Origin: Deltaproteobacteria bacterium
Lineage (GTDB): Bacteria; Desulfobacterota; Binatia; HRBIN30; CADEER01
Length of the DNA: 64,000 bases
Assembly: GCA_029262455.1 (NCBI GenBank)
Contig: JAJCZJ010000014.1
Span: 1 to 64,000 of the forward strand
Direction of reading: 5' to 3'
The translations under genes and the position numbers were made by a program. Positions 1 to 64,000 of the stretch are shown here, in pieces (within the stretch, counting starts at the first letter, position 1; each line of letters begins with the position of its first letter). The notes under the pieces are model-generated. The model had not been told where the DNA came from, searched no databases, and saw only the letters and a program-made list of their open reading frames with translations.

Positions 1-360
1 GCGGTGCTGATCGAGCATCGCGGGAAGCTTCTCCACGATGCGATCGGTCGTGGTCGCTGGCACACCGCCATTAATGACGACGAAGTCTTCGCTGCCGGTT
101 CGTTCGTTCAAGATCCGCTGGAGTTGCGCTGGGTAGCTCTCCTTGCCGAGAAGCCGCATATCGGCGGTCGTCGACTCACCGAGGCATAAGATGCGGATGG
201 TCCCGGCGGGATCCGAGGAAGAAGAAAGACGCGCCGGCTCGCGCGCTTGCAGGAATAACCAACCAGTGACCCGCAACGCAGACTCCACGAGAACGAGAGC
301 GACAAAGACCCCGAACAGCAGCAGCGCGATATTCTTCAATATCCCCGAGCGGCGTATCAT
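1..360 (-). CDS. SGNH/GDSL-like hydrolase, N-terminal part
   Basis: Partial gene running off the left edge; reading the minus strand gives an open frame from an ATG at 360. The first ~40 residues hold a membrane anchor (IALLLFGVFVALVLVESAL). It is followed by ILCLGESTTA, which matches block I of the SGNH/GDSL hydrolase family (the Ser of GES is the expected nucleophile), and by FVVINGGVPATTT, which resembles the next conserved block. The family hydrolyses esters or removes acyl groups, often at the envelope; the substrate here is unknown. The C-terminal catalytic Asp/His block lies outside the window. Confidence 0.7.
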   Translation of the reverse strand, partial: MIRRSGILKNIALLLFGVFVALVLVESALRVTGWLFLQAREPARLSSSSDPAGTIRILCLGESTTADMRLLGKESYPAQLQRILNERTGSEDFVVINGGVPATTTDRIVEKLPAMLDQHR

Positions 361-436
361 TGCGATTCCGGTTCCACAGATAACGGTTCTATCCGGAAAC
401 CCCAGGCAACCGCCAAGGGACGAAAAGATCCTCTGT

Positions 437-693
437 CCGCAGATATCGCAGATGTACGCAGATCCAGAAAACTACAGGCCACCGGGCTTTCGTGGATGTT
501 GAGGATCAGACGCCGTCGGATGATTGTGAACGGCCCACCACGAGCCGAGCGCGGCTCTGACGGCGCCTCGCCCTCCCTATTTTTTCGGATCAGTGTTCAT
601 CCGTGGCCAAGTTCATCGTCCGCAGCATCAGCGTTCACCTGCGTTCATCAGCGGCGGCGAAGAAAAATCTGCGTCCATCTGGGTCATCTGCGG
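437..693. repeat. intergenic element flanked by 27-bp inverted repeats
   Basis: Between the partial hydrolase and the NTF2-like gene, a 27-base segment at 437-463 built on CCGCAGAT/CGCAGAT units recurs as an imperfect inverted copy at 667-693. The interior holds several degenerate GTTCATC/CTGCG direct units. No gene-like frame stands out between 361 and 723. It may be a non-coding dispersed repeat or stem-loop element; mobility is not shown. Confidence 0.4.
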
Positions 694-723
694 ATAGAAA
701 AATCCTGAAAGCCCGTCCCAAGA

Positions 724-1125
724 TCACTGCGGGAAGTTTGCGACCACCATCGCCGAGTCGTTGTACTCTTTGAACACAATGATCTTGCCGTCCTTCACGC
801 GCCACAGCATGCAGTAGCGATTGTTGTAGGGCTCTCCGGACGAGGTTTTGGCGGTGCCGTTCGACTCGGTCACGGCCCAGTCGCCGGCTGAGAGGATGTT
901 GTCGACCTCCAGTGCAATCCCACCATCGATCCCGACCATGACCCGACCCAACAACTCGATGAACGCGGCCTTTCCTTCCAAGAGTCCCGAAAATTGGTGG
1001 TCGCCGTTCATCCAAAACTGCATGTCGTCGGAAAAATGCCCGAGGAACGACTCGGTATCCCCGCTGTTGAGAGCTTCGAGTGCACCGCGCACGATGTTAC
1101 TGGCTTCCTGGATGTCTGATGGCAT
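724..1125 (-). CDS. NTF2-like (SnoaL-type) protein
   Basis: 133 residues with the layout of the NTF2/SnoaL fold: an N-terminal helix (ALEALNSGDTESFLGHFSDD), the typical 'F...GD..FSGLLEGKAAFIELL' segment, and C-terminal strands (NRYCMLWRVKDGKIIVFKEY). The family includes ketosteroid isomerase-like isomerases and small hydrolases, and also many non-enzymatic proteins, so no reaction is assigned. The ATG at 1125 has a GGAGG ribosome site just upstream. It lies about 300 bases beyond the last gene of the large leftward operon and may be its tail or a separate unit. 1126-1421 shows no gene. Confidence 0.7.
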   Translation of the reverse strand: MPSDIQEASNIVRGALEALNSGDTESFLGHFSDDMQFWMNGDHQFSGLLEGKAAFIELLGRVMVGIDGGIALEVDNILSAGDWAVTESNGTAKTSSGEPYNNRYCMLWRVKDGKIIVFKEYNDSAMVVANFPQ

Positions 1126-1421
1126 GTGTCCTCCGTAGATCGGCTGGCGCCGTGACAGCGCCGTTCTATTGAGCGAAGTGCGTAGTCGACCGCTTTTTGA
1201 ATGTACTCATCGCATGTTCACGCCCGGCTCCAGCAGCCGTGAAACGTGATCCCGGCGTTTTCTTTCAAACGCAGTGTTCCGTCGGCGAAAATATATCGAA
1301 GATGGCCGCCTAACTGTCGGCGGTACGCCGAGGAGCGACCTCGGGCAAGGCCGCTGCTGTCATGGTTGTCATTCAGGTACTCCGTCGATCGTCGATATCG
1401 CCAGCCGAAGTCCAGCGAGGC

Positions 1422-2150
1422 TCAAGTTGCGGTCCAACCTCCGTCGACAGGCAACACCACACCGTTGAGATAGTCGTTGGCAATCAACGCGTAGGCGGCA
1501 TCGGCGGTATTCTGCGGATTCCCAATGCGACGCAACGGCGTCGCATTGATGGCAGCTTCAAACAATTTCGTCACACCACTCTCGTCGAGATTCGACTCGA
1601 TCGCAGTATCTCCAATCAGCCCGGGGGAAAGCACGTTCACTCGAATATCGCGTGGCGCCAACTCCACGGCGAGATTCTTTCCCATCGCATTGACCGCGCC
1701 GCACAATGCCGCGCCGCCCGCGTAGTCGGGGACATACGCAGAATCGCCGATCCCCGAGCACAGTACGATCGCGCCACCTGCGCGCATCTTGGGCACGGCG
1801 TAGTGGCAACAATTGATCTGGCCAAAAAAGCGCCCGTGAAAAAGCTCGCGCCAACGATCGGGTGGCGCGTTCTCGATCGTGCCAAAAAACGCGCCGCCGG
1901 CGCAGGTGACCAGCACGTCAACATGCGGCATCGAGTCAAAGAGTGCGCGCACCTCCGACTCTTCACCGACATCGGCTGCAAAACTACGCGCCCTCGGGCC
2001 AATCTTGCTCGCGGCCGCGTCGAGTCGCTCTTTGCGGCGACCGACCAAGACGACCTCGGAGCCCTCAGCGGCCAACCGTTCGGCGATCGCCAAGCCAATG
2101 CCTGTGCCGCCACCCGTGATGACTGAGATCTTGCCGCTGAGATCGCCCAT
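1422..2150 (-). CDS. SDR family protein lacking the catalytic Tyr/Lys
   Basis: 242 residues with a clear Rossmann SDR fold: TGGGTGIG cofactor motif near residue 13, VTCAGG in place of NNAG, and RVNVLSPG near residue 173. Where active SDRs have YxxxK, the sequence is PDYAGGAALCGAVNAMGK, so the expected Tyr is Gly and the expected Lys is Cys. It may be non-catalytic or use another chemistry. AGGAGAAG precedes the ATG. It is the last closely packed gene of the operon, 10 bases after the amidohydrolase-like gene. Confidence 0.8.
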   Translation of the reverse strand: MGDLSGKISVITGGGTGIGLAIAERLAAEGSEVVLVGRRKERLDAAASKIGPRARSFAADVGEESEVRALFDSMPHVDVLVTCAGGAFFGTIENAPPDRWRELFHGRFFGQINCCHYAVPKMRAGGAIVLCSGIGDSAYVPDYAGGAALCGAVNAMGKNLAVELAPRDIRVNVLSPGLIGDTAIESNLDESGVTKLFEAAINATPLRRIGNPQNTADAAYALIANDYLNGVVLPVDGGWTAT

Positions 2151-2160
2151 TCAGCTTCTC

Positions 2161-3120
2161 CTAGTCGAGCCTGAGAAACTCCACCGCGTTCTCACGCAGC
2201 ACACGGCTCTTGGTCTCTTCCTTGATGTCCATCGCACGAAACTGCTCGACGCACTTCGCCAGCCCGAGGCCGTTGGTACCAAACAGCACCTTGTTGCGAC
2301 CGCGCGAGCTGTCCATGAATCGCACCTGGCGCTCGTCGAGACTGCGCGGAAAATACGCCGAAATGTCGCCGTAGACATTCGGATGCCGCCACAGCATCGA
2401 ACACCACTCGTCCACCCACGGCCAACCGGTGTGCGACAAGTTGATGCGCAAATTCGGAAACTCGATCGCCACGTCATCGACCAGCATCGGCCGCCCGACA
2501 TCGGACGGCAGAACCTCGGCCGAGTGCCCGACCTGCATGCCGACGGCGATGTCGAGCTCGTTGCACTTCGAGTAGAGCGGATAAAAGCGCCGATCGTTTG
2601 GCGCCAGTCCAAAAGACAAGGGATGAAACCAAACGTACTTGAAGCCGTACTCCCGGACCCCGCGTTCGACCTCCGCGACGCTCTCCGCGATGCGAAACGG
2701 ATTGTAGCTGGCGGCACCAATGACTCGCCCGTTCGCCTCGCGAACGATCTCCCCGACGTCGTCGATGCTGTAGTCGAGGATCAACTGGTGGTGATAGTGA
2801 TAGGACCACATCTTGGTCGCGGAGATGACGATCGACTCGTATCCGAGCTTGTCCATATCGGCGATCATTTCGGCCACGCTCTCGTGGCCGATCAACATCC
2901 CGCCGCCCTTTTTCTTCGGCTTCTTCTCGCCCGCCGGCCGCTCGCTCTTCTCAGGCCCTCCACGTTCCTTCTTGGGCTTGGTGCGATGCGAGTGGTCACC
3001 GGACGCAGCCTTGAAGGTCGTGCGCAACATGATCTTGAACTCTTCGAACTCGAACGGGTTGCCGCCCAGACCGCGCTTGGCCTCGGGTGGGTGGTTCATG
3101 ATGTCAATCGCCTGGATCAT
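2161..3120 (-). CDS. amidohydrolase-2 family protein with Lys-rich insert
   Basis: 319 residues resembling the ACMSD/amidohydrolase-2 TIM-barrel group (WFHPLSF, VGHSAEVLP, INLSHTGWPWVDE, LFGTNGLGL). The family uses a metal bound by an N-terminal HxH and later His/Asp residues to hydrolyse or decarboxylate. Here the first motif reads IDIMNH (first His replaced by Met) and the late Asp of the usual GSD motif is Asn (GTN), so metal binding may be altered. A charged insert rich in Lys/Glu/Pro occupies roughly residues 45-72. It follows the AttH/CrtC-like gene within about 20 bases. Confidence 0.65.
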   Translation of the reverse strand: MIQAIDIMNHPPEAKRGLGGNPFEFEEFKIMLRTTFKAASGDHSHRTKPKKERGGPEKSERPAGEKKPKKKGGGMLIGHESVAEMIADMDKLGYESIVISATKMWSYHYHHQLILDYSIDDVGEIVREANGRVIGAASYNPFRIAESVAEVERGVREYGFKYVWFHPLSFGLAPNDRRFYPLYSKCNELDIAVGMQVGHSAEVLPSDVGRPMLVDDVAIEFPNLRINLSHTGWPWVDEWCSMLWRHPNVYGDISAYFPRSLDERQVRFMDSSRGRNKVLFGTNGLGLAKCVEQFRAMDIKEETKSRVLRENAVEFLRLD

Positions 3121-3141
3121 CGCTGGATCGTCCCCAATCTC

Positions 3142-4146
3142 TCAATAGCGCCAGCGCGGTGTCGGCGGCATGATCGAATACTCGGCACATCCGTAGCCGA
3201 GTTCGCCGGTCTCTTCGACCTCAAAATCAAAAAACGCCTCGTGGCAGTCCATCGTGCACTCCGCGTCGTTCTCACCGCGCATCAAACTGTTCACCGTCTG
3301 GGCGTACTTGCGTCCGGTGCGCACATGAATCGTCTCGCCGTCAGGCATCGTAAAGCCGTAGCGAAAACTCATCGCCGTACGACCGTCCGCCTCCAACCGC
3401 ACTTCGCAAGTGGCACCGTGAATAGGCTTGCTGCCGGACGCATCGGAAACGAATCCACCGAACGACGGCGCGCCGGGGATCGGTGCCTGAAACTTTGGAT
3501 TCATCCAGCCAAACGAATTGATGTGACGGTGCGGCAGCTGCACCGACGGCCAATAGTGCCCGAGGCTATCCGGCGCTGACAGCGGCGGCACATCCCAAGG
3601 CGTCTCGTGGCTGAAGCGGAAGGTCCACGAGTGATCACGATGCGCGAACGAGTCGATCGTACGCCGGCTCTGGCGCGGACCGCCGCGCACCTCGAACTCA
3701 CCACGGCAGTGCAATCCCTGCTCGTAGTGCCCGCCGTAGTACATCGCGCCACTCAACGGATTCCCGCCAATGCTGTCGCCGTAGTCAAAGACCGGAAAGC
3801 GCCCGGTATAGGTAAGATCGTATCCGTAACGCGGTCCATCAAAGCTGACTCGTATTTCTTCCAGCGGCTTGACGACCTCGTAACGCATGTGGCCTTCGCC
3901 GAGGTGATCGAATTTCAAACTCGATGCGTCGAGACCGACCTTATTGGCCCACGGCATCGGCGTGCCGTCGATCACCAGCATCGCGCCGTAGCGAGCGTAT
4001 CCTCGGTTGGTACTGGCGTGCACATGATTCACACCGAAGATGTCGGCCTCCCGGTCGCAGATCGACAGCCAAAAGTTATCGCTCCACAACCCCGTCTCGG
4101 CGTCAGGTGCAGCGTGTAGATACTCGTCCTCGACCCTAACGACCAT
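3142..4146 (-). CDS. AttH/CrtC-like (DUF7064/7065-type) protein, copy 1
   Basis: 334-residue protein of the lipocalin-like double beta-barrel type found near lipid and terpenoid catabolism genes. Recognisable signatures are DLTYTGRFPVFDY, GGHYEQGL, the HRDHSW motif near residue 169, and a C-terminal FDFEVEETGELGYGCAEYS. It is a paralogue of the protein at 7671-8663; a more distant relative lies at 43367-44368. Its ATG directly abuts the TGA of the upstream VOC gene, so translation is probably coupled. Biochemical function is unknown; relatives of this fold include carotenoid hydratases and proposed lipid-binding proteins. Confidence 0.65.
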   Translation of the reverse strand: MVVRVEDEYLHAAPDAETGLWSDNFWLSICDREADIFGVNHVHASTNRGYARYGAMLVIDGTPMPWANKVGLDASSLKFDHLGEGHMRYEVVKPLEEIRVSFDGPRYGYDLTYTGRFPVFDYGDSIGGNPLSGAMYYGGHYEQGLHCRGEFEVRGGPRQSRRTIDSFAHRDHSWTFRFSHETPWDVPPLSAPDSLGHYWPSVQLPHRHINSFGWMNPKFQAPIPGAPSFGGFVSDASGSKPIHGATCEVRLEADGRTAMSFRYGFTMPDGETIHVRTGRKYAQTVNSLMRGENDAECTMDCHEAFFDFEVEETGELGYGCAEYSIMPPTPRWRY

Positions 4147-4659
4147 TCAGCGCCCTTTCTCCCGCAGCTCGCCCATGAAAGCTCGCGCCGCTTCATCCAA
4201 TCCGAGGATCTCGATCACCGACGCGGCCGCATCACTGCACTCGAAGTATGCAAAATCGATGCGCATCCCAGTGTCCAAATACCCGTCCGCCGCAGGCTCC
4301 ATCCCCAAGGCGCGAAAGTGCTCCAACGTCGCCTGAAAATCGTCGACGGCGAAGCCCACATGATGCAGACCGCGACCTCCAGCATCAAGGAACTCTTGGT
4401 GGATGCTATCGCCCCGGTTGGGGTGCACCAGCTCGATCTGCGTGTCGCCGAGGTAACCAATCGAGAGATCGAGCACTGCATCGGCGACCTGCCCGCGGTG
4501 ACGACAGGTCTCGCCTAGCACGACCCCGTCCATGCGCTCGAAGTAGCGCACGCCCATGGTGCGGCCGAACCAATCCTCAGCCTGCGCGAGGTCGGGCACG
4601 ACGTACGCAACCTGAAACGGTCCGCCGCGCAAGACATCCGAGACCGCGGCGGAACTCAT
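4147..4659 (-). CDS. VOC (glyoxalase/epimerase-like) family protein
   Basis: 170 residues with two beta-alpha-beta-beta-beta modules: FQVAYVVPDLAQAEDWFGRTMGVRYF at the start and GGRGLHHVGFAVDDFQATLEHFRALG in the second half. QIELVHP supplies the usual ligand-bearing strand. VOC proteins are metal-dependent isomerases, epimerases (for example of methylmalonyl-CoA) or dioxygenases; the reaction here is undetermined. The start overlaps the stop of the zinc alcohol dehydrogenase gene by 4 bases, which suggests coupled expression. Confidence 0.75.
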   Translation of the reverse strand: MSSAAVSDVLRGGPFQVAYVVPDLAQAEDWFGRTMGVRYFERMDGVVLGETCRHRGQVADAVLDLSIGYLGDTQIELVHPNRGDSIHQEFLDAGGRGLHHVGFAVDDFQATLEHFRALGMEPAADGYLDTGMRIDFAYFECSDAAASVIEILGLDEAARAFMGELREKGR

Positions 4660-5711
4660 GGTCGAATGATCACCTTGACCGCACCACTCGACTTGTCTGA
4701 CGCAACCTTGAAGGCCTCTTCGAGATCATCCATCGCTATGACGTGGGTGACGAGATCCTGCGCCGGCACCTTGCGCGACGCCATCCAGTCGAGGCACAAC
4801 TGGTAATCGGCCTTGTGTCCGATGACACCGTGGTTGAGTACGAACATCATCGTGACGTCCTTCAAGATCGCCAGCCACGAATCGATTTTCACCAGCTCGT
4901 CCCACAAGCCGAGAACCACGAGCTTACCCGCCGGCCGCACGATCTCCAGACCCTGCGCCAACGTCGGCGCATGGCCACCGACTGTTTCAATGACGATGTC
5001 GGCACCGCCCGCCGGACATTCCTTGACGATCTTGCTCACCAATTTGTCCGAGCCGCTGGGAATGACCACGTCGGCACCGAAGCGCTCGGCGAGCTCCTTC
5101 TGCGAGTCGTACTTCGCAGTAAGAATGACTTTCTCAGCACCCAACACTTTTGCAGTCGCCGCGGCACACAGCCCGAGCACGCCCGCGCCCAGCACGACGA
5201 CGGTTTCACCACCGACGATTCCAGCGCGCCGGACGGCGCTAACCGAACAAGCATAGGGCTGCACCAGGGAAGCAATGTGCGTCTCGATACCGTCGGGAAT
5301 CTTGTAGAGACCGCGCTCGGTGAACTTGAGATATTCGACGAAGCCCTCGAGGCCGAGCTGAGAGATGTTCGAGCACTGCGTAAACAACCCTGTCGAGCAG
5401 TACACACAATCACCGCAAGAACGACTCTCGAACTGATCGACCGTCACTCGGTCGCCAACCGCGACCCGCGTCACTCTGGAGCCTACTTCGGCGACGATAC
5501 CCGAGAACTCGTGTCCCCCTGCCCCCGGCATCGGGAACTCCATCAGCCGAGTCGCCGGCCCACCACCCGTCCACCAGTGCAAGTTAGAGCCGCAGATCCC
5601 AATGCCTTCGACCTTGAGGATGACGGTGTCGTCGTCGACCTGCGGCTTCGGAAAATCCTGAATCTCGATCTTGTACGGCTCGACTAGAACCGCCCCTCGC
5701 ATCGTCTCCAT
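4656..5711 (-). CDS. zinc-dependent alcohol dehydrogenase (MDR family)
   Basis: About 351 residues. GICGSNLHWW holds the catalytic-zinc Cys, GAGGHEFSGIV the His/Glu pair, CGDCVYCSTGLFTQC is a complete structural-zinc motif (Cx2Cx2Cx7C), and GAGVLGLCAA the NAD(P)-binding turn. It should oxidise an alcohol or reduce a carbonyl in the cytosol, plausibly one intermediate of the operon's pathway. Three nearby starts exist (GTG 5714, ATG 5711, ATG 5702); 5711 has the best-spaced AAGGG. Confidence 0.85.
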   Translation of the reverse strand: METMRGAVLVEPYKIEIQDFPKPQVDDDTVILKVEGIGICGSNLHWWTGGGPATRLMEFPMPGAGGHEFSGIVAEVGSRVTRVAVGDRVTVDQFESRSCGDCVYCSTGLFTQCSNISQLGLEGFVEYLKFTERGLYKIPDGIETHIASLVQPYACSVSAVRRAGIVGGETVVVLGAGVLGLCAAATAKVLGAEKVILTAKYDSQKELAERFGADVVIPSGSDKLVSKIVKECPAGGADIVIETVGGHAPTLAQGLEIVRPAGKLVVLGLWDELVKIDSWLAILKDVTMMFVLNHGVIGHKADYQLCLDWMASRKVPAQDLVTHVIAMDDLEEAFKVASDKSSGAVKVIIRP

Positions 5712-5730
5712 CACTACCCTTCCCAGACCG

Positions 5731-6195
5731 CTAGCTTTTACGCGCGGCGTCTTCCGTGGAGGTCATCGCCGCGAAGTCGGCACCTCGCTTCACCATATCG
5801 AGCTCGCGTTTCATGCTCGCCAGAAAGAAGTCAAGCAACTCGCGCAGGCGATTCTGCCCGTCCTCCGACGAGTCGCTGCGCAGCCTCTCAGCTACCGCTT
5901 GCAAACGCGATTTGAGGGCGGAGTTATCCCGGACGGCACTATCGACGTCACTGGGCTGCCCCTCATCGACCTCTTCTCCGCAGCGCCGAAGCATCTCTCG
6001 CGCCGCGGCACTGTCTTGCAGAATCGCGCGGTGCGCGTCCGCCGTCAGCGCTCCTGGCAATGCTTCAATCAGGCTCGCCAGCGTCTCGGCCTGCGTTCGC
6101 GCCATCGGATCGCTCAGGTGTGGAAGGATCCATTCGCGTAAACACCGCGCCATCCCTGCGGTCAGCTCGGGGAGTGGAACCGTTTGATCGATCAT
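5731..6195 (-). CDS. small helical protein of unknown function
   Basis: 154 residues, predicted largely alpha-helical and rich in Ala, Glu and Arg, with no membrane segment and no motif I recognise. It starts inside the 3' end of the phosphotransferase gene (ATGA overlap) behind a GGGAGG site, so the two are translationally coupled. Small helical proteins beside APH-type phosphotransferases recur in acyl-CoA catabolic clusters, so a partner or regulatory role for the kinase is possible; this is inference. Confidence 0.6.
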   Translation of the reverse strand: MIDQTVPLPELTAGMARCLREWILPHLSDPMARTQAETLASLIEALPGALTADAHRAILQDSAAAREMLRRCGEEVDEGQPSDVDSAVRDNSALKSRLQAVAERLRSDSSEDGQNRLRELLDFFLASMKRELDMVKRGADFAAMTSTEDAARKS

Positions 6196-7181
6196 TTCGC
6201 CTCCCCGATCGCAGCCGCCAGTCCGGCGATATTCTGGTGTGCATAGCGCCCGATCTGGATCAGCCGCATATCCGACGAACGACCATCGGTGAACGCCTTG
6301 AGTCCGGTCAGCCCGACCAGGGTCGCCTTCAGCATCTCCATCGTCTCGTAGTAAGCGACGCGTTCCTCATCGACCACAATCCCCGACTTTTCCGTGTAGC
6401 GCTCCGCGATCGCTCCATCGATGCTGCACCAACCGGCCAATGCCTTGAGGCGGGTGAACGCAATATCGGCCATCGGGTCACCGAGGAATGCGCGTTCCCA
6501 ATCCAACAACGTAGCAATCTTGCCGTCGCGCCAGATGAAGTTGCCCATGCGGTAGTCATCGTGAATCAAGCACAAGTTCGACGAACGCGGGCGCCGCTCA
6601 TCCAACCAAGCGATCACCTCTTTCAGCAACGGATACGGTCGCAATGCAATCCGATCCAACACTTCGCGACAGCGCTCGATCTCCAGTGCGGCGGGATCAT
6701 CCAACTCGGTCGGCACTCCGAGAAAGTCGAGCTTTGTCTTTTTCCAATCGACAGAGTGCAAATCCGCCAGGGTGTCCGCGAACGCATCGTGGATCGCGGC
6801 CTTGGTTGGCGCATCGAGCGATTCGTCCCATGGCAAGGGAATCTCGCCCTCGACGAACTCCATGAGATAGAAACTCGTGCCGAGCACTTCTCCTGTACCG
6901 TCGCACCAATACGCCCGCGGCGCCGGCACCGGGGAACCCTCCAATGAGCGGAGAACCCGGAACTCACGTGAAGCGTCGTACGGTTCCAGCACTCCCCCGA
7001 GCGGCGCACGACGCAAAATCAAACGTTCGTCGTGCTTGCCACTCTTATCCGCCCAACGCGCACGTAAGCTCCAGGTCTCGTACGAGAAACCACCGGGGAT
7101 GCGACTCAGGTCGCTTACCTCGGCAGCTTCGCCACTTTGCTCGGCGATGAACCCGCCGAGCTTGCTTTCCATCTCGCTCAT
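6192..7181 (-). CDS. APH/ACAD10-like phosphotransferase
   Basis: About 329 residues with the kinase core of the aminoglycoside phosphotransferase superfamily: an N-terminal lobe with RLILRRAP, the catalytic HDDYRMGN (HxDxxxxN) and LLDWERAFLGDP in place of DFG. Within an acyl-CoA operon this subfamily is usually compared with ACAD10/11-type kinases that phosphorylate hydroxyacyl-CoA; antibiotic resistance is unlikely. The ATG at 7181 follows AGAGG; an in-frame TTG at 7184 is a less likely start. Confidence 0.8.
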   Translation of the reverse strand: MSEMESKLGGFIAEQSGEAAEVSDLSRIPGGFSYETWSLRARWADKSGKHDERLILRRAPLGGVLEPYDASREFRVLRSLEGSPVPAPRAYWCDGTGEVLGTSFYLMEFVEGEIPLPWDESLDAPTKAAIHDAFADTLADLHSVDWKKTKLDFLGVPTELDDPAALEIERCREVLDRIALRPYPLLKEVIAWLDERRPRSSNLCLIHDDYRMGNFIWRDGKIATLLDWERAFLGDPMADIAFTRLKALAGWCSIDGAIAERYTEKSGIVVDEERVAYYETMEMLKATLVGLTGLKAFTDGRSSDMRLIQIGRYAHQNIAGLAAAIGEAK

Positions 7182-7200
7182 CAAAGACGCCTCTGCCGGC

Positions 7201-7659
7201 TCAGTAGCTCAGCTTTCGCTCGTCAAAGGTGATCATGCGCTCGCGGACCACCTTGCCGACCAATCGCCCGTCGCTATTCATGGCATCGAGCCAAGACTCG
7301 CGTGCCGGCGATTCCAGACCCATCTTCGCCACCAACGCTTCGAGAAACCGCAATCGCAGCGCGGCATCGTCCTGCAGCTCGACCCGTCCGACCACCGTCA
7401 CCGCACCCATGCCGAGCACGGCGAAGACCAGAGAGGTTCGCCCATCCTTCAACCACGCCGTCGTCTTGGGTCGATTCTCCGTGGACGTCACATAGACCTC
7501 GCCGTCGAGGCGGGCATGCGAGATCCACACGGCCAACGGGTGACCGTCGGGGCGCACCCAGGTCGCGGCACAACCGTGCGCGGCATCGATCACCTCGTTC
7601 GCCTCCGCGTCTGTCATGCGAAAGGTATCGAGCTTCTCCCACTTCTGGCCTTCGCTCAT
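7201..7659 (-). CDS. FMN-binding split-barrel (PPOX-like) protein, copy 1
   Basis: 152 residues of the pyridoxamine 5'-phosphate oxidase-like fold: an ATWVRPDGHPLAVWI strand, VYVTSTENRPKTTAWLKDG around the flavin-phosphate pocket, and TVVGRVELQDDAAL. Members bind FMN, F420 or haem and act as small reductases; the substrate is unknown. An upstream in-frame codon (7683) overlaps the previous gene, but GGAGAGG sits correctly before the ATG at 7659, which is chosen. A second PPOX-like gene is in the same operon at 13074. Confidence 0.75.
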   Translation of the reverse strand: MSEGQKWEKLDTFRMTDAEANEVIDAAHGCAATWVRPDGHPLAVWISHARLDGEVYVTSTENRPKTTAWLKDGRTSLVFAVLGMGAVTVVGRVELQDDAALRLRFLEALVAKMGLESPARESWLDAMNSDGRLVGKVVRERMITFDERKLSY

Positions 7660-7670
7660 TGCAACCTCTC

Positions 7671-8663
7671 CTACACCAACCAACGCGGCCAGGGCGGTTG
7701 AATCGAGTACTCCGCAACTCCGTAACCGCGCTCGCCGGTTTCTTCTACTTCGAAATCAAAGAACGGCTCGTAACAGTCGAGGCGATTCTCGAGATCGTTT
7801 TCGCCACGGTCCCAAAGCTTGACCATGCCGTACTTGCGACCGGTGCGCACGTGAATCACCTTGTCATCTGGAAGGATGATCTCGTAGCGAAACGCTTCCG
7901 CATTGCGACGATCCTCGGCCGTGAGAATCTCCGCCGAACACCCTTTGATCGGTCTCGAGCCGCTAGCGTCCGAGATGAAACCGCCGATCGGCCCCGTCTT
8001 GCCACCGAGGATCCCGAAGGCTTTCGGGTCGATCACCCCGAAGGCATTGATGTGCGAGTCCGCCAGTTGGATCGAAGGCCAAAAGTGTCCCGCCTTGTCG
8101 CCGTCTTCCGGAACCCACGGGCTCTCTTCCGCGAAGCGCGTCGACCACGAGTGATCGCGGTGCGACCAGCTGTTGAGCTTGCGTCGATCGCCCTTGGCCG
8201 GGCCGCCGCGAATCTCGAACTCACCGGTGCACAGCATCCCCTGCTCGAAGTGGCCGCCATAGGTGTGGTGTCGCGACAGCGGATTACCCTTCACGCAGTC
8301 ATTGTAATCGAAGACCGGAAAGCGACCGGTGTAGGTCAGATCGAAGCCATAAAGCGGTCCATCGAACTGAATCCGGATCTGCTCGAGTTCTTTGACCACT
8401 TCATACTTGAGCCGGCCGTCCGACCACGGGCCGCGATCCGGCGCCGGGTCGAGCGGAAACTTGTTGCCGTACAACTGCGCCACACCATCAATGATGTAAA
8501 GCGCCTCGAAACGCCCATAGCCCTTATTGGTCAGATGGAAGTGATTGCAGCCAAAAATATTGGCTTCGCGGTCGACCGTACTCACCCAAAGGGTGTCGCC
8601 CCACAAACCATTGACCTCTTCGGGGGGGCACGCGTGGCGGTATTCGTCTTCTGGCTTGATCAT
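7671..8663 (-). CDS. AttH/CrtC-like (DUF7064/7065-type) protein, copy 2
   Basis: 330 residues, paralogous along its whole length to the gene at 3142-4146: EDEYRHACPPEEVNGLWGD, DLTYTGRFPVFDY, GGHFEQGM, HRDHSW, and the C-terminal FDFEVEETGERGYGVAEYS. Retention of two diverged copies in one operon suggests they act on different intermediates or form a hetero-oligomer (inference). The start overlaps the stop of the NTF2-like gene by 4 bases (ATGA). Confidence 0.65.
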   Translation of the reverse strand: MIKPEDEYRHACPPEEVNGLWGDTLWVSTVDREANIFGCNHFHLTNKGYGRFEALYIIDGVAQLYGNKFPLDPAPDRGPWSDGRLKYEVVKELEQIRIQFDGPLYGFDLTYTGRFPVFDYNDCVKGNPLSRHHTYGGHFEQGMLCTGEFEIRGGPAKGDRRKLNSWSHRDHSWSTRFAEESPWVPEDGDKAGHFWPSIQLADSHINAFGVIDPKAFGILGGKTGPIGGFISDASGSRPIKGCSAEILTAEDRRNAEAFRYEIILPDDKVIHVRTGRKYGMVKLWDRGENDLENRLDCYEPFFDFEVEETGERGYGVAEYSIQPPWPRWLV

Positions 8664-9100
8664 TTTGCTCCAATCGCCTCCAAAAAGTTGTCGGGGTCGA
8701 AGTACTCGTAGTAGTGCGTGATCTTGCCTTCGTCATTGAAGTCGAAGAGGCTCAGACCCCGGTTACGGTAGATGTGGCCTCTACTGGTCTCGGCTTCGTC
8801 TTCCCACTGAACACACACACGATTGCCCTCAACCAGAGCCCTCTGAACTTCAAAGCGCATTCCGTGCGGAAACGTTTCCGGAATCAGATTGGCGTTCTTG
8901 TAGTGGTCGCCCATCTTCTCAGGAGTCAATCCGACGACATCGACGACTCCGCCCTTCGCCATATTGGCGTACAAAAACTCAAACTCACCTCGCGACAGCG
9001 CTTCGAAAATCTGGCGAACAAGGTCAACATTGCGATCTTCCTGGGCCGTGCGACCGCTGCCTTCAAGTCGTTCTGGATGGATAAAGCCAGGCTCTGGCAT
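8660..9100 (-). CDS. NTF2-like (SnoaL-type) protein
   Basis: About 146 residues with the NTF2 cone fold: NVDLVRQIFEALSRGEFEFLYANM, a central VVDVVGLTPEKMGDHY segment, and GLSLFDFNDEGKITHYYEYF at the end. This looks like an isomerase/hydrolase-type or accessory protein. The open frame extends upstream to 9259 inside the SDR gene, but AAGGAG lies just before two adjacent ATGs at 9103 and 9100, so the short form is preferred. It is coupled by overlap to the AttH/CrtC-like gene that follows. Confidence 0.7.
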   Translation of the reverse strand: MPEPGFIHPERLEGSGRTAQEDRNVDLVRQIFEALSRGEFEFLYANMAKGGVVDVVGLTPEKMGDHYKNANLIPETFPHGMRFEVQRALVEGNRVCVQWEDEAETSRGHIYRNRGLSLFDFNDEGKITHYYEYFDPDNFLEAIGAK

Positions 9101-9128
9101 CATCTGTCTCCTTGCAATCTCGAGCTGC

Positions 9129-9908
9129 TCATTTGAGCAAGTAGCCGCCGTCGATGATGATCGTCTCTCCGGTGATGTAAGACGCCGCAGGGCTGACGAG
9201 AAACAAAATGGTATCCGCAACTTCCTCAGCTCGCCCCCACCGCTCACCGTACGGCACAAGCTCGGCCGGATTGCCGAGGGAGTCGGTATCGATCAGAGGC
9301 TGCGTTCCCGAGGTCTGAATCACACCCGGTGCTACACAGTTGACCCCGATCCCCGCCGGCGCGAGTTCCAGCGCGGCACTCTTGGTCAACATCATCACAC
9401 CTGCCTTGGTGACGTTGTAGTGGGAAACCCCAGGTGCGGTCGGCCGCAATCCCTGCACCGAAGCGACGTTGACAATGCGCCCGCCCTTACCAGCGCGCGA
9501 CATGAACTTCCCGGCGCGCTGCGTGGCGAGAAAACTGCCGCGCAGATTTAGGTCAAAGACTTTGTCGAGTTCCTTCTCGTCGATCTCCAGAAAGTCGGTA
9601 AACGGGTAGATGCCAGCGTTGTTGACGGTGATATCCAGTCCACCGAGTTCATCGACGGCTTGCTGGTACATCGCGTCGATCGACTTCGCCTGCGAGGCGT
9701 CGCCAACGATCGAGATCGCCTTCCCGCCAGCGCCTTGAATCTCTTTCGCGACCGCGGCAGCGCTCTTGCCGTTGAGATCCTGTACCGCCACTGCGGCGCC
9801 CGCTTCGGCCAGGCACAGACAAACGGCACGTCCGATCCCAGCGCCTGCGCCGGTAACAACCGCAACTTTGCCATCGAGTCCAAACTTCTTATCCAAACCC
9901 TTCGCCAT
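9129..9908 (-). CDS. SDR family oxidoreductase
   Basis: 259 residues, a classical SDR: TGAGAGIGRA cofactor loop, NNAG, catalytic Ser (NVASVQG) and the YNVTK form of YxxxK, GVNCVAPG, and a C-terminal GGYLL. Expected to oxidise a hydroxyacyl or hydroxy-ring intermediate with NAD(P). A GGAGGG site precedes the ATG at 9908; the in-frame ATG at 9929 lacks one and overlaps the upstream gene. Closely related to the SDR at 13629. Confidence 0.85.
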   Translation of the reverse strand: MAKGLDKKFGLDGKVAVVTGAGAGIGRAVCLCLAEAGAAVAVQDLNGKSAAAVAKEIQGAGGKAISIVGDASQAKSIDAMYQQAVDELGGLDITVNNAGIYPFTDFLEIDEKELDKVFDLNLRGSFLATQRAGKFMSRAGKGGRIVNVASVQGLRPTAPGVSHYNVTKAGVMMLTKSAALELAPAGIGVNCVAPGVIQTSGTQPLIDTDSLGNPAELVPYGERWGRAEEVADTILFLVSPAASYITGETIIIDGGYLLK

Positions 9909-9925
9909 CCTACCCTCCAATTCCG

Positions 9926-11086
9926 TCACTTCGATTTGGGCAATCCAAGCGAGCGCTCGGCAATGATGTTGCGCAGCACCTCGGAGGTCCCGCCGCCAAT
10001 CGTGTAAGCACGCGCATCGAGGTAGAGCCCCGGCCAGCGACCGCGATCGAGCGCCTGCGGATCCTTGCGCCCAATCACTGCGTGAGGCCCGAGCAGGTCC
10101 ATGCCGAGATCCATGATTCGTTTGCGAAATTCCGAAGCCGCGAGCTTGCCAAATCCAGACTCCGGCCCGGGCGCTTCGCCTCGAATCTGCTTGGTCAACA
10201 CACGGTAACCCGTGTACTTGAGAGTATCCTTCTCAATATGCAGCTGCGCGATGCGCTGCCGCACCAATGGATCGCTGTCACGTCCGGAGCGCTTCGCGGC
10301 CTTACCTAGCCGAGCTAGACTCCGCTCCAGCTCGACGACTCCTGCCAAACCCGATCGTTCAAAACCAAGCGTCGACTTGGCAACCGCCCAACCTTCATCG
10401 ATCTTTCCTACGACGTTGGCGCGCGGAATTCGTACAGACTCCAAAAACAACTCCGAAAAGTGGGACTTACCGGTGATCTGCTTGATCGGAACGAGCTCGA
10501 CACCCGGGCTCTTCATGTCCATGAGAACGTACGTGATGCCGTGCTGCGACGGTCCATCACTCGAAGTGCGCACCAACAGAAAACACCAATCCGCGACCGG
10601 CCCTAAGCTGGTCCAGACTTTCTGCCCTGTCACAACCAGGTCGTCACCGTCGATCAACGCGCTGGTCCGCAACGAAGCGAGATCAGAACCGGCGCCGGGT
10701 TCGGAAAACCCCTGGCACCACAGATCCTCTGCCCGCAGAATGCGCGGCAAGAAGCGCGCCTTCTGCTCCGAGCTGCCATTGGCGATCAACGCCGGGCCGA
10801 GAATCGACAATCCGATGGTATTGATCAGCGCCGGTGCACCGGCCTTCGCGCACTCTTCGCCGAAAATCACCTGTTGCGTCGGAGGCGCATCGTGCCCGCC
10901 GAACTCCTTCGGCCAGGCGAGCCCCACATAACCCGCTTCGTACAGCTTGCGCTGCCAATCCCTCGAATACTGGACCGCGGCAGTCGGTTCGCGCGGCAAG
11001 GCTCGGAACTCCTCCAGATGTGACTTCAGCCAGGCACGTAGCTCTACACGGAAACGCTCGTCCTCCGCGGAATAGTTGAGATCCAT
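9926..11086 (-). CDS. acyl-CoA dehydrogenase
   Basis: 386 residues, full-length for the family. N-terminal helical domain (WPKEFGGHDAPPTQQVIFGEE), FAD/substrate strand motif (WCQGFSEPGAGSDLASLRT), and a C-terminal helical domain ending YTIGGGTSEVLRNIIAERSLGL. It introduces the alpha,beta double bond into an acyl-CoA, passing electrons to ETF. The features resemble FadE-type enzymes of steroid and aliphatic side-chain degradation, but the substrate cannot be read from sequence. Confidence 0.9.
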   Translation of the reverse strand: MDLNYSAEDERFRVELRAWLKSHLEEFRALPREPTAAVQYSRDWQRKLYEAGYVGLAWPKEFGGHDAPPTQQVIFGEECAKAGAPALINTIGLSILGPALIANGSSEQKARFLPRILRAEDLWCQGFSEPGAGSDLASLRTSALIDGDDLVVTGQKVWTSLGPVADWCFLLVRTSSDGPSQHGITYVLMDMKSPGVELVPIKQITGKSHFSELFLESVRIPRANVVGKIDEGWAVAKSTLGFERSGLAGVVELERSLARLGKAAKRSGRDSDPLVRQRIAQLHIEKDTLKYTGYRVLTKQIRGEAPGPESGFGKLAASEFRKRIMDLGMDLLGPHAVIGRKDPQALDRGRWPGLYLDARAYTIGGGTSEVLRNIIAERSLGLPKSK

Positions 11087-11092
11087 AGCGAC

Positions 11093-13051
11093 TCAGATCA
11101 ACCTTCCGACATTGGCGCCGTGCTGCGTAGCCTCCGCCATGAAACGCGGAGCGAAAGAAGATCCGACGTTGTACAGCTCAGTGACCTTACCCTTGAGCGA
11201 CCGCGCCAAGACGTCATCGCTCTCCATCCCGAGGCTGAGGACAACACTATCGACCTCGGCGATCTCGATCGGATCTCCAGTATGGCTGTTGGCACCGTAG
11301 ACGACTCCATCGCGAAATCCCGTGAACAGAGTCGAAGGGTGGAACACCACTCCGCTCTTGTAGAGCCGGTAGAAGACAATCCCTCGCGTATAGCGCTCGA
11401 TCTGCTCGCCGATCGACAGCCATTTGTGGAGGATCTGGACTCGGATCCCCATCGAAGCGATGAAATCAGCGACGCTCGGCGTGATCATATGATCGTCCTC
11501 CGAGACGACAATCACATGCGCGCCGAGACTGCACCCGCCGCGCAGGACTTCCTCGAAATCGAATACCCTGGAGTCGTCATCGCTCACCGCCGCACTACGA
11601 CGCGGCCGCGCCCCGGTCGCCGTGACGACCGCGTCCGGCCCGAGTGCCAAAACCGTATCCAGATCTGCCTCGACCCGAGTACGCACATCGACTCCAAGGC
11701 GGTGCAGTTCCTGCTTGGCGTAATCAGGATAGAATCCAAACGCCTCGCGCTTTGGCGTACGCGCCGCCAGACGAATCATGCCGCCGATAGCGGGCTCGCG
11801 CTCGAGCAGAGTCACGCTGTGGCCGCGCTCCGCCGCAACTCTTGCCGCTTCGATCCCGGCCGGGCCGCCACCAATCACCACAACCTTCTTCGCTTCGGAG
11901 GCGCGGCCAGTCTTCGCCCAGAGCGCCTCGGAGCCAACGGCGGGATTCACCGCACACAGCGGTGTCTTGACCTCGGCGTGAACCACTTTGCCGATACAGG
12001 TATTGCACCCGATGCATTTGCGGACCTCAGAAATACGGCCTTCGCGCGCCTTACGCGGCATCTCCGGGTCCGCGATCATGGCGCGAGTCATCCCAACCAG
12101 GTCGGCTTTACCGCTCCCCAGGATCGAAGCAGCGATCACCGGATCGTTGACGCGACCCGCGTACAACACGGGAACCCCGCCGACGGCCTGCTTGATCGCA
12201 GCGGCATGGTCGGCAAACGGCGCGTCGCCGTAGTGCATCGGGGCAATATAGCTGGGACGCCCCCAGGTCGAGCCGACGTCCACGCTCAAGTAGTCGACGC
12301 GGACGGCGGAACAGACCGCGGCCGCCATCGAACACATCTCGTCCAAGTCGTATCCGCCATCGCGGCACTGATCGGCGTTGATTCGCAAGCCGACGTTGAG
12401 GTCGGCTGGGGCCGAAGCACGGATCCTCGCAACTGCCTCGACGACGAAGCGAATTCGATTCTCCTGCGATCCGCCCCAACGGTCGGTGCGCCGGTTCGAC
12501 AACGGCGACAGGAACCACTCCGGCAAAGCCTCGTGCGCACAGTGCACTTCCACTGCGTCCGCACCGGCGGCAGCGAATGCTGTCGCGGCATCGGCATAGG
12601 CGTTGAGCATTGCCTCGATTTCATCTTCATCCAAGACGTGGGGGATGTAATCTGAGCTGAGCGGCAGCGAAACCGCTGACGGACACATCAAAGACTGCAG
12701 GTGCGTGAGCTGCATCACGCACACAGCGCCATGTTCGTGCACTGCATCGGTGAAGGCTCGAACGCGTGGAACAAAATCCGGAAGCTGGTAGACGGCGAAG
12801 CGTACGGCGCCGGTTCCCGGCAGAATCTCATCGCCCCGCCCAGCCGGCAGTGGTGTCGGTAGCACCCAAGTCTCGCCGCCGATCCAGCCAGCACCACCGC
12901 GCGCACGCTGCACGTGGTGTTCGATGAACGGTTCGTCCGGCAGACCGTCGGCACGACCGGAATTGATCGAGTACGTCGTCTCGACAATCCGGTTCGGTAC
13001 CGTCATCGACCCGATTTGGATCGGTTCGAAGAGTTGGGTCAGATCAGCCAT
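11093..13051 (-). CDS. 2,4-dienoyl-CoA reductase-like NADH:flavin oxidoreductase
   Basis: 652 residues with the three-part layout of FadH/trimethylamine-dehydrogenase-type enzymes. An Old-Yellow-Enzyme TIM barrel spans about 1-340 (FMN; EVHCAHEALPEWFLSPLSN, NRRTDRWGGS). The Fe-S cluster motif CIGCNTC with a downstream PLCAVNP Cys follows, then a Rossmann FAD/NAD half with VVIGGGPAGIEAARVAA. It should reduce a conjugated double bond in a CoA thioester or ring. It precedes the acyl-CoA dehydrogenase by 6 bases. Confidence 0.85.
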   Translation of the reverse strand: MADLTQLFEPIQIGSMTVPNRIVETTYSINSGRADGLPDEPFIEHHVQRARGGAGWIGGETWVLPTPLPAGRGDEILPGTGAVRFAVYQLPDFVPRVRAFTDAVHEHGAVCVMQLTHLQSLMCPSAVSLPLSSDYIPHVLDEDEIEAMLNAYADAATAFAAAGADAVEVHCAHEALPEWFLSPLSNRRTDRWGGSQENRIRFVVEAVARIRASAPADLNVGLRINADQCRDGGYDLDEMCSMAAAVCSAVRVDYLSVDVGSTWGRPSYIAPMHYGDAPFADHAAAIKQAVGGVPVLYAGRVNDPVIAASILGSGKADLVGMTRAMIADPEMPRKAREGRISEVRKCIGCNTCIGKVVHAEVKTPLCAVNPAVGSEALWAKTGRASEAKKVVVIGGGPAGIEAARVAAERGHSVTLLEREPAIGGMIRLAARTPKREAFGFYPDYAKQELHRLGVDVRTRVEADLDTVLALGPDAVVTATGARPRRSAAVSDDDSRVFDFEEVLRGGCSLGAHVIVVSEDDHMITPSVADFIASMGIRVQILHKWLSIGEQIERYTRGIVFYRLYKSGVVFHPSTLFTGFRDGVVYGANSHTGDPIEIAEVDSVVLSLGMESDDVLARSLKGKVTELYNVGSSFAPRFMAEATQHGANVGRLI

Positions 13052-13073
13052 AGCGGTCGCGCACCAAAGCGCC

Positions 13074-13619
13074 TCAGCCTTCGGCCACGATGCCGATATT
13101 CTTCCAGCTCACGACCTTGTCGATGTTGAACTTGATGGCGACACGGTTCGGAGTCAGCAACGACCTAGTGAACAACTCCTGCGCCTTCGGACTCGAGTAG
13201 TAACGCTTGCCGTGTTCGACACTGACGCGCTTCACGACTTCCGGATCGTCAATGATCTCTGCCCTGGCCTTGATGGTCATCGCACCGGCAAACGGCAGAT
13301 CCAGGCCCGCCGTAGAAATACAGATGCCACAACGAGGGTCCTTCTTGTAGGCTCGCGACTTCACGCGCCCGTTGATCGTCGTGCTCCACATCTCACCATC
13401 GAGCAGGCAGTAGACGTGCACCGTGACCATTGGGAACCCAACCTTAGTCAGGTGCGTGATGAAAATCTCCCGACCCGCCTCCAAGGTTTGTTGCACCTCG
13501 GCTTCGGTGAACTGATTCTCCGGGTGATTATTCGGGTCGCCATACTTGTCGACGATGCTCGGGTCGATCAAGGCCAGCATCTTCTCTTCGATGTAGGATT
13601 TGTCTTCTTCGTTACCCAT
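13074..13619 (-). CDS. FMN-binding split-barrel (PPOX-like) protein, copy 2
   Basis: 181 residues of the pyridoxamine 5'-phosphate oxidase-like family: FITHLTKVGFPMVTVHVYCLLDGEMWSTT for the first strands, VKSRAYKKDPRCGICIS for the flavin-phosphate region, and MTIKARAEIIDDPEVV. It probably binds FMN or F420 and acts as a small reductase. AGGAGG precedes the ATG. Together with 7201-7659 it gives the operon two divergent members of this fold. Confidence 0.75.
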   Translation of the reverse strand: MGNEEDKSYIEEKMLALIDPSIVDKYGDPNNHPENQFTEAEVQQTLEAGREIFITHLTKVGFPMVTVHVYCLLDGEMWSTTINGRVKSRAYKKDPRCGICISTAGLDLPFAGAMTIKARAEIIDDPEVVKRVSVEHGKRYYSSPKAQELFTRSLLTPNRVAIKFNIDKVVSWKNIGIVAEG

Positions 13620-13628
13620 GGAACCTCC

Positions 13629-14411
13629 TCAACTGATCAAATAGCCGCCGTCGACGACCAAGGTCGCGCCGGTAATGTAACGCGCAGCCGGACTGACGAG
13701 AAAGAGCGAGACGCCGCCAATTTCATCTGGCGTCGACACCCGCCCGAGCGGAATGCGCAGCTCGAGCTGCTCCTTGAGACCGTCTCCAAACGCTTCCTGC
13801 GTCCCCTCGGTCTCGACACCACCGGGACAGATCGCATTCACGGTGATCTGGTCCGGTGCGAACTCCAAGGCAGCGCTGCGGGTCAGCATATTCAGACCGC
13901 CCTTAGAAGCACCGTAGTGGGACATTCCGACGAAGCTCGGATGCATCGAGTCGATCGATGAAACATTCAAGATCGCTCCACCCTTCCCCTTCGCGCGCAT
14001 GACTTTCACCGTCTCTCGCATACACAGAAGCGGACCCCGCAGATTGACCGCCATCACGCGGTCCCAGTCCGCAACATCCATCTCGGCCACCGGCCCGGTC
14101 GGATAAATCCCCGCGTTGTTGACCAAGATGTCGATCGCGCCGAGTTCTTCGCGGACTTCTGCGATCATCGCTGCAACAGAAGTCTCGTCGCTGACGTCGG
14201 AACCACCCACCGACATGGAGCGCACACCGAAGCCCCCGAGCTCCCGGGCGACCGCCGCCGCGCCCTCGGCGTTCAGATCACACACGGCGACTTCGGCCCC
14301 GGCCTCCGCCAGCCGTCGCGCAATCCCCTTGCCGATCCCCGACGCGCCCCCGGTCACGACGGCACGCAGTCCCGCCAGACCGAAAAGCTCTTGAAGTGTT
14401 TCGTTCGACAT
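13629..14411 (-). CDS. SDR family oxidoreductase
   Basis: 260 residues, classical SDR: TGGASGIGKGIA, NNAG, VSSIDS plus YGASK for catalysis, TVNAICPG, and a C-terminal GGYLIS. Similar to the SDR at 9129, suggesting duplication within the operon. An in-frame TTG at 14426 overlaps the upstream gene; the ATG at 14411 matches the family's usual N-terminus and is preferred, though its ribosome site is weak. Confidence 0.85.
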   Translation of the reverse strand: MSNETLQELFGLAGLRAVVTGGASGIGKGIARRLAEAGAEVAVCDLNAEGAAAVARELGGFGVRSMSVGGSDVSDETSVAAMIAEVREELGAIDILVNNAGIYPTGPVAEMDVADWDRVMAVNLRGPLLCMRETVKVMRAKGKGGAILNVSSIDSMHPSFVGMSHYGASKGGLNMLTRSAALEFAPDQITVNAICPGGVETEGTQEAFGDGLKEQLELRIPLGRVSTPDEIGGVSLFLVSPAARYITGATLVVDGGYLIS

Positions 14412-14422
14412 CCGCCCGACGA

Positions 14423-15559
14423 TCAAACTCGGGTTGGAAGAAGAGCGACCGCCTCACCCTTGGTGGTAATGTCGCCGCGCTGGTTGACCGTCCAGATTTC
14501 GCATTTCACGGCGCCGCGCTTGCCGTCGACTTCTTCGTCGAGCATGTACTTCTCCTTCACGGTCCCGTGACACCACGTCGTGTCTCCGAGCAGATTGAAG
14601 GTCGGGAACTTCTGCGTGAGGCTGAATAGATGCCCGTCGTCGCCCATCCAGTTCATCATCATGTGAACGATCCAACTGGTGCGTTCGTAACCCGCCTCGT
14701 ATGCGCCGGGCAGCCCGAGAATCTTTTGCGAACGCTCATTCGACCAGTGAATCGCGACCGGTGCCTCGGGGATGCCCTGCTCGTTGATGAACGGCAGACC
14801 CGGGTGATCGCGAAAAAGTTTCACCGCCAATTTGTGGCCGACGAACCAACCACCGGCGCCGCTCCAGCTCTCAAAGGCGAATTTGCTGATCTGCGTCGTC
14901 GGTCCCTTGACGACGAAGGGGATTTCGTCGCCTTCAGTGACGTCCTCCCAGAATCGGGGCTCGGCTCCGCGGCGAACTTCCTTATCGTAATCGGCCTCGA
15001 TCTTCTTGATGTCTTCCGGAGTGTAGGTCGGAAGCTCACGCTGCTTGTACTTTGAAGCCTTCTTCGCCCCATCGCGCTCGAAGCGGTGCCAGGACGTCTT
15101 GTAGTTGGCGACGTACGTCCCTTCTTTGTCGTAAATCATCGTCTCGTAGTCTTGGCGCGCCGCCTTGCCGCCACCGAACTTGCTCGGAATCAGCTCGACA
15201 TCGCGCAGGTAGCTACTCGGATCCAGCACATCACCATCGCGCAACGGCCGGTACCATTCGTACGCCGCCTCACGCCAGATCGTGTGACAGCCGGGCAATC
15301 CGTCGGAGGCGCCGTTTGACCGCTCCAAGAAGCCGGTGATGCTCGCCGGGATGATATTCGTGCCGTGCCGACAATTCTTGCCGTACTCACGGTCGACATA
15401 GATCGGATTGTCATCGCCCGATCCCATCGCAAAGCGGCGAATCAGGTCGAGGGTCGCCCGCAGCTTGCCCTTGCGGTGCATGTTGCTGCTCTTGCGCTCA
15501 ACATCGACGCGCTTTTTGAGCTTCTCGATGCCTTCCTCTGTGATTTTTCCAAATTCCAT
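14423..15559 (-). CDS. FAS1-like/MaoC-type double hot-dog hydratase
   Basis: About 378 residues with two hot-dog halves. The first carries LIRRFAMGSGDDNPIY (the hydratase Asp/His-type entry motif) and a HTIWREAAYEWYRPLRDGD strand. The second carries WSNERSQKILGLPGAYEAGYERTSW followed by the TFNLLGDTTWCHGTVKEKY strand. Such proteins hydrate enoyl-CoA or dehydrate hydroxyacyl-CoA, which fits the step after the acyl-CoA dehydrogenase. GGAGG lies 8 bases before the ATG at 15559. Confidence 0.7.
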   Translation of the reverse strand: MEFGKITEEGIEKLKKRVDVERKSSNMHRKGKLRATLDLIRRFAMGSGDDNPIYVDREYGKNCRHGTNIIPASITGFLERSNGASDGLPGCHTIWREAAYEWYRPLRDGDVLDPSSYLRDVELIPSKFGGGKAARQDYETMIYDKEGTYVANYKTSWHRFERDGAKKASKYKQRELPTYTPEDIKKIEADYDKEVRRGAEPRFWEDVTEGDEIPFVVKGPTTQISKFAFESWSGAGGWFVGHKLAVKLFRDHPGLPFINEQGIPEAPVAIHWSNERSQKILGLPGAYEAGYERTSWIVHMMMNWMGDDGHLFSLTQKFPTFNLLGDTTWCHGTVKEKYMLDEEVDGKRGAVKCEIWTVNQRGDITTKGEAVALLPTRV

Positions 15560-15607
15560 CGCCTGATCCTCCAAATTGATGGGCGGCGCTCTCGCACCGG
15601 CACGTCT

Positions 15608-17245
15608 TCAGCTCTCGGCGGAGAGCTTCTCTTTAATGTCGTCGACCAGCGGGGCCTTCTTTACCTTGCCGGTCGGAGTCATCGGCAAGCCTTCAACGAC
15701 CTCGAGCCGCTCCGGCACCTTGTACATCATCACTTGTTGTTGCTTGAGAAAGTCGCGCACCTCGTCGAGCGTCAGAGACGCTCCGGGATGCAGCTCGACG
15801 TAGGCGCAAACTCGCTCGCCGAGACGATAGTCGGGCATCCCAATCACTGCCGCTCGCAGCACCGACGGATGGGCGTGCAAGAGATCTTCGACTTCCTTCG
15901 GATAGATCTTGGAGCCGCCGCGATTGATCATGTCCTTCTTGCGACCGGCTAGATGGAGGTAGCCCTTTTCGTCGACGAAGCCGATGTCTCCGGTGAAGAA
16001 CCATCCGTCGTCGTTGCGCGTCTCACGCGTGCGCTCCGGGTTCTTGTAGTAGCCTAGGAACAGCGTCGGTCCACGAAAAGCGATCTCGCCGACTTCGCCG
16101 ACCGCCCGCTCGGTTTCATGGTCGTCGGCGAAGATCTTCAACTCCGCACCGGGAACCGGCACACCAACCGTATCCCGAATGATCTCCGGCGGATCCGACG
16201 GCGAAGTGCGGGTGTGAACTATATTCTCACCCATCCCGTAGGTGTTCCCGACCGACACTTTGAAGTGCTTCTTGATATCCGCCATCAACTGCGGCGGGCA
16301 TTGTGCTCCCCCCACGCCGACACTCTTGATGCTGCTGGTATCGGACTCGGGAAACGACGGGTGGTTGATCAATGAGATCAAGTGCGCCGGTGTTCCAGAG
16401 ATCGACGAAACCCCGTCTCTTTCGACAATCTTCAGGGTTTCACCGGCGTCAAAGCGTTCGACCAAGACCATGCGAATTCCGCGCAGCAGAACTTGGTAGG
16501 TCGAAAGGTGCCCAAACGAATGCGACATCGGGCTGTTGGCAAGTAACACGTCGTTGTCGCTCGCAGGATCGTATTGGCGCTGCAAATCGGCGAAGCGCTT
16601 GAGCACCGACAAGAGCGTATTGTGCGTATGCAGGAAGCCTTTGGGATTGCCCTCGGTGCCCGACGTGAAGTTCAGATAAAAAACATCGTCGGCACCGACC
16701 GAAGGCAGATCCGCGGATACTGCCGGCTCGGACTTCAGGAGGTCCTCGAACGACACATCCCCGTCGCCACGCGTGGTGATGACGAAGTCGAGATCGGGCA
16801 GATCGGCGTGTGCATCGCGAACCGCGCCGGCGTAATCGAATTTGCGGTATTGGCCTGGGAGTATGACGGCTCGCGAATCGCAGAAACTCAGCATCGAGCG
16901 AATTTCGCGTTCGCGATAGACCATGTGCATCGGCTGGATGACCGCGCCGATACGCGAAAGCGCGATCTGCAGCAGACACATCTCGTACCAGTTCGGCAAT
17001 TGCACCGAGACGATGTCGCCCGGGACGATCCCCAGCTCGACGAGCCCAGCCGCCAAGCGAGCCGCGTCTTCTTGCCACTGCGCAAACGAAATCCGTCGTT
17101 CACCATCGACCAGCGCGATCGAAGCGCCGAGACGCTCAACCGTTTCGTCAAAGTAGTCGTGCAGGGTGCGGTCCAACCACAATCCGCTAGAAACGAATCG
17201 CTCACGGTAGGCCGCTGGGAACTTCGGGAAGGCCGCCGAACTCAT
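15608..17245 (-). CDS. acyl-CoA synthetase (AMP-forming)
   Basis: 545 residues, ANL superfamily. P-loop-like YLNFTSGTEGNPKG near residue 190, the A5-type NTYGMGE, WFFTGDIGF (A7-A8), and the C-terminal catalytic Lys region PMTPTGKVKKAPL. It activates a carboxylate with ATP and CoA, the likely entry step of the pathway. Its ATG overlaps the stop of the CoA-transferase gene by 4 bases. Confidence 0.9.
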   Translation of the reverse strand: MSSAAFPKFPAAYRERFVSSGLWLDRTLHDYFDETVERLGASIALVDGERRISFAQWQEDAARLAAGLVELGIVPGDIVSVQLPNWYEMCLLQIALSRIGAVIQPMHMVYREREIRSMLSFCDSRAVILPGQYRKFDYAGAVRDAHADLPDLDFVITTRGDGDVSFEDLLKSEPAVSADLPSVGADDVFYLNFTSGTEGNPKGFLHTHNTLLSVLKRFADLQRQYDPASDNDVLLANSPMSHSFGHLSTYQVLLRGIRMVLVERFDAGETLKIVERDGVSSISGTPAHLISLINHPSFPESDTSSIKSVGVGGAQCPPQLMADIKKHFKVSVGNTYGMGENIVHTRTSPSDPPEIIRDTVGVPVPGAELKIFADDHETERAVGEVGEIAFRGPTLFLGYYKNPERTRETRNDDGWFFTGDIGFVDEKGYLHLAGRKKDMINRGGSKIYPKEVEDLLHAHPSVLRAAVIGMPDYRLGERVCAYVELHPGASLTLDEVRDFLKQQQVMMYKVPERLEVVEGLPMTPTGKVKKAPLVDDIKEKLSAES

Positions 17246-19641
17246 TCGATCACCCCCGCCTGTTGAAAACCGGCTACTTCCTCTTCCGAAAGGCCGAGAA
17301 TCTCACCAAAGACGAAGTCGTTGTGCTCACCGACTGCGGGTGACCCACTCGCTACTTCGCGCGGCGCATCGCTCATATGCCACGGTGTCCGGTAGACGAT
17401 GTCGTCCTTGCCCTCGAAGCTGGGAGCGTTCTGCCAGGTTCCCCGTTCCACAAATTGCGGCCACGTGTGCAGCTCGTCGATCTCGAGCACCGGTGCCGCA
17501 GCGAGTCCTGCACCACACAACTCTTCAACCAACGGATCGCGATCGCGCGTCGCGCTCCATTCGGCCAAGTGCGCATCGATCTCAGTCGCCCGCTGCTGCC
17601 GCTGCGACACATTCGCAAGCGATTCGTCGGCTGCCCATGCCGGTGTTCCCAAGAGCTCCACGAGGGCTCGCCACTCGAGGTCCGATGCGATCGCCAGCGC
17701 GAGCCACTTTTCTTCGCCCTTCGTAGGATAAACGCCGTGCGGCGCCATGCGCGGGTGGCCATTGGCGTGCGGCGCTATGCCCTCGCCGGTAACTTGAAAA
17801 CGCGTCAGTGGTTCTCCCGAGAGAGCGGCGGCTGCCTCGATCTGCGAGAGATCGATGAATTGCCCTTGGCCTGTGCGATCGCGATGCCAGAGCGCGACCA
17901 AGGCAGAGAGCACGGCTTGAATTGCAGCGTTCGCATCACCGATACCGATCACTGGCAAGCCGGTCGGTCCGGTATCGGGATAGCCGATGGCCGCCTCGAT
18001 ACCGGCGAACCCAGTCGCGATGGTGGCAAATCCGCGCAGGTGCGCCAGGGGTCCGGTTTGCCCGGCCATCGCCATCGACAGAGCGATGATGTTCGGCGCT
18101 TCGCGACACAAGTCGTCGTAGCCGAGTCCGTTCTTCGTCATGACGCCGGCGGCGAAGTTGTCGAATACCAGATCGGAGTGCGCAGCAAGGCGCCGCACCA
18201 AAGCACGCCCTTCTTCCGTCTTGATGTTGATCGAGATACTGAGCTTGCCGCGGTTCGTATTGTGAAAGAAGCTGCGCGCATGCGGCCAGTGGCGCATCAT
18301 GTCGAGACGGCCAGCCGACTCGACCTTGATGATCTCCATCCCCATATCGGAGAGAATCTGCCCAACCATCGGTCCGGCCCAATTGAATCCAAACTCGATG
18401 GCACGAAACCCAGCGAGGGGTCTGTTGCCGACGCGCTTTCGATCGGATCCATTCGAGGCCGCAGCACTCACGCGTTCTGGGGCGTCAGGCGCGTGCTCGC
18501 CGAGCCGCGGCACCGTGCCCATTCGGCAAGGTGTTCCGGTCATCCGGTAACCCATGCCGGGAATCCGGACGCGTTCGCCGCCGACATCGATATCCCCCCA
18601 AAAAGAACGCGCATCGAGGTGAGGTTCATTCATGACATCCTCGGCATCGTTGATCGGGCCGAGCACCAAGTCGGCCTGCTTTGCCATCTTGGTGAGCTCC
18701 GCGCGCGTGTGCTGCGCCAGCCAGGGAATGAAGTGGACGTCTACTTCGTCGGCATGTTTCCACCCGATTTTGACGCCGTCTTTGTAGACCGGATTGGCTT
18801 CCGCCCACTCCGGGTTGCCCATCAGCTCGAGAAACCCCGCCCACTGGTCCCGCTTCTGCGTTGCCAGGAAAATGAACCCGTCCTTGCAGGGATAGAATCC
18901 CGACGGATAGATGCCGCCATGCCGCTCGAAGCCGCGCCGCAGCCACTTGCCCTTGGCGCCGAGAATAAAGCGCGACATGCCGCCGGCATAGTAAGCCAGC
19001 ACTTCGCTCTCGGCGATGTCGATCGAACGACGCCCCGATCGATCGCGATCGATCAGCGCCGTCATCGCAGCAGCTGCTCCGTGCAAGCCAGCCTGCAGCG
19101 CCGGCAGATCGAAGGGCAACGACAGCGGTGTATGACCCGGCTCGCCGAGAACGACACTGATCCCGCCGGCCGCACAGGCGGACAACGATTCGCCACGGCG
19201 ATCGCTCCATGGCCCGGTCGCGCCAAACGGAGACAAGCGAACGACGATCGCACGCGGCGCGCGCGCGGTCGCCGCGGTAACATCACAAGCCCACGACTTC
19301 TCCTCGGCTGAGGAAAGATTCGTCACCACAACATCGCAGTGCGACGCCTTGTCGGCGACCAGCGCGGCGTCTGAGTCCGCATCGCCCGAAAGCACCACGC
19401 TATCTTTTCCGGCGTTGAGATAGGCGAAGAGCGCAGAGCTACCGTCGGCAACACGAGGCTCCCAGCGACGCGCCGGATCCCCCTCGGGCAACTCCAACTT
19501 ACATACACGCGCACCGAGGTCGGCGAGCAGACGGGTGCAAAACGGAGCCGAGACCCCGTGCCCGATTTCCAGCACGTGAACCCCTTCGAGGGCCGCCGCC
19601 GCGCCGGTTGTGGAGCCCTGCGTCACTTCGCGGACCCCCAT
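17242..19641 (-). CDS. double-domain CaiB/BaiF (family III) CoA-transferase
   Basis: 799 residues, about twice a normal family III CoA-transferase, built from two tandem domains (about 15-390 and 405-799). Each keeps a GRRSIDIAESE or GQGQFIDLSQIE segment with the Asp that forms the acyl intermediate, so neither half is obviously dead. Family members swap CoA between carboxylates; the fused form could be a covalent version of the usual interlocked dimer. It overlaps the 3' end of the P450 gene by 19 bases. Confidence 0.85.
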   Translation of the reverse strand: MGVREVTQGSTTGAAAALEGVHVLEIGHGVSAPFCTRLLADLGARVCKLELPEGDPARRWEPRVADGSSALFAYLNAGKDSVVLSGDADSDAALVADKASHCDVVVTNLSSAEEKSWACDVTAATARAPRAIVVRLSPFGATGPWSDRRGESLSACAAGGISVVLGEPGHTPLSLPFDLPALQAGLHGAAAAMTALIDRDRSGRRSIDIAESEVLAYYAGGMSRFILGAKGKWLRRGFERHGGIYPSGFYPCKDGFIFLATQKRDQWAGFLELMGNPEWAEANPVYKDGVKIGWKHADEVDVHFIPWLAQHTRAELTKMAKQADLVLGPINDAEDVMNEPHLDARSFWGDIDVGGERVRIPGMGYRMTGTPCRMGTVPRLGEHAPDAPERVSAAASNGSDRKRVGNRPLAGFRAIEFGFNWAGPMVGQILSDMGMEIIKVESAGRLDMMRHWPHARSFFHNTNRGKLSISINIKTEEGRALVRRLAAHSDLVFDNFAAGVMTKNGLGYDDLCREAPNIIALSMAMAGQTGPLAHLRGFATIATGFAGIEAAIGYPDTGPTGLPVIGIGDANAAIQAVLSALVALWHRDRTGQGQFIDLSQIEAAAALSGEPLTRFQVTGEGIAPHANGHPRMAPHGVYPTKGEEKWLALAIASDLEWRALVELLGTPAWAADESLANVSQRQQRATEIDAHLAEWSATRDRDPLVEELCGAGLAAAPVLEIDELHTWPQFVERGTWQNAPSFEGKDDIVYRTPWHMSDAPREVASGSPAVGEHNDFVFGEILGLSEEEVAGFQQAGVIE

Positions 19642-20873
19642 TCGACCGGCAGTTTCTCGAAACCGCGCATGAAGAAGTGCGCGACGCGATGCGGCGCCTG
19701 GTCAATGGCAAATCTCAGATCGGGAAGACGGTCGGTAAGCGTCTCGAGCGCGATCCGCGCTTCGAGTCTGGCCAACGAAGCGCCGAGACAAAAGTGAGCC
19801 CCACCACCAAAGGCGAGATGAGCCGCCGCGTTGCCGCGTTTCATGTCGAATTGGCGCGCATTCTCGAACTCAGCTTCGTCGCGATTCCCAGCAGCGTAAA
19901 GGAGCTGCAGTTGAGCGCCTTCGGGGATCTTCACGCCGTCGAACTCGACTGCCTCGGTGGTCACGCGAAACAAGCCCTGCACTGGCGTTTCCATACGCAA
20001 GGCTTCCTCGACGACGCCGGCCGCCAGCGAGTTGTCGGCGCACAATGCTTCCCAGCGTTCACGCTTTTCGAGCAAGAGCGACACCATGTTGCCGATCAAT
20101 CCCGTCGTCGTCTCGTTGCCGGCAACCAACATCTGCTGGATCATGCTCAGCATCTCACCGCGATTGAGCGGCTCAGCGCCCTCGATACGCGCACGCACCA
20201 AATCCGAAAGCATGTCGTCGCGCGGATTGGCCTCGCGCTCGGTGAGCAGACCGTCGAAGTACTTCTGAAAGTCCACCAGGCTGCGGGCGCACTCGATCAG
20301 GCGCTCCTTCGGCAAATCGAAAGAAAGCCGCGCCACCAAATCATCCGACCACTTCTTGAAGCGATCGAGATCGTCATCGCCAACGCCGAGGATGTCGGCG
20401 ATGATCGTCATCGGCAAAGGATAGGCAAAGTTCCAGATTAGATCGGCCTCGCCTTCGTCGACAAAAGCGTCGACCAAACGACTCGCGGTCGAGCGAATGA
20501 ACTCCTCGCGCTCGTTGACGCGACGCGGCGTAAAGGCCTTGTTGATGAGCCCGCGGTAGCGATTGTGTGCCGGCGGATCACAGGTCACCAGCGTCGAAAC
20601 CTGGCCCCACCCTTCTTTGAAGATGGCGATGACCTCGTCGGGATCCTTCGCCGCGACATTGGTCGACATCGACGAAGAGAAGCGTTTGGGATCCTTGAGG
20701 ACGGTCCAGATGTCGTCGTACTTGGTGATCAACCAGACATTATAGAGCGGGCTGAAGAAGACCGGCGCCTCACGATGCGCTTGGGCAAACACATCGTAGA
20801 TCTCAGACGAATAGCCGGGATCGAGCGGATTGTACCTCGCTGCAACACCTTCTGCTCCCGAGCTATCGGCCAT
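19623..20873 (-). CDS. cytochrome P450
   Basis: 416 residues, normal for a soluble bacterial P450. I-helix AGNETTTGLI, ExxR in EEALRME, and heme loop FGGGAHFCLGASLARLEAR with the axial Cys at residue 362. It probably hydroxylates the hydrophobic substrate before CoA activation. A longer in-frame start exists at 21074, but the ATG at 20873 follows a strong GGGGGG stretch and matches the family's N-terminus. It is the first gene of the leftward operon. Confidence 0.9.
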   Translation of the reverse strand: MADSSGAEGVAARYNPLDPGYSSEIYDVFAQAHREAPVFFSPLYNVWLITKYDDIWTVLKDPKRFSSSMSTNVAAKDPDEVIAIFKEGWGQVSTLVTCDPPAHNRYRGLINKAFTPRRVNEREEFIRSTASRLVDAFVDEGEADLIWNFAYPLPMTIIADILGVGDDDLDRFKKWSDDLVARLSFDLPKERLIECARSLVDFQKYFDGLLTEREANPRDDMLSDLVRARIEGAEPLNRGEMLSMIQQMLVAGNETTTGLIGNMVSLLLEKRERWEALCADNSLAAGVVEEALRMETPVQGLFRVTTEAVEFDGVKIPEGAQLQLLYAAGNRDEAEFENARQFDMKRGNAAAHLAFGGGAHFCLGASLARLEARIALETLTDRLPDLRFAIDQAPHRVAHFFMRGFEKLPVEWGSAK

Positions 20874-21015
20874 CGTTCCCCCCTTTGACGAGCACGGCAA
20901 TTCACCACGCTTCCCGCAACAGAGGAGAGGACCAATGCAACTCCGGGGCCAAGCCGGATTCCGCTTGCGCAACCGAACGGCTCCCGAGAGCAGACACCCC
21001 CCTCGATGCGGCAGC

Positions 21016-21049
21016 GCATCGTTCGATGCACTGCGGCATCGGACGATGC
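21016..21049. promoter_or_regulatory. tandem palindromes, candidate operator
   Basis: Two copies of the dyad GCATCG-N2-CGATGC at 21016-21029 and 21036-21049, with centres exactly 20 bp apart (about two helical turns), and an extra CGATGC half-site at 21004-21009. They lie about 145-175 bases upstream of the P450 start, in the 555-base gap between the operon and intI. The form suits a dimeric repressor such as a TetR-type protein, but no regulator gene is adjacent. The rest of 20874-21428 shows no gene. Confidence 0.4.
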
Positions 21050-21428
21050 ATCGGAAGCCGGGCTCAAGTTCCACCCGGACTCACGCTGGAGAGACGGCGA
21101 GACGCGCGAGCGCGCGGAGGCAAGCCAGCGTTCTCGACGCTGCAACAGAATCCTGATCGCCGAGATTCCTGAACTCGACGACCAAGACTTCAATGTGCGC
21201 ACCCCCGGCACGGCTTACAATGCGGTTTCGAAGGCCCCGATCGCGACATCAAGCCAAAAAACTGCGTGACAAACGGCTTCGACCCTACAAATTCAGCTGC
21301 TAACAATGGTCGCCGTGGGCGGCAATCCCCGATTCCGCTAGGCCGGGCACACGTTGAGCGCCGGTTCGCCAGTCGTGCCCGTTGATCTCATCCAGAAGTG
21401 GACAGACGTCTCTTAGTATAGTATCACA

Positions 21429-22481
21429 ATGAATGTGGCGGCCGCTCCCTACGATGATCCCGCGATGGTTCACGCCAAGTCTGGGTACGCAGTGCACGAG
21501 AACCCCGCTCGTTATGAGCCGAGCCCGCCTCGCCTTCTCGATCAAGTGCGCGCGGCACTGCGCGCTCGTCACTATCGACCGCGCACCGAGGCCACGTATC
21601 TGGCATGGATCCGTCGCTTCATTCTCTTTCACAAGAAGCGTCATCCCAGCGAGATGGGCGAGGCTGAGATCAACGCCTTTTTGACCCATCTGGCCGTCGA
21701 AGGCGGTGTCAGTGCATCGACTCAGACGCAGGCGCTTTCGGCGATCCTGTTTCTCTACCGCCACGTTCTCGATCGGGAGATCGGCGAGCTCGGCAATCTC
21801 GTTCGAGCCCGTCGTCCGAAGCGATTGCCCATCGTCATGAGTCGTGACGAGGTACGGGCAGTTCTCGCGAAGTTGGATGGGTACACATGGCTCGCAGCCT
21901 CGCTCATGTACGGCGCGGGCTTACGCCTGAGCGAATGCCTGTGCCTTCGTGTTCAAGAGGTCGATTTCGAACGCGGCGAGATCACCGTGCGAGACGGCAA
22001 GGGCGGCAAGGATCGGCTGACGATGTTACCCGAGTCCGTGAAGATGCGGTTGCGCGACCATCTGCGCGAGGTCCTCGAGATTCACGAACAGGATCGACTG
22101 GACGGTTGGGGGCGAGTCGATCTGCCGGAAGCGCTCGCGCGGAAATACCCGAACGCGTCATCCGAGTGGCGCTGGCAGTGGGTGTTTCCGCAGAGGGGCC
22201 GTTGGAAGAACCGGAACTCACACCAGGAAGGACGCCACCACATCGACGCGTCGATTATCCAGAAGACCTTCAAAGTTGCCGTCGACAAGGCCGGTCTCAG
22301 CAAGCGCGCGACCTGTCACACGCTGCGTCACTCGTTTGCCACCCACCTCATCGAAGACGGCTACGACATCCGAACCGTCCAGGAGTTGCTAGGCCACACC
22401 GACGTCCGCACGACCATGGTGTACACCCACGTCCTCAATCGAGGAGGTCGCGGCGTAAGAAGCCCCGCCGACAAACTTTAA
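21429..22481 (+). CDS. intI: integron integrase
   Basis: 350-residue tyrosine recombinase of the integron type. N-terminal core-binding domain ([20 protein letters not shown]). Catalytic set Arg166 (GLRLSE), His297/Arg300 (CHTLRHSF), His323 (LLGHTD) and Tyr332 (MVYTHV). The integron-specific extra helix is present at about 235-254 ([20 protein letters not shown]), which separates IntI from XerC/D. It ends [14 protein letters not shown], typical for the family. Unusually it is transcribed toward, and on the same strand as, the cassettes that follow; in most integrons the two diverge. No CTG-N10-CAG LexA box was noticed near its start. Confidence 0.95.
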
Positions 22482-22640
22482 CGCGCTTACACGGATCCGC
22501 ATAAGTCCTTCCCACAGCCCCCTACTCCACGTAAGATGCTGGGACGATGGTGGAAACCGCCAACCGCAAGCCCCACCGCATATACGGACCAGCCCGCCAC
22601 GCCGGCGCTCATATCCGGATCCGCCCATTACGTTGTTAGC
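22482..22640 (+). other. attI-like region of the integron
   Basis: The stretch between the integrase stop and the first cassette. It ends at a GTTAGCC core (22634-22640) where the first cassette joins. It contains CGGATCCGC repeated near each end (about 22492 and 22617), which could be accessory integrase-binding repeats. A decayed second copy of this same region occurs at 30070-30235. Assignment rests on position, the core and the conserved copy. Confidence 0.6.
22509..22537 (+). promoter_or_regulatory. candidate cassette promoter
   Basis: TTCCCA and TAAGAT separated by 17 bases, reading into the cassette array. Each box matches four of six consensus positions, so it is weak. The arrangement and spacing are kept in the fossil copy (30096-30124, TTCCAA/TAAGAT). 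This is the position expected for a Pc promoter if the integrase runs toward the array. Confidence 0.3.
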
Positions 22641-22652
22641 CAGACCCCACCG

Positions 22653-23108
22653 ATGGCCACGACTCGTATTTCGTCTGAGGAGTTCAACTCGTTGGTGGCT
22701 CCCCTAATTGGGCTTAGCGTAACGAGGCCTTGGCGCGGTTACGGATCAGCTGTGTTCCTCGAATTGGGACGGCTCAGGCGGGTGCGGTCCGAGCGGGGCC
22801 TCAAGGGGCGCGCAACCGTCATGGTCGATTGGAGCTGGCGCGTGGAAGGGCAACGCTCAGTGATGTTTGGTAGTTGGAGCGGGGAGAAGAAGATGAGCCG
22901 TGGTGTAGAGGATCTCAAGGGCGCCAGGGTCGAGACAGTCAGTCTCTTGGGTGCGTTACCCGAACTCCGGGTCCAATTGGATCGGGGGCGGACCCTTCAG
23001 GCATTCACCACTGTCGAGGGGCAGCCGGAATGGTGTGTGTTCTTGGAAGATGGTAGTTGGCTTTCAGTCTCGAGGGGAGTGATCAAACATGAGCGGCCCA
23101 CTGGCTAA
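22653..23108 (+). CDS. cassette 1: conserved-type unknown protein
   Basis: 151 residues from the ATG at 22653, the first after the attI core; the open frame extends upstream through attI but that part would not belong to the cassette. The sequence (SSEEFNSLVAPLIGL, WRGYGSAVFLELGRL, WSWRVEGQRSVMFGSWS) resembles small cytosolic proteins often seen as lone cassette cargo; no function is assigned. The stop lies inside attC1. Confidence 0.65.
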   Translation: MATTRISSEEFNSLVAPLIGLSVTRPWRGYGSAVFLELGRLRRVRSERGLKGRATVMVDWSWRVEGQRSVMFGSWSGEKKMSRGVEDLKGARVETVSLLGALPELRVQLDRGRTLQAFTTVEGQPEWCVFLEDGSWLSVSRGVIKHERPTG

Positions 23109-23165
23109 CCATCGCGTGAAGTCGGACTGGGCAAAGCCCAGCCGCTTACGCGAAGGACGTTAGCT
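23103..23165 (+). repeat. attC1 (family A)
   Basis: Recombination site from GGCTAAC to the GTTAGCT core, with a central palindrome around GACTGGGC/GCCCAGCC. Family A: ATCGCGTG...CTTACGCG arms. Confidence 0.85.
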
Positions 23166-23170
23166 GGATC

Positions 23171-23629
23171 ATGAATCAAGCACGAAGCGATCTGCCTCCG
23201 AAGCAGCGGGATGCCCGGACCCTCAGGCTCGCCTCGGTCGTTCTCGCGCTGGTGATAGGTGGGGTATTCGTTGGCAGACCTGCGGCCAGGCTGTGGCATC
23301 ACCTTTCCGAGGGGAGTGCCGCCTCGGCTGTGGCTCAACGTGTTGTGGATTCTGCTATCTCGTACGGATGCCGGTACGGTCACTATCCGCCGACTGTTGA
23401 AGCGCTCTCGCTCGACCTCGGCGGAACAGATGGGGGGTCGGTGGCAACCCTGCGTTGGATTGCATTCCGCTCGACCGGTGATTCGTTTGCGGTGCAGAAC
23501 CTCTTGGTGGGTGGAGCGGAATCTCGTTATCCGATCGACCCTTCGCTCTGTGGAACCAAGCGTGGCTCGACTGCCACCGACGCAGCTAACAAGCCGGTAC
23601 ACCTGACGGCCGCAAGCGGCCGCAGGTGA
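23171..23629 (+). CDS. cassette 2: membrane-anchored unknown protein
   Basis: 152 residues with one N-terminal membrane segment (LASVVLALVIGGVFVG) after a short charged tail, then AVAQRVVDSAISYGCRYGHYPPTVEAL, which recalls the stem of pseudopilin-like proteins without their cleavage motif. The frame reads on through attC2, adding a tail encoded by the site. Function unknown. Confidence 0.55.
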   Translation: MNQARSDLPPKQRDARTLRLASVVLALVIGGVFVGRPAARLWHHLSEGSAASAVAQRVVDSAISYGCRYGHYPPTVEALSLDLGGTDGGSVATLRWIAFRSTGDSFAVQNLLVGGAESRYPIDPSLCGTKRGSTATDAANKPVHLTAASGRR

Positions 23630-23647
23630 CCGGCAAAGGCGTTAGGC
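23584..23647 (+). repeat. attC2 (family B)
   Basis: AGCTAAC to GTTAGGC. Family B: AAGCCGGT arm and a long near-perfect central hairpin built on CACCTG...CGGCCGC/GCGGCCG...CAGGTG. Confidence 0.85.
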
Positions 23648-23655
23648 TTCCGAGC

Positions 23656-24216
23656 ATGTCCAGGATCGTGCTGCATCTGCTTGTCGCTGCTTTCGCTCTC
23701 GCGGTAGCGCAGACTTCCTCCGCTGGTGAGTCGGTGGCGCGTTGCGACGAGTGTGGAGTTCACTATTCTTGTGGGGTGACGATGTCTGGCGAGTCGGGGC
23801 TGTTCGCCTATTTTCCGAAGAACAACAAAGTGCGGGGCTACCGCTATTTGCATGAGCTGCGTCGTGTGCTTCTTGTATTCCCGCCTTTTTCTGGCGACGG
23901 GATGCTGACCCCTGGCGGCGCTACGATAGCTGGGCTCCATTGGGTGGCGGCGTCAATAGATGGGGCAGAGGTGTACGCGATGGGTGATGACAGAACTGAG
24001 GTGTCTATCTTCGCGCGGGCATCCGATAGTGGGCGTTTGGTGGCACTTCTGGGCCGGCATTTTGACAGCGCCCCAGAAGGGAGGGCGTTCATGTGCGCTC
24101 AGGAATGGGGGGTCGTTGTGGATGAGCAGTTTGGACGCTGCGGTCGTCGCACAGGCGTCCGCATGGAGAATGGAGAAGACTTTCTCCAAGTTTCGCAAGG
24201 AAGGTGTTCCGACTGA
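23656..24216 (+). CDS. cassette 3: secreted unknown protein
   Basis: 186 residues from the ATG at 23656, directly after the attC2 core. A clear Sec signal peptide (LHLLVAAFALAVAQTSSAG) is followed by a Cys pair motif (CDECGVHYSC) and a globular domain with further Cys residues (FMCAQEWG, FGRCGRR), suggesting disulfides in the periplasm. No family recognised. Confidence 0.6.
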   Translation: MSRIVLHLLVAAFALAVAQTSSAGESVARCDECGVHYSCGVTMSGESGLFAYFPKNNKVRGYRYLHELRRVLLVFPPFSGDGMLTPGGATIAGLHWVAASIDGAEVYAMGDDRTEVSIFARASDSGRLVALLGRHFDSAPEGRAFMCAQEWGVVVDEQFGRCGRRTGVRMENGEDFLQVSQGRCSD

Positions 24217-24220
24217 TGCA

Positions 24221-24283
24221 GCCTAACAATCGCGTGGAGACGGACCGGGCTACGCCCGGCCGCTCACGCGAAGGACGTTAGGC
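24221..24283 (+). repeat. attC3 (family A)
   Basis: GCCTAAC to GTTAGGC with the family A arms and the CCGGGCTACGCCCGG central palindrome. Confidence 0.9.
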
Positions 24284-24292
24284 ATACAAGGC

Positions 24293-24625
24293 ATGCGGTG
24301 TGTGAAGGTGAACCTCGGGTTTTCGACGGCGGATGCGGAATCGCTACGCATGGAGTTTGATGGTTCTGATCTGACGGTGATGTGCGTTGACTGGCAGGAG
24401 AAGCCGGTTCGGACCATCTTCCGCGAGGTCATAGCTTACCGGTGGGGCAGCGACCTCGGTGCTGAGGAAATCCGCGACAACGAGACGTACCGGATAGAAG
24501 AATCGCCGTGGCTCGTCCGAGAGGCTCAGCTTGCGGGAGTCAGTCCAGGGTCCTACGTGCACTACAAACTGTGCTTCAATAGTTGCGGTGTGGTCGATGT
24601 CGCATTCCGGAAACAAGATGCCTAA
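24293..24625 (+). CDS. cassette 4: small unknown protein
   Basis: 110 residues, cytosolic, acidic, no membrane segment. The order of strands and the ESPWL segment (IRDNETYRIEESPWL) recall small cassette proteins that bind or modify nothing yet known. It begins 10 bases after the attC3 core and its stop is inside attC4, the usual compact cassette layout. Confidence 0.6.
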   Translation: MRCVKVNLGFSTADAESLRMEFDGSDLTVMCVDWQEKPVRTIFREVIAYRWGSDLGAEEIRDNETYRIEESPWLVREAQLAGVSPGSYVHYKLCFNSCGVVDVAFRKQDA

Positions 24626-24682
24626 CAATCGCGTGAAGTCGGACTGGGCTACGCCCAGCCGCTTACGCGCAGGGCGTTATGT
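24620..24682 (+). repeat. attC4 (family A)
   Basis: GCCTAAC to GTTATGT (core third purine position altered to T), with the CTGGGCTACGCCCAG palindrome. Confidence 0.85.
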
Positions 24683-24695
24683 GTCGGCGGACTAA

Positions 24696-25127
24696 ATGAG
24701 ACAGTTGCTCTACAATGCGATGCTCTCTTTCGTGTCTGGCGCAGCGTTTGTGCTTGGTGTCGGCGTGGTCGCCGCTGCACTTTCATTATACTATGAGCGC
24801 GATCGCCGTCCGGACCTCGTCTTTGTCCCACTGCCTGCCGGCGTGGAAGTCCTTGAGCATGCCCGCGTGAACGATACGCCGTACTTTTCGGTACAAGGGG
24901 TTGTGGAAAACACGTCGGAGCAGGATTGGGCCGAGGTCTCCCTGGAGATGGACATACTTGCAGGCACGGCCCTCATGAATTCGTGCAGCGGCAACGTTCG
25001 GCGAGTGCCTCCGAGCAGCCGACGAGCGTTCCTTGTCGAATGCTATCGCGTCGCAGGTACAAGCCTGCCTCACAATGTCACATACAGAATTCGGATTGAG
25101 GGTGCTCGGAAAGAACGAGACACATAA
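24696..25127 (+). CDS. cassette 5: membrane-anchored beta-sandwich-like protein
   Basis: 143 residues. One N-terminal membrane helix (FVSGAAFVLGVGVVAAALSLYY), then a domain with YFSVQGVVENTSEQDWAEVSLEMDIL, the pattern of FxLYD/immunoglobulin-like envelope domains that begin with 'G.V.N.s...'. Probably faces the periplasm. Role unknown. Confidence 0.55.
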   Translation: MRQLLYNAMLSFVSGAAFVLGVGVVAAALSLYYERDRRPDLVFVPLPAGVEVLEHARVNDTPYFSVQGVVENTSEQDWAEVSLEMDILAGTALMNSCSGNVRRVPPSSRRAFLVECYRVAGTSLPHNVTYRIRIEGARKERDT

Positions 25128-25184
25128 CAAGCCGGTGCACCTGACGGCCGCAAGCGGCCGCAGGTGACCGGCAGGACGTTCGGT
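25122..25184 (+). repeat. attC5 (family B)
   Basis: ACATAAC to GTTCGGT, family B hairpin. The core has C in place of the usual fourth-position purine. Confidence 0.85.
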
Positions 25185-25559
25185 ATGACTGCGATGCGTC
25201 GGAAGCGGGCCATTCTCCTAGCGCTCACTGTTGCTGGTGCTCATTTCGTTTTGAGTTTCTTCGCAGGCGCGCTGCGAGGACTGGCCGCGATGTCCAACTT
25301 TCAGGGGTTTGAAGGCGATGCAGGGAACCAGCTGATGTCCTTCGCGGTGATCGCGACCAATGCAATTCTTCAATTCCCGATTGGTCTCGCGTCTAGCCCG
25401 TTTCTCACTAGCGACGCGATCGACTCGGATTTGAGGTTGGCATTATTCGCGATCAATAGCGTTGTCTGGGGACTTGCAGTTGTGTGGTGGCTCACTTCTC
25501 CTGGGACGGCAACCGAACAAGCCGGTGCAGCCGACGCGGCCCAGGGGCCGCGCGGCTGA
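25185..25559 (+). CDS. cassette 6: small membrane protein
   Basis: 124 residues from the ATG at 25185, immediately after the attC5 core (an upstream in-frame ATG lies inside attC5). Three hydrophobic stretches: AILLALTVAGAHFVLSFFAG, SFAVIATNAILQFPIGLASS and FAINSVVWGLAVVWWL. The frame reads through most of attC6. No family recognised. Confidence 0.6.
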   Translation: MTAMRRKRAILLALTVAGAHFVLSFFAGALRGLAAMSNFQGFEGDAGNQLMSFAVIATNAILQFPIGLASSPFLTSDAIDSDLRLALFAINSVVWGLAVVWWLTSPGTATEQAGAADAAQGPRG

Positions 25560-25576
25560 CCGGCAGGACGTTCGGC
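25512..25576 (+). repeat. attC6 (family B, diverged loop)
   Basis: ACCGAAC to GTTCGGC. Same outer arms as family B but the hairpin top is changed to GCCGACGCGGCC/GGCCGCGCGGC, with the changes compensating on both arms. Confidence 0.85.
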
Positions 25577-25607
25577 CGGTCGTGAGCGATGGTGGTAGAA
25601 ACTCTAC

Positions 25608-25850
25608 ATGTACTTCGAGATCATGGGGCCGTTGCGGAACGTCGAGACATTCGCTGTCGGTCGATCGATCCGCGATATTTCACGCTTGAGACGGCTTTAC
25701 GGTCGTGGGCGGTGGCGAAAACGGAAAGGCGTTGCCAAAGTTCGATTGTCGGATGGCGCCCTGGTTGAAGCGGAACTCCATTGGTACGAGGCAACGGGAA
25801 TTGGTAGAAGAGAGCTTCGGGTCAAGCGAATCTTGACCCAGGATCCCTGA
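25608..25850 (+). CDS. cassette 7a: small basic unknown protein
   Basis: 80 residues, strongly basic (RLRRLYGRGRWRKRKG), predicted beta-rich with a VRLSDGALVEAELHWYEA strand pair. Its TGA overlaps the ATG of the next gene (TGATG), so the two form one two-gene cassette and are probably translationally coupled. A small basic protein paired with a small acidic one suggests a complex such as toxin/antitoxin, but nothing diagnostic is visible. Confidence 0.6.
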   Translation: MYFEIMGPLRNVETFAVGRSIRDISRLRRLYGRGRWRKRKGVAKVRLSDGALVEAELHWYEATGIGRRELRVKRILTQDP

Positions 25851-26086
25851 TGGCGGACTCACGAAAAATGAAGAGGTTTGTGGTTTGTGTCCGGAACACC
25901 GGATACCCCGTGGCGCTCGAGTTGCGAAAGATCTATCAAGCCTTGGCAGACGACGGAGCCGAGGCTCACGGGTTGGTTCGGGTGATCGACGAATCGGGCG
26001 AGGACTATCTCTACCCCCAGGACTTCTTCATGGCCGTCGATCTTCCCCAGAGGGTAGCGACCGCAGTGCGCCGGGCTGTGGGCTAG
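25850..26086 (+). CDS. cassette 7b: small acidic unknown protein
   Basis: 78 residues: RFVVCVRNTGYPVALELRKIYQAL followed by GLVRVIDESGEDYLYPQDFFMAVDLP. The sequence resembles widespread small proteins with a 'VIDESGEDYLYP' motif that suggest an SH3-like barrel; function is not known to me. It is the partner of the basic protein encoded just upstream. Confidence 0.6.
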   Translation: MADSRKMKRFVVCVRNTGYPVALELRKIYQALADDGAEAHGLVRVIDESGEDYLYPQDFFMAVDLPQRVATAVRRAVG

Positions 26087-26111
26087 TGGAGTTCGCGGAT
26101 ACGTGGAGACG

Positions 26112-26174
26112 GCCGAACAAGCCGGTGCACCTGACGGCGGCAAGCCGCCGCAGGTGACCGGCAGGACGTTAGAC
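26112..26174 (+). repeat. attC7 (family B)
   Basis: GCCGAAC to GTTAGAC with the family B hairpin; the central bases are swapped to GGCGGCAAGCCGCC with both arms still pairing. Confidence 0.9.
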
Positions 26175-26189
26175 TGACCGGAGAATACA

Positions 26190-26828
26190 ATGGCACTACC
26201 TGACAGTTGGACCAACAAACCGAGCGCCATCAAGGACTACCTAGAGGCGATTCGGCAGGCTGAGCCTCCGGACCGGTTCTCGATCAAGTTTCTGGATAAC
26301 CTCGGTTTCAAGAGTACTAACGACCGCAAGTTCATCGCGGTTCTCAAATCGCTCGGGTTTCTTGACGCTGACGGGAAGCCTACACCGAGATACTTCGAGT
26401 ATCTGGACCTCTCTCAGTCGGAGGCTGTATTAGCCGAGGCAATACGGGAGGCGTTTGGCGATCTATTTGCGATCAACAAGGACGCGCAGAAGCTGGAAGC
26501 AGACCAGGTTAAGAACAAACTTAAGACGCTCTACGCTGGAGCCAAGAAAACCTCAGTAATCGGGTATATCGCAAACACGTTCGCCGCACTCGTCGCCTGC
26601 GCGGATTTTGAAGCGGCAGACGCCAAGGGAAAACCGGGCACCAAGAAGAAGGATGCCGACGAGGGAGCCAAAGACAAGAAGAAGGCTCCGCCCGAACAGC
26701 GACAGCCGATCGGCGACAGGCTAACTGTCGACGGCCTCCAGTACCACATAAACATCGTCCTTCCTGAGAGTCGCGATCAGGCCGTGTACGACGCCATATT
26801 CAAATCGCTTCGCGATCATTTGGGTTGA
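26190..26828 (+). CDS. cassette 8a: DUF5343-type protein
   Basis: 212 residues. The first ~140 match the DUF5343 pattern (PSAIKDYLEAIRQAEPPDRFSIKFLDNLGF, FIAVLKSLGFLDADGKPT, YFEYLD). A Lys/Asp-rich linker (KGKPGTKKKDADEG) follows, then a C-terminal strand-helix unit (LQYHINIVLPESRDQAVYDAIFKSLRDHL). This resembles a DNA-binding-like helical module plus an effector or partner-binding end. It is separated by only 4 bases from the HEPN gene in the same cassette. Proposed as the partner or antitoxin of that HEPN protein (inference). Confidence 0.65.
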   Translation: MALPDSWTNKPSAIKDYLEAIRQAEPPDRFSIKFLDNLGFKSTNDRKFIAVLKSLGFLDADGKPTPRYFEYLDLSQSEAVLAEAIREAFGDLFAINKDAQKLEADQVKNKLKTLYAGAKKTSVIGYIANTFAALVACADFEAADAKGKPGTKKKDADEGAKDKKKAPPEQRQPIGDRLTVDGLQYHINIVLPESRDQAVYDAIFKSLRDHLG

Positions 26829-26832
26829 GTCG

Positions 26833-27402
26833 ATGACTAGACTCTACGATTTCGTCTATCGCGGCATGCTCACAGATGAGAGCCTCGACAAAGCAGGGCG
26901 AAAGCGTCGGCGCTCGGTTGGTGCCGAAGAGTTGGAGAACCTAAGTACCGCACTGTCGTTCGACATGCTGGATCAAGATCTGCTTTCTGAGGCCCAGCGA
27001 ATGTCAGTTGTATACAGCGGCGTTCACGCTTTCGAGAACACGGTCCGGCAACTCGTCAAGAAGGCGTTGACCGAGGTTCACAAAGAAGATTGGTGGTCTA
27101 AGGTCCCGGATCGAATCCAGAAACGGGTGAAGACCCGAATGGATGAAGATGCCAAGTTTAGATGGCATGGCAGTCGTGGCGCGTCACAGATCCATTACTG
27201 CGATTTCGGTGACCTCTCGTCGATCATCGTGACGAACTGGGATGTGTTCGAAGAGATTCTGTCGGACATGGAGTGGGCGAAGTCCATTCTGTCCACGCTC
27301 GAGAAGTCACGGAACATCGTGATGCACGGTGGAGTTCTCGCCAAAGAAGACATTGGCCGAATTGGCATGAACATTCGAGATTGGATCCGACAGGCGGGCT
27401 AA
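26833..27402 (+). CDS. cassette 8b: Swt1-type HEPN protein, candidate RNase
   Basis: 189 residues resembling the Swt1-family HEPN group. The helical core contains SGVHAFENTVRQLVKKAL and ends with EKSRNIVMHGG, where Arg160-x4-His165 (RNIVMH) is the catalytic Rx4-6H motif of HEPN ribonucleases, with the polar Asn after Arg. HEPN toxins cleave RNA in toxin-antitoxin and abortive-infection systems; here it is joined to a DUF5343 gene in one cassette. Activity is inferred from the intact motif. Confidence 0.7.
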   Translation: MTRLYDFVYRGMLTDESLDKAGRKRRRSVGAEELENLSTALSFDMLDQDLLSEAQRMSVVYSGVHAFENTVRQLVKKALTEVHKEDWWSKVPDRIQKRVKTRMDEDAKFRWHGSRGASQIHYCDFGDLSSIIVTNWDVFEEILSDMEWAKSILSTLEKSRNIVMHGGVLAKEDIGRIGMNIRDWIRQAG

Positions 27403-27495
27403 CAAGCGCATGAACCTGACGATCCAACCTGTCACGGCCCGTGCTTGCGCACGGTCCGCGCCAGATCGGCTCGCAGGTTATGCACAACGTTAGGC
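27397..27495 (+). repeat. attC8 (long, unrelated family)
   Basis: GGCTAAC to GTTAGGC, 99 bases against about 63 for the others, with its own palindromic arms (CATGAACCTGACGATCC... and GGCCCGTGC/GCGCACGG). It also carries the only plausible start codon of the following hicA. Confidence 0.75.
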
Positions 27496-27696
27496 CGATT
27501 TTCCGGAAAGAAGGTTCGAGATGCTATCAAGCTGGTTGAAGCCCACGGTTGGCGTTTGGATCGATTCCGGGGGAGTCATCGGCAGTTCCGTCACCCGACA
27601 AAGCCGGGTACAGTTACAATCTCTGGCAAGGAGAGTCTGGAGATACCTCGGGGAACCATGAACAGCATCCTCAAGCAGGCGGGCTTAAAGGAGTGA
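27445..27696 (+). CDS. hicA: HicA-type toxin
   Basis: The conserved HicA domain runs from VRDAIKLVEAHGWRLDRFRGSHRQF (His in the GSHRQF motif is the RNase catalytic residue) to GTMNSILKQAGL. HicA degrades mRNA. No ATG, GTG or TTG lies in frame between the attC8 core and the domain; the only in-frame ATG is at 27445 inside attC8, so the protein would begin with about 20 residues encoded by the recombination site. Followed 3 bases later by hicB. A frameshifted relative ends the array at 33153. Confidence 0.8.
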   Translation: MRTVRARSARRLCTTLGRFSGKKVRDAIKLVEAHGWRLDRFRGSHRQFRHPTKPGTVTISGKESLEIPRGTMNSILKQAGLKE

Positions 27697-27699
27697 GGC

Positions 27700-27915
27700 A
27701 TGCGTTACGTCGCTGTCATTGAGAAGGGCGAGTCGAGCTGGGGTGCGCACGTACCGGATCTTCCCGGCTGCGTCGCGATTGGCGAGTCTCGCGAGGAAGC
27801 TGTCGCCTTGATCAAGGAGGCCGTCGACTTGCACATCGACAGCTTGCGGGTTCATGGCGAGGCCGTTCCGAGTCCATCTTCCGAGGTTGAGCTCATCGAA
27901 ATCAATGCGGCCTAA
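27700..27915 (+). CDS. hicB: HicB-type antitoxin
   Basis: 71 residues, the partial RNase-H-like fold of HicB: YVAVIEKGESSWGAHVPDLPGCVAIGESREEAVALIKEAV. It binds and neutralises HicA. It lacks a C-terminal DNA-binding domain, so autoregulation would need another factor. Behind AAGGAG, with its stop in attC9. Confidence 0.85.
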   Translation: MRYVAVIEKGESSWGAHVPDLPGCVAIGESREEAVALIKEAVDLHIDSLRVHGEAVPSPSSEVELIEINAA

Positions 27916-27972
27916 CACTCGCGTGCAGTCGGACCGGGCAAAGCCCGGCCGCTGACACGAAGGACGTTAGCG
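27910..27972 (+). repeat. attC9 (family A)
   Basis: GCCTAAC to GTTAGCG with a CCGGGCAAAGCCCGG palindrome. Confidence 0.9.
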
Positions 27973-27983
27973 CGAGTTCAAGA

Positions 27984-28391
27984 ATGTCTCTTGCGATCAC
28001 CATAGTTGTTGCCATGGCTATCATGCAGGCCGCTTTCTCATTCGAGGCCCTCCGTTGGTTCGGGTTACCGGTGCAGCGGAGACTCGAAGGCGTCGGGGTG
28101 GGTCGTGTCCATACAGTTGTCGCAGGCGCCGGCTTCTTCTTGTCACTCATGGCCTGGTGGGCATTTTACCTGCTATTGCCTGCCATGTTCGTTATTCATA
28201 CTTCGGCGACCGTCGCCGGCGTCGCGCCGCGCGCTATAGGTCGCTTCTGGCCGATCGGTTTTTTCCTGGGGCTCTTTCTCGGGATGGTTCTGACACGCAG
28301 TCGGCTGCGCCGCGCTAACAAGCGCGTAGAGTCGGACCGAGCTACGCCCAGCCGCTCACGCGCAGGACGTTATCCGGGCGAATGGGATTGA
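27984..28391 (+). CDS. cassette 10: small membrane protein
   Basis: 135 residues with four hydrophobic stretches, including ITIVVAMAIMQAAFSF, FFLSLMAWWAFYLLLPAMF and GFFLGLFLGMVLT. The last ~25 residues are encoded by attC10, through which the frame reads, overlapping the start of the next cassette gene by 10 bases. No family recognised. Confidence 0.6.
   Translation: MSLAITIVVAMAIMQAAFSFEALRWFGLPVQRRLEGVGVGRVHTVVAGAGFFLSLMAWWAFYLLLPAMFVIHTSATVAGVAPRAIGRFWPIGFFLGLFLGMVLTRSRLRRANKRVESDRATPSRSRAGRYPGEWD
28313..28375 (+). repeat. attC10 (family A)
   Basis: CGCTAAC to GTTATCC; one arm of the central palindrome has drifted (GACCGAGC against GCCCAGCC). Confidence 0.85.
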
Positions 28392-28729
28392 AATCCAAAG
28401 AAGACTACAAGCGTGCAGTCGACGCGGTTGGAAACGTGATCAACGCATGGGATCCGTACTGTTTGCTGCGGTGCGGCGCGCCGGAGGATGAGTTTGACCC
28501 CGAGGTTCGCGATGTGGTCGTGGCCATCTCGACAATTCGAACTCCCATTGATGCGGCGAACGCGATATCGAAGGTCTTTTCCAAGTGGTTTGGGTCGGGT
28601 CGCTTTCGGCCAGAGGACTGCATCAGCGTGGGGCAGAAACTCTACGAAGAACTTGTGCTTCAAGGATTGATTGCAAACATGCCGGATAACCATCGCGTGC
28701 AGACGGACCGGGCAAAGCCCGGCCGCTGA
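28382..28729 (+). CDS. cassette 11: DUF1871-like unknown protein
   Basis: 115 residues: VGNVINAWDPYCLLRCGAPEDEFDPEV, then IRTPIDAANAISKVFSKWFG. The 'NAWDPYxLL..GAPEDEFDPE' pattern is shared by small cytosolic DUF1871-like proteins often found as immunity- or cassette-type cargo; the role is unknown. The final residues come from attC11. Confidence 0.6.
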   Translation: MGLKSKEDYKRAVDAVGNVINAWDPYCLLRCGAPEDEFDPEVRDVVVAISTIRTPIDAANAISKVFSKWFGSGRFRPEDCISVGQKLYEELVLQGLIANMPDNHRVQTDRAKPGR

Positions 28730-28746
28730 CCGGCAGGACGTTAGGC
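28684..28746 (+). repeat. attC11 (A/B hybrid)
   Basis: GGATAAC to GTTAGGC. The left arm and centre are family A (ATCGCGTGC, CCGGGCAAAGCCCGG), but the right arm reads GACCGGCAGGAC as in family B, so it looks recombinant. Confidence 0.85.
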
Positions 28747-28777
28747 AGACGGGGTAGGTTGGAGTATCCTGACACTC

Positions 28778-28981
28778 ATGGATTTTCGGGTAGAGCTTGA
28801 ACGAGAAGAAGATGGCCGTTGGATCGCGGAAGTTTCTGAGCTTCCTGGGGTTCTGGTGTACGGAGAGACAGTGGAGCAGGCGCAGGCGAAGGCTCAGGCT
28901 TTGGCTCTTCGAGTTCTCGCCGACCGGCTCGATCACGGAGAAGCAGTCCCCTTCGAGAGCGTGTCCTTCTCCGCTGCATGA
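28778..28981 (+). CDS. hicB: HicB-type antitoxin (second module)
   Basis: 67 residues: FRVELEREEDGRWIAEVSELPGVLVYGETVEQAQAKAQALALRVL, the HicB partial RNase-H fold. It precedes its toxin, the reverse of the hicA-hicB order at 27445-27915. Its TGA overlaps the toxin ATG (ATGA). Confidence 0.8.
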   Translation: MDFRVELEREEDGRWIAEVSELPGVLVYGETVEQAQAKAQALALRVLADRLDHGEAVPFESVSFSAA

Positions 28982-29193
28982 GTTCATGGGGCAGCGTTCC
29001 GGCACGCCGGGTTCTTCGGGCACTCCTTCGAATCGGCTGGGTGGTGAAGCGCAAGTCGGGTGGGTCTCACCGCGTGTTGTCGCGCCCCGGTTGGCCCAAC
29101 TACGTGTGGTCGTTCCATGACCGCGAAGAGATCGGCCCGAGGATGCTTGCCCGTATCGCGAAGCATACGGGACTGCGCCCGGAGGATCTTTAG
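28978..29193 (+). CDS. hicA: HicA/YcfA-type toxin (second module)
   Basis: 71 residues: RRVLRALLRIGWVVKRKSGGSHRVLSRPG followed by FHDREEIGPRMLARIAKHTGL, the YcfA/HicA mRNA interferase fold with its catalytic His in GGSHRVL. It belongs to a different HicA subgroup from the toxin at 27445, so the two modules were acquired separately. Confidence 0.8.
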   Translation: MSSWGSVPARRVLRALLRIGWVVKRKSGGSHRVLSRPGWPNYVWSFHDREEIGPRMLARIAKHTGLRPEDL

Positions 29194-29202
29194 CGGCGAC
29201 CT

Positions 29203-29265
29203 GCCTAACAATCGCGTGGAGACGGACCGGGCTACGCCCGGCCGCTCACGCGAAGGACGTTGGGC
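29203..29265 (+). repeat. attC12 (family A)
   Basis: GCCTAAC to GTTGGGC, CCGGGCTACGCCCGG palindrome; nearly identical to attC3. Confidence 0.9.
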
Positions 29266-29268
29266 AGC

Positions 29269-29862
29269 ATGGGATTGAACCGTGAAGAGCGCCAAGACCA
29301 GTTTCGGGCAATGTCTCGCGCTGCTTTGCGCGGGAGTGCGCTCGAGTTCGGGGCGATTGCTGTCGTCTGTCTTGGCCTCTACTCAGGCGCGTGGTCAATA
29401 GCGCGGTCCCTTGCACCCCGGCTCGGCGATTTGCGCGAGGAGTTCCTTGTTAGCCTGCTCGTGCTTCTGTTCGGAGCATCGCTGAGCTTCGCCATCTGGT
29501 CCTTCTCGAGGCCACGTTCTACTTGGAGCGACGATCTCAAGAACATCGTGCCGCTCAAGGACTTCCTTGGGCTTCCTAATTCTGTCTTGGCACCGAATCT
29601 CGAGGACGGCGATCGAGCCGGCGTTCTTCGGCATCTTGAGGTGCTGTCGGCCCGCGAGGACGTGATCGAAGTGGAAGTTGGACTTCTCCCGGACGAAGGG
29701 GATATTTCCGACCGCGTCCTCGTAACCACCTATGCCTCCGCTGATGCGATTCAAGAGTGGGCCTCAGCTCTCAAAGCAGATCCCCTAAGGGTCTCGTCGC
29801 TCAAGTTCAAAGTAGCCGGCGGCCGCCGAAGAGTACGTGGAATCCTATTTGTATGGGATTGA
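29269..29862 (+). CDS. cassette 13: two-TM membrane protein
   Basis: 197 residues from the ATG at 29269. Two membrane helices (FGAIAVVCLGLYSGAWSIA and EFLVSLLVLLFGASLSFAIW) are followed by a cytosolic domain with a VIEVEVGLLPDEGDISDRVLVTTYASAD segment. No family recognised. No attC follows it; instead the array continues into the decayed integrase fragment, so the cassette's own site has been lost. Confidence 0.6.
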   Translation: MGLNREERQDQFRAMSRAALRGSALEFGAIAVVCLGLYSGAWSIARSLAPRLGDLREEFLVSLLVLLFGASLSFAIWSFSRPRSTWSDDLKNIVPLKDFLGLPNSVLAPNLEDGDRAGVLRHLEVLSAREDVIEVEVGLLPDEGDISDRVLVTTYASADAIQEWASALKADPLRVSSLKFKVAGGRRRVRGILFVWD

Positions 29863-29947
29863 GTACAGGCGCCCTGTTTTTCGTCTCGTTTGAATGGTTC
29901 GTCGTTACCGAGCGTCGATCCTGAAAACCAAGAAGGAGATGAAGATG

Positions 29948-30235
29948 TCGCGGTGCTATAAGTTGCCCAGACCGCACTCCTCGCTCCGACACCCGCACGA
30001 CCATGGTACGAGCCCACGTACTGAACCGAGGAGATCGCGGGCGTAGAAAGCCAAGCCGACAAAACTTTTGGACTTACGCGGATCCGCACAAGTCCTTCCA
30101 ACACCCTCTCACCCCGCGTAAGATGCCGGGAAAATGGTGAAAATCGCCGACAACAACACGCGCTGCAGATTCGAACCAGCCCCCGACTCCAGCGTTCATA
30201 TCTAGATCCGCATACTACAGAGTTCGACGGACGAG
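29948..30235 (+). pseudogene. fossil: DUF433 scrap + integrase 3' end + attI
   Basis: 29948-29985 matches the 3' part of the DUF433 gene at 30847-30884 (32 of 38 bases). From about 29986 the sequence switches to the C-terminal coding end of intI (aligned with 22409 onward: CGACCATGGT, CACGT, CGAGGAG) and continues through the attI region to about 30235. The integrase piece is frameshifted and its catalytic Tyr codon has become Arg (TMVRAHV in place of TMVYTHV). This is a remnant of a second integron joined by deletion to an upstream cassette. Confidence 0.85.
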
Positions 30236-30242
30236 ACCAGCA

Positions 30243-30533
30243 ATGAGCGAAGAAGTGCATCCCGTTGAGTTGATCGTGTCGCTGTCGTTGGTCGGGTTCT
30301 GGCTCTTCTGTGTCGTTCTGAATCCTGTGCTCTTCGTCAGGCGCGAGATCTTGAAACAGGAGCGGGTGCCGTCCTTGATTCCGATGGTTGGTGGACTCTT
30401 TGGAGTAGTGGGTATTCTTCACTTCCCAGTTGCATCGATCCATCGCTGGTGGTGGGTAGCACCTTTGCTGGACTTCGGTGCTATCCCGTGGGTGGTCTAC
30501 TGTTTTTTTCGACCGTTGGATCAGAGCGGGTAG
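30243..30533 (+). CDS. cassette 14: small membrane protein
   Basis: 96 residues with three hydrophobic segments (LIVSLSLVGFWLFCVVLNPVLF, LIPMVGGLFGVVGILHFPVA, WVAPLLDFGAIPWVVYCFF). It starts just after the degenerate core of the fossil attI, so it was the first cassette of the second integron. No function assigned. Confidence 0.6.
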   Translation: MSEEVHPVELIVSLSLVGFWLFCVVLNPVLFVRREILKQERVPSLIPMVGGLFGVVGILHFPVASIHRWWWVAPLLDFGAIPWVVYCFFRPLDQSG

Positions 30534-30572
30534 AGATGCCTAGATGAGTGTCCATCCACGTAGGGAAGAGCC

Positions 30573-30635
30573 GCCGAACAAGCCGGTGCACCTGACGGCC
30601 GCAAGCGGCCGCAGGTGACCGGCAGGACGTTAGCC
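30573..30635 (+). repeat. attC13 (family B)
   Basis: GCCGAAC to GTTAGCC with the complete family B hairpin. Confidence 0.9.
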
Positions 30636-30677
30636 AGGTTTTCGGTGATGGCGGCAGCTGTGGTAGACTCGAAGGCT

Positions 30678-30902
30678 ATGAAGGTGCCGACGCCACTCAT
30701 TACGACCTCCCCGGATAGATTGAACGGAACGCCGGTGTTCGCGGGAACCAGAGTCCCTGTGCAGACCTTGATCGACTACCTTGAAGGTGGCGATCCATTA
30801 GAAGCATTTCTCGACAACTTCCCGAGCGTCTCTCGGGAACACGCGATCGCGGTACTCGAGGTTGCCAAGACCGCACTCCTCGCAAAGGCCGTCGCCGCCT
30901 GA
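30678..30902 (+). CDS. DUF433 antitoxin-type protein
   Basis: 74 residues from the ATG at 30678 (two earlier in-frame ATGs precede the domain). ITTSPDRLNGTPVFAGTRVPVQTLIDYLEGGDPLEAFLDNFPSVSREHAIAVLE is the DUF433 winged-helix signature. DUF433 proteins act as antitoxins and DNA-binding partners of DUF5615 PIN-like toxins, encoded here 19 bases downstream. Confidence 0.85.
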   Translation: MKVPTPLITTSPDRLNGTPVFAGTRVPVQTLIDYLEGGDPLEAFLDNFPSVSREHAIAVLEVAKTALLAKAVAA

Positions 30903-30921
30903 CTCTATCTGGCGGTTGGTG

Positions 30922-31242
30922 ATGCGGGTGCTTCTGGATGCGTGCGTACCAAGGGGCTTGGGCAAGGACATCTCCGGCCACGAGGTTCGGCATGCGCCCG
31001 AAATGGGTTGGGGCGATCTCGACAACGGTGATCTCCTAGACGCGATGGCCGATCGATTCGACGTGTTGGTAACCGTAGACAAAGGTATTCCCTCGCAGCA
31101 ACGAATCAGCGGGCGCCCCGTCGGGGTTGCTGTTCTCCGAGCGAAAACGAACCGGTTGCAAGACTTGTTGCCCCTTGTGCCGAAACTTCTGGCTCTCCTC
31201 CCGGAGATTGAAGCGGGCACAATCCATGAGATCACTGGCTAA
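30922..31242 (+). CDS. DUF5615 PIN-like toxin-type protein
   Basis: 106 residues from the ATG at 30922: MRVLLDACVPRGL gives the first PIN acidic residue, VLVTVDKGIPSQQ the second cluster, followed by VAVLRAKTNRL. This fold is a putative metal-dependent RNase. Forms a TA-type pair with the DUF433 gene in the same cassette. Confidence 0.8.
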   Translation: MRVLLDACVPRGLGKDISGHEVRHAPEMGWGDLDNGDLLDAMADRFDVLVTVDKGIPSQQRISGRPVGVAVLRAKTNRLQDLLPLVPKLLALLPEIEAGTIHEITG

Positions 31243-31290
31243 CAAGCCGGTGCACCTGACGGCCGCAGGTGACCGGCAAGGATGTTAGAC
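31237..31290 (+). repeat. attC14 (family B, shortened)
   Basis: GGCTAAC to GTTAGAC, 54 bases. Relative to other family B sites one arm of the central hairpin (about 10 bases, GGCCGCAAGC) is deleted, so it may be a poor substrate. Confidence 0.8.
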
Positions 31291-32043
31291 TAACGATTCA
31301 ACGAAATACCGAAGCGTTTTCGTCTGGTCCGCGCTGTTTTGGGGCTCCGCCTGCGTACGGACCGCGGCGCCGACTCCCATCAATTTGATCTTTCCAGTTT
31401 CCGAGTGCTCTAGGAGGTGTGACGTGTTGAGTGCGGAGTGCTGGAGGACACTGCCTACCCACGCGCCTCAGGACGAATTCGATGAGCGCTTCAGGCTTTG
31501 CCACGGTGCCCATTCTCGTTGTGCGGAAAGATGCCCAGGCGCAAAGAGGGATAGTCTTGCGCAGAACTTGGTTGCTGAGCGGAAGTCGGTGTCGAAACCG
31601 ACATGGCAGCGACTTCCGGCGGCGGTGCTTAGAGATTGAGAGGCGGCGGACGGGCGCGCGCCTACCCTTCGAGGTTAGTGCGACAGGGGGCCAACCATGC
31701 TCTAGCGTTGGGGGCCGTCCGACAAGTAGCGGAGCCGTTGGCGAAGCAGGCTAAGGCGGAAGCCGGCGCGCGCGGCGAGGTCCGATGGATCGGGATCGGT
31801 CCGGCTCCAGCTGTTGCCAAGACAAAGAGTGTATCCTTTTCGGGTTCAAAGGATCCTGTCTGCGACGGTCCTCGATCCAGACCATTCGGAACTCGATCCA
31901 GACCATTCGGAAGATGAATACCGATTCGTGATCCTTGGGCAGTCATTCCGGGGCCGACTTGATTGTTGCCGTGCATTCAGAGGACGGTGATGGTATCAGG
32001 ATCATCAGCGCCCGGTTGGCAACGAGGCGCGAGCGAACTGACT
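31291..32043 (+). other. long apparently non-coding part of cassette 16
   Basis: About 750 bases between attC14 and the small gene at 32044. Several short overlapping frames exist on both strands (for example 31431-31754 and 31636-31917) but none has a convincing start or a recognisable domain. It may contain a lost gene or an RNA. Confidence 0.4.
31871..31912 (+). repeat. perfect 21-bp tandem duplication
   Basis: Two adjacent identical 21-base units beginning CTCGATCCAGACC, at 31871-31891 and 31892-31912, inside the non-coding part of cassette 16. Confidence 0.85.
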
Positions 32044-32247
32044 ATGAGCGAAGCTGAAGACAAGCGCGAAACAATGCGACCCGAGTACGATTTCGCTGGC
32101 GGAGAGCGCGGGAAGTACGCCTCCCGATACGCTGAGGGGACCAACGTCGTGGTGTTGGATCCTGATGTTGCTGAGTGCTTCAAGACAGCGGAAGACGTCA
32201 ACGACGCACTCCGCGAGGTGGCGGCGAAGCGTTCAGCGTCCAGTTGA
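32044..32247 (+). CDS. small antitoxin-like protein
   Basis: 67 residues: MRPEYDFAGGERGKYASRYAEGTNVVVLDPDVAECFKTAEDVNDALREVA. This matches a common small-protein pattern (MRPEYDF..G.RGKYA..Y.EGTN.VVLDPDV...F) usually found next to toxin genes. No toxin is visible in the cassette, so it could be an orphan antitoxin. The frame extends upstream to 31963, but the ATG at 32044 fits the family. Confidence 0.65.
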   Translation: MSEAEDKRETMRPEYDFAGGERGKYASRYAEGTNVVVLDPDVAECFKTAEDVNDALREVAAKRSASS

Positions 32248-32267
32248 TGGCCGGCAGTGTCGCGAAG

Positions 32268-32330
32268 GTCTAACACTCGCGTGCAGTCGGACCGTGCAAT
32301 GCCCGGCCGCTTACGCGCAGGACGTTAGGC
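32268..32330 (+). repeat. attC15 (family A)
   Basis: GTCTAAC to GTTAGGC; the central palindrome has a mismatch (ACCGTGCAATGCCCGG). Confidence 0.85.
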
Positions 32331-32338
32331 GCTAGTCG

Positions 32339-33106
32339 ATGGGATCGCACGTATCAAGAGAGAAAATCAGTGGCCGTATCGTCGCGTTAGGTGGCGGTGG
32401 CTTCTCGATGGAGCTAGACAATTCACTGCTCGATGATTTCATTCTGTCACTCGCACCGAGTCAGCCCGCGAGAATCTGTTTTGTTCCTACGGCTAGCTCC
32501 GATTCCGCTGCCTATTTGTTGAAGTTTTACCGTGCCTTCAGTGGGCGCGCAATTGCGACGGATCTAACTCTCTCCGATCAAGCGGCCGTTGCTCGACGCC
32601 CCGCGCATTCTTCGGAGATACAAAGCCATATAGCATCTCAAGACATCATCTACGTTGGTGGTGGAAATACGGCAAATCTACTTGCGATCTGGCGCGCACA
32701 CAGCGTTGATCAGGTGCTCCGTGACGCCTGGGTTCAGGGAAAGATCCTTTGCGGCATCAGCGCCGGAATGATCTGCTGGTTTCATGATGGGCTCACAGAT
32801 TCGTTTGGCGGGCTGGATCCACTTGGAGATGGTTTGGGCTTTCTCGATGGCAGCGCCTGCCCGCACTATGATGGCGAAAAGGGGCGCCCCGATGCCTACC
32901 GCAAGGCAATAAAGGACGGGATGCAGCCGGGCTATGCCGCCGACGATGGCGCCGCGCTACATTTTCACGGGGCGGAGTTGGTAGAGGTTGTCACGTCACG
33001 AAAAAAGGCCGCCGCCTATCGACTGGAGCTCGTAAATGGTGAAGTGATCGAGACGCCATTGGAGGCCCGATATCTGGGGAGTAGCGATGTCGGCGCAAGC
33101 GCCTAA
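32339..33106 (+). CDS. peptidase E-like (S51, class I GATase fold) protein
   Basis: 255 residues. GRIVALGGGGFSME at the start, DIIYVGGGNTANLLAIWR, the nucleophile elbow GISAGMICWF (Ser), and SACPHYDGEKGRP with the expected His region. S51 peptidases cleave Asp-containing dipeptides or release amino acids from storage polymers. It is a metabolic enzyme among TA and unknown cassettes, longer than most cargo. Starts 8 bases after the attC15 core. Confidence 0.8.
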   Translation: MGSHVSREKISGRIVALGGGGFSMELDNSLLDDFILSLAPSQPARICFVPTASSDSAAYLLKFYRAFSGRAIATDLTLSDQAAVARRPAHSSEIQSHIASQDIIYVGGGNTANLLAIWRAHSVDQVLRDAWVQGKILCGISAGMICWFHDGLTDSFGGLDPLGDGLGFLDGSACPHYDGEKGRPDAYRKAIKDGMQPGYAADDGAALHFHGAELVEVVTSRKKAAAYRLELVNGEVIETPLEARYLGSSDVGASA

Positions 33107-33152
33107 CAAAGGGATGAAGCCGACAGTCAAAAGTGTCACGCCCTTATTTGCA
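33101..33152 (+). repeat. degenerate attC16
   Basis: Begins with a good GCCTAAC at 33101-33107 after the peptidase-E-like stop, but no clear GTTRRRY core or palindrome follows before the hicA remnant. Read as a decayed site. Confidence 0.45.
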
Positions 33153-33339
33153 ATGGCAAAGGCCGCGATCAAGCTGGTCGAAAGCGATGGTTGGCGCTTG
33201 AACCGATTCCGAGGGAGTCATCGACAGTTCCGTCACCCGACCAAGCCCAGGTACAGTGACGATCTCTGGCAAAGAGAGTTTGGAAATACTTCGGGGAACC
33301 ATGAACAGCGTCCTCAAGCAGGCGGGCTCAAAGGAACGA
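33153..33339 (+). pseudogene. frameshifted hicA, terminal cassette
   Basis: Clearly related to the hicA at 27445-27696 (AIKLVESDGWRLNRFRGSHRQFRHPTKP), but one extra base near 33249 (CCCAGGTACAG against CCGGGTACAG) shifts the frame. The downstream DNA still matches MNSVLKQAG in the shifted frame. No hicB and no attC follow; the remnant abuts the 3' end of the sigma-54 activator gene at 33348, marking the right end of the integron. Confidence 0.8.
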
Positions 33340-33347
33340 ATCACCAA

Positions 33348-34808
33348 CTACCGTTTCGCGGTTGAGATCCCGTACTTCTTGAGCTTGCGCACGACCGACG
33401 ACTGGTCGATGCCCAATTGATCCGCCATCTCATAGGTCGAGCTACAAGCTCGCGAGGTCTCGGTCAGGATTCGCCGCTCGACCTCCTCGAGCCGCGACTT
33501 CATCGAGCCAGTGCCGGCAGGTACGTCGGATCCGGGGGCCGGCTCCTTCTCTGCAACGGCGCCTTGTTCGACCTCGCGCCGCACGTCGTCGACCCCGACC
33601 ACCTGGTCGTGACCGGTCAGGACGAGGCGAACGACGAGGTTCTTCAGCTCGCGGACGTTTCCCGGCAACTCACAACCGAGCAGGTACTCGACCGCTCCGC
33701 CGCTGAGCCGACGTTCCGTCCCGTACTCCTGATTGCACGCATCGGTGAGGCGCTCGACCAGAGCTGCCAGGTCCTCGGGACGCTCGCGCAGCGGCGGAAT
33801 GAACAGAGGAATCGTCTCGAGTCGGTACAGCAGATCGGCGCGAAACTCGCCGCGGCGGGCCAGGTCGCGCAAGCGCCGGTTGGTCGCAGCGATGACGCGC
33901 ACATCGAGTCGCTTGGCCTCCGTGCTACCGACGCGGGTCAGCACCTTGTCATCGAGGATCTGCAAGAGCTTGGCCTGCGAGCTCTTCGGCAACTCGCCGA
34001 TCTCGTCGAGGAAGATCGTGCCGCGGTTGGCCGCCTCGAAGAAACCCTCTTTGCCCTCTGGCGCCGAACCGGTGAAGGCCCCGGCCTCATAGCCAAAGAG
34101 CTCCGATTCGACCAGCGACTCCGGGATCGCGCCGCAGTTGACCTGAATAAACGGCTTGTCCCGCCGCCGACTCGTGCGATGAATCAGATCGGCGAGAACA
34201 CCCTTGCCAACTCCCGTCTCGCCCTCGATCAGAACCGTCAGGTCATAGTCGGCGATCTGCATCGCCGTCGTCACGACGTCGATCATCAGCGGGCTTTCGA
34301 CGACGAACTTTTCGAGGCCCTCTTTGCGCAGACGACTCAACAAGTGCGAGCGCTCCAACTCTTCCAACTGTTGTTCACCGCGGTGGCGTTCGAGCTGTCG
34401 TTTCAGCGAGCTCAATTGCGTGAAATTGCGGACATTGAGGATGATGTTGAGCAGTTCGCCAGCGGCGCCAAAGTGCGGGTTGGCGGTAACCAGCAAGAGC
34501 TCGCCGCCCTGAACATTGACCAGCGTCGTCGCCGGGTAGGACCCCTTCAAGACCTGCAGCGCCGCCGAGTTGCGCGCCGAACCGGGCGTCGCCCGCATCT
34601 CGTCAATCGTCCGGCCGATCCAAACGTCGCGCTTCATCCCGGTGAGGTGCTCGAAGGCCTCGTTCATCTCCAGGAAACAGCCGTCCGGTGAAACCAGACA
34701 GATCCCGTCGTAAGAGGCGTTCATCACCGCGTCGAGCAGAGCCTGCTCCGACGAGGGACCGGCCTTCGGACTCCTCTTCGGCGCGGCGGACTTCTTGGCA
34801 CTGGGCAT
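33348..34808 (-). CDS. PAS-containing sigma-54-dependent activator
   Basis: About 486 residues. A PAS domain (ALLDAVMNASYDGICLVSPDGCFLEMNEAFEHLTG) leads into an AAA+ domain with Walker A GETGVGKG, the sigma-54-contacting GAFTGS loop, Walker B GTIFLDEIGEL and the R-finger region. A Fis-type HTH closes the protein (YEMADQLGIDQSSVVRKLKKYGI). It activates sigma-54 promoters in response to a signal sensed by PAS; the target is unknown. The frame extends to 34844; the ATG at 34808 begins a charged, low-complexity linker and is preferred. Confidence 0.9.
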   Translation of the reverse strand: MPSAKKSAAPKRSPKAGPSSEQALLDAVMNASYDGICLVSPDGCFLEMNEAFEHLTGMKRDVWIGRTIDEMRATPGSARNSAALQVLKGSYPATTLVNVQGGELLLVTANPHFGAAGELLNIILNVRNFTQLSSLKRQLERHRGEQQLEELERSHLLSRLRKEGLEKFVVESPLMIDVVTTAMQIADYDLTVLIEGETGVGKGVLADLIHRTSRRRDKPFIQVNCGAIPESLVESELFGYEAGAFTGSAPEGKEGFFEAANRGTIFLDEIGELPKSSQAKLLQILDDKVLTRVGSTEAKRLDVRVIAATNRRLRDLARRGEFRADLLYRLETIPLFIPPLRERPEDLAALVERLTDACNQEYGTERRLSGGAVEYLLGCELPGNVRELKNLVVRLVLTGHDQVVGVDDVRREVEQGAVAEKEPAPGSDVPAGTGSMKSRLEEVERRILTETSRACSSTYEMADQLGIDQSSVVRKLKKYGISTAKR

Positions 34809-34979
34809 CGAGAAAGTATGAAACTTGCAGGCCTTCGAAGTCAACGATGATCGCTTGATCGAACCGGGAGGCAGAGGCGCTACCGAGCCGCGTCCGCGAG
34901 CGCCACTTGCAGCCGAACTACGATCCGTAGAGGCTACGCACGCGGCAAAGCGGTTGATCGCCGGACGGAGGAAGCGAAC

Positions 34980-36026
34980 GTGAAGATTTCGACAGGGATG
35001 GGGTATGCTGGCGGCTTCGGGGAGTCGATCCGCGAGGTGCAGGAACTCGAAAAGGCGGGGCTCGATACCGTATGGGTCGCCGAAGCATACGGATTCGATG
35101 CGGTCAGTTTGATGGGCTACCTCGCGGCGAAAACCGAGCGTGTCCAGATCGCCTCAGGCATCCTGCCGATCTACACGCGCACCCCCACCCTACTCGCCAT
35201 GACCGCTGCCGGCATCGACATGCTCAGCGGCGGACGCGCCATGCTCGGCCTGGGCAGCTCCGGCCCGCAGGTCGTCGAGGGTTGGCACGGGGTACCGTTC
35301 GACGCGCCGGTACCGCGCATGCGCGAGATCATCGACATCTGCCGCAGGGTATGGCGACGCGAAGTCCTCAATCACCAGGGCAAGCGCTACCAAATGCCGC
35401 TGCCACCGGGACAAGGCACCGGCCTCGGCAAGCCGCTCAAGGTCATCACTCGACCCGTCCGCGACGACATTCCAATCGCCGTCGCCTCACTCGCGATGAA
35501 GAGCGTCGCGATGACGGCCGAACTCGCCGACGCGTGGCTGCCGGTGATGTTCTTGCCGGATCGTGCCCAGCAACGATGGGGCGACGCCTTGGCAAAGGGG
35601 CGCGCCAAACGCAGCCCCGATCGACGGACACTCGACATCTACGCCGGCGGCGCCGTCGGCATCGGCGAAGGCCTCGAGCCGCTGCGCGACCGCAGTCGCC
35701 CGGCATCGGCGCTCTACATCGGCGGCATGGGCGCGCGCGGGAAAAATTTCTACAACGAGACCTTCGCGAGCTTCGGCTACGAAGACGAGGCAGTAACGAT
35801 CCAGGATCTCTACCTGGGAGGAAAGAAGAAGGAAGCGGAAGCAGCGATACCGCAGTCGTTCATCGACGCAACGACCCTGATCGGACCGCGCGAATTCGTG
35901 AAGGAGCGTCTCGCTGCCTACCGCGAAGCTGGGGTCACATGTCTCAACGTCTCACTGGTCGGCAAGACGATCGCGGAGAAGACGAAGAACTTGGACACGC
36001 TGCGCAATTTGATTGATACGGCCTGA
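34980..36026 (+). CDS. LLM-class (F420/flavin-dependent) oxidoreductase
   Basis: 348 residues, luciferase-like TIM barrel: GLDTVWVAEAYGFDAVSLMGYLAAKTERVQIASGILPIYTRTPTLLAMTAA, then GLGSSGPQVVEGWHGVPF. The pattern resembles the F420-dependent LLM group common in Actinobacteria and Binatota; FMN use cannot be excluded. Starts with GTG behind GGAGG. Divergently placed from the sigma-54 activator. Confidence 0.8.
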   Translation: MKISTGMGYAGGFGESIREVQELEKAGLDTVWVAEAYGFDAVSLMGYLAAKTERVQIASGILPIYTRTPTLLAMTAAGIDMLSGGRAMLGLGSSGPQVVEGWHGVPFDAPVPRMREIIDICRRVWRREVLNHQGKRYQMPLPPGQGTGLGKPLKVITRPVRDDIPIAVASLAMKSVAMTAELADAWLPVMFLPDRAQQRWGDALAKGRAKRSPDRRTLDIYAGGAVGIGEGLEPLRDRSRPASALYIGGMGARGKNFYNETFASFGYEDEAVTIQDLYLGGKKKEAEAAIPQSFIDATTLIGPREFVKERLAAYREAGVTCLNVSLVGKTIAEKTKNLDTLRNLIDTA

Positions 36027-36107
36027 GCGAGGGATGATTCCGGAACCAAAGTTGAACGCGGACAACTAGCCCTCCCGCTTGGGCATTTTTGAAAAACCAC
36101 TCACAGA

Positions 36108-37145
36108 ATGGAAGAGCTGCTCCAGACAATCGTGGCACAAGGGAGTGCATTGATCGCTCTCGTCATACAGTCTCTCAAAGGAACGTTCTTCGAACTCTTT
36201 ACGCTAAAGCCCCGCCAAGCTCTCATTTTCATCTTTATCTCCTATCTCATTGCCTACGCCCTCTATTCGTACGAAAAAGAGGGCGTTCAAGGAGAGACGC
36301 CCAGAGACTTTTTATTCTTCACTGGAGGCAAAGAGGTCTATTTACACCCCTCCGCAATAACGGACTATATATACTATTTCATTGCGCCGATTCTATACAA
36401 AACACTTGCACTTCCTATCTTAATGCTCATCTTCCTGCCCGAATATATTTCGGGTGACACAATCGCAATTCTCGCGGAGCGTAACCTAGGCCCCACAGCC
36501 ACGCCGATCGATACATCCCCAACCGTGATGCTTGTCTATAGTGTTGCGATCTTCATCCTGGCTGATTTTTCTCACTACTGGATTCACCGCACTTTTCATT
36601 GTGGGTTTTTGTGGGAATTCCACAAAGTCCACCATGCCGCGGTCGTACTCAATCCACTGACCGCCAAACGTATCCATGTCGTGGAAACGCTGGCGGAAAA
36701 GACTCTGTACGGATCACTGGTAGGAGTATTCACAGGTATCTTTATTTATATGGGAGCACGGGATATCAGCATACTGCAAATTTTTGGCGCAGCTTACATG
36801 ACAATCATTTTTGACAGCATCGCTTCTAACTTGCGACATTCTCATGTCTGGATGTCTTTTGGTCCCACAATTGAACATGTGATCAACAGCCCGGCCCAGC
36901 ACCAAATTCACCACAGCATTGACCCGAAACAGTACAACAAGAATTTTGGAACGAACTTGTCAATTTGGGACTGGATTTTCGGCACACTGTACGTAACCAG
37001 CGAAAAGGAAAACATCACCTACGGCGTAACAGAAGGGGACAGCCCCAAGCTCAACACGCTTTCGGGAACCATCTTCTACCCATTCCAAGCCTGCTATCAG
37101 CGCACAAAACGGTATTGGAAGAATGGGCTCTTCAGAGCCGAGTGA
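36108..37145 (+). CDS. sterol desaturase/fatty acid hydroxylase family protein
   Basis: 345 residues with several membrane helices and the His boxes of the diiron membrane hydroxylases: HYWIHRTFHCGFLWEFHKVHH, a later RHSHVW, and HQIHHSIDP. These enzymes hydroxylate or desaturate lipids using O2. The coding sequence is visibly richer in A+T than its neighbours and stands alone on its strand, which suggests recent transfer. Confidence 0.85.
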   Translation: MEELLQTIVAQGSALIALVIQSLKGTFFELFTLKPRQALIFIFISYLIAYALYSYEKEGVQGETPRDFLFFTGGKEVYLHPSAITDYIYYFIAPILYKTLALPILMLIFLPEYISGDTIAILAERNLGPTATPIDTSPTVMLVYSVAIFILADFSHYWIHRTFHCGFLWEFHKVHHAAVVLNPLTAKRIHVVETLAEKTLYGSLVGVFTGIFIYMGARDISILQIFGAAYMTIIFDSIASNLRHSHVWMSFGPTIEHVINSPAQHQIHHSIDPKQYNKNFGTNLSIWDWIFGTLYVTSEKENITYGVTEGDSPKLNTLSGTIFYPFQACYQRTKRYWKNGLFRAE

Positions 37146-37319
37146 GTGACTAGAACTTGAAACGAAGAACGACACCCGAAGAAGGAAACACCTGGAGGGC
37201 GGCGACTCGGGGGCTACGATAATGCGGTTGGCCCACTACCGCCGCCAAAGCCGTCCGCCGCGGCAGCTTGCGCCGAGGGACGACGACGGTGTTTCGGAGC
37301 TCGATCAAAGTTCTCCGGC

Positions 37320-37479
37320 GTCGCCCCTAGGCTGCACGGCCGACCTAGACGGCGACGACATCCTCGAAACATTGCTGACCGAAGACCAACGCGGCGACAC
37401 TCGCGACATCGACTTTCCCGGCGTCGGCAACGAATCGCCCGATCATTCCTGCGACGTCGGTGCGTTCGAGCTTGAATAA
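37320..37479 (+). pseudogene. 3' fragment of a CSLREA-type gene
   Basis: Encodes SPLGCTADLDGDDILETLL onward to CDVGAFELE, almost identical in DNA and protein to the last ~55 codons of the CSLREA gene ending at 57292. Upstream sequence (37146-37319) carries no matching body, so this is a detached 3' end. Confidence 0.85.
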
Positions 37480-37575
37480 GAGGCGAGACCCCAGACCGCA
37501 CGACGAGGCCCCACTGCGCGCTTCTTGACTTCGTCGCTCCCAGCTTGGGATCTTACGGTCGAGGAGGAAACGGCA

Positions 37576-38010
37576 ATGGTAGCAAACCCACCCGCAGACA
37601 CTCCACGAGTGTCACCGTATTTACTATACGAAGACGTCGAGGCAGCACTCGATTGGCTCACAAAGGCATTTGGCTTCGTCGAGCGCGCGCGCATCGAGAT
37701 GCCGGAGGGCGGCGTCGGCCACGCTGAGATGACGATCGACGATGGCCTGATCATGATGGGCTATCCCGGCCCTACGTATAAGAACCCGAAACACCTGGGC
37801 GCATCGACACAGCACACCTACGTTTACGTCGGCGACGTAGACGCGCACTACGCGCGGGCCAAGGCCGCCGGAGCCAACATCTTTGAAGAGCCTGCCGATC
37901 AGTTCTATGGCGACCGCCGCTACGGTGCCCATGACCCCGAGGGGCACATGTGGTTCTTCGCCACCCACACCAGAGACGTGCCTCCCGACGAGATGCGACC
38001 GCCAAGCTAA
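37576..38010 (+). CDS. VOC family protein (glyoxalase-like)
   Basis: 144 residues with one tandem VOC fold: RVSPYLLYEDVEAALDWLTKAFGFVE, HAEMTIDDGLIMMG, HTYVYVGDVDAHYARAKAAGANIFEEP, and a final DPEGHMWFFATH. Similar to PhnB/bleomycin-resistance-like VOC proteins; substrate unknown. GAGGAGG precedes the ATG at 37576. The following 384 bases hold no gene. Confidence 0.8.
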   Translation: MVANPPADTPRVSPYLLYEDVEAALDWLTKAFGFVERARIEMPEGGVGHAEMTIDDGLIMMGYPGPTYKNPKHLGASTQHTYVYVGDVDAHYARAKAAGANIFEEPADQFYGDRRYGAHDPEGHMWFFATHTRDVPPDEMRPPS

Positions 38011-38394
38011 CGGCGACAAAGGGCCGCGGTTTCGCAGACCCTCGCAACAGGGAAGACTGTCGATAAACGCAGATTTTCAAGTCCCATAGACAAGGGGATC
38101 GATATGCCAACTTCCTTCTTGCCGATGTGCCGCAGTCTTTCGCGTACGGGGTACGGGGTACGGAAAAGAGAAATGATTCGTGACCTGAAGTACAGCGGAT
38201 AACCCGAAGGCCTTCCGAGTCGTCGGGACGAGTTCGCCGCAACTCCTAAGTCGTGTCACTTCACTTCCCACTCAACGATCTCCTACCCCGCCGCCAGGGG
38301 TTCGGGGTTTCCCCCAATTGACGGACGCTGTTCAATCGGAGTCTTTTGGGGCTCGTCACCGACCAGGCACTGTCGAAACGAGAGGGGAGATACG

Positions 38395-39132
38395 ATGGCG
38401 ATCAAATGGATTAGCAGTCCGAACAAGAGGGCTGGACGACACGGGTACAAGCCCGAGGCGGTCGTCATTCATATTATGGAAGGCTCCCTCGCGGGCACGG
38501 ACTCCTGGTTTCGAAATCCAGAAAGCAAGGTGTCAGCCCACTATGGCGTCGGAGCCGATGGCGAAGTGCACCAGTACGTGGATGAAAGTGACTCCGCGTG
38601 GCATGCTGGGCGCCGCTACGGGGCGACTTGGAAGGGGATTCGCGACGGAGTGAACCCGAACGACTATACGATCGGGATCGAGCATGAAGGAAAAGCGGAC
38701 ACTCCGTGGAGCGACGAGATGTACGACTCCAGCGCCAAGCTCGTCAAAGAAATCTGCCTGCGCTGGAATATCCCGATCGATCGCGACCACGTCATCGGAC
38801 ATCGAGAAATTTACGCGCGCAAGACTTGCCCCGGTAGTCAGGTAAGCTTCAAGAAGCTGATCACCTTGGCCGGCGGCAAAGCCTGCTCACCCGACCAGCA
38901 CAATCTAGTGACACGCAAAGGCTCCGTGATCATTCGGGCGACAGTCAAGGTCCGCACCGGCCCGACCACAGACGCATCCCAAATCGGCAAGATCCTCAAA
39001 GGGAAAAAGGTCAACGTTCTCGGATGGACAAGCAGCGGTCAGGCCGTCGGAGGCAATCCTCACTGGTATCTGTCGTCGAAGAATCAATATTTTTGGGCCG
39101 GGGCGACGGAGAGTCCGGTACCGGGCCTCTGA
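38395..39132 (+). CDS. N-acetylmuramoyl-L-alanine amidase with SH3-like tail
   Basis: 245 residues. The Amidase_2/PGRP domain occupies ~1-155, with zinc ligands in VVIHIMEG, HVIGHRE and the TCPG Cys, and the YGVGADGEVHQYV strand pair. A bacterial SH3-like domain (VKVRTGPTTDASQIGKILKGKKVNVLGW) follows at about 185-235. It would cut the amide between MurNAc and the stem peptide. No signal peptide is visible, so it may be exported otherwise or be prophage-derived; no other phage genes are nearby. Confidence 0.85.
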   Translation: MAIKWISSPNKRAGRHGYKPEAVVIHIMEGSLAGTDSWFRNPESKVSAHYGVGADGEVHQYVDESDSAWHAGRRYGATWKGIRDGVNPNDYTIGIEHEGKADTPWSDEMYDSSAKLVKEICLRWNIPIDRDHVIGHREIYARKTCPGSQVSFKKLITLAGGKACSPDQHNLVTRKGSVIIRATVKVRTGPTTDASQIGKILKGKKVNVLGWTSSGQAVGGNPHWYLSSKNQYFWAGATESPVPGL

Positions 39133-39173
39133 CCCTCGAGACTCGCAACGTCCGGCTGAGTGGGTTCAGGGCG

Positions 39174-39674
39174 GTGCCGAGACGGATCGTTGTCGGCGCC
39201 GCTGTGCTGATCGCGGCATGCACGAGCACTGCGCTCCGGGAGACACCGCGTCATGAGACACCGGATTCTGAGACACCACGTTCTGGGGCGAGGCAAGCGA
39301 ATGACACCGCGCAGCGGATCGTCACTCGTCGGATTGTCGATTCGCAAAGCGGCGCCGTAACTGTCGAGCTCAGCACTTCTGCCATCGACAGACTCCGGGC
39401 TCGATCGGCTTCGCGGCCCGACTTCGATCTTGCCGATCCTGTCAGGGCAGCACGCCTCTTTGCCCGAGCACTCGACCTTCCGCCCTCGACACGTTTCGAG
39501 CTGCTCAGTGTTTCCAAGGAGATCGAGGAAGGACCGGGAGCGTTCGTCGCGACCGTCCGCGCAACTAGCTCCGAGGAGTCCATCGTGATGCGACTTCTCT
39601 CCGACCCAGACGAGACGGAACGGCCGACCGTGTGGCTACTGAACGACTACTGGCCTAGTCCGTCGAAGAAGTAG
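39174..39674 (+). CDS. putative lipoprotein of unknown function
   Basis: About 166 residues from a GTG at 39174: a short signal (RRIVVGAAVLIAAC) with a lipobox Cys. A spacer with three GAGACACC-type DNA repeats (RHETPDSETPRSG) is followed by a domain (VTVELSTSAIDRLRARSA, FELLSVSKEIEEGPGAFVATVRATS). Function unknown. The ribosome site is weak, so the start is tentative. 39675-40055 holds no gene on its own. Confidence 0.5.
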   Translation: MPRRIVVGAAVLIAACTSTALRETPRHETPDSETPRSGARQANDTAQRIVTRRIVDSQSGAVTVELSTSAIDRLRARSASRPDFDLADPVRAARLFARALDLPPSTRFELLSVSKEIEEGPGAFVATVRATSSEESIVMRLLSDPDETERPTVWLLNDYWPSPSKK

Positions 39675-40055
39675 GTCGGCTGCCAGCCGGCGAACTCTTT
39701 CGCTGCTCGCCCTGAGCCGCGAAACGGACACATTCGAACTCAACCGTTGTTCTCAACGAAATCAATCGTTTGGCTGAGAACCGAGCGCGACTCCCCTCTC
39801 CTCATTCTTCCTCGGCCCCGCATCGGAAGTGCCTGGAGTGGTCCGGTTTGGGTGTGCCTGGCCAACAAGGCCCCCAAGCTGAGGGCCAGATTGTAGGCGC
39901 TATGTGCGTTTAGCACCCGACGGCTGGGCAGAGCCCCAAGCAACCGAACCCTCGGCTCAACCAGAGTGGCACGCACTTTGCGATCCTCTGACTCCTGAAC
40001 CCCGCGCCGAATGAACGGCGCAGTGAAGACCTGCCTTGAGCCTGGAGCTTGACCA

Positions 40056-42389
40056 ATGAAAAGACCAACGCACCTGATCCGTTCCGTCGCGTCTCGCATG
40101 CTCGGTGCGGCCTTCCCCCTGCTTCTCCTCGCTGCTCTGGCTCGGGCCGATGTACTGATCACCGAGGTGATCCCGAATGTGACCACCACGACCTCTCGGG
40201 GCGATGTCGTCGAACTCTACAACGCTGGGCCCGGGGCGGTGGACCTAACCGATTGGACTTTGACCGACCTCGACGCCGATCCGATCGCCGGCGTCCCGCA
40301 AGACGCGACCTTCGCGCCGGGCAGCCTAGCGATCGCCCTGCTGCAAGCGGGTGAGTTCGCCGTGATTGAATTCGTCGACGTAGCGGGAACGGCGTCATGG
40401 ATACCGACCAACTACGGGTTGCGAATCGTGGCGCCGCTCGAGTCGGGTAGCTTCCTGGGTTCGGAACGCGATGAGCTGATGCTGGTCGATTCGAGTGCGA
40501 CTCCAATCGACTTTGTCGCCTGGGCAGATACCGGCACAGGAGTGTCCACGGATTCCTACGAGGACATGTCGGCCGTGACCGGGGTGGTTTTCGATTATGA
40601 CCTGACACCTCTCGACGCGGCATGGGACGGAGCCGAAACGATCGTTTCGGACGCCGACTACTACGCCGCCGCGGTCGATTTTTCTGCGTTCGCGACAGTC
40701 TCGACCTGGGGCGGCGGTGCTATCCGACGACGCAGCACGGACGGCATTTTCGATGTCGCCACACCCGACGGGGCCGCGCAGTGGGAAGCTGTTCCTCGAT
40801 CCCAAGCCTCACTCGGCAACGCCAGCGACGACGTACCCTCGGGTATGGGACTGCAGCCGATTCGGATCACCGACGATCTCACGGTCTGGCTCGGTCAAAT
40901 CGAGACGACGACCTTTCCAGATCGGCGCATCGCGCGCTTCGCCGACCAGAACCCTGCCGACTTCGTGGCCGCTAGCGCACCCGAGATGACCGATTTCGAG
41001 GCCGTATTGGCACTGGCCATGAGCGACGACTGGGCAGAAGCTTTCGCGGCCGCCGATGCCATTGGCTACGAAGTCGTGGAGTTTCTCGACAGCGTCACTG
41101 GGGAAACCTTTCACATCCTTCGAGAACGCTTCGTCCCCGGCGAGATCGGTTTCACAGGCCGCGGTCTATTTGCGTTTTTCACGGGCAGTGGCGCCCGCGA
41201 CGAGTTCGTGATCGAGATCCCCCATCCGGTCTTCGACTCGGACACCCTCGAAGAGGGGGCACTGGCGCTACCCGACGTGCGGCCGAGGGTCTTGGCAATC
41301 GCCGGCACGCACCGCAACAATCACCTCGATGAATCGACCTGCGATGGCACCTTCGACGGCGGTGACAACTTCCGCGTCAGCGATGTTGCCCATCATCCCG
41401 ACAACTTCTTCCATCGTGCGCATCTCTGGCTTCATACCAATCTTCCAAACATGCGCACTGTCCAGTTCCACGGCTTCTGCTGTCCGGGCGGGGGCACCTA
41501 CGCCGCTCTGACGGACGACAGCGTCGTCAGCAACGGCTTCGACAACGTTCCCGGGGTGTCCGATTTCAGTCGCATTTGGGCCGACCGGATCGAGGCGCAA
41601 GCTTTCCTGGCCGACGGCGTCGATCTCTCGACGGTGGCGATCTTTGGCGAGGATACAGGTCTCCTCGGTGCTACCAACAACCTCCAAGGCCGCATCACAA
41701 ACGGAGTCGCAGCCGGCGCGGAGTGCAACACCCCCGCCGTCGGAGCGAGTGCCCAGTTTCATCACCTGGAGCAGGACCCCGAGGTACGAGAAGAACCACA
41801 ACACGTCTTGGACGCCCTGAAGGAAGCGCTCCTGATCAGCGACGACCTGGCGTCGCCGTGCGAGGCGGAACCGTCGGAAGGATGCCGCGTGCCAGGAAAA
41901 TCGATTGCGCTGATTCTTGATAAGGAAGGAGCCGACCGCGACCGCTTCGTTTGGAAGTGGCTCAAAGGGGAAGCGACGGATCTCGCTGACTTCGACGACG
42001 CGGTGAACGGCTCGGCGACGTATCGCGTCTGCCTTTACGATGCCTCGGTATCGCCGCAACCGCTGTTGGACGTCGGCGCGACGTCCGCGGCTACGTGCGA
42101 TGGGGATCCATGTTGGAAAGCTGCAGGCACCACGGGATACCGATTCAAGGATAAGTTGGGCGCCGATAGCGGGCTCAAACTGATGAAGCTCAAGAGCGGT
42201 TCGGCCGGGAGGGCGAAAATCCTCGCCAAAGCATCCGGATCGGTGCTTACTGTGCCGACACTACCGCTCGTCACGCCGGTGATCGTGCAGCTCCTCGTGG
42301 ACAACGGCCTCACGACAGAGTGCTGGGCGGCAACCTTCTCCAATCCTCCGAAGAACAACGATGCCGCAAAGTTCAAGGCCAAGCAGTAG
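40056..42389 (+). CDS. secreted lamin-tail-domain protein
   Basis: 777 residues. Signal peptide (LGAAFPLLLLAALARA), then a lamin-tail beta-sandwich (VLITEVIPNVTTTTSRGDVVELYNAGPGAVDLTDWTLTDLD) with its RGDVVELYN and PGSLAIALLQAGEFAV strands to about residue 250. A large unassigned region follows, and a C-terminal module (YRVCLYDAS...FKDKLGADSGLKLMKLKSG...WAATFSNPPKNNDAAKFKAK) resembling repeated C-terminal modules in secreted proteins of related bacteria. Probably extracellular, adhesive or structural. Confidence 0.7.
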   Translation: MKRPTHLIRSVASRMLGAAFPLLLLAALARADVLITEVIPNVTTTTSRGDVVELYNAGPGAVDLTDWTLTDLDADPIAGVPQDATFAPGSLAIALLQAGEFAVIEFVDVAGTASWIPTNYGLRIVAPLESGSFLGSERDELMLVDSSATPIDFVAWADTGTGVSTDSYEDMSAVTGVVFDYDLTPLDAAWDGAETIVSDADYYAAAVDFSAFATVSTWGGGAIRRRSTDGIFDVATPDGAAQWEAVPRSQASLGNASDDVPSGMGLQPIRITDDLTVWLGQIETTTFPDRRIARFADQNPADFVAASAPEMTDFEAVLALAMSDDWAEAFAAADAIGYEVVEFLDSVTGETFHILRERFVPGEIGFTGRGLFAFFTGSGARDEFVIEIPHPVFDSDTLEEGALALPDVRPRVLAIAGTHRNNHLDESTCDGTFDGGDNFRVSDVAHHPDNFFHRAHLWLHTNLPNMRTVQFHGFCCPGGGTYAALTDDSVVSNGFDNVPGVSDFSRIWADRIEAQAFLADGVDLSTVAIFGEDTGLLGATNNLQGRITNGVAAGAECNTPAVGASAQFHHLEQDPEVREEPQHVLDALKEALLISDDLASPCEAEPSEGCRVPGKSIALILDKEGADRDRFVWKWLKGEATDLADFDDAVNGSATYRVCLYDASVSPQPLLDVGATSAATCDGDPCWKAAGTTGYRFKDKLGADSGLKLMKLKSGSAGRAKILAKASGSVLTVPTLPLVTPVIVQLLVDNGLTTECWAATFSNPPKNNDAAKFKAKQ

Positions 42390-42392
42390 GAG

Positions 42393-42444
42393 GTCGGCGG
42401 CGCCAGCTTGCCCGCAGATGTCGGCGGCGCCAGCTTGCCCGCAG
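42393..42444. repeat. 25-bp tandem direct repeat
   Basis: The 25-base unit starting GTCGGCGGCGCCAGC occurs at 42393-42417 and 42420-42444, directly after the lamin-tail gene and before the convergent kinase-like gene. Confidence 0.8.
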
Positions 42445-42454
42445 GAACCAACGG

Positions 42455-43105
42455 TCAGCTTTGCGCGATCACCGCGATTGCCTCAACACTGCTCACAAGG
42501 TCCAAACGGTCCGTATTGAGCACTAGGTCATAGCGTGTCGGCGCCTCGTCCTTTACGCCGTGAAACTCCCGAAAATAGTTCGTGCGTTCAGCGTCCGACT
42601 CCTTCATTGCCGCTCGGGCCTGCTTCAGGTCCATGTCTCCGGCCGCCGCCAAACGCGCCGTGCGGGTTTCCTCCGACGCCGTCACTAGAACGCGCAGCAC
42701 GCCTTCGGCTTGCGCCAGCTCGATCGAGGCTGCGTGAGCCAAAATTACGACGCTGCCTTGTTCGGCCGTGTCGCGAACAACCTCGCGAATCAGCTCGCGA
42801 TACGTATCAGGAATACTCAGAATCTGCGGTGCAGCAAATGTGGCAGTGTCGAGTAGACCCGACGGATCCGGCGGGTAGAACCCCGGAGTCGCCAGAGCGT
42901 CGAGGATTCGATCAAGCAGGGGACGCCGACGCTCCGCCGACGCGACAACCGAGGGATCGACGTTGGCTCGTTCCGCGGCCTTAACGATAATCTCGTCATC
43001 TACGTAGCGATACTCGAGTCTCCTCGCGACCATGCGAGCGATTCGCTCACCGCCGGCGGCGACTGTCCGTGAGATACAAACGACACGCGTCTCGGGCTTT
43101 TTCAT
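42455..43105 (-). CDS. cytidylate kinase-like family protein
   Basis: 216 residues of the cytidylate-kinase-like NTPase family: VVCISRTVAAGGERIARMVARRLEYRYVDDEIIVKAAERANV, and a lid-like segment DMDLKQARAAMKESDAERTNYFREF with DLVLNTDRL at the end. The nucleotide loop reads AAGGERI where relatives usually have GSGGEEI, so catalysis is uncertain. Convergent with the lamin-tail gene. Confidence 0.7.
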   Translation of the reverse strand: MKKPETRVVCISRTVAAGGERIARMVARRLEYRYVDDEIIVKAAERANVDPSVVASAERRRPLLDRILDALATPGFYPPDPSGLLDTATFAAPQILSIPDTYRELIREVVRDTAEQGSVVILAHAASIELAQAEGVLRVLVTASEETRTARLAAAGDMDLKQARAAMKESDAERTNYFREFHGVKDEAPTRYDLVLNTDRLDLVSSVEAIAVIAQS

Positions 43106-43366
43106 GATCCTCCCAGACCTTCGATGATCCTCCGCAGTCTACCACATTCTCGAAGAAGCGCTGTTCGCTCAGATGATCCTGCGCGCCGACCGCGCCATCA
43201 GCGCCGCCAATATCGGGGCGTCCGGCGAGGCAACCGAGGAGCGTCTGCCGGAGTCCCGCGTCGCCTATTGCGGATGACCAGATCGTTGCCGAGTGAAAAA
43301 CGCGAACTCACACGCCTTGCTCAAATCGCGCCAGTTTGTGAATAGGTCGGGGAGAGGAAGAGCCAA

Positions 43367-44368
43367 ATGCCGAAATTGACCCCCGCCGACGAGTTCTTCT
43401 ACCACCAGATTCCCGAACCATTGCCCAATGTCGTCACGCACCATCCCTTCTGGCGTGAGAGCCTCTTCTTCATCATGCATCCGCGCGAGACGCTCGGCGA
43501 CACGATCGTGTTGACGATGGCGCAATTTCCCCACGCCGAAATCATGGACGCAATGCAACTCGGCGTGATTGGTAGGAAGGCCATCTACCTGAAGCACAAA
43601 CGGGCCTTCGATGGCGACCCGCACACCTTGACGGTCGAACCCACCAGCATCGAGATCGTCGAGCCCTACAAGGAAGTAAAATTGTGGGCGGACGGTACGA
43701 AATCTGCCGTCGGCATGGACATCACCTTTACGGCACGGACTCGCGAGCGCGGGCTTCGAAGGGGCACCATGAAACATGGGCACGAGACGATCTGGGATCA
43801 GAGCCATATGGTTCAATCCGGTGTGTTCAACGGCTCCTACACCTTCAAAGGAACGACATACGAAGTCCGGGACTGGTGGGGACAGCGCGATCATTCCTGG
43901 GGCATCCGCGATCACGCGAGGTGCCCGCTATGGATATGGCTGGCCATCCAGCTGCCCGATGCAATGTTGGCAGTATGGCACTGGGAGTATCCCAACGGCG
44001 CCCGCGTCTACACCGATGGCGGCTACGCGCCAACCGACATGAGCGAGCCAATTCCTGTCACAGACTTCACACACGATCTCGATTGGCTGGATAAGGACCG
44101 AAAGGTAACGAGCTACGGCCTCGAGGGGGAGCATGTCCGCGGACTGTCCGGCCGAGTTTCGTTCACATTGGGCGATGGGCGCACGATTGGAATCGAAGCC
44201 TCAGGAAAGTGGGCGTTCCGTTACGGTCCCATGGGCGGAGGACTCTCGCGCATGAAGGTAGAGACCGACGATGGACGCGAAGGCACGGCCATTTACGAGA
44301 TTACCGGCGCGCACCATCACCACTATTTCCCCGACGCGCGTGCCGACAACATTCCATCAGGTTTGTAG
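43367..44368 (+). CDS. AttH/CrtC-like protein, third copy
   Basis: 333 residues, distant relative of the two operon proteins at 3142 and 7671: FKGTTYEVRDWWGQRDHSWGIRDHARCPLWIWLAIQLPDAMLAVWHWEYPNG carries the shared RDHSW motif, and it ends with HHHHYFPDA. Probably the same lipocalin-like double barrel; role unknown. Behind GGGGAGAGGAAG. It is flanked by scraps of neighbouring genes (43230-43290 and 44420-44439). Confidence 0.65.
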   Translation: MPKLTPADEFFYHQIPEPLPNVVTHHPFWRESLFFIMHPRETLGDTIVLTMAQFPHAEIMDAMQLGVIGRKAIYLKHKRAFDGDPHTLTVEPTSIEIVEPYKEVKLWADGTKSAVGMDITFTARTRERGLRRGTMKHGHETIWDQSHMVQSGVFNGSYTFKGTTYEVRDWWGQRDHSWGIRDHARCPLWIWLAIQLPDAMLAVWHWEYPNGARVYTDGGYAPTDMSEPIPVTDFTHDLDWLDKDRKVTSYGLEGEHVRGLSGRVSFTLGDGRTIGIEASGKWAFRYGPMGGGLSRMKVETDDGREGTAIYEITGAHHHHYFPDARADNIPSGL

Positions 44369-44576
44369 GACTTCGAGCTTATCACCAGATCGAACGCATG
44401 AACTGTTGACCAGCACCCCAGTTCAAGGCCAAGCAGTAGCTTTTGTTGAGGATTTCGCAACGCGGGGATACCGTCCAAAGACCGTTTGGAGCCCGCATTC
44501 TGTTTTTCAACGGGCGAGGTAGGCGCCGGATTGCCGTGCGCAGCAACCGAGGGGCGACCGACTTGTCCCGCGTCAC

Positions 44577-47500
44577 CTATTGCGGATGACCATACCATTG
44601 CCTTCTCCGCAGAGCGGCGAAGGCAATGGTTACTAGAATGGCGCCGACGAGGGTCAGGGTGCGCCACGATGCGGTGGGTGCGCCCGAGACGATGAAGACC
44701 GCCGGTCCGCCGGGATCGACGATCATGGCGTCGGCCGCACTCGTTCCGTCGCCGAGCGCACCGTTGCTGAGAGAAAAGCTGACCGTGTTCGCCGTAAAGG
44801 TAACGGACGAGGGCGGCGTGGCCGGTAGATTGTAGAACAGCGGAGCAGCAAAGTTTGGTGGTGTCGGCCCGAACTTCCTGTACACGGATCCCGCCGCGAA
44901 GTCCGGGCTGCCGTGGTAGGTGATGGTGATGTCGGCGCTTTCGCAGGGGAGGGTGAAGCCTATCAGGCCGAGAGGATAGACGTAGTTCGGGTCTTCGGAG
45001 AACGTCGCCTCGGCCGCGACGCTGACGTTTTGCAGGAAGGAGCAGCCGCCGCCGACAACGGCGGTAATCGAGTTGCCGCCCAGGCCAGGCAGTGTCGCAA
45101 CATCGGATTGCTGAGAGTCGAGAGTCGAGTCGTTGTTTGCATCGCCGCCGTTGGGACCGCTGTCTTCCACCTGATCGGGCACTCCGTCGTTGTCACCGTC
45201 AGGTAACGGGGTGTTGGTCCGAGTCGCTGTCGGAGTGCTGCTTGGAGTCTCGGTTGGAGTGCCTGTCGGCGTCACGGTCGGGGTAGAACTATGGGTGCCA
45301 GTCGGTGTGCTGGTCGGAGTCGTGGTCGGGGTCTCGGTGGGTGTGTTAGTCGGGGTCTCGGTAGCGGTGGAAGTAGGTACATCGGTCGGTGTGCTCGTCG
45401 GTGTGCTCGTTGGGGTCGAGGTCGGAGTGCTCGTCGGTGTCAAGGTCGGTGTCGAGGTCGGCGTAATGGTCGGTGTACCTGTCGGCGGGCCTTCTTCGAG
45501 AGCCTGTGCGTAGACCCCATCCCCCGATCCATCCTGCCCGTCACTCTCCCAAACCACGAGAAATGTATCCTTCGCGACCGAAGCGCATATGTCGGGCGAG
45601 TTTTGGCTGGAGGTCGTGTAGGTGTTGACCAGGAACTCGCTGCCGATCGCGCTGCCGTCGCTTGCCAACCGGCGACGGAAGACGCCTCGACCGTCGCCAT
45701 CGCGGCCCGACGGGTGCTCCCAGACTACTTCAAACTCGCCACCGGCGGCGTAGGCGACGGAGACATTGCGCGCGTCGCCCGAGGTATAGGAGTTGATTTG
45801 GAACTCGGTGCCGACCGGGTCGCCTGCGCTGTCGAACAGTTGCCCGAAGACACCGTCGCCGTCGCCGTCGTTCGCGCCGTACCAGACGACAACGAAGTCT
45901 CGATCCGTATCCATCGCGATGGCCGGACCCCGCTGGTCATCTGCCGTATAAGTATTGACCTGGAACTGCGTGCCGAGCGCTACCCCGGCGCTGTTATAAC
46001 GGCGCCCGAAGATTCCATTTCCGTCGACGTCGTCACCTTCCCAGACGACGGCAAAGTCGCCGCTGCCGGAGCCGGCGATTTTCGACGAATAGGCGTAGTC
46101 CTCCGTGTTGACGAGAAATTCGCTGCCGACAGGCGCTCCTGAGCTGGAGAAGCGTTGACCCACGACATCGGCGTCCGAGTATTGGTAATAGCTCGTCCAG
46201 GTGACGACGAAGTCCCCATTCGAATGAACCTTTACGGCAGGTTCGTATTGGTAGGACTCGGTGAAGGTATTGACTTGAAACTCGCCGCCGATGACATTTC
46301 CGTTACTGTCGAATCTCCGGCCACGGATGTCGTCGTCATTGTTGTTGGACGGATCATCGCGTGAGAAGACAACGATGAATTCTCCGGTCGCCGTACCGTC
46401 GACGTTTGGATCTGAGGCGGCTGGTTCGCAGGCTCCGGCAACGACCTCAAAATCGCTGCCGACCGGGCTGCCGGATGAATCGAAGTTTCGCGTAAAGACA
46501 GTCAGCGAAGGCAGTTTGTTGCCGTTGCTGGGCTCCGCTTGCCAGGTCATGGCCAAGTCGCCGGAGCTGGTCGAGGCGACGTCGGGATTGAATTGTCGGT
46601 CTGGCGATGTCGAGGACACTTGGAATTCCGAGCCGATCGGGCTGCCAGCGCTGCTGACGCGCCGCGCCGTGATCCCGCTGCTCGAGTCAAGCCACGCAAC
46701 GGTGAACGAGTCGTCGCTGGCGGACACGTTGGGCGCCAACTGGTCATCGGCGGTGTAGGTATTGACGCGAAATTCGCTTGCGATCGTGGCGCCGGCACTG
46801 TCGAACGCCCGGCCCATCACGTCGCGGTCTGCACCGACGAACTCCGCCCAGGTGATCAAGAAATTGCCGTTGGCGACGATGTCGACGTTCGCATTTCGGA
46901 GCGCGTCTCCGCCCCCGGCGGCGACATCGAACTCCGTGCCGATGGGAGCGCCGCTCGAGTCGAAGAGCCTGGAAAAAATGTCACGATTACTTTGAAGCCC
47001 CCCGGTCCAGGTAACGACGAAACCGGTCCCGTTGGAACCGACACGCGGATAACTGTCCGAGCGACCCGTGTATGAGTTGACCACGAACTCACTGCCGAGG
47101 GGAGCCCCGGCACTATCGTACCTTTGGGCAGCGATGTTTTGGCCACTTGTCCACACGACGAGGAAGTCGTCGTTGTCGACAAAAGCGACATCGGCGTTGT
47201 ACTGCAGCCCTGCTGTGAATGAATTGACTTGGAACTCCGAGGCCAGAGGGCTGCCTGAGCTGTCGAAGCGTTGGCCGAAAACTCCGTCGGAGCTGCCGTC
47301 CTGATCTCGACTTTGCCACACCACGACAAAGCCGTCGTCTCGACAGTCGAGGCGCGGCATCGCCTGTCGTTCGACCGTGTAGGAGTTGATTTGAAACTCG
47401 GTGCCGAGCGCGGTTCCCGCGCTATCAAATCGTTGCCCGAAGACTCCTTGCTCTGAGCCGTCCAAGCCGTCTTCCGCGGACCAAACGACGACTGTGTTGC

Positions 47501-47831
47501 CGCTAGAGTCTCGACAGAGGTTGGGAGTGACGCGGTCCGTAAAGCAGGTCCCGGGAGGCACTTCGAACTCCGAGCCAATCAGCGCCCCATCGTCATCGAC
47601 ACGCTGCAGCAGCACGCTTTCCCCTGCGCTGTGTTGATTGGCAATCGATTCCCCCAGGTAGACGACGACGTTCGCGGCGTTGCTGCAAAAGACATCGGGC
47701 GATTCTTGGTCGGCAGCGGTGGCCGTGTTGACCAGGAACTCAGCCCCCAAGGGGACGGACTGTCCCGAGCCGACCACTGTGCTGACCAGAAGGGCAATCG
47801 CCGCCGTCAGTATTTGTGCTTGGATCTTCAC
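44577..47831 (-). CDS. large secreted repeat protein with Pro/Thr linker and sorting tail
   Basis: 1084 residues. Signal peptide ([21 protein letters not shown]). About 14 repeats of ~48 residues with the pattern QRFDSAG.PLGSEFQVN.YT...Q..P.V......FVVVW.S...DG, likely beta-propeller or beta-helix blades. A Pro/Thr linker ([16 protein letters not shown]-like, about 800-860), a domain with [22 protein letters not shown], and a C-terminal membrane/Arg tail ([19 protein letters not shown]) of the IPTL/PEP-CTERM sorting type. Probably displayed or released at the outer surface. Confidence 0.75.
45190..45485. repeat. low-complexity repeat encoding the Pro/Thr linker
   Basis: Direct, imperfect reiterations of GTCGGTGTGCTCGTCG-like units inside the secreted repeat gene. 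Such tracts are prone to length change by slippage. Confidence 0.7.
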
Positions 47832-48202
47832 AGAATCTCCTCGATGCGAAGGGCCCGCCTTGGTCGAGAGTTCTGCGCGAAGACCCCCAACTCCTGTAGG
47901 CTCTGGAGTTGGACGAATAGCAGGGCGTAGGCCAATCGATCAATCCAATTTAGTGCACATTTGCTGCACGATCGCGGGTCCTTCGATGCGCGCGTGACTC
48001 GACCGCGAAAACGAAGTTCGGTGAATGTAGAATTTTCCCAGCTGGGCAGATCCTACCTTGCGCCGCCATCGGGTAGACACTGCCGAGTCAGCACCGACAC
48101 GCGGGTCGCCGTTGGCACGCCGGATGCTCCGTCTCATGGTCAAAGCTAATCAAACACTGGTCTAGGAGTGCTTGCACTTGCCTGGACCGATAGGAGGCAC
48201 AA

Positions 48203-48370
48203 ATGTCAGATGGAACCGTCGATAAGGCCAAAGGGCGCATCAAGGAAGCAACCGGGGCGCTCACCGGTGACGAAAAGCTCAAGAACGAAGGCAAGCTCGA
48301 CCAGGCGGCCGGAACGGTGAAGGACGCGGCCGAGTCCGTCATCGACAAGATCAAGAAAGCCATCGACTAA
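48203..48370 (+). CDS. CsbD-family stress protein
   Basis: 55 residues, too short for most gene callers: MSDGTVDKAKGRIKEATGAL, then GDEKLKNEGKLDQAAGTVKDAAESV. This is the CsbD signature (K.KG.IKE..G.LTGD..L..EGK.DQ..G). CsbD proteins are small soluble general-stress proteins of unclear mechanism. GGAGG sits 7 bases before the ATG. The flanking 47832-48202 and 48371-48711 hold no other gene. Confidence 0.85.
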   Translation: MSDGTVDKAKGRIKEATGALTGDEKLKNEGKLDQAAGTVKDAAESVIDKIKKAID

Positions 48371-48711
48371 TCGCTCATTGTTCAAATGGCAGACGCGGTC
48401 GAACAAGTTAGGAAAGCCGCGGCTTTGGTCTAGGATGCTAGCCATGCCGCGTGGGGACCTGCTCGCCGGCCGCGCCTGCATTTTTTCGACCTACCGACCA
48501 TCCGGCCGACGAACCGTGAAATCGTCGAGAACCCAGTCAACTGTCGAGCTCTACGGTCCCCTAAACAGTCCGTTAAGCACCGGCGCGCAAGTAATCCACC
48601 GACGCCGCTCGCAGGACTGAAAGCGCTGACAGTTGGACACGAATCCAACGTACAGGGGATTGTGCGCTCTGCGCGCTGTGGTGACATCCGGCGACACGAT
48701 CAGGAGTAGCG

Positions 48712-50460
48712 ATGAATCTGCGAGAAACTTCACTACGCACAGCCGTCTGCCTGTTGGCCGCCTTGAACGCGGTGGGTTGTTCCAGTGGGGACGGCGGAAC
48801 ACTCCCTGACCTCACCGGTCCGCCGCCGCCGCTCGAGGACAGCCGCTCGTTTCGCGCCATCGCCGGCGTCTCGATGGGTGGCTATGGAGCGATGAACCTG
48901 GGGACCAAGCACCGCCGGATTTTCGCAACGATCGCTTCGCTGGGTGGCCCGGTCGACATGGTTCAACTCCTGCGCGACAGCGTCGAGGATAACCTCGAAG
49001 TCAAATCCCAGACCACGCTACCGCGCGAAGTCGGCGACGATTTCACATTCGACCACCTCCCGCCCTATCCGGACCGTGACACGCGCATCACCATGTTCCA
49101 GGACTTGGTGCTGGCGTTCGGCAATCCGTTCTTGCACCACCCCGATCAGAATCGGTCGTATCTGGCGGCCGACTCCGAACCAGCGATGCTCGGCATCGAC
49201 GACCAATTTGGCGCGTTCGAGGTTCCGGAAGACCCACGCGGTTTTCTCGACGGTGGCGATATCAATGAAAACGGCCTGCGCGAAGCCAATGAAATGCCGA
49301 CCCTTCCAACGGATGTAGGGCTGTTGGCGATTGGTTCACTGCCTACCGTGGTGAGCGGCGCCGAACCGGTGACCGCCGGCGGAAGGCAGCTGGCAGATCT
49401 CGACGGCGACGGCATCTTCGATACGGGAGAGGGGGTCGTCATCAACCTGGCCGAACCATTCAACGACGCAAACGGCAACGCGATCTTTGAACCCGAGCTC
49501 GGGGAGACATTCGACGACCTGGGACTCGACGGCGTCGCTGACAGCAACGACTTCGGTGAAGGCAACGGCAACTTTGACTACGACCCGGATCGCGCCAATT
49601 GGATCGCAGAAGACCCAACGACCCGAGTTCTCGACCTGCCGGCCGCCGAGCTGGCGGACGTTCGCATTTACATGGATGTCGGAACGCGGGACGAGTTCGA
49701 ATTCGCCACACACTACGAGAATTTCGTCAGCGTGCTTGCCGACAAAGGATTCGCGGTCGCCACGCAAGACGGCTTCTCCAGTAATTGCGCCAACCTGGAC
49801 GAACCCGACGCCGAGCGTCTGTTTGTACGTTACGACGCTGGTCACGTCGGCGTCGATAGCGTCGACCCGGACGATCTTTTCAACGGCAATGTGTGCGGAG
49901 AAGACACCGTCTGGCAACGTATCGTTAGCATGTTCGGATTCTTGAACGAGAGTTTCCCCGACGGCTTCTTCGGTCCCGGCGGCGACCTCGGGTTTTTTGA
50001 CATCGACTTCGATGACTTCGGCATCGACTTCCAATTGCCCGATCCCGACGTCACCGGCGACACCACGCTAGTAGACATCGAGACGCCGGCGCTCGCGCTC
50101 GAAGGTAACGCACAGACGAGACAAGCCTTGGTTTACCGCCCGCCTGCCTTCTTCCGGACCAACCGCAGCTTTCCAGTGGTGTATTTTCTCGGCGGCTATG
50201 GACAAGAGCCCAAAGATTTTGAACGCATCGATATCTTGCTGGACGCGTTGATTCTCACCGGGCAGCTGCAGAACATGTACTTCGTCGCGCTGCCAGGATC
50301 AGGTGGACGAAGGGGTTCGTTTTACGTCAACCATCGCGTATCGGAGTCGCAGGCACCCGACCTCGAAGACCCCACATCCGGTCGTTACGAAGATTCCATC
50401 CTCGAAGACCTGATCCCCGCGATTGAGAACGGCATCCTGGCTCGCCGCGTGCGGAGCTGA
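48712..50460 (+). CDS. lipoprotein esterase, apparently circularly permuted
   Basis: 582 residues. Lipoprotein signal with lipobox Cys23. RSFRAIAGVSMGGYGAM (nucleophile Ser54) comes at once, followed by HRRIFATIASLGGPVD, Ca-binding-like DLDGDGIFDTGEG and NDANGNAIFEPELGE loops, MDVGTRDEF (acid near 322-327) and YDAGHVGVD (His378). Only then, at 455-582, comes the half that normally starts an esterase-D-type hydrolase: VYRPPAFFRTNRSFPVVYFLGGYGQ...ILEDLIPAIENG. All triad residues are present but the order is rotated. Probably an outer-envelope esterase; substrate unknown. Confidence 0.7.
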   Translation: MNLRETSLRTAVCLLAALNAVGCSSGDGGTLPDLTGPPPPLEDSRSFRAIAGVSMGGYGAMNLGTKHRRIFATIASLGGPVDMVQLLRDSVEDNLEVKSQTTLPREVGDDFTFDHLPPYPDRDTRITMFQDLVLAFGNPFLHHPDQNRSYLAADSEPAMLGIDDQFGAFEVPEDPRGFLDGGDINENGLREANEMPTLPTDVGLLAIGSLPTVVSGAEPVTAGGRQLADLDGDGIFDTGEGVVINLAEPFNDANGNAIFEPELGETFDDLGLDGVADSNDFGEGNGNFDYDPDRANWIAEDPTTRVLDLPAAELADVRIYMDVGTRDEFEFATHYENFVSVLADKGFAVATQDGFSSNCANLDEPDAERLFVRYDAGHVGVDSVDPDDLFNGNVCGEDTVWQRIVSMFGFLNESFPDGFFGPGGDLGFFDIDFDDFGIDFQLPDPDVTGDTTLVDIETPALALEGNAQTRQALVYRPPAFFRTNRSFPVVYFLGGYGQEPKDFERIDILLDALILTGQLQNMYFVALPGSGGRRGSFYVNHRVSESQAPDLEDPTSGRYEDSILEDLIPAIENGILARRVRS

Positions 50461-50468
50461 CTTCTGCC

Positions 50469-50510
50469 GGCCGGCCGGGGTGTGCAAGCAGCCGCACGCC
50501 CCGGCCGGCC
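50469..50510. terminator. strong stem-loop between convergent genes
   Basis: GGCCGGCCGGGGTGTG pairs with CGCACGCCCCGGCCGGCC around an 8-base loop. It lies between the stop of the esterase gene and the convergent DUF1624 gene. There is no clear T-run, so it may act as a bidirectional pause or mRNA-end structure. Confidence 0.5.
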
Positions 50511-50622
50511 ACGGCGGACTCTCTGCCGAATTCTCAACCGCGGGTGAACGCTGATAAGTGCGGATTGCTTCGCTCGTTTCGAGGGCTGAGAAAAGCCGTG
50601 GGCGAGCTTCAAAGCTTCCTCT

Positions 50623-51717
50623 TCAGATGTACTGCAGCACGCTGGTCGGGTACGCGCGCTTGAGGCGGCGATAGCCGAGACACACCGGGTAGAGAACGAC
50701 CAGCACCGCGAGCGCGGCAGTGTACGCGGCGGCCAGCGACGCGGCGCCCATTCGGCCGAAGATCCCGAGGGAGGCGGCCGCCAGCATCGGGAAGTGCAAC
50801 AGGTAGAAGAACAGCGCGGTCTGGCCGAACACGAGCAGCGGCCCGCGATCGCGTACCGCCACGTACCTGGCGCCGACGAAAAACGCAGCCAGGCATAGTG
50901 CCATCACGCCGAGCTCGAGCGATGCGAAGGACAAGCCCGGCGGGTACTTGCTCACGTGCAGCCACTGGGCGAGGGACCCGTCGAGGCGAAACAGTCCCAT
51001 GTTGCCGTAGCCGTTCAGGCTGCGAACGACCGCGAACACGGCGAGCGATCCTGCCCCCGCAAGCGCCAGCTCGCGGATCGGCGGGGTATCGCGGCTGCGC
51101 ATGTACACCCCAAAACCCCAGCCCATCATCATGATCGCGAGCCACGGCAGCGCCGGGTAAAGAATGTGGATGTTGTCGGTGGAGTAGATACCGACGAGAC
51201 CAGCGACGAGGAAGCCGGGCTCGGGGTCGGTCACGCTCCAGAATGCGCGTGTGACGACTTCGCCAACCAGAAACCAGCCGATGCCGAGTCCGACCAACAC
51301 CTTCGCGTCGAGACGGCGCAGCGGCACCATGGCGACGATGCCGATGCCGATCGCATAGAGGACCTGTAGAATCAAAGTCCGAGAAGCGAGCGTGCTCATC
51401 CACAGCACGTCGAGCAGGACGATGAACGTCCCGCGAATCAGCAGATGGCGATCGATGGCGCGCGCGGACTCGCCGCGCGCCCGCCGCGACTCGGTGGACA
51501 GGGCCAGCGCCGTCCCAGCTAGAAACACAAACGTCGGCGCACACAGATGCGTGATCCAGCGGGTGAGCATCTGCCCGAGCGGAAGCGCAGTGCCGTCGTA
51601 GAGAACCGCTGAGTCCGCACTGAGCCGACCGCCGTTGAACACGACCGATGCATGGTCGATGGCCATCAGCATCATGACCAAGCCGCGCATCCAGTCGATG
51701 GGAGCGAGACGGCCCAA
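50623..51717 (-). CDS. DUF1624/YeiB-type membrane acyltransferase-like protein
   Basis: 364 residues with about ten membrane helices. The opening PIDWMRGLVMMLMAIDHASVVF is the DUF1624/HGSNAT-like signature (RG...M..DH), followed by LCAPTFVFLAGTALAL. HGSNAT relatives transfer acetyl groups across a membrane; the acceptor here is unknown. Starts with TTG one base after the stop of the upstream cysteine-peptidase-fold gene, so the two are one operon. Confidence 0.75.
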   Translation of the reverse strand: MGRLAPIDWMRGLVMMLMAIDHASVVFNGGRLSADSAVLYDGTALPLGQMLTRWITHLCAPTFVFLAGTALALSTESRRARGESARAIDRHLLIRGTFIVLLDVLWMSTLASRTLILQVLYAIGIGIVAMVPLRRLDAKVLVGLGIGWFLVGEVVTRAFWSVTDPEPGFLVAGLVGIYSTDNIHILYPALPWLAIMMMGWGFGVYMRSRDTPPIRELALAGAGSLAVFAVVRSLNGYGNMGLFRLDGSLAQWLHVSKYPPGLSFASLELGVMALCLAAFFVGARYVAVRDRGPLLVFGQTALFFYLLHFPMLAAASLGIFGRMGAASLAAAYTAALAVLVVLYPVCLGYRRLKRAYPTSVLQYI

Positions 51718-51718
51718 G

Positions 51719-52447
51719 TCAGCCTCGCGCCGCCACGAAGACGTAGCCCCGGGTCTTGCCCGATCCCGAATCGGCGGTGTTCATCGCGTCGAACAGCGCC
51801 TCTGCCTTCACCCACACCCACGGGTATTTGTAGGTGGAGACGTCGAGCACCAGGAAACGATCGGTCTCCGCGTCGTAGGCCGCAATCGGCGAGATGTGGC
51901 CGCCGGAGCGCTGGCCAACGACCGAGCGCAAGTAATTGACGAGGACGAAGTCGCCGGCGCGCGATAGATTTCGCCGCGCGGCGGTGCGGAACTCATCGAG
52001 CGTGACGTCGCCCGCATGCACGACCTCCACGTGGGCTCGATGTGCGGCCAAAAGTCCGCCGAGCTGCTCGAGAGTCATGCCGCCATAGAATGTAGACCAG
52101 GCGCCGCGGACATCTGCCGCCACGCCGTCGAAGAACGTCTCTTGGGAGACGGGTGCCGGCTGCGTGCCGAGCGCGTTGAGCGCGATGACGCCGCTCGCCA
52201 CGCCGCAGTACGACGCGTACTGCTGCGCTTCGAAGTGCACGTCGAGCAGATCGAGGTCGGCGCGCTCCACAGCACGGCCAACAAGTACGCGGCCCTCGTC
52301 GCTCTCGAACGAGATCAGCGATTCGGCCAGCGGTAGGTTCTGGACCGACGGATTCGCCACCCGCCAGCTCAGATAGCCGAACCCGAGCGCGCACAGCATC
52401 CCGACTGCAAGGACCAGCCTGCTGGCTATCTTCATGGCCGGTCGCAT
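51719..52447 (-). CDS. phytochelatin-synthase-fold cysteine peptidase-like protein
   Basis: About 242 residues from the ATG at 52447. An N-terminal anchor (IASRLVLAVGMLCALGFGYLSW) is followed by a papain-like phytochelatin synthase domain: QQYASYCGVASGVIALNALG with Cys81, SGGHISPIAAYD with His184, and LDVSTYKYPWVWV with Asp202, the complete triad. Bacterial members hydrolyse glutathione or related thiols. Probably periplasmic and membrane-tethered. Overlaps nothing upstream; 52565-52887 shows no gene. Confidence 0.8.
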   Translation of the reverse strand: MRPAMKIASRLVLAVGMLCALGFGYLSWRVANPSVQNLPLAESLISFESDEGRVLVGRAVERADLDLLDVHFEAQQYASYCGVASGVIALNALGTQPAPVSQETFFDGVAADVRGAWSTFYGGMTLEQLGGLLAAHRAHVEVVHAGDVTLDEFRTAARRNLSRAGDFVLVNYLRSVVGQRSGGHISPIAAYDAETDRFLVLDVSTYKYPWVWVKAEALFDAMNTADSGSGKTRGYVFVAARG

Positions 52448-52887
52448 GCGAAGCCTCGTTTCCCGGATCGTATTGCGGCCGAAAACGCGCTCACACGGAT
52501 CCTCGTTCGTGTCGCCGCCAACGCGGCCAAATGGGGATACGCCCCCTCTGATATCGCGCGACATGCACGCTCACTTGCATCGGCGAATACGGACTCACCC
52601 AGTTCTCTTCACACCGATCACGGCGAACCACAAGCTGGTCTATCGGCTGTACTGAGAGAAGGACCCGGCAGGGAGAAGCGGGACACCTACCCGCGAAGCC
52701 GAACCCCCGATTTTCGACGTGCCCGAAGTGGGGGTGGATAGCTGGTTCGTTGCGTCCAGCCTCCAGCTTGTGAAGGTTGTCTGCAAAAGAGAGTATAGTA
52801 AGTTGAATTACCCATCTCGTGACGGCGACGGCCTTCATCCAATAGCGTCTCGAGGATACTCAATAACCATCTAAGGGAGGAGCATTA

Positions 52888-53346
52888 ATGTCCGGACACT
52901 TCATTTTGAAAAGTCTCACGGACAGTGACCTTAGGGTTTCCACCAATTTCCCCGGCATTCATTGGGGCGATGATTTGTCCCATGAGGCAGGAGGTGCGAA
53001 TGGCGATGGCGTATTTCCCGGTTGGACGGACGCAAGCGTAGCGGAACTCTCCAAAGCCCTGAGCGGACAAGACATAGCGAATCGAAACAACCTGCCACCT
53101 CACCGCTACCTGATGATCAATGCTCACGCGGGACTGTCCGATAAGGCGCAAACTTACGTAAAATGGGCCAATTGGGCCGACAATCTCTTGCGCCCTACGG
53201 GTCAAGGCCTGGGATTGAAGACTCTTACCAAAGCGGCAGCCTTGATCTGGGGTCAAGAAGATAAGGGCGGCGCCCTCTTAGAGCAATGCAAAGCGGGCAC
53301 AGTCCATGTAGAAGTCTACTACAGAGGCGGTTACAGAATGGTTTAA
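52888..53346 (+). CDS. unknown protein
   Basis: 152 residues behind a strong GGGAGGAG. Contains FPGIHWGDDLSHEAGGANGDGVFPGWTDASV and YLMINAHAGLSDKAQTYVKWANWADNLLRP. No signal peptide, no membrane segment, no family recognised. Base use is somewhat richer in A+T than the secreted-protein genes around it. It is followed by rearranged gene scraps. Confidence 0.55.
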   Translation: MSGHFILKSLTDSDLRVSTNFPGIHWGDDLSHEAGGANGDGVFPGWTDASVAELSKALSGQDIANRNNLPPHRYLMINAHAGLSDKAQTYVKWANWADNLLRPTGQGLGLKTLTKAAALIWGQEDKGGALLEQCKAGTVHVEVYYRGGYRMV

Positions 53347-53504
53347 CGTGTGCTCGGCTTGCTCTCGTGCTGGGCAAGAAGTGCTCTCCGCCTCCGCCGC
53401 AAACGGCAATGTCCCGAGCCAATCGATTTCAATTGCCTCGCTACGTCTGGCGTCTCATCCAATCGTTGCCACTCGGGAGACTTCCTAATAAAGTTCGCGC
53501 GCGA

Positions 53505-53690
53505 CTAGTTGTAGGGGCCAGCGGCGGGATAGGATTTCAACTCGTCCGCCAACTGTTGGCGATGCCGACGGTATCGAAAGTCTACGCAACCGTTCGCTCC
53601 CGCGATGCCAGACCAAACCTCCTCGACCTTGCCGCGAACGAATCGCCGGAGTGTAGGACACCAACACAGTTGATGACGAGGTTCAGATGG
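53505..53690 (+). pseudogene. rearranged fragments of an SDR gene
   Basis: 53505-53642 is a near-perfect (one mismatch seen) forward copy of 58676-58813, the cofactor-binding start of the SDR gene at 58604. It is joined directly to 53643-53690, a 48-base exact inverted copy of 58900-58947 from the same gene. The frame is destroyed. Confidence 0.9.
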
Positions 53691-53744
53691 CCACGCCGGT
53701 CCGGGGGGCCAAAGCGTGGCAGGCAGCGTTCCGATCAATTTCTC

Positions 53745-53840
53745 GCGCCCGAAATCGAGCGTCTTAATCTTAGCTCGAAAACCGGAATACGATGGACTTT
53801 GACAACTTCAAGACCTCGCGATGGTCCGATCCCAGCCAAG
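53745..53840 (+). repeat. dispersed 3'-end repeat, copy 1
   Basis: Contains CGAAATCGAGCGTCTTA, TTAGCTCGAAAACCG, GACAACTT and GGTCCGATCCCAGCCAAGG, shared in the same order and strand with copies near 54950-55125, 60220-60345 and 62644-62770. Confidence 0.65.
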
Positions 53841-54698
53841 GCGCGCGATCGTCGCCAGGGTCAGGACTCCGAACATGAGTGCCCAACCGGACGTCGAGGG
53901 GGACGGAGCCGCGATATCCGCGCACGCGCAGGCAAGTGTGCACTCGCCGGTGCGACCACTTAGGTCGCACATCTCGTTCTGACCATCGCAAGCTGCGTCG
54001 CAACACACGCCGTCGGTGCAGAATCCCGACTGACAGTCGCTCGCCTCAACGCAGAGGGCGCCGTTGGCGTCGGCTGTCGCAGTCGGGTTTGCTTCCGGTG
54101 TGTCCGTCGCGCTGGGAGGCGCGTCTGGTGTTTCGGTGGGATCCAACCCCAGCACGATAATATCTGCCTCAGGCAAGGACGTTATGGAGTTCACAAAAGC
54201 TCCATCCTGTAGACCTTCCCCTTGCAGGTAGAAGACAGAGATCCGATCCTCCGCGACCACCGTGAACTGCATGCGCCCCAGAGTCATGCTCGAGGGCGTG
54301 AACTCGGGGTTGAGCGATACGACGTCGAAGGAGCTCGCGGTATCAACCCCAACCGTCACACCGGGGGAGAGAGGAGAGAAGGTAAGAAATGAGACGGATG
54401 TGCACTGGCCCGCGACCAGGTTGGGCGGCGCCGGACATTCGACGGCCGCTCCACCGATCGTCGCCCCCGCTGTCCACTCGAGGCTTATGCTCGCGCCCGT
54501 GAACCCCATCGGGTCGATGGCGGCGACGATATCGAGGGTCACGTCGTCTCCCGGCACGGCGACGATCGTGTCCCCCCCGGGAGTCCCGGTTCCCGTGGTT
54601 GCCGTCCAAACCAGGCTGACCTGCGGCAGCGCCCACGCGGATGGGGCCGCCAGGGTGAGCATCACGACAGCGAGAACGAATGATCGGCGCATCGGCAC
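53808..54698 (-). CDS. secreted protein with sorting tail
   Basis: 296 residues. Signal peptide (FVLAVVMLTLAAPSAWA), a cohesin-like beta domain (VPGDDVTLDIVAAIDPMGFTGASISLEW), a Thr/Pro-rich spacer (PPSATDTPEANPTATADANG) and a Cys-rich module (DCQSGFCTDGVCCDAACDG). The C-terminal tail PSTSGWALMFGVLTLATIARLGW is of the IPTL-CTERM type. Likely exported and processed at the outer membrane like the protein at 44577. Binding partner unknown. Confidence 0.7.
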   Translation of the reverse strand: MPMRRSFVLAVVMLTLAAPSAWALPQVSLVWTATTGTGTPGGDTIVAVPGDDVTLDIVAAIDPMGFTGASISLEWTAGATIGGAAVECPAPPNLVAGQCTSVSFLTFSPLSPGVTVGVDTASSFDVVSLNPEFTPSSMTLGRMQFTVVAEDRISVFYLQGEGLQDGAFVNSITSLPEADIIVLGLDPTETPDAPPSATDTPEANPTATADANGALCVEASDCQSGFCTDGVCCDAACDGQNEMCDLSGRTGECTLACACADIAAPSPSTSGWALMFGVLTLATIARLGWDRTIARS

Positions 54699-54949
54699 TC
54701 CCCTTCTGGCCGACTATCCCCTCATCGGCGAGGGCGGCTACCGCCCAGCATCAAGTACGAAGAAAGTTGCTCTTATCGCCTTTGTGGAGTTGAAACAATG
54801 GCACTAATACGGCGAGTAGAGCACGGAGACTGGGTGGCAAAGCAACTAACCAGTGTGGTTCACTTATCCTCGTAGATCTCCTTGGCCGGACCCGCCCGTG
54901 GGACCATCCGTAGTTGGTCTTGACCACGGGATTGTCGTGGCGTTCGTGC

Positions 54950-55125
54950 GGTGTATCGCGAAGGTCCACGACCTCGGCGACGAACACTTCTTAGCGCGAG
55001 CCCGCAGCCTTTAAAACGAGTTTTCTGGGCCCAAAATCGAGTGTCTTAGCTCGAAAACCGCCCAACAAACGCCCCGGAACTTCACAATTCCAACAACTTG
55101 CTACGGTCCGACCCCAGCCAAGCCC
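54950..55125 (+). repeat. dispersed 3'-end repeat, copy 2
   Basis: Contains the degenerate GTGTATCGCGAAGGTCCACG segment, CTCGGCGACGAA, AATCGAGTGTCTTAGCTCG and GGTCCGACCCCAGCCAAG. The longest-ranging copy with 60220-60345. The rest of 54699-55513 shows no gene. Confidence 0.65.
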
Positions 55126-55513
55126 CAGCCCCAACCAAGCCTTCTCCTTGAGGTGGGTGTCTCGCTTCTTTCCGCGCTTCTTTCCGCTTCTCCTCTCGCT
55201 TCTCCCGGTTTCTTCCCCCTGCTTCTCGGTTCAGGGAAAAAAGTCTCTCCGCCGAGGCGATGCGTCGATCTCGAGTTGCCATTTACACCCAGACTCCACC
55301 GATGCAATCGCATTGGTCCAAAAACCAATCGAGCCTTGACAATTACCAATCACTCGATTACTTATCGATCTCATGCAAGACCACTCCCAAGACCAATCCA
55401 ATGATTGGGGCGACGCTTCCGCGCTGATCGACGCTACCCCTCAGGAGCGGTGTCCAATATCTCAAGCACGGCTGCGGCTCATTCCCTGCTTCGCTCGCAT
55501 AGGAGAGACTCTC

Positions 55514-57292
55514 ATGACAATCCGCATCGGTCTTCGCGTCCTCACCGCCACAGTCGTATTTTGCTCGGCCGCCACCACTGCCACGGCAACCACGATCGAC
55601 GTCACGGGATTCGGCGACGTCCTCGCCAACAACGGCCTCTGTGCACTGCGCGAGGCCATCATCAACGCCAACAACGACGATCAGTCCGGGTCGAGTGACT
55701 GCGCCGCCGGCAGCGGCCGCGACGTGATCCGCGTTCCCGCGGGGGTCCACACCCTCCTCCTCGTCGGGGCCGGCGAGGATGCAGCCCTGACTGGTGATCT
55801 CGACATTGTTGGTCCACTGACCATGCGTGCACAGAGGCCTGGAGCCATCATCGACGCATCGGCGATCGGCGACAGGGTCTTCGATATCCACGTGGCGGCC
55901 AGAATTGTACGAATGGACAGACTTGAAGTACGCGGCGGCAACAGCCTCGACAGCGGCGGTGGGGTCCGAATCATCGATTCGACACTCCAGTTTCGCAACG
56001 GCCGAATTCACACCAACACTGCCGGCCTCAACGGCGGCGGTGTCAACGTCGATGGAGGCCAGCTCCACATGTCCCGAAGCCGTGTAGGTAACAACACCTC
56101 CCTCGGGGATGGCGGCGGAATTCGTGCCATCTCAGGGGCAACCGTGAGAATGCGCAACACCGATGTCGTACGCAACATCGCCCTCGGAGCTGGCGGCGGT
56201 ATCCACACAGAATCGACTCGCGTCCGGATCGTAAACGGCGCCATTTCGGGCAACACGGGAAACTCCGGTGGCGGCGGGCTGTCGGTGGATTTGGCACCCG
56301 GCGATCCTCCGGTGCGATTGTTCAAACTCAAGCTATCAGACAACCGATCCGTCGCCGGAGAGGGCGGCGGAATCCGTGCCATCGGTCGTCGCCTGGTCGA
56401 GATCAGAAGCTGCTCAATCCTCAACAACAAGGCGTTTCTCGGAGGCGGTGGAATCTACGGAAACCTGGAGAAGCTGCGGGTTACGAACTCCAACATTCGC
56501 GACAACAGCGCCAACGGCAGCGGCGGCGGGATTAACCTTGTAGATACCGCCATCGCGATCATCGAGACGACAACGGTCGAAGCGAACCGAACCACAGGCC
56601 TCCTGGCCAAGGGTGGAGGAATTCGCCTGGATTCCGGCACTGATCTCGCCATCAACAACAGCTCCATCGTCAACAACCAAACGCGCAACTTGGGCGGCGG
56701 AATTTTCGCCGTCAGCTCCGGCATTGTCGGAGTCGTGACACTGAACAACAGCACCGTCAGCGGAAACACGGCTGATGTCGACGGTGGAGGAATATACGCC
56801 GAAGTAGGAGTGCAAAACGGGGCCGAGGTCGTGTTGAACAGTGTGACGGTCGGACCCAATCAATCGCCGGCAACCGGTGGTTTGGTCTATGATACGACAG
56901 CCGGAGGCAGCGGCTCATTCGAACTCCGAAACACCATCGTCGCCCCTCAGTTCGGCGCCAGCTGCCGCGGTACGTTCATCTCGCAAGGCTTCAACATCGA
57001 ACCCAGTACCGATTGCGACCTCACCGATGTCAGCGACCAACAGAACACCGATGCCCTCCTCTTGGGTCTGGCGTACGGCGGGTCCACGCCAACTCACGCC
57101 CTCGACGCACTCAGTCCAGCGATCGACACAGCGTCGCCCCTGGGCTGCACGGCCGACCTGGACGGCAACGGCATCCTCGAAACGCTGTTGACCGAAGACC
57201 AACGCGGCAACACTCGCGAAGTCGACTTTCCCGGCGTCGGCAACGAAACGCCCGATCATTCCTGCGACGTCGGTGCGTTCGAGCTTCAATAA
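55514..57292 (+). CDS. secreted CSLREA/choice-of-anchor Q repeat protein
   Basis: 592 residues from the ATG at 55514 (AGGAGAG upstream; the frame extends back to 55373 without a signal). Signal peptide ending ATTATATT, CSLREA-like CALREAIINANN, then many right-handed beta-helix turns with the N(T/S)..GGGGI(R/Y) pattern (for example GGGIYGNLEKLRVTNSNIRDNSANGSGGG). The C-terminus has the choice-of-anchor Q-type PDHSCDVGAFEL. Probably a surface adhesin or polysaccharide-binding protein. Confidence 0.8.
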   Translation: MTIRIGLRVLTATVVFCSAATTATATTIDVTGFGDVLANNGLCALREAIINANNDDQSGSSDCAAGSGRDVIRVPAGVHTLLLVGAGEDAALTGDLDIVGPLTMRAQRPGAIIDASAIGDRVFDIHVAARIVRMDRLEVRGGNSLDSGGGVRIIDSTLQFRNGRIHTNTAGLNGGGVNVDGGQLHMSRSRVGNNTSLGDGGGIRAISGATVRMRNTDVVRNIALGAGGGIHTESTRVRIVNGAISGNTGNSGGGGLSVDLAPGDPPVRLFKLKLSDNRSVAGEGGGIRAIGRRLVEIRSCSILNNKAFLGGGGIYGNLEKLRVTNSNIRDNSANGSGGGINLVDTAIAIIETTTVEANRTTGLLAKGGGIRLDSGTDLAINNSSIVNNQTRNLGGGIFAVSSGIVGVVTLNNSTVSGNTADVDGGGIYAEVGVQNGAEVVLNSVTVGPNQSPATGGLVYDTTAGGSGSFELRNTIVAPQFGASCRGTFISQGFNIEPSTDCDLTDVSDQQNTDALLLGLAYGGSTPTHALDALSPAIDTASPLGCTADLDGNGILETLLTEDQRGNTREVDFPGVGNETPDHSCDVGAFELQ

Positions 57293-57476
57293 GGGAAAAG
57301 GCGGGACCGGGCTGAGGTGCAGCAGCGCCCGCCAGCGAAGTAGCTGCGAGAGATCTACCTGAGCGAAGGGGGCGGCGCTTCCGCAGCCGACTCGTCGGGC
57401 GCGGAAGCGGTCTCGAAGCCAGGGGTGGGTACACGGTACAGGGCGTTGAGGTTGGTGCTCGCGAGCGGGCAATACT

Positions 57477-58334
57477 CTATTGCCGGAGCTGTTCTCGCGC
57501 CGGCTCGCGGATTGCGAGATCCTCGGCCAGTAGAGTTGGCCTAGGTGTAGCGTTCGCGACACTCTCCACCAGCAATCTCGCTTCTTCGAGCCGTTCAGGG
57601 GCGTGTTCGGTGAGCGCCAGGGCGAGGATCAGGCGGTTCCCAGGGTCGGCTGAGTCGATTGAAAAAGCTCTCTCGGCCATCGCCAGAGTCTTTCCGCGGT
57701 CGACCCATCCTGAGATGAACGGCAAGCGGGGTAAGGTCGCATGCAGCCGCGACAACAAGCGATAGCCGCCGCCGCGCTCGATCTCTGGTTCGAGTTCGAC
57801 GGCCCGGTGTGCGTACTCGTGCATCTTGTTGGCGACGCCCTCACGCACGATCGTCAGCAAGCCAACGCGTTGGCCGCGGGCTCCCCAGGCGATTGCCGAC
57901 CAGAAGAGAAGCGCCGCATGATCGCGCGATTCGCCGTTGCCGTTCACGGATTCTCGGATGCCTGTGCTCGCAACGACCACTGCCTCCTCGACCGCGCTTT
58001 GCTTGCGTCCATCGGGCGCGTCCGTGAACTCGATCAGGTAGTGCAGCGCGCGCAGAAGCTTCCACTGCGCCTCAATTTTTGCTGATTCCTTCTCTAGAGC
58101 TTGCCGGTACGACTTGATGGCCACCTCGATCCGGCCGTGTTTCGCCCGGCCATCGGTGAGTCCATCGGCGCGGGAGTTCCAGGCGTCATCGCCGCTCGCC
58201 AAGCCGACCTGAGCCGACGCGGTTTGGGCTAGTAGCAAAAACAACGCGGCAACGCAGATGCCACTGATCCGTGTCGATCTCGCCGCATACCGAGCGCGAA
58301 CGAAGTAGCTGCGACTCCGGCGACGCTTTGTCAT
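57477..58334 (-). CDS. exported TPR-like protein
   Basis: About 285 residues from the ATG at 58334. Signal sequence (ISGICVAALFLLLAQTASAQ), then helical pairs of the TPR/TatT type: AIKSYRQALEKESAKIEAQWKLLRALHYL, YAHRAVELEPEIERGGGYRLLSRLHATLPRLPF, AERAFSIDSADPGNRLILALALTE. Resembles the helical component of TRAP-associated or other periplasmic scaffold proteins; no transporter genes are adjacent. 57293-57476 holds no convincing gene. Confidence 0.65.
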   Translation of the reverse strand: MTKRRRSRSYFVRARYAARSTRISGICVAALFLLLAQTASAQVGLASGDDAWNSRADGLTDGRAKHGRIEVAIKSYRQALEKESAKIEAQWKLLRALHYLIEFTDAPDGRKQSAVEEAVVVASTGIRESVNGNGESRDHAALLFWSAIAWGARGQRVGLLTIVREGVANKMHEYAHRAVELEPEIERGGGYRLLSRLHATLPRLPFISGWVDRGKTLAMAERAFSIDSADPGNRLILALALTEHAPERLEEARLLVESVANATPRPTLLAEDLAIREPAREQLRQ

Positions 58335-58603
58335 TTCGATTTTCCGGCAATCATTGGCTCGGCGAGTCGAGTTCCTCGCATCCATTGATCATAGGGGAAT
58401 ATTTCGGGTGTACCAGCAACGTCGAAGTACGGAGCATGCTCGCGCACTTGACGAAGTCATTTCTGCCGCAATAGTCGAGAGACTCGAACACGCAATGGTC
58501 TGCGAAACTCACGATCGCTAGACAGGTGCTGGAGATTTGCCATGCAACGCGACCTTGATGATTTGCGGTGCCGGTTCCCCAACGGTGATCCGCTGCCGCG
58601 ACG

Positions 58604-59410
58604 ATGACGGCGACGTTTGGTCAGGAGGTGGAGGACGAGATCCGACTAAGATCCTTCGACGAACCGGTCAGCGCGCTAGTTGTAGGGGCCAGCGGCGGGA
58701 TAGGATTTCAACTCGTCCGCCAACTGCTGGCGATGCCGACGGTATCGAAAGTCTACGCAACCGTTCGCTCCCGCGATGCCAGACCAAACCTCCTCGACCT
58801 TGCCGCGAACGAAGGCGGCAGGCTTGTCATCCTGCGTGCCGATTTATGTGATGAATCGAGCCTAGAGGCCGCGGCGCAACAGGTCTCTAGCGAGGGCGAC
58901 CATCTGAACCTCGTCATCAACTGTGTTGGTGTCCTACACTCCGGCGAGATGAAGCCAGAGCGAAGCCTGCGCGATGTCCGCGTCGAAGCGGTCGAGCACG
59001 GTTTCCGAGTCAATGCGACGGGGCTGCTGCTCCTGGCGAAGCATGTTTCCCCACTTCTTCCTCGGCGTGGCCGAGTTGTCTTTGCCAGCCTATCAGCGCG
59101 GGTCGGGAGCATCGGCGACAACCGCGCCGGCGGTTGGTATACCTACCGCGCATCAAAAGCCGCGCAGAACATGATCATGAGAACTCTCGCCATCGAGTTA
59201 CGGCGACGTTGCAGCGGCCTGATCTGCGTGGCGCTGCACCCCGGAACGGTCGACACAGACCTTTCGAAGCCCTTTCAGCGAAGTGTTCGACCCGACAAGC
59301 TCTTTTCTCCACGCCGAGCGGCGCGCCAGCTGCTCGAGGTCATCGACACAAGAACGAGTCAATGCAACGGCCGATTCTGGGCCTGGGATGGAACCGAGAT
59401 CCCTTGGTGA
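58604..59410 (+). CDS. SDR family protein (C-factor-like)
   Basis: 268 residues: VVGASGGIGFQLVRQLL cofactor loop, LVINCVGVLH in place of NNAG, and catalytic Ser with YRASK (WYTYRASKAAQNMIMRTLAIEL). It continues CVALHPGTVDTDLSKPF, typical of the CsgA/C-factor-like SDR subgroup. The likely activity is NAD(P)-dependent carbonyl/alcohol conversion. Parts of this gene recur as fragments at 53505-53690. Confidence 0.8.
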   Translation: MTATFGQEVEDEIRLRSFDEPVSALVVGASGGIGFQLVRQLLAMPTVSKVYATVRSRDARPNLLDLAANEGGRLVILRADLCDESSLEAAAQQVSSEGDHLNLVINCVGVLHSGEMKPERSLRDVRVEAVEHGFRVNATGLLLLAKHVSPLLPRRGRVVFASLSARVGSIGDNRAGGWYTYRASKAAQNMIMRTLAIELRRRCSGLICVALHPGTVDTDLSKPFQRSVRPDKLFSPRRAARQLLEVIDTRTSQCNGRFWAWDGTEIPW

Positions 59411-59604
59411 ATCAATTGACCGCGCGTAGGCCATCCAAACTGGAGACCTAGCGCGTCAGTATCGGACGTCGGCGATCCGGGGGACTTTCCCGGCTCAAGG
59501 GGGCCCTGGGTGTAGCACTGACCTGATGAGTCACAATATACCCATCTGAAACCGCCAAAATCGGACGATGCGTCCAAACGTCGCCCAACGCACAAGCTCA
59601 AAGG

Positions 59605-60060
59605 CTAATCGGTCTTGGTCAACAGCGCAGAGATCCGCGACACCTCGGCCTCGATCTCGGTCTGCAACCATTCCGCCAACACACGCTCCAAGAACCGAAA
59701 CGGCCACGTAAAGTTAAACTCGTATGAATGGGTCAAACGGGTTCCGGTCGGCGTCGACTCGCATTCGAATCTGCCAACGAAGTCAAAGACCAAGCGCGCC
59801 GGCTGCATCGCCGCGCCGGTAAACGTCAGTGTATGCCAAGGTTCGAGCAAAAAATCTTGGCGATCCGGTGCTGGCGGCAGGTATTTGAGTCCACCCCAAA
59901 GCTTCGCACTGCCGCGCCCATTTTCGTCAGGACCGACAACCTCGACGACTCTCAGTATCTTGTGATCTGCCTGTCGGTACAGATCGAGATCCAGAACGAA
60001 CTCCAGGACTTCTCGAGGGGTGGCGTCGGCATTCGTCGTCGCACTCACGCAAAGTGTCAT
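59605..60060 (-). CDS. SRPBCC (START/Bet v1-like) family protein
   Basis: 151 residues: TLCVSATTNADATPREVLEFVLDLDLYRQADHKILRVVEV, LTFTGAAMQPARLVFDFVGRFECESTPTGTRLTHSYEFNFTWPFRFLERVL, and a C-terminal helix. This is the polyketide-cyclase/START-like helix-grip fold that binds hydrophobic ligands; no reaction can be assigned. Confidence 0.75.
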   Translation of the reverse strand: MTLCVSATTNADATPREVLEFVLDLDLYRQADHKILRVVEVVGPDENGRGSAKLWGGLKYLPPAPDRQDFLLEPWHTLTFTGAAMQPARLVFDFVGRFECESTPTGTRLTHSYEFNFTWPFRFLERVLAEWLQTEIEAEVSRISALLTKTD

Positions 60061-60219
60061 TTCTCGAATCCACTCAATTTCACACGCGGTACCCTACGTG
60101 TCACCATACCGAAGTTCTAGGACAGACATCTCTCCAACATTGTCAGTCGCGGGTCGGCCCGGCACAAGCTTCTCGCAACCGTTGCGTCCGACCCGCCCGG
60201 CGCCCCTCGACCTGTGGGT

Positions 60220-60345
60220 CAAGAGGGAGCCGCACAACTCGGCGTACGCGCGCTGTATCGCAAGATCTACGACCTCGGCGACGAAGACTTCGTAGTGCGC
60301 GAACCCGCCGCCCGCTACAATGAGTTTTTCGCGCACGTATATTCT
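60220..60345 (+). repeat. dispersed 3'-end repeat, copy 3 (best coding copy)
   Basis: Reads in one frame as VRALYRKIYDLGDEDFVVRE, then PAARYNEFFAH, before running into unrelated sequence. With copy 4 this reconstructs the C-terminus of a protein absent from the window. Confidence 0.65.
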
Positions 60346-60370
60346 AAGCAACGCGCCGGCGAGTCCTCGT

Positions 60371-62467
60371 TCATGGGCAGGGCTCCAGGCCCTGGTTTGT
60401 GCACAGGCATCCCTCTTGGACTGGGTCGCCGCAGAAGCCGTCGACCATCGGCCCGCCGGCCGGGCACGGTAGACGGCAAGGCGCTTCCGTACACTCGAAC
60501 TCGCCGGCGAAGTGACACAAGGGCGGCTCGTCCGGACAGATCGCGGCGCAATAGCACTCGCCGTCGGTGAGACTTGCAGACTCAATCACGCACCGGCCTG
60601 AGACCGTCACCTCGTTGGGACAGACAAACGTACAAGGCTTGCCGCAGAAACAAGGCTCCGGCTCCTTTTCTTCCGGCTGACACTCGCAGGCCTGGCCGGT
60701 GTTCACACACACATCGCCAGACGGACATTGCCCAGCGCACATTGGGAAGCTCTGGCCGCATGGGACGTCATCGAAGCCTTCTTTGATCGTCGGAGCGCAA
60801 AGGTAGACGGCCTCGCGCACCGTGAGATCGTGGTCGTCGTCGAACTGATCGCCGGCGTTGATCAGACGATCGCTCGAGCGGTTCGGCTCGATCCTATAGC
60901 AAGTCAGATGGTCGTTTTGGTTCATGATGCCTTCGTCGTTCTTGTCGACCGGGTTGCAGAACTTCACCGGCTCGCGGACCATGAACGACTCTTCGATGGT
61001 GTCGAACTGGTCCAGCAACTGAACCTCCCGATCGATCGAAGGACCAGTTGCCTCGTAGCACTTGAAATGATCCAGCTTGACCGGGGGACAGAGGTTGTTC
61101 TTGCGCGTTGGGACCAAGAGGTGGGACGGATCTTGGACGTCGAGAATCGCTGCCCCGAATTGATTGATGATCTGCACCGTCCGCTGCGTTGCGCGTCCAC
61201 TCAGGCGGTACCAGGTCAGGTGAGCCAGGGGGTCGAAAATCTCATAGACCTTTTCTTCCTTTGTCTTCTGAACTGGGTTGGCGAATTTGTCGATCGCCTC
61301 GAGCTCGAAATTCGGATCGTCCTCAAATTGGTCACGCAGCCGAACCGGAATCACCACATTTACATCGTCGACTTCGTAGACTTTGAAATGATCGAGAAAA
61401 TCAGGCGGCTCCGGACAGTGCTCGTGGTCTAGGTTCAAGAACGGCACGGCGTAGCAGTCCGGTCCCGGAGCGTCGGGATTCAGGCACGAGTTGTCGCCGG
61501 AATCGTAGGGAGGCAGAATGCGTACTCCTGCGTTTTCCAAACGGACCGAACCCGGGGGGCCTCCGGGAGGACCACCTTCGATGATTCCGGTTGGGGTTTC
61601 GACCTCGAAGAAGACGTCGAAGAAGCTGTCGGCAGGAAAGTCGCTGTCGGAAGCAACGCTGGTAACCTTGCCCATCGATCGGCGAACCGAGCTCTCCACG
61701 AGCTTCGCGTTCACCTGTGCGCCCGCTTCTCGGCAGGCAGAGCTCGCATCGACGTTCGCCGTTCCACTGAGCTGCATCGCGACGATCTCCACTTCGATCT
61801 CCCGCAGACCACTGGCCAGGACGACGGGACCACTGCGACGGACGCACACCGGCCCCCTGGCATCGAAGTCGACCGTGCACACACCCGTCGGGGTCGCAAG
61901 GTCGTAGCCATTCAGCGACATCGACGAGTCGAAGATGTCCAACCCCGCTTGTGTGAACTCCAGGTTTATCGAGGGAGGTGTACAGCCGGGATCATCGCTG
62001 TCGACGAATGTGTCGCCGTCATTGTCCTCGCCGTCGCGGCACGTTTCGGGAATCGCGATCGACTCGGGAGTGCTGTTCGCCGCGTCGCAGAACGAGCCGA
62101 GACACTGCTCGAGGCTCTCGAGGTAACCGTCACCGTCCGCGTCCCTGAACTCGACGCAACCCTCGAGCGCTGCCCTCACGGAGAGCACGAGCTCGTTGAC
62201 CTTAACTTCGCCATCGCAATTGGGATCGCAGGATGAGCAGGTCGCCAAGTCGCTACGGTCTTGCAACACGTTCACACAGCGGACCAGCTCGGAAACCCGG
62301 ACCCTCCCATCCCCATCACAATCCGCGTGACAGAGCCGCGCCGGGCCACCGAAGGACTCGACTGGCAAGAGCGCCGCCAATGCCACTACCAGGCTCGGGA
62401 TCAACAATCGGTTGCGCCAGCGGGGCGCCAGGCCTGAAGAACCAACTCGTTCGCTTCGCTTCTTCAT
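60371..62467 (-). CDS. secreted Ca-binding/DUF7450-repeat protein
   Basis: 698 residues. Signal peptide (LLIPSLVVALAALLPVESFGG). Two dockerin/EF-hand-like units (CDGDGRVRVSELVRCVNVL, CDGEVKVNELVLSVRAAL) are followed by a Ca-type DADGDGYLESLEQC and DNDGDTFVDSDDPGC. Three repeats begin LDHFKCYEA, HLTCYRIE or DHFKVYEVDD with 'LRDQF' and 'FCNPVDK' (DUF7450 pattern). A Cys-rich C-terminus closes the protein. Likely extracellular and structural or adhesive. Confidence 0.75.
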   Translation of the reverse strand: MKKRSERVGSSGLAPRWRNRLLIPSLVVALAALLPVESFGGPARLCHADCDGDGRVRVSELVRCVNVLQDRSDLATCSSCDPNCDGEVKVNELVLSVRAALEGCVEFRDADGDGYLESLEQCLGSFCDAANSTPESIAIPETCRDGEDNDGDTFVDSDDPGCTPPSINLEFTQAGLDIFDSSMSLNGYDLATPTGVCTVDFDARGPVCVRRSGPVVLASGLREIEVEIVAMQLSGTANVDASSACREAGAQVNAKLVESSVRRSMGKVTSVASDSDFPADSFFDVFFEVETPTGIIEGGPPGGPPGSVRLENAGVRILPPYDSGDNSCLNPDAPGPDCYAVPFLNLDHEHCPEPPDFLDHFKVYEVDDVNVVIPVRLRDQFEDDPNFELEAIDKFANPVQKTKEEKVYEIFDPLAHLTWYRLSGRATQRTVQIINQFGAAILDVQDPSHLLVPTRKNNLCPPVKLDHFKCYEATGPSIDREVQLLDQFDTIEESFMVREPVKFCNPVDKNDEGIMNQNDHLTCYRIEPNRSSDRLINAGDQFDDDHDLTVREAVYLCAPTIKEGFDDVPCGQSFPMCAGQCPSGDVCVNTGQACECQPEEKEPEPCFCGKPCTFVCPNEVTVSGRCVIESASLTDGECYCAAICPDEPPLCHFAGEFECTEAPCRLPCPAGGPMVDGFCGDPVQEGCLCTNQGLEPCP

Positions 62468-62643
62468 AGGGTCCCATCCCCTTTCGCCTTATGCCTGGAC
62501 TATCGCTATTCGGCGGCGAAGGGGGCAATTGGGGAATCCACGTAAGAGCCACTCGATTTCGCGCCCGACGGCAGTCGCGCCTTTTTGGGGTGCGGACGTA
62601 AGCGTCCGGTAATACACCCCCGTTCGGACCGACATATGCTCTC

Positions 62644-62770
62644 GAACCCGCCGCCCGCTACAATGAGTTTTTCGCGCACGAGATCGAGTGCCTTAGCTCG
62701 AAAACCGCCTGACTATCGCCTCCGAAGTTCACAATTTCAGCACCTTCCGGTGGCCCCCGGCCAAGGGCGC
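62644..62770 (+). repeat. dispersed 3'-end repeat, copy 4
   Basis: Reads EPAARYNEFFAHEIECLSSK, then TA and a stop, and continues into the shared non-coding tail (AAGTTCACAATTTCA..., CCGGCCAAGG). The only copy that keeps the natural stop codon. The rest of 62468-62924 shows no gene. Confidence 0.65.
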
Positions 62771-62924
62771 CAAGCAACCTCATGAAGCGGCATTCCGAGA
62801 GTCGGACGACTCGTTAGATACGTTCCCCCCTTGCGACGACCGGCGGGCAAAAAACCGGCTTCCACGCCCTGAGAGATCGTTATGAAGGTGATCGCGCGCC
62901 GCGGTTGGTGTACAAGCTTGCGGC

Positions 62925-63650
62925 ATGGAGACTACGACGCATGAAATCGCCGACGGGATTTTTCGTTTATCGACGTTTGTTCCGGCGGTGACGCCCGACG
63001 GATTTACCTTCAACCAGTTCTTGGTTCGGGCCGAGCAGCCGCTCTTGTTTCACACCGGGCTGCGAAACATGTTTCCGATGATCGCCGAAGCCGTGGCGCG
63101 GATCATCCCGATCGAGCAGCTGCGTTGGGTTGCGTTCGGACACGTCGAGGCCGACGAGTGTGGTTCGATGAACCAGTGGCTGGCGGCGGCGCCGGATGCT
63201 CAGGTTGCGCACGGCGCCCTCGGGGTCGACGTCTCGCTCAACGATCTGGCCGATCGGCCGCCGCGTGCGTTGCGCGACGGTGAGGTGATCGATCTCGGCG
63301 GCAAGCGGGTTCGCCACGTCGACACCCCGCACGTGCCGCACGCCTGGGAAGCGCGCGTGCTGTTCGAAGAGACGACGCAGACTCTGTTTTGTGGCGACCT
63401 CTTCACTCACACCGGTAATTGCGTCGCGCTGACTTCGAGCGATATCGTAGGCCCGGCGGAAGCTGCCGAAGAAATTTTTGGCGCCACCTGCCTGACTCCG
63501 CGGACGGCGCCGACGATCCGCAAGCTGGCCGACCTCGAGCCAAACACCCTGGCCGTGATGCATGGCTCGTCCTTCAACGGCGACTGCCGGAGTGCGCTGA
63601 TTCAATTGGCGGATTTTTACGCCGAGCGGCTGCGATCGGTCTCTGCTTAG
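62925..63650 (+). CDS. flavodiiron-type MBL-fold protein (ODP-like)
   Basis: 241 residues. Carries the full diiron ligand set of flavodiiron proteins with their usual spacing: His73-x-Glu75-x-Asp77 (FGHVEADE), His139 62 residues later (DTPHVPHAWEA), Asp158 (FCGDLFTHTG) and a C-terminal His213 (VMHGSSF). It lacks the flavodoxin domain, so it is a stand-alone ODP domain. Family members reduce O2 or NO or sense oxygen in chemotaxis proteins; the electron donor here is unknown. Confidence 0.75.
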   Translation: METTTHEIADGIFRLSTFVPAVTPDGFTFNQFLVRAEQPLLFHTGLRNMFPMIAEAVARIIPIEQLRWVAFGHVEADECGSMNQWLAAAPDAQVAHGALGVDVSLNDLADRPPRALRDGEVIDLGGKRVRHVDTPHVPHAWEARVLFEETTQTLFCGDLFTHTGNCVALTSSDIVGPAEAAEEIFGATCLTPRTAPTIRKLADLEPNTLAVMHGSSFNGDCRSALIQLADFYAERLRSVSA

Positions 63651-63741
63651 CGGCCACGCCCCAGCGCATGGGCTGTCGACTACTGAGACGAATGAGTGGC
63701 TCAGGACCCTAGGTTCGGTCGCGTCTCCGTTGGCCGTCTCC

Positions 63742-64000
63742 TTAGTCGCAGGCCGTAGCGTTGGTCGGCCTCTTGATCTTGAAAGAGCGGCTTCCCTTAT
63801 TGCTGACTAGTCCACCGGCGGTACCGCCGAAGTTTGCGCAATAGTTGCTGCCGCTCGGAATCAGAACGCGTACATGGCCCTCGGTGCCTGGGTCTGGCGG
63901 CACGATGTCGAGGCCGTTGCCGCGGATGCTGGCGCGAATCCTCGTCTTGCCGCTGCTCGACTGGGTGATCGAAATTCGGCGGACCGGACCGCTTGTGCCG
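63742..64000 (-). CDS. secreted protein, C-terminal part
   Basis: Open frame entering from the right edge and ending with TAA at 63742. It encodes SSGKTRIRASIRGNGLDIVPPDPGTEGHVRVLIPSGSNYCANFGGTAGGLVSNKGSRSFKIKRPTNATACD. The NYCANFGG...FKIK pattern resembles the C-terminal module of the lamin-tail protein (ECWAATFSNP...FKAK), suggesting another exported protein of the same type. Start lies outside the window. Confidence 0.6.
   Translation of the reverse strand, partial: GTSGPVRRISITQSSSGKTRIRASIRGNGLDIVPPDPGTEGHVRVLIPSGSNYCANFGGTAGGLVSNKGSRSFKIKRPTNATACD

Follow-up and report, generated by a model that had tools for sequence, protein, structure and literature searches.

A naturally circularly permuted family of PF00756 esterases, probably permuted independently of the type-2 PHA depolymerases

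Results and discussion

The gene at 48712..50460 on the forward strand of the window, the 64,000-nucleotide stretch of DNA that was analysed, very probably encodes an exported serine esterase of PF00756 ancestry that has been naturally circularly permuted, forms one alpha/beta-hydrolase domain, and descends from a single, independent permutation. It is uncommon for an enzyme to be naturally circularly permuted when both halves contribute to its active site.

Gene and domain layout

The open reading frame starts with ATG, encodes 582 amino acids according to its translation and its homologues of the same order, and lies in the interior of a 172,861-base contig, away from the edges. All of its features are on the forward strand. 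The first 23 residues (48712..48780) form a signal peptide ending in a lipobox cysteine, Cys23, which is invariant in a six-sequence alignment, and the protein is thus a predicted lipoprotein. The nucleophile-elbow segment (residues 44–150, 48841..49161), identified by its alignment with canonical elbows and its match to about positions 132–167 of a canonical esterase profile, occupies an N-terminal position and contains the nucleophile Ser54 in the motif GVSMGG (48871..48873). It is followed by an acidic insert (residues 176–296, 49237..49599) with DxDGDG-like loops such as EPFxDxNGN and GLDGVxGTGDFGEG, and then by the acid/histidine segment and last helix (residues 297–415, 49600..49956), which correspond to profile positions 251–300. 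This segment carries the putative catalytic acid Asp327 in MDVGTRD (49690..49692), aligned with the canonical D-x-G-x-x-D, and the putative catalytic base His378 in AGH (49843..49845).

A linker from the old C-terminus to the old N-terminus (residues 416–447, 49957..50052) leads to the remainder of the domain. Residues 416–451 and their counterparts in homologues range from 16 to 37 residues in length, a variability that is expected of a linker. An alternating run of Asp and hydrophobic residues (DIDFDDFGIDF; 49996–50037 in the window) was seen in the linkers of several members. Residues 448–582 (50053..50457) comprise strands 1–4, the oxyanion loop and the pre-elbow helix; they align with residues 5–106 of the solved esterase 8z91 and with 34 canonical first halves, yet here they are C-terminal. 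Within PVVYFLGGYG (residues 488–497), the LGGYG loop (residues 493–497, 50188..50202) is the counterpart of the canonical HGG oxyanion loop in a column-by-column alignment with canonical FLAGFA and LLHGFK. The LIPAIE helix (residues 567–572, 50410..50427) belongs to a C-terminus conserved in homologues, and the chain stops 10 residues past it, at the point where the canonical chain enters the elbow strand. The order along the chain is therefore elbow with Ser54, Asp327, His378, strands 1–4 with the oxyanion loop, and pre-elbow helix. The first-pass annotation had placed Ser54, His378, PVVYFLGGYG and LIPAIE correctly; its further proposals, that the protein is a lipoprotein and that the missing first half sits at the C-terminus and ends at the entry to the elbow, agree with these alignments.

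Profile evidence for the swapped order

The Pfam profile PF00756 (Esterase; gathering cut-off 22 bits) scored 53.5 bits against the protein in two separate stretches, the best of which paired residues 45–86 with profile positions 116–155. When the C-terminal half was moved in front, a single stretch of 64.6 bits covered profile positions 8–155, and removal of the acidic insert from this un-permuted form raised the match to 71.2 bits over positions 8–196. The colinear PF00756 order, with the oxyanion strand ahead of the nucleophile elbow, was reversed in 17 out of 17 members of the family. Seven canonical relatives were used to build a profile, which matched along the protein in the order 133–167, 251–300 and 20–124, every part once and none repeated, and the same segments occurred once each, rotated, in other permuted open reading frames. 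With the insert removed, un-permuting merged the separate matches to this profile into one longer, higher-scoring match in all 17 sequences; the best single-stretch score of the window protein rose from 42.2 to 89.7 bits. In a rotation scan of the mature sequence, the score levelled off at 63.7 bits wherever the cut lay between about residues 150 and 450, compared with 41 bits for the native order, and it dropped for cuts outside this range.

The solved esterase 8z91 told the same story at the level of a single chain: query residues 453–544 aligned with chain residues 5–106 and query residues 47–77 with chain residues 133–163, which means that the halves are in swapped order. A profile of the permuted sequences searched against the PDB found 8z91 at an E value of 1e-28, in three segments and in permuted order. 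Each segment of the domain is thus present once, in rotated order and with one shared break, and the rotation is a natural circular permutation in which all triad residues have been kept.

The two separate stretches seen by Pfam could also be read as two incomplete, unrelated hydrolase halves that were fused and do not make one domain. We consider this very improbable, since the pieces add up to one domain without repeats and join at about profile position 125–132, the solved esterase 8z91 is matched by each half, the predicted model packs them together (see below), and homologues have kept the order, the ends and the triad.

Homologues and clades

Seventeen distinct full-length sequences of the same order were recovered, counting the window protein. 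They formed a single clade in the phylogenetic tree (support 100/99), with 11 sequences in one subclade, mostly from Candidatus Binatia, and six in a second, more distant one from another class of the window's phylum. The permuted order extends across several genera and two or more classes. Homologues of the same order shared 52–65% identity across several genera of the window's class, and others came from a metagenome-assembled genome (MAG) labelled Planctomycetota and from a groundwater MAG. In the phylum to which the former is assigned, 392 genomes were searched, and the one full-length permuted case found was that sequence itself. Ser54, Asp327 and His378 were invariant in all 18 permuted sequences, one of which is partial. 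In the second clade the signal peptide lacks the lipobox Cys, the start takes the form '..PQFRAIxGVSMGGYGA', and the C-terminus looks canonical, 'DLxxxIDxxxxTK'. The acidic insert was kept in both clades and was shorter in the second.

Misjoins are possible in metagenome-derived assemblies, and a tandem duplication trimmed at both ends would imitate a permuted gene. The chance of such an artefact here is negligible, as the same order occurs in many separately assembled genomes at 36–66% identity with conserved ends, and the gene is interior to its contig. The first-pass annotation had suggested a circular permutation with all triad residues retained and had named a tandem-duplication artefact, a fusion of two hydrolases and halves that fail to pack as ways in which it might be wrong. 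The 17 sequences, the invariant triad and the confidently packed model bear out the permutation, and none of the three objections was upheld.

Several further observations were made on individual loci. Five additional candidates (L109–L113) were rejected as permuted forms, having canonical order or only a partial profile match. Contig 27 of genome G008 holds another copy of the permuted gene, which looks decayed (L015:1306-2019, L013:1525-2244): its elbow reads GVSMRAYGA with a glycine lost, a frame shift separates the two pieces, and the match lacks the C-terminal half. A contig titled as a Klebsiella pneumoniae MAG (CAMBZJ010000037.1, L023) also carries the permuted esterase; its length, 27522, equals that of contig G032:C37 of the window's class, with which it appears to be identical, and the title is probably a mislabel. 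In the second clade, L045 has two fibronectin-III-like repeats ahead of the permuted domain, as judged by eye; L045 and L063 both come from genome G507, and L065 and L066 are extended to a similar length at the N-terminus.

Predicted structure

An AlphaFold2 model was computed from the 18 permuted sequences together with canonical half-fragments. It reached a pLDDT of 76.5 and a pTM of 0.83, with core values above 90 in both halves. Because the half-fragments were placed by sequence alignment, the model depends in part on the sequence argument. Much of the acidic insert was of low confidence, and a model from an alignment of six close homologues had a pLDDT of 35. With this pTM and the structural match to 2D80 described below, the model conforms to the alpha/beta-hydrolase fold, whose marks are a central sheet, helices and a serine at a nucleophile elbow.

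Foldseek against the PDB gave 8z91 as the top match, over one half only, and aligned 2D80/2D81, the type-2 PHA depolymerase (PHB depolymerase) of Penicillium funiculosum, across 314 columns. A second structural aligner ranked 2D80 first, well above the next rows (Z 16.5, 243 residues), and its alignment ran from model residues 5–540 to chain residues 29–338 in sequential order through both halves. A viral structure library gave no match to the model at E values up to 0.001. Given the end-to-end match to 2D80, the halves are predicted to pack as one domain with the topology of that enzyme.

The monomer prediction would also be compatible with an obligate domain-swapped oligomer, in which the active site is made from two chains, and some members have a long linker. 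Such an arrangement is nevertheless improbable, given the confident monomer model and linker regions of down to 16 residues.

Relationship to canonical PF00756 esterases

The canonical PF00756 esterases compared here include the soil-metagenome esterase 8z91, the feruloyl esterases 7xrt and 5vol, and the chromosomal relatives L048–L050, the last about 28–33% identical to the un-permuted window protein. They share with the permuted esterase sequence ancestry, the triad, and GSFYVN- and GRYEDxIxxDLIPxIE-like motifs, but have the standard order, with termini elsewhere, and among the loci read the acidic insert occurs only in the permuted proteins. As judged from sequence, the protein is a permuted offshoot of PF00756 that lies outside standard membership, because its profile score exceeds the cut-off while its order is reversed. 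The initial assignment to the 'esterase D' type was correct for the PF00756 family but not for esterase D proper: S-formylglutathione hydrolase/esterase D (TIGR02821) belongs to the same broad esterase family and has the standard order, and its model scored 14.8 bits, where the cut-off is 281.7. Ordinary PF00756 esterase genes stand next to each other in tandem in one family of the phylum (L106/L116, L107/L120, L108/L118), and a permutation could begin from pairs of this kind.

Relationship to type-2 PHA depolymerases

In type-2 dPHASCL depolymerases the oxyanion hole is C-terminal to the triad (PMC2666664), and 2D80 has Ser39, His155 and the oxyanion Cys250 in this order (PMC7034887). The permuted esterase likewise has its oxyanion hole C-terminal to the triad (Ser54, Asp327, His378, then LGGYG at 493–497) and shares with these enzymes the order Ser, Asp, His and oxyanion loop, the break ahead of the elbow strand, export and the overall fold. 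The natural permutation, flagged as unusual in the first-pass annotation, is real but thus has one known parallel. The two groups differ in their parents, PF10503/type 1 for the type-2 PHA depolymerases (NF050059; 2D80/2D81) and PF00756 for the permuted esterase, and in the acidic insert, which the permuted esterase carries.

The shared break and the best structural match, together with GGPYD/GGPVD-like residues after the strand following the elbow helix in both sequences, would fit a diverged PHA depolymerase with one permuted ancestor in common with type 2. The profile searches argue against this. The type-2 model NF050059 (cut-off 280 bits) gave no match to the permuted esterase at E values up to 1 and scored 349.3 bits against 2D80, for which we used a sequence identical to the PDB chain. 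PF10503 had no match in the permuted esterase, the un-permuted form included, whereas it scored 30.8 bits against un-permuted and 21.5 bits against native 2D80. The type-1 PHA depolymerase model NF050058 scored 14.8 bits against the permuted esterase, below its cut-off of 150; against 2D80, the type-1 model reached 110.6 bits in two stretches, and 2D80 also matched TIGR01840. In trees of un-permuted sequences, which are deep, with long branches and two type-2 sequences, types 1 and 2 grouped together at 100/99 (2D80 with type 1), apart from PF00756 and the permuted esterase family, and a forced clade of type 2 with the permuted family was rejected (AU p 0.0102). A common permuted ancestor is therefore unlikely.

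The separate group of types 1 and 2 and the single clade of permuted PF00756 sequences imply two permutations, one per family, and the permuted PF00756 family probably represents a second permutation at the same break, independent of the type-2 PHA depolymerases. It is likely that both families were permuted independently at the same point before the elbow strand, which suggests a preferred break that the fold tolerates. The literature searched contained no description of a permuted PF00756 or feruloyl-type esterase, and a survey preprint on circular permutation did not mention hydrolases; relative to this literature, the permuted PF00756 subfamily appears new.

Possible function and origin

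The protein has an export signal, an intact triad and an oxyanion loop, features that speak for a serine esterase active outside the cytoplasm. The enzyme would be exported and probably anchored in the outer membrane, and would act on an external ester through the usual acyl-serine mechanism, with Ser54, Asp327 and His378 as the triad of a single alpha/beta-hydrolase domain and the LGGYG loop near the C-terminus supplying the oxyanion hole. Its chain would begin just ahead of the elbow strand and finish after the helix that formerly preceded this strand, with a variable linker connecting the old ends. The insert would decorate the domain with loops that, from their conserved EF-hand-like DxDxDG motifs, appear to be of the calcium-binding type. 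One permutation event in the ancestor of both clades, independent of the type-2 PHA depolymerases, would account for the family; the simplest route may be tandem duplication, then fusion, then loss of the outer halves. No tandem intermediate between canonical and permuted forms was found.

The adjoining genes encode an HGSNAT-type acyltransferase and a phytochelatin-synthase-like protein. No neighbour gene was conserved among the loci compared, so that the substrate is not shown by context. The bacterial phytochelatin-synthase-domain protein (window 51722-52564, reverse strand) matched PF05023 at 177 bits. Also on the reverse strand, window 44577-47831 encodes a secreted-looking protein of 1084 amino acids. 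It contains numerous GSEFQVNTYT-like repeats and a Thr-Pro-rich region, ends in a hydrophobic and Arg-rich tail resembling a sorting signal, and had no Pfam match at E values up to 0.001.

Implications

Profile tools that respect order give two partial esterase matches for the permuted esterase, which is a blind spot of annotation. If the same place was permuted twice, independently, the second event would be a natural replicate for asking how far the fold tolerates rearrangement, namely whether the alpha/beta-hydrolase fold accepts new ends only at certain points. The positions of permissible chain ends are relevant to the engineering of lipases and polyesterases.
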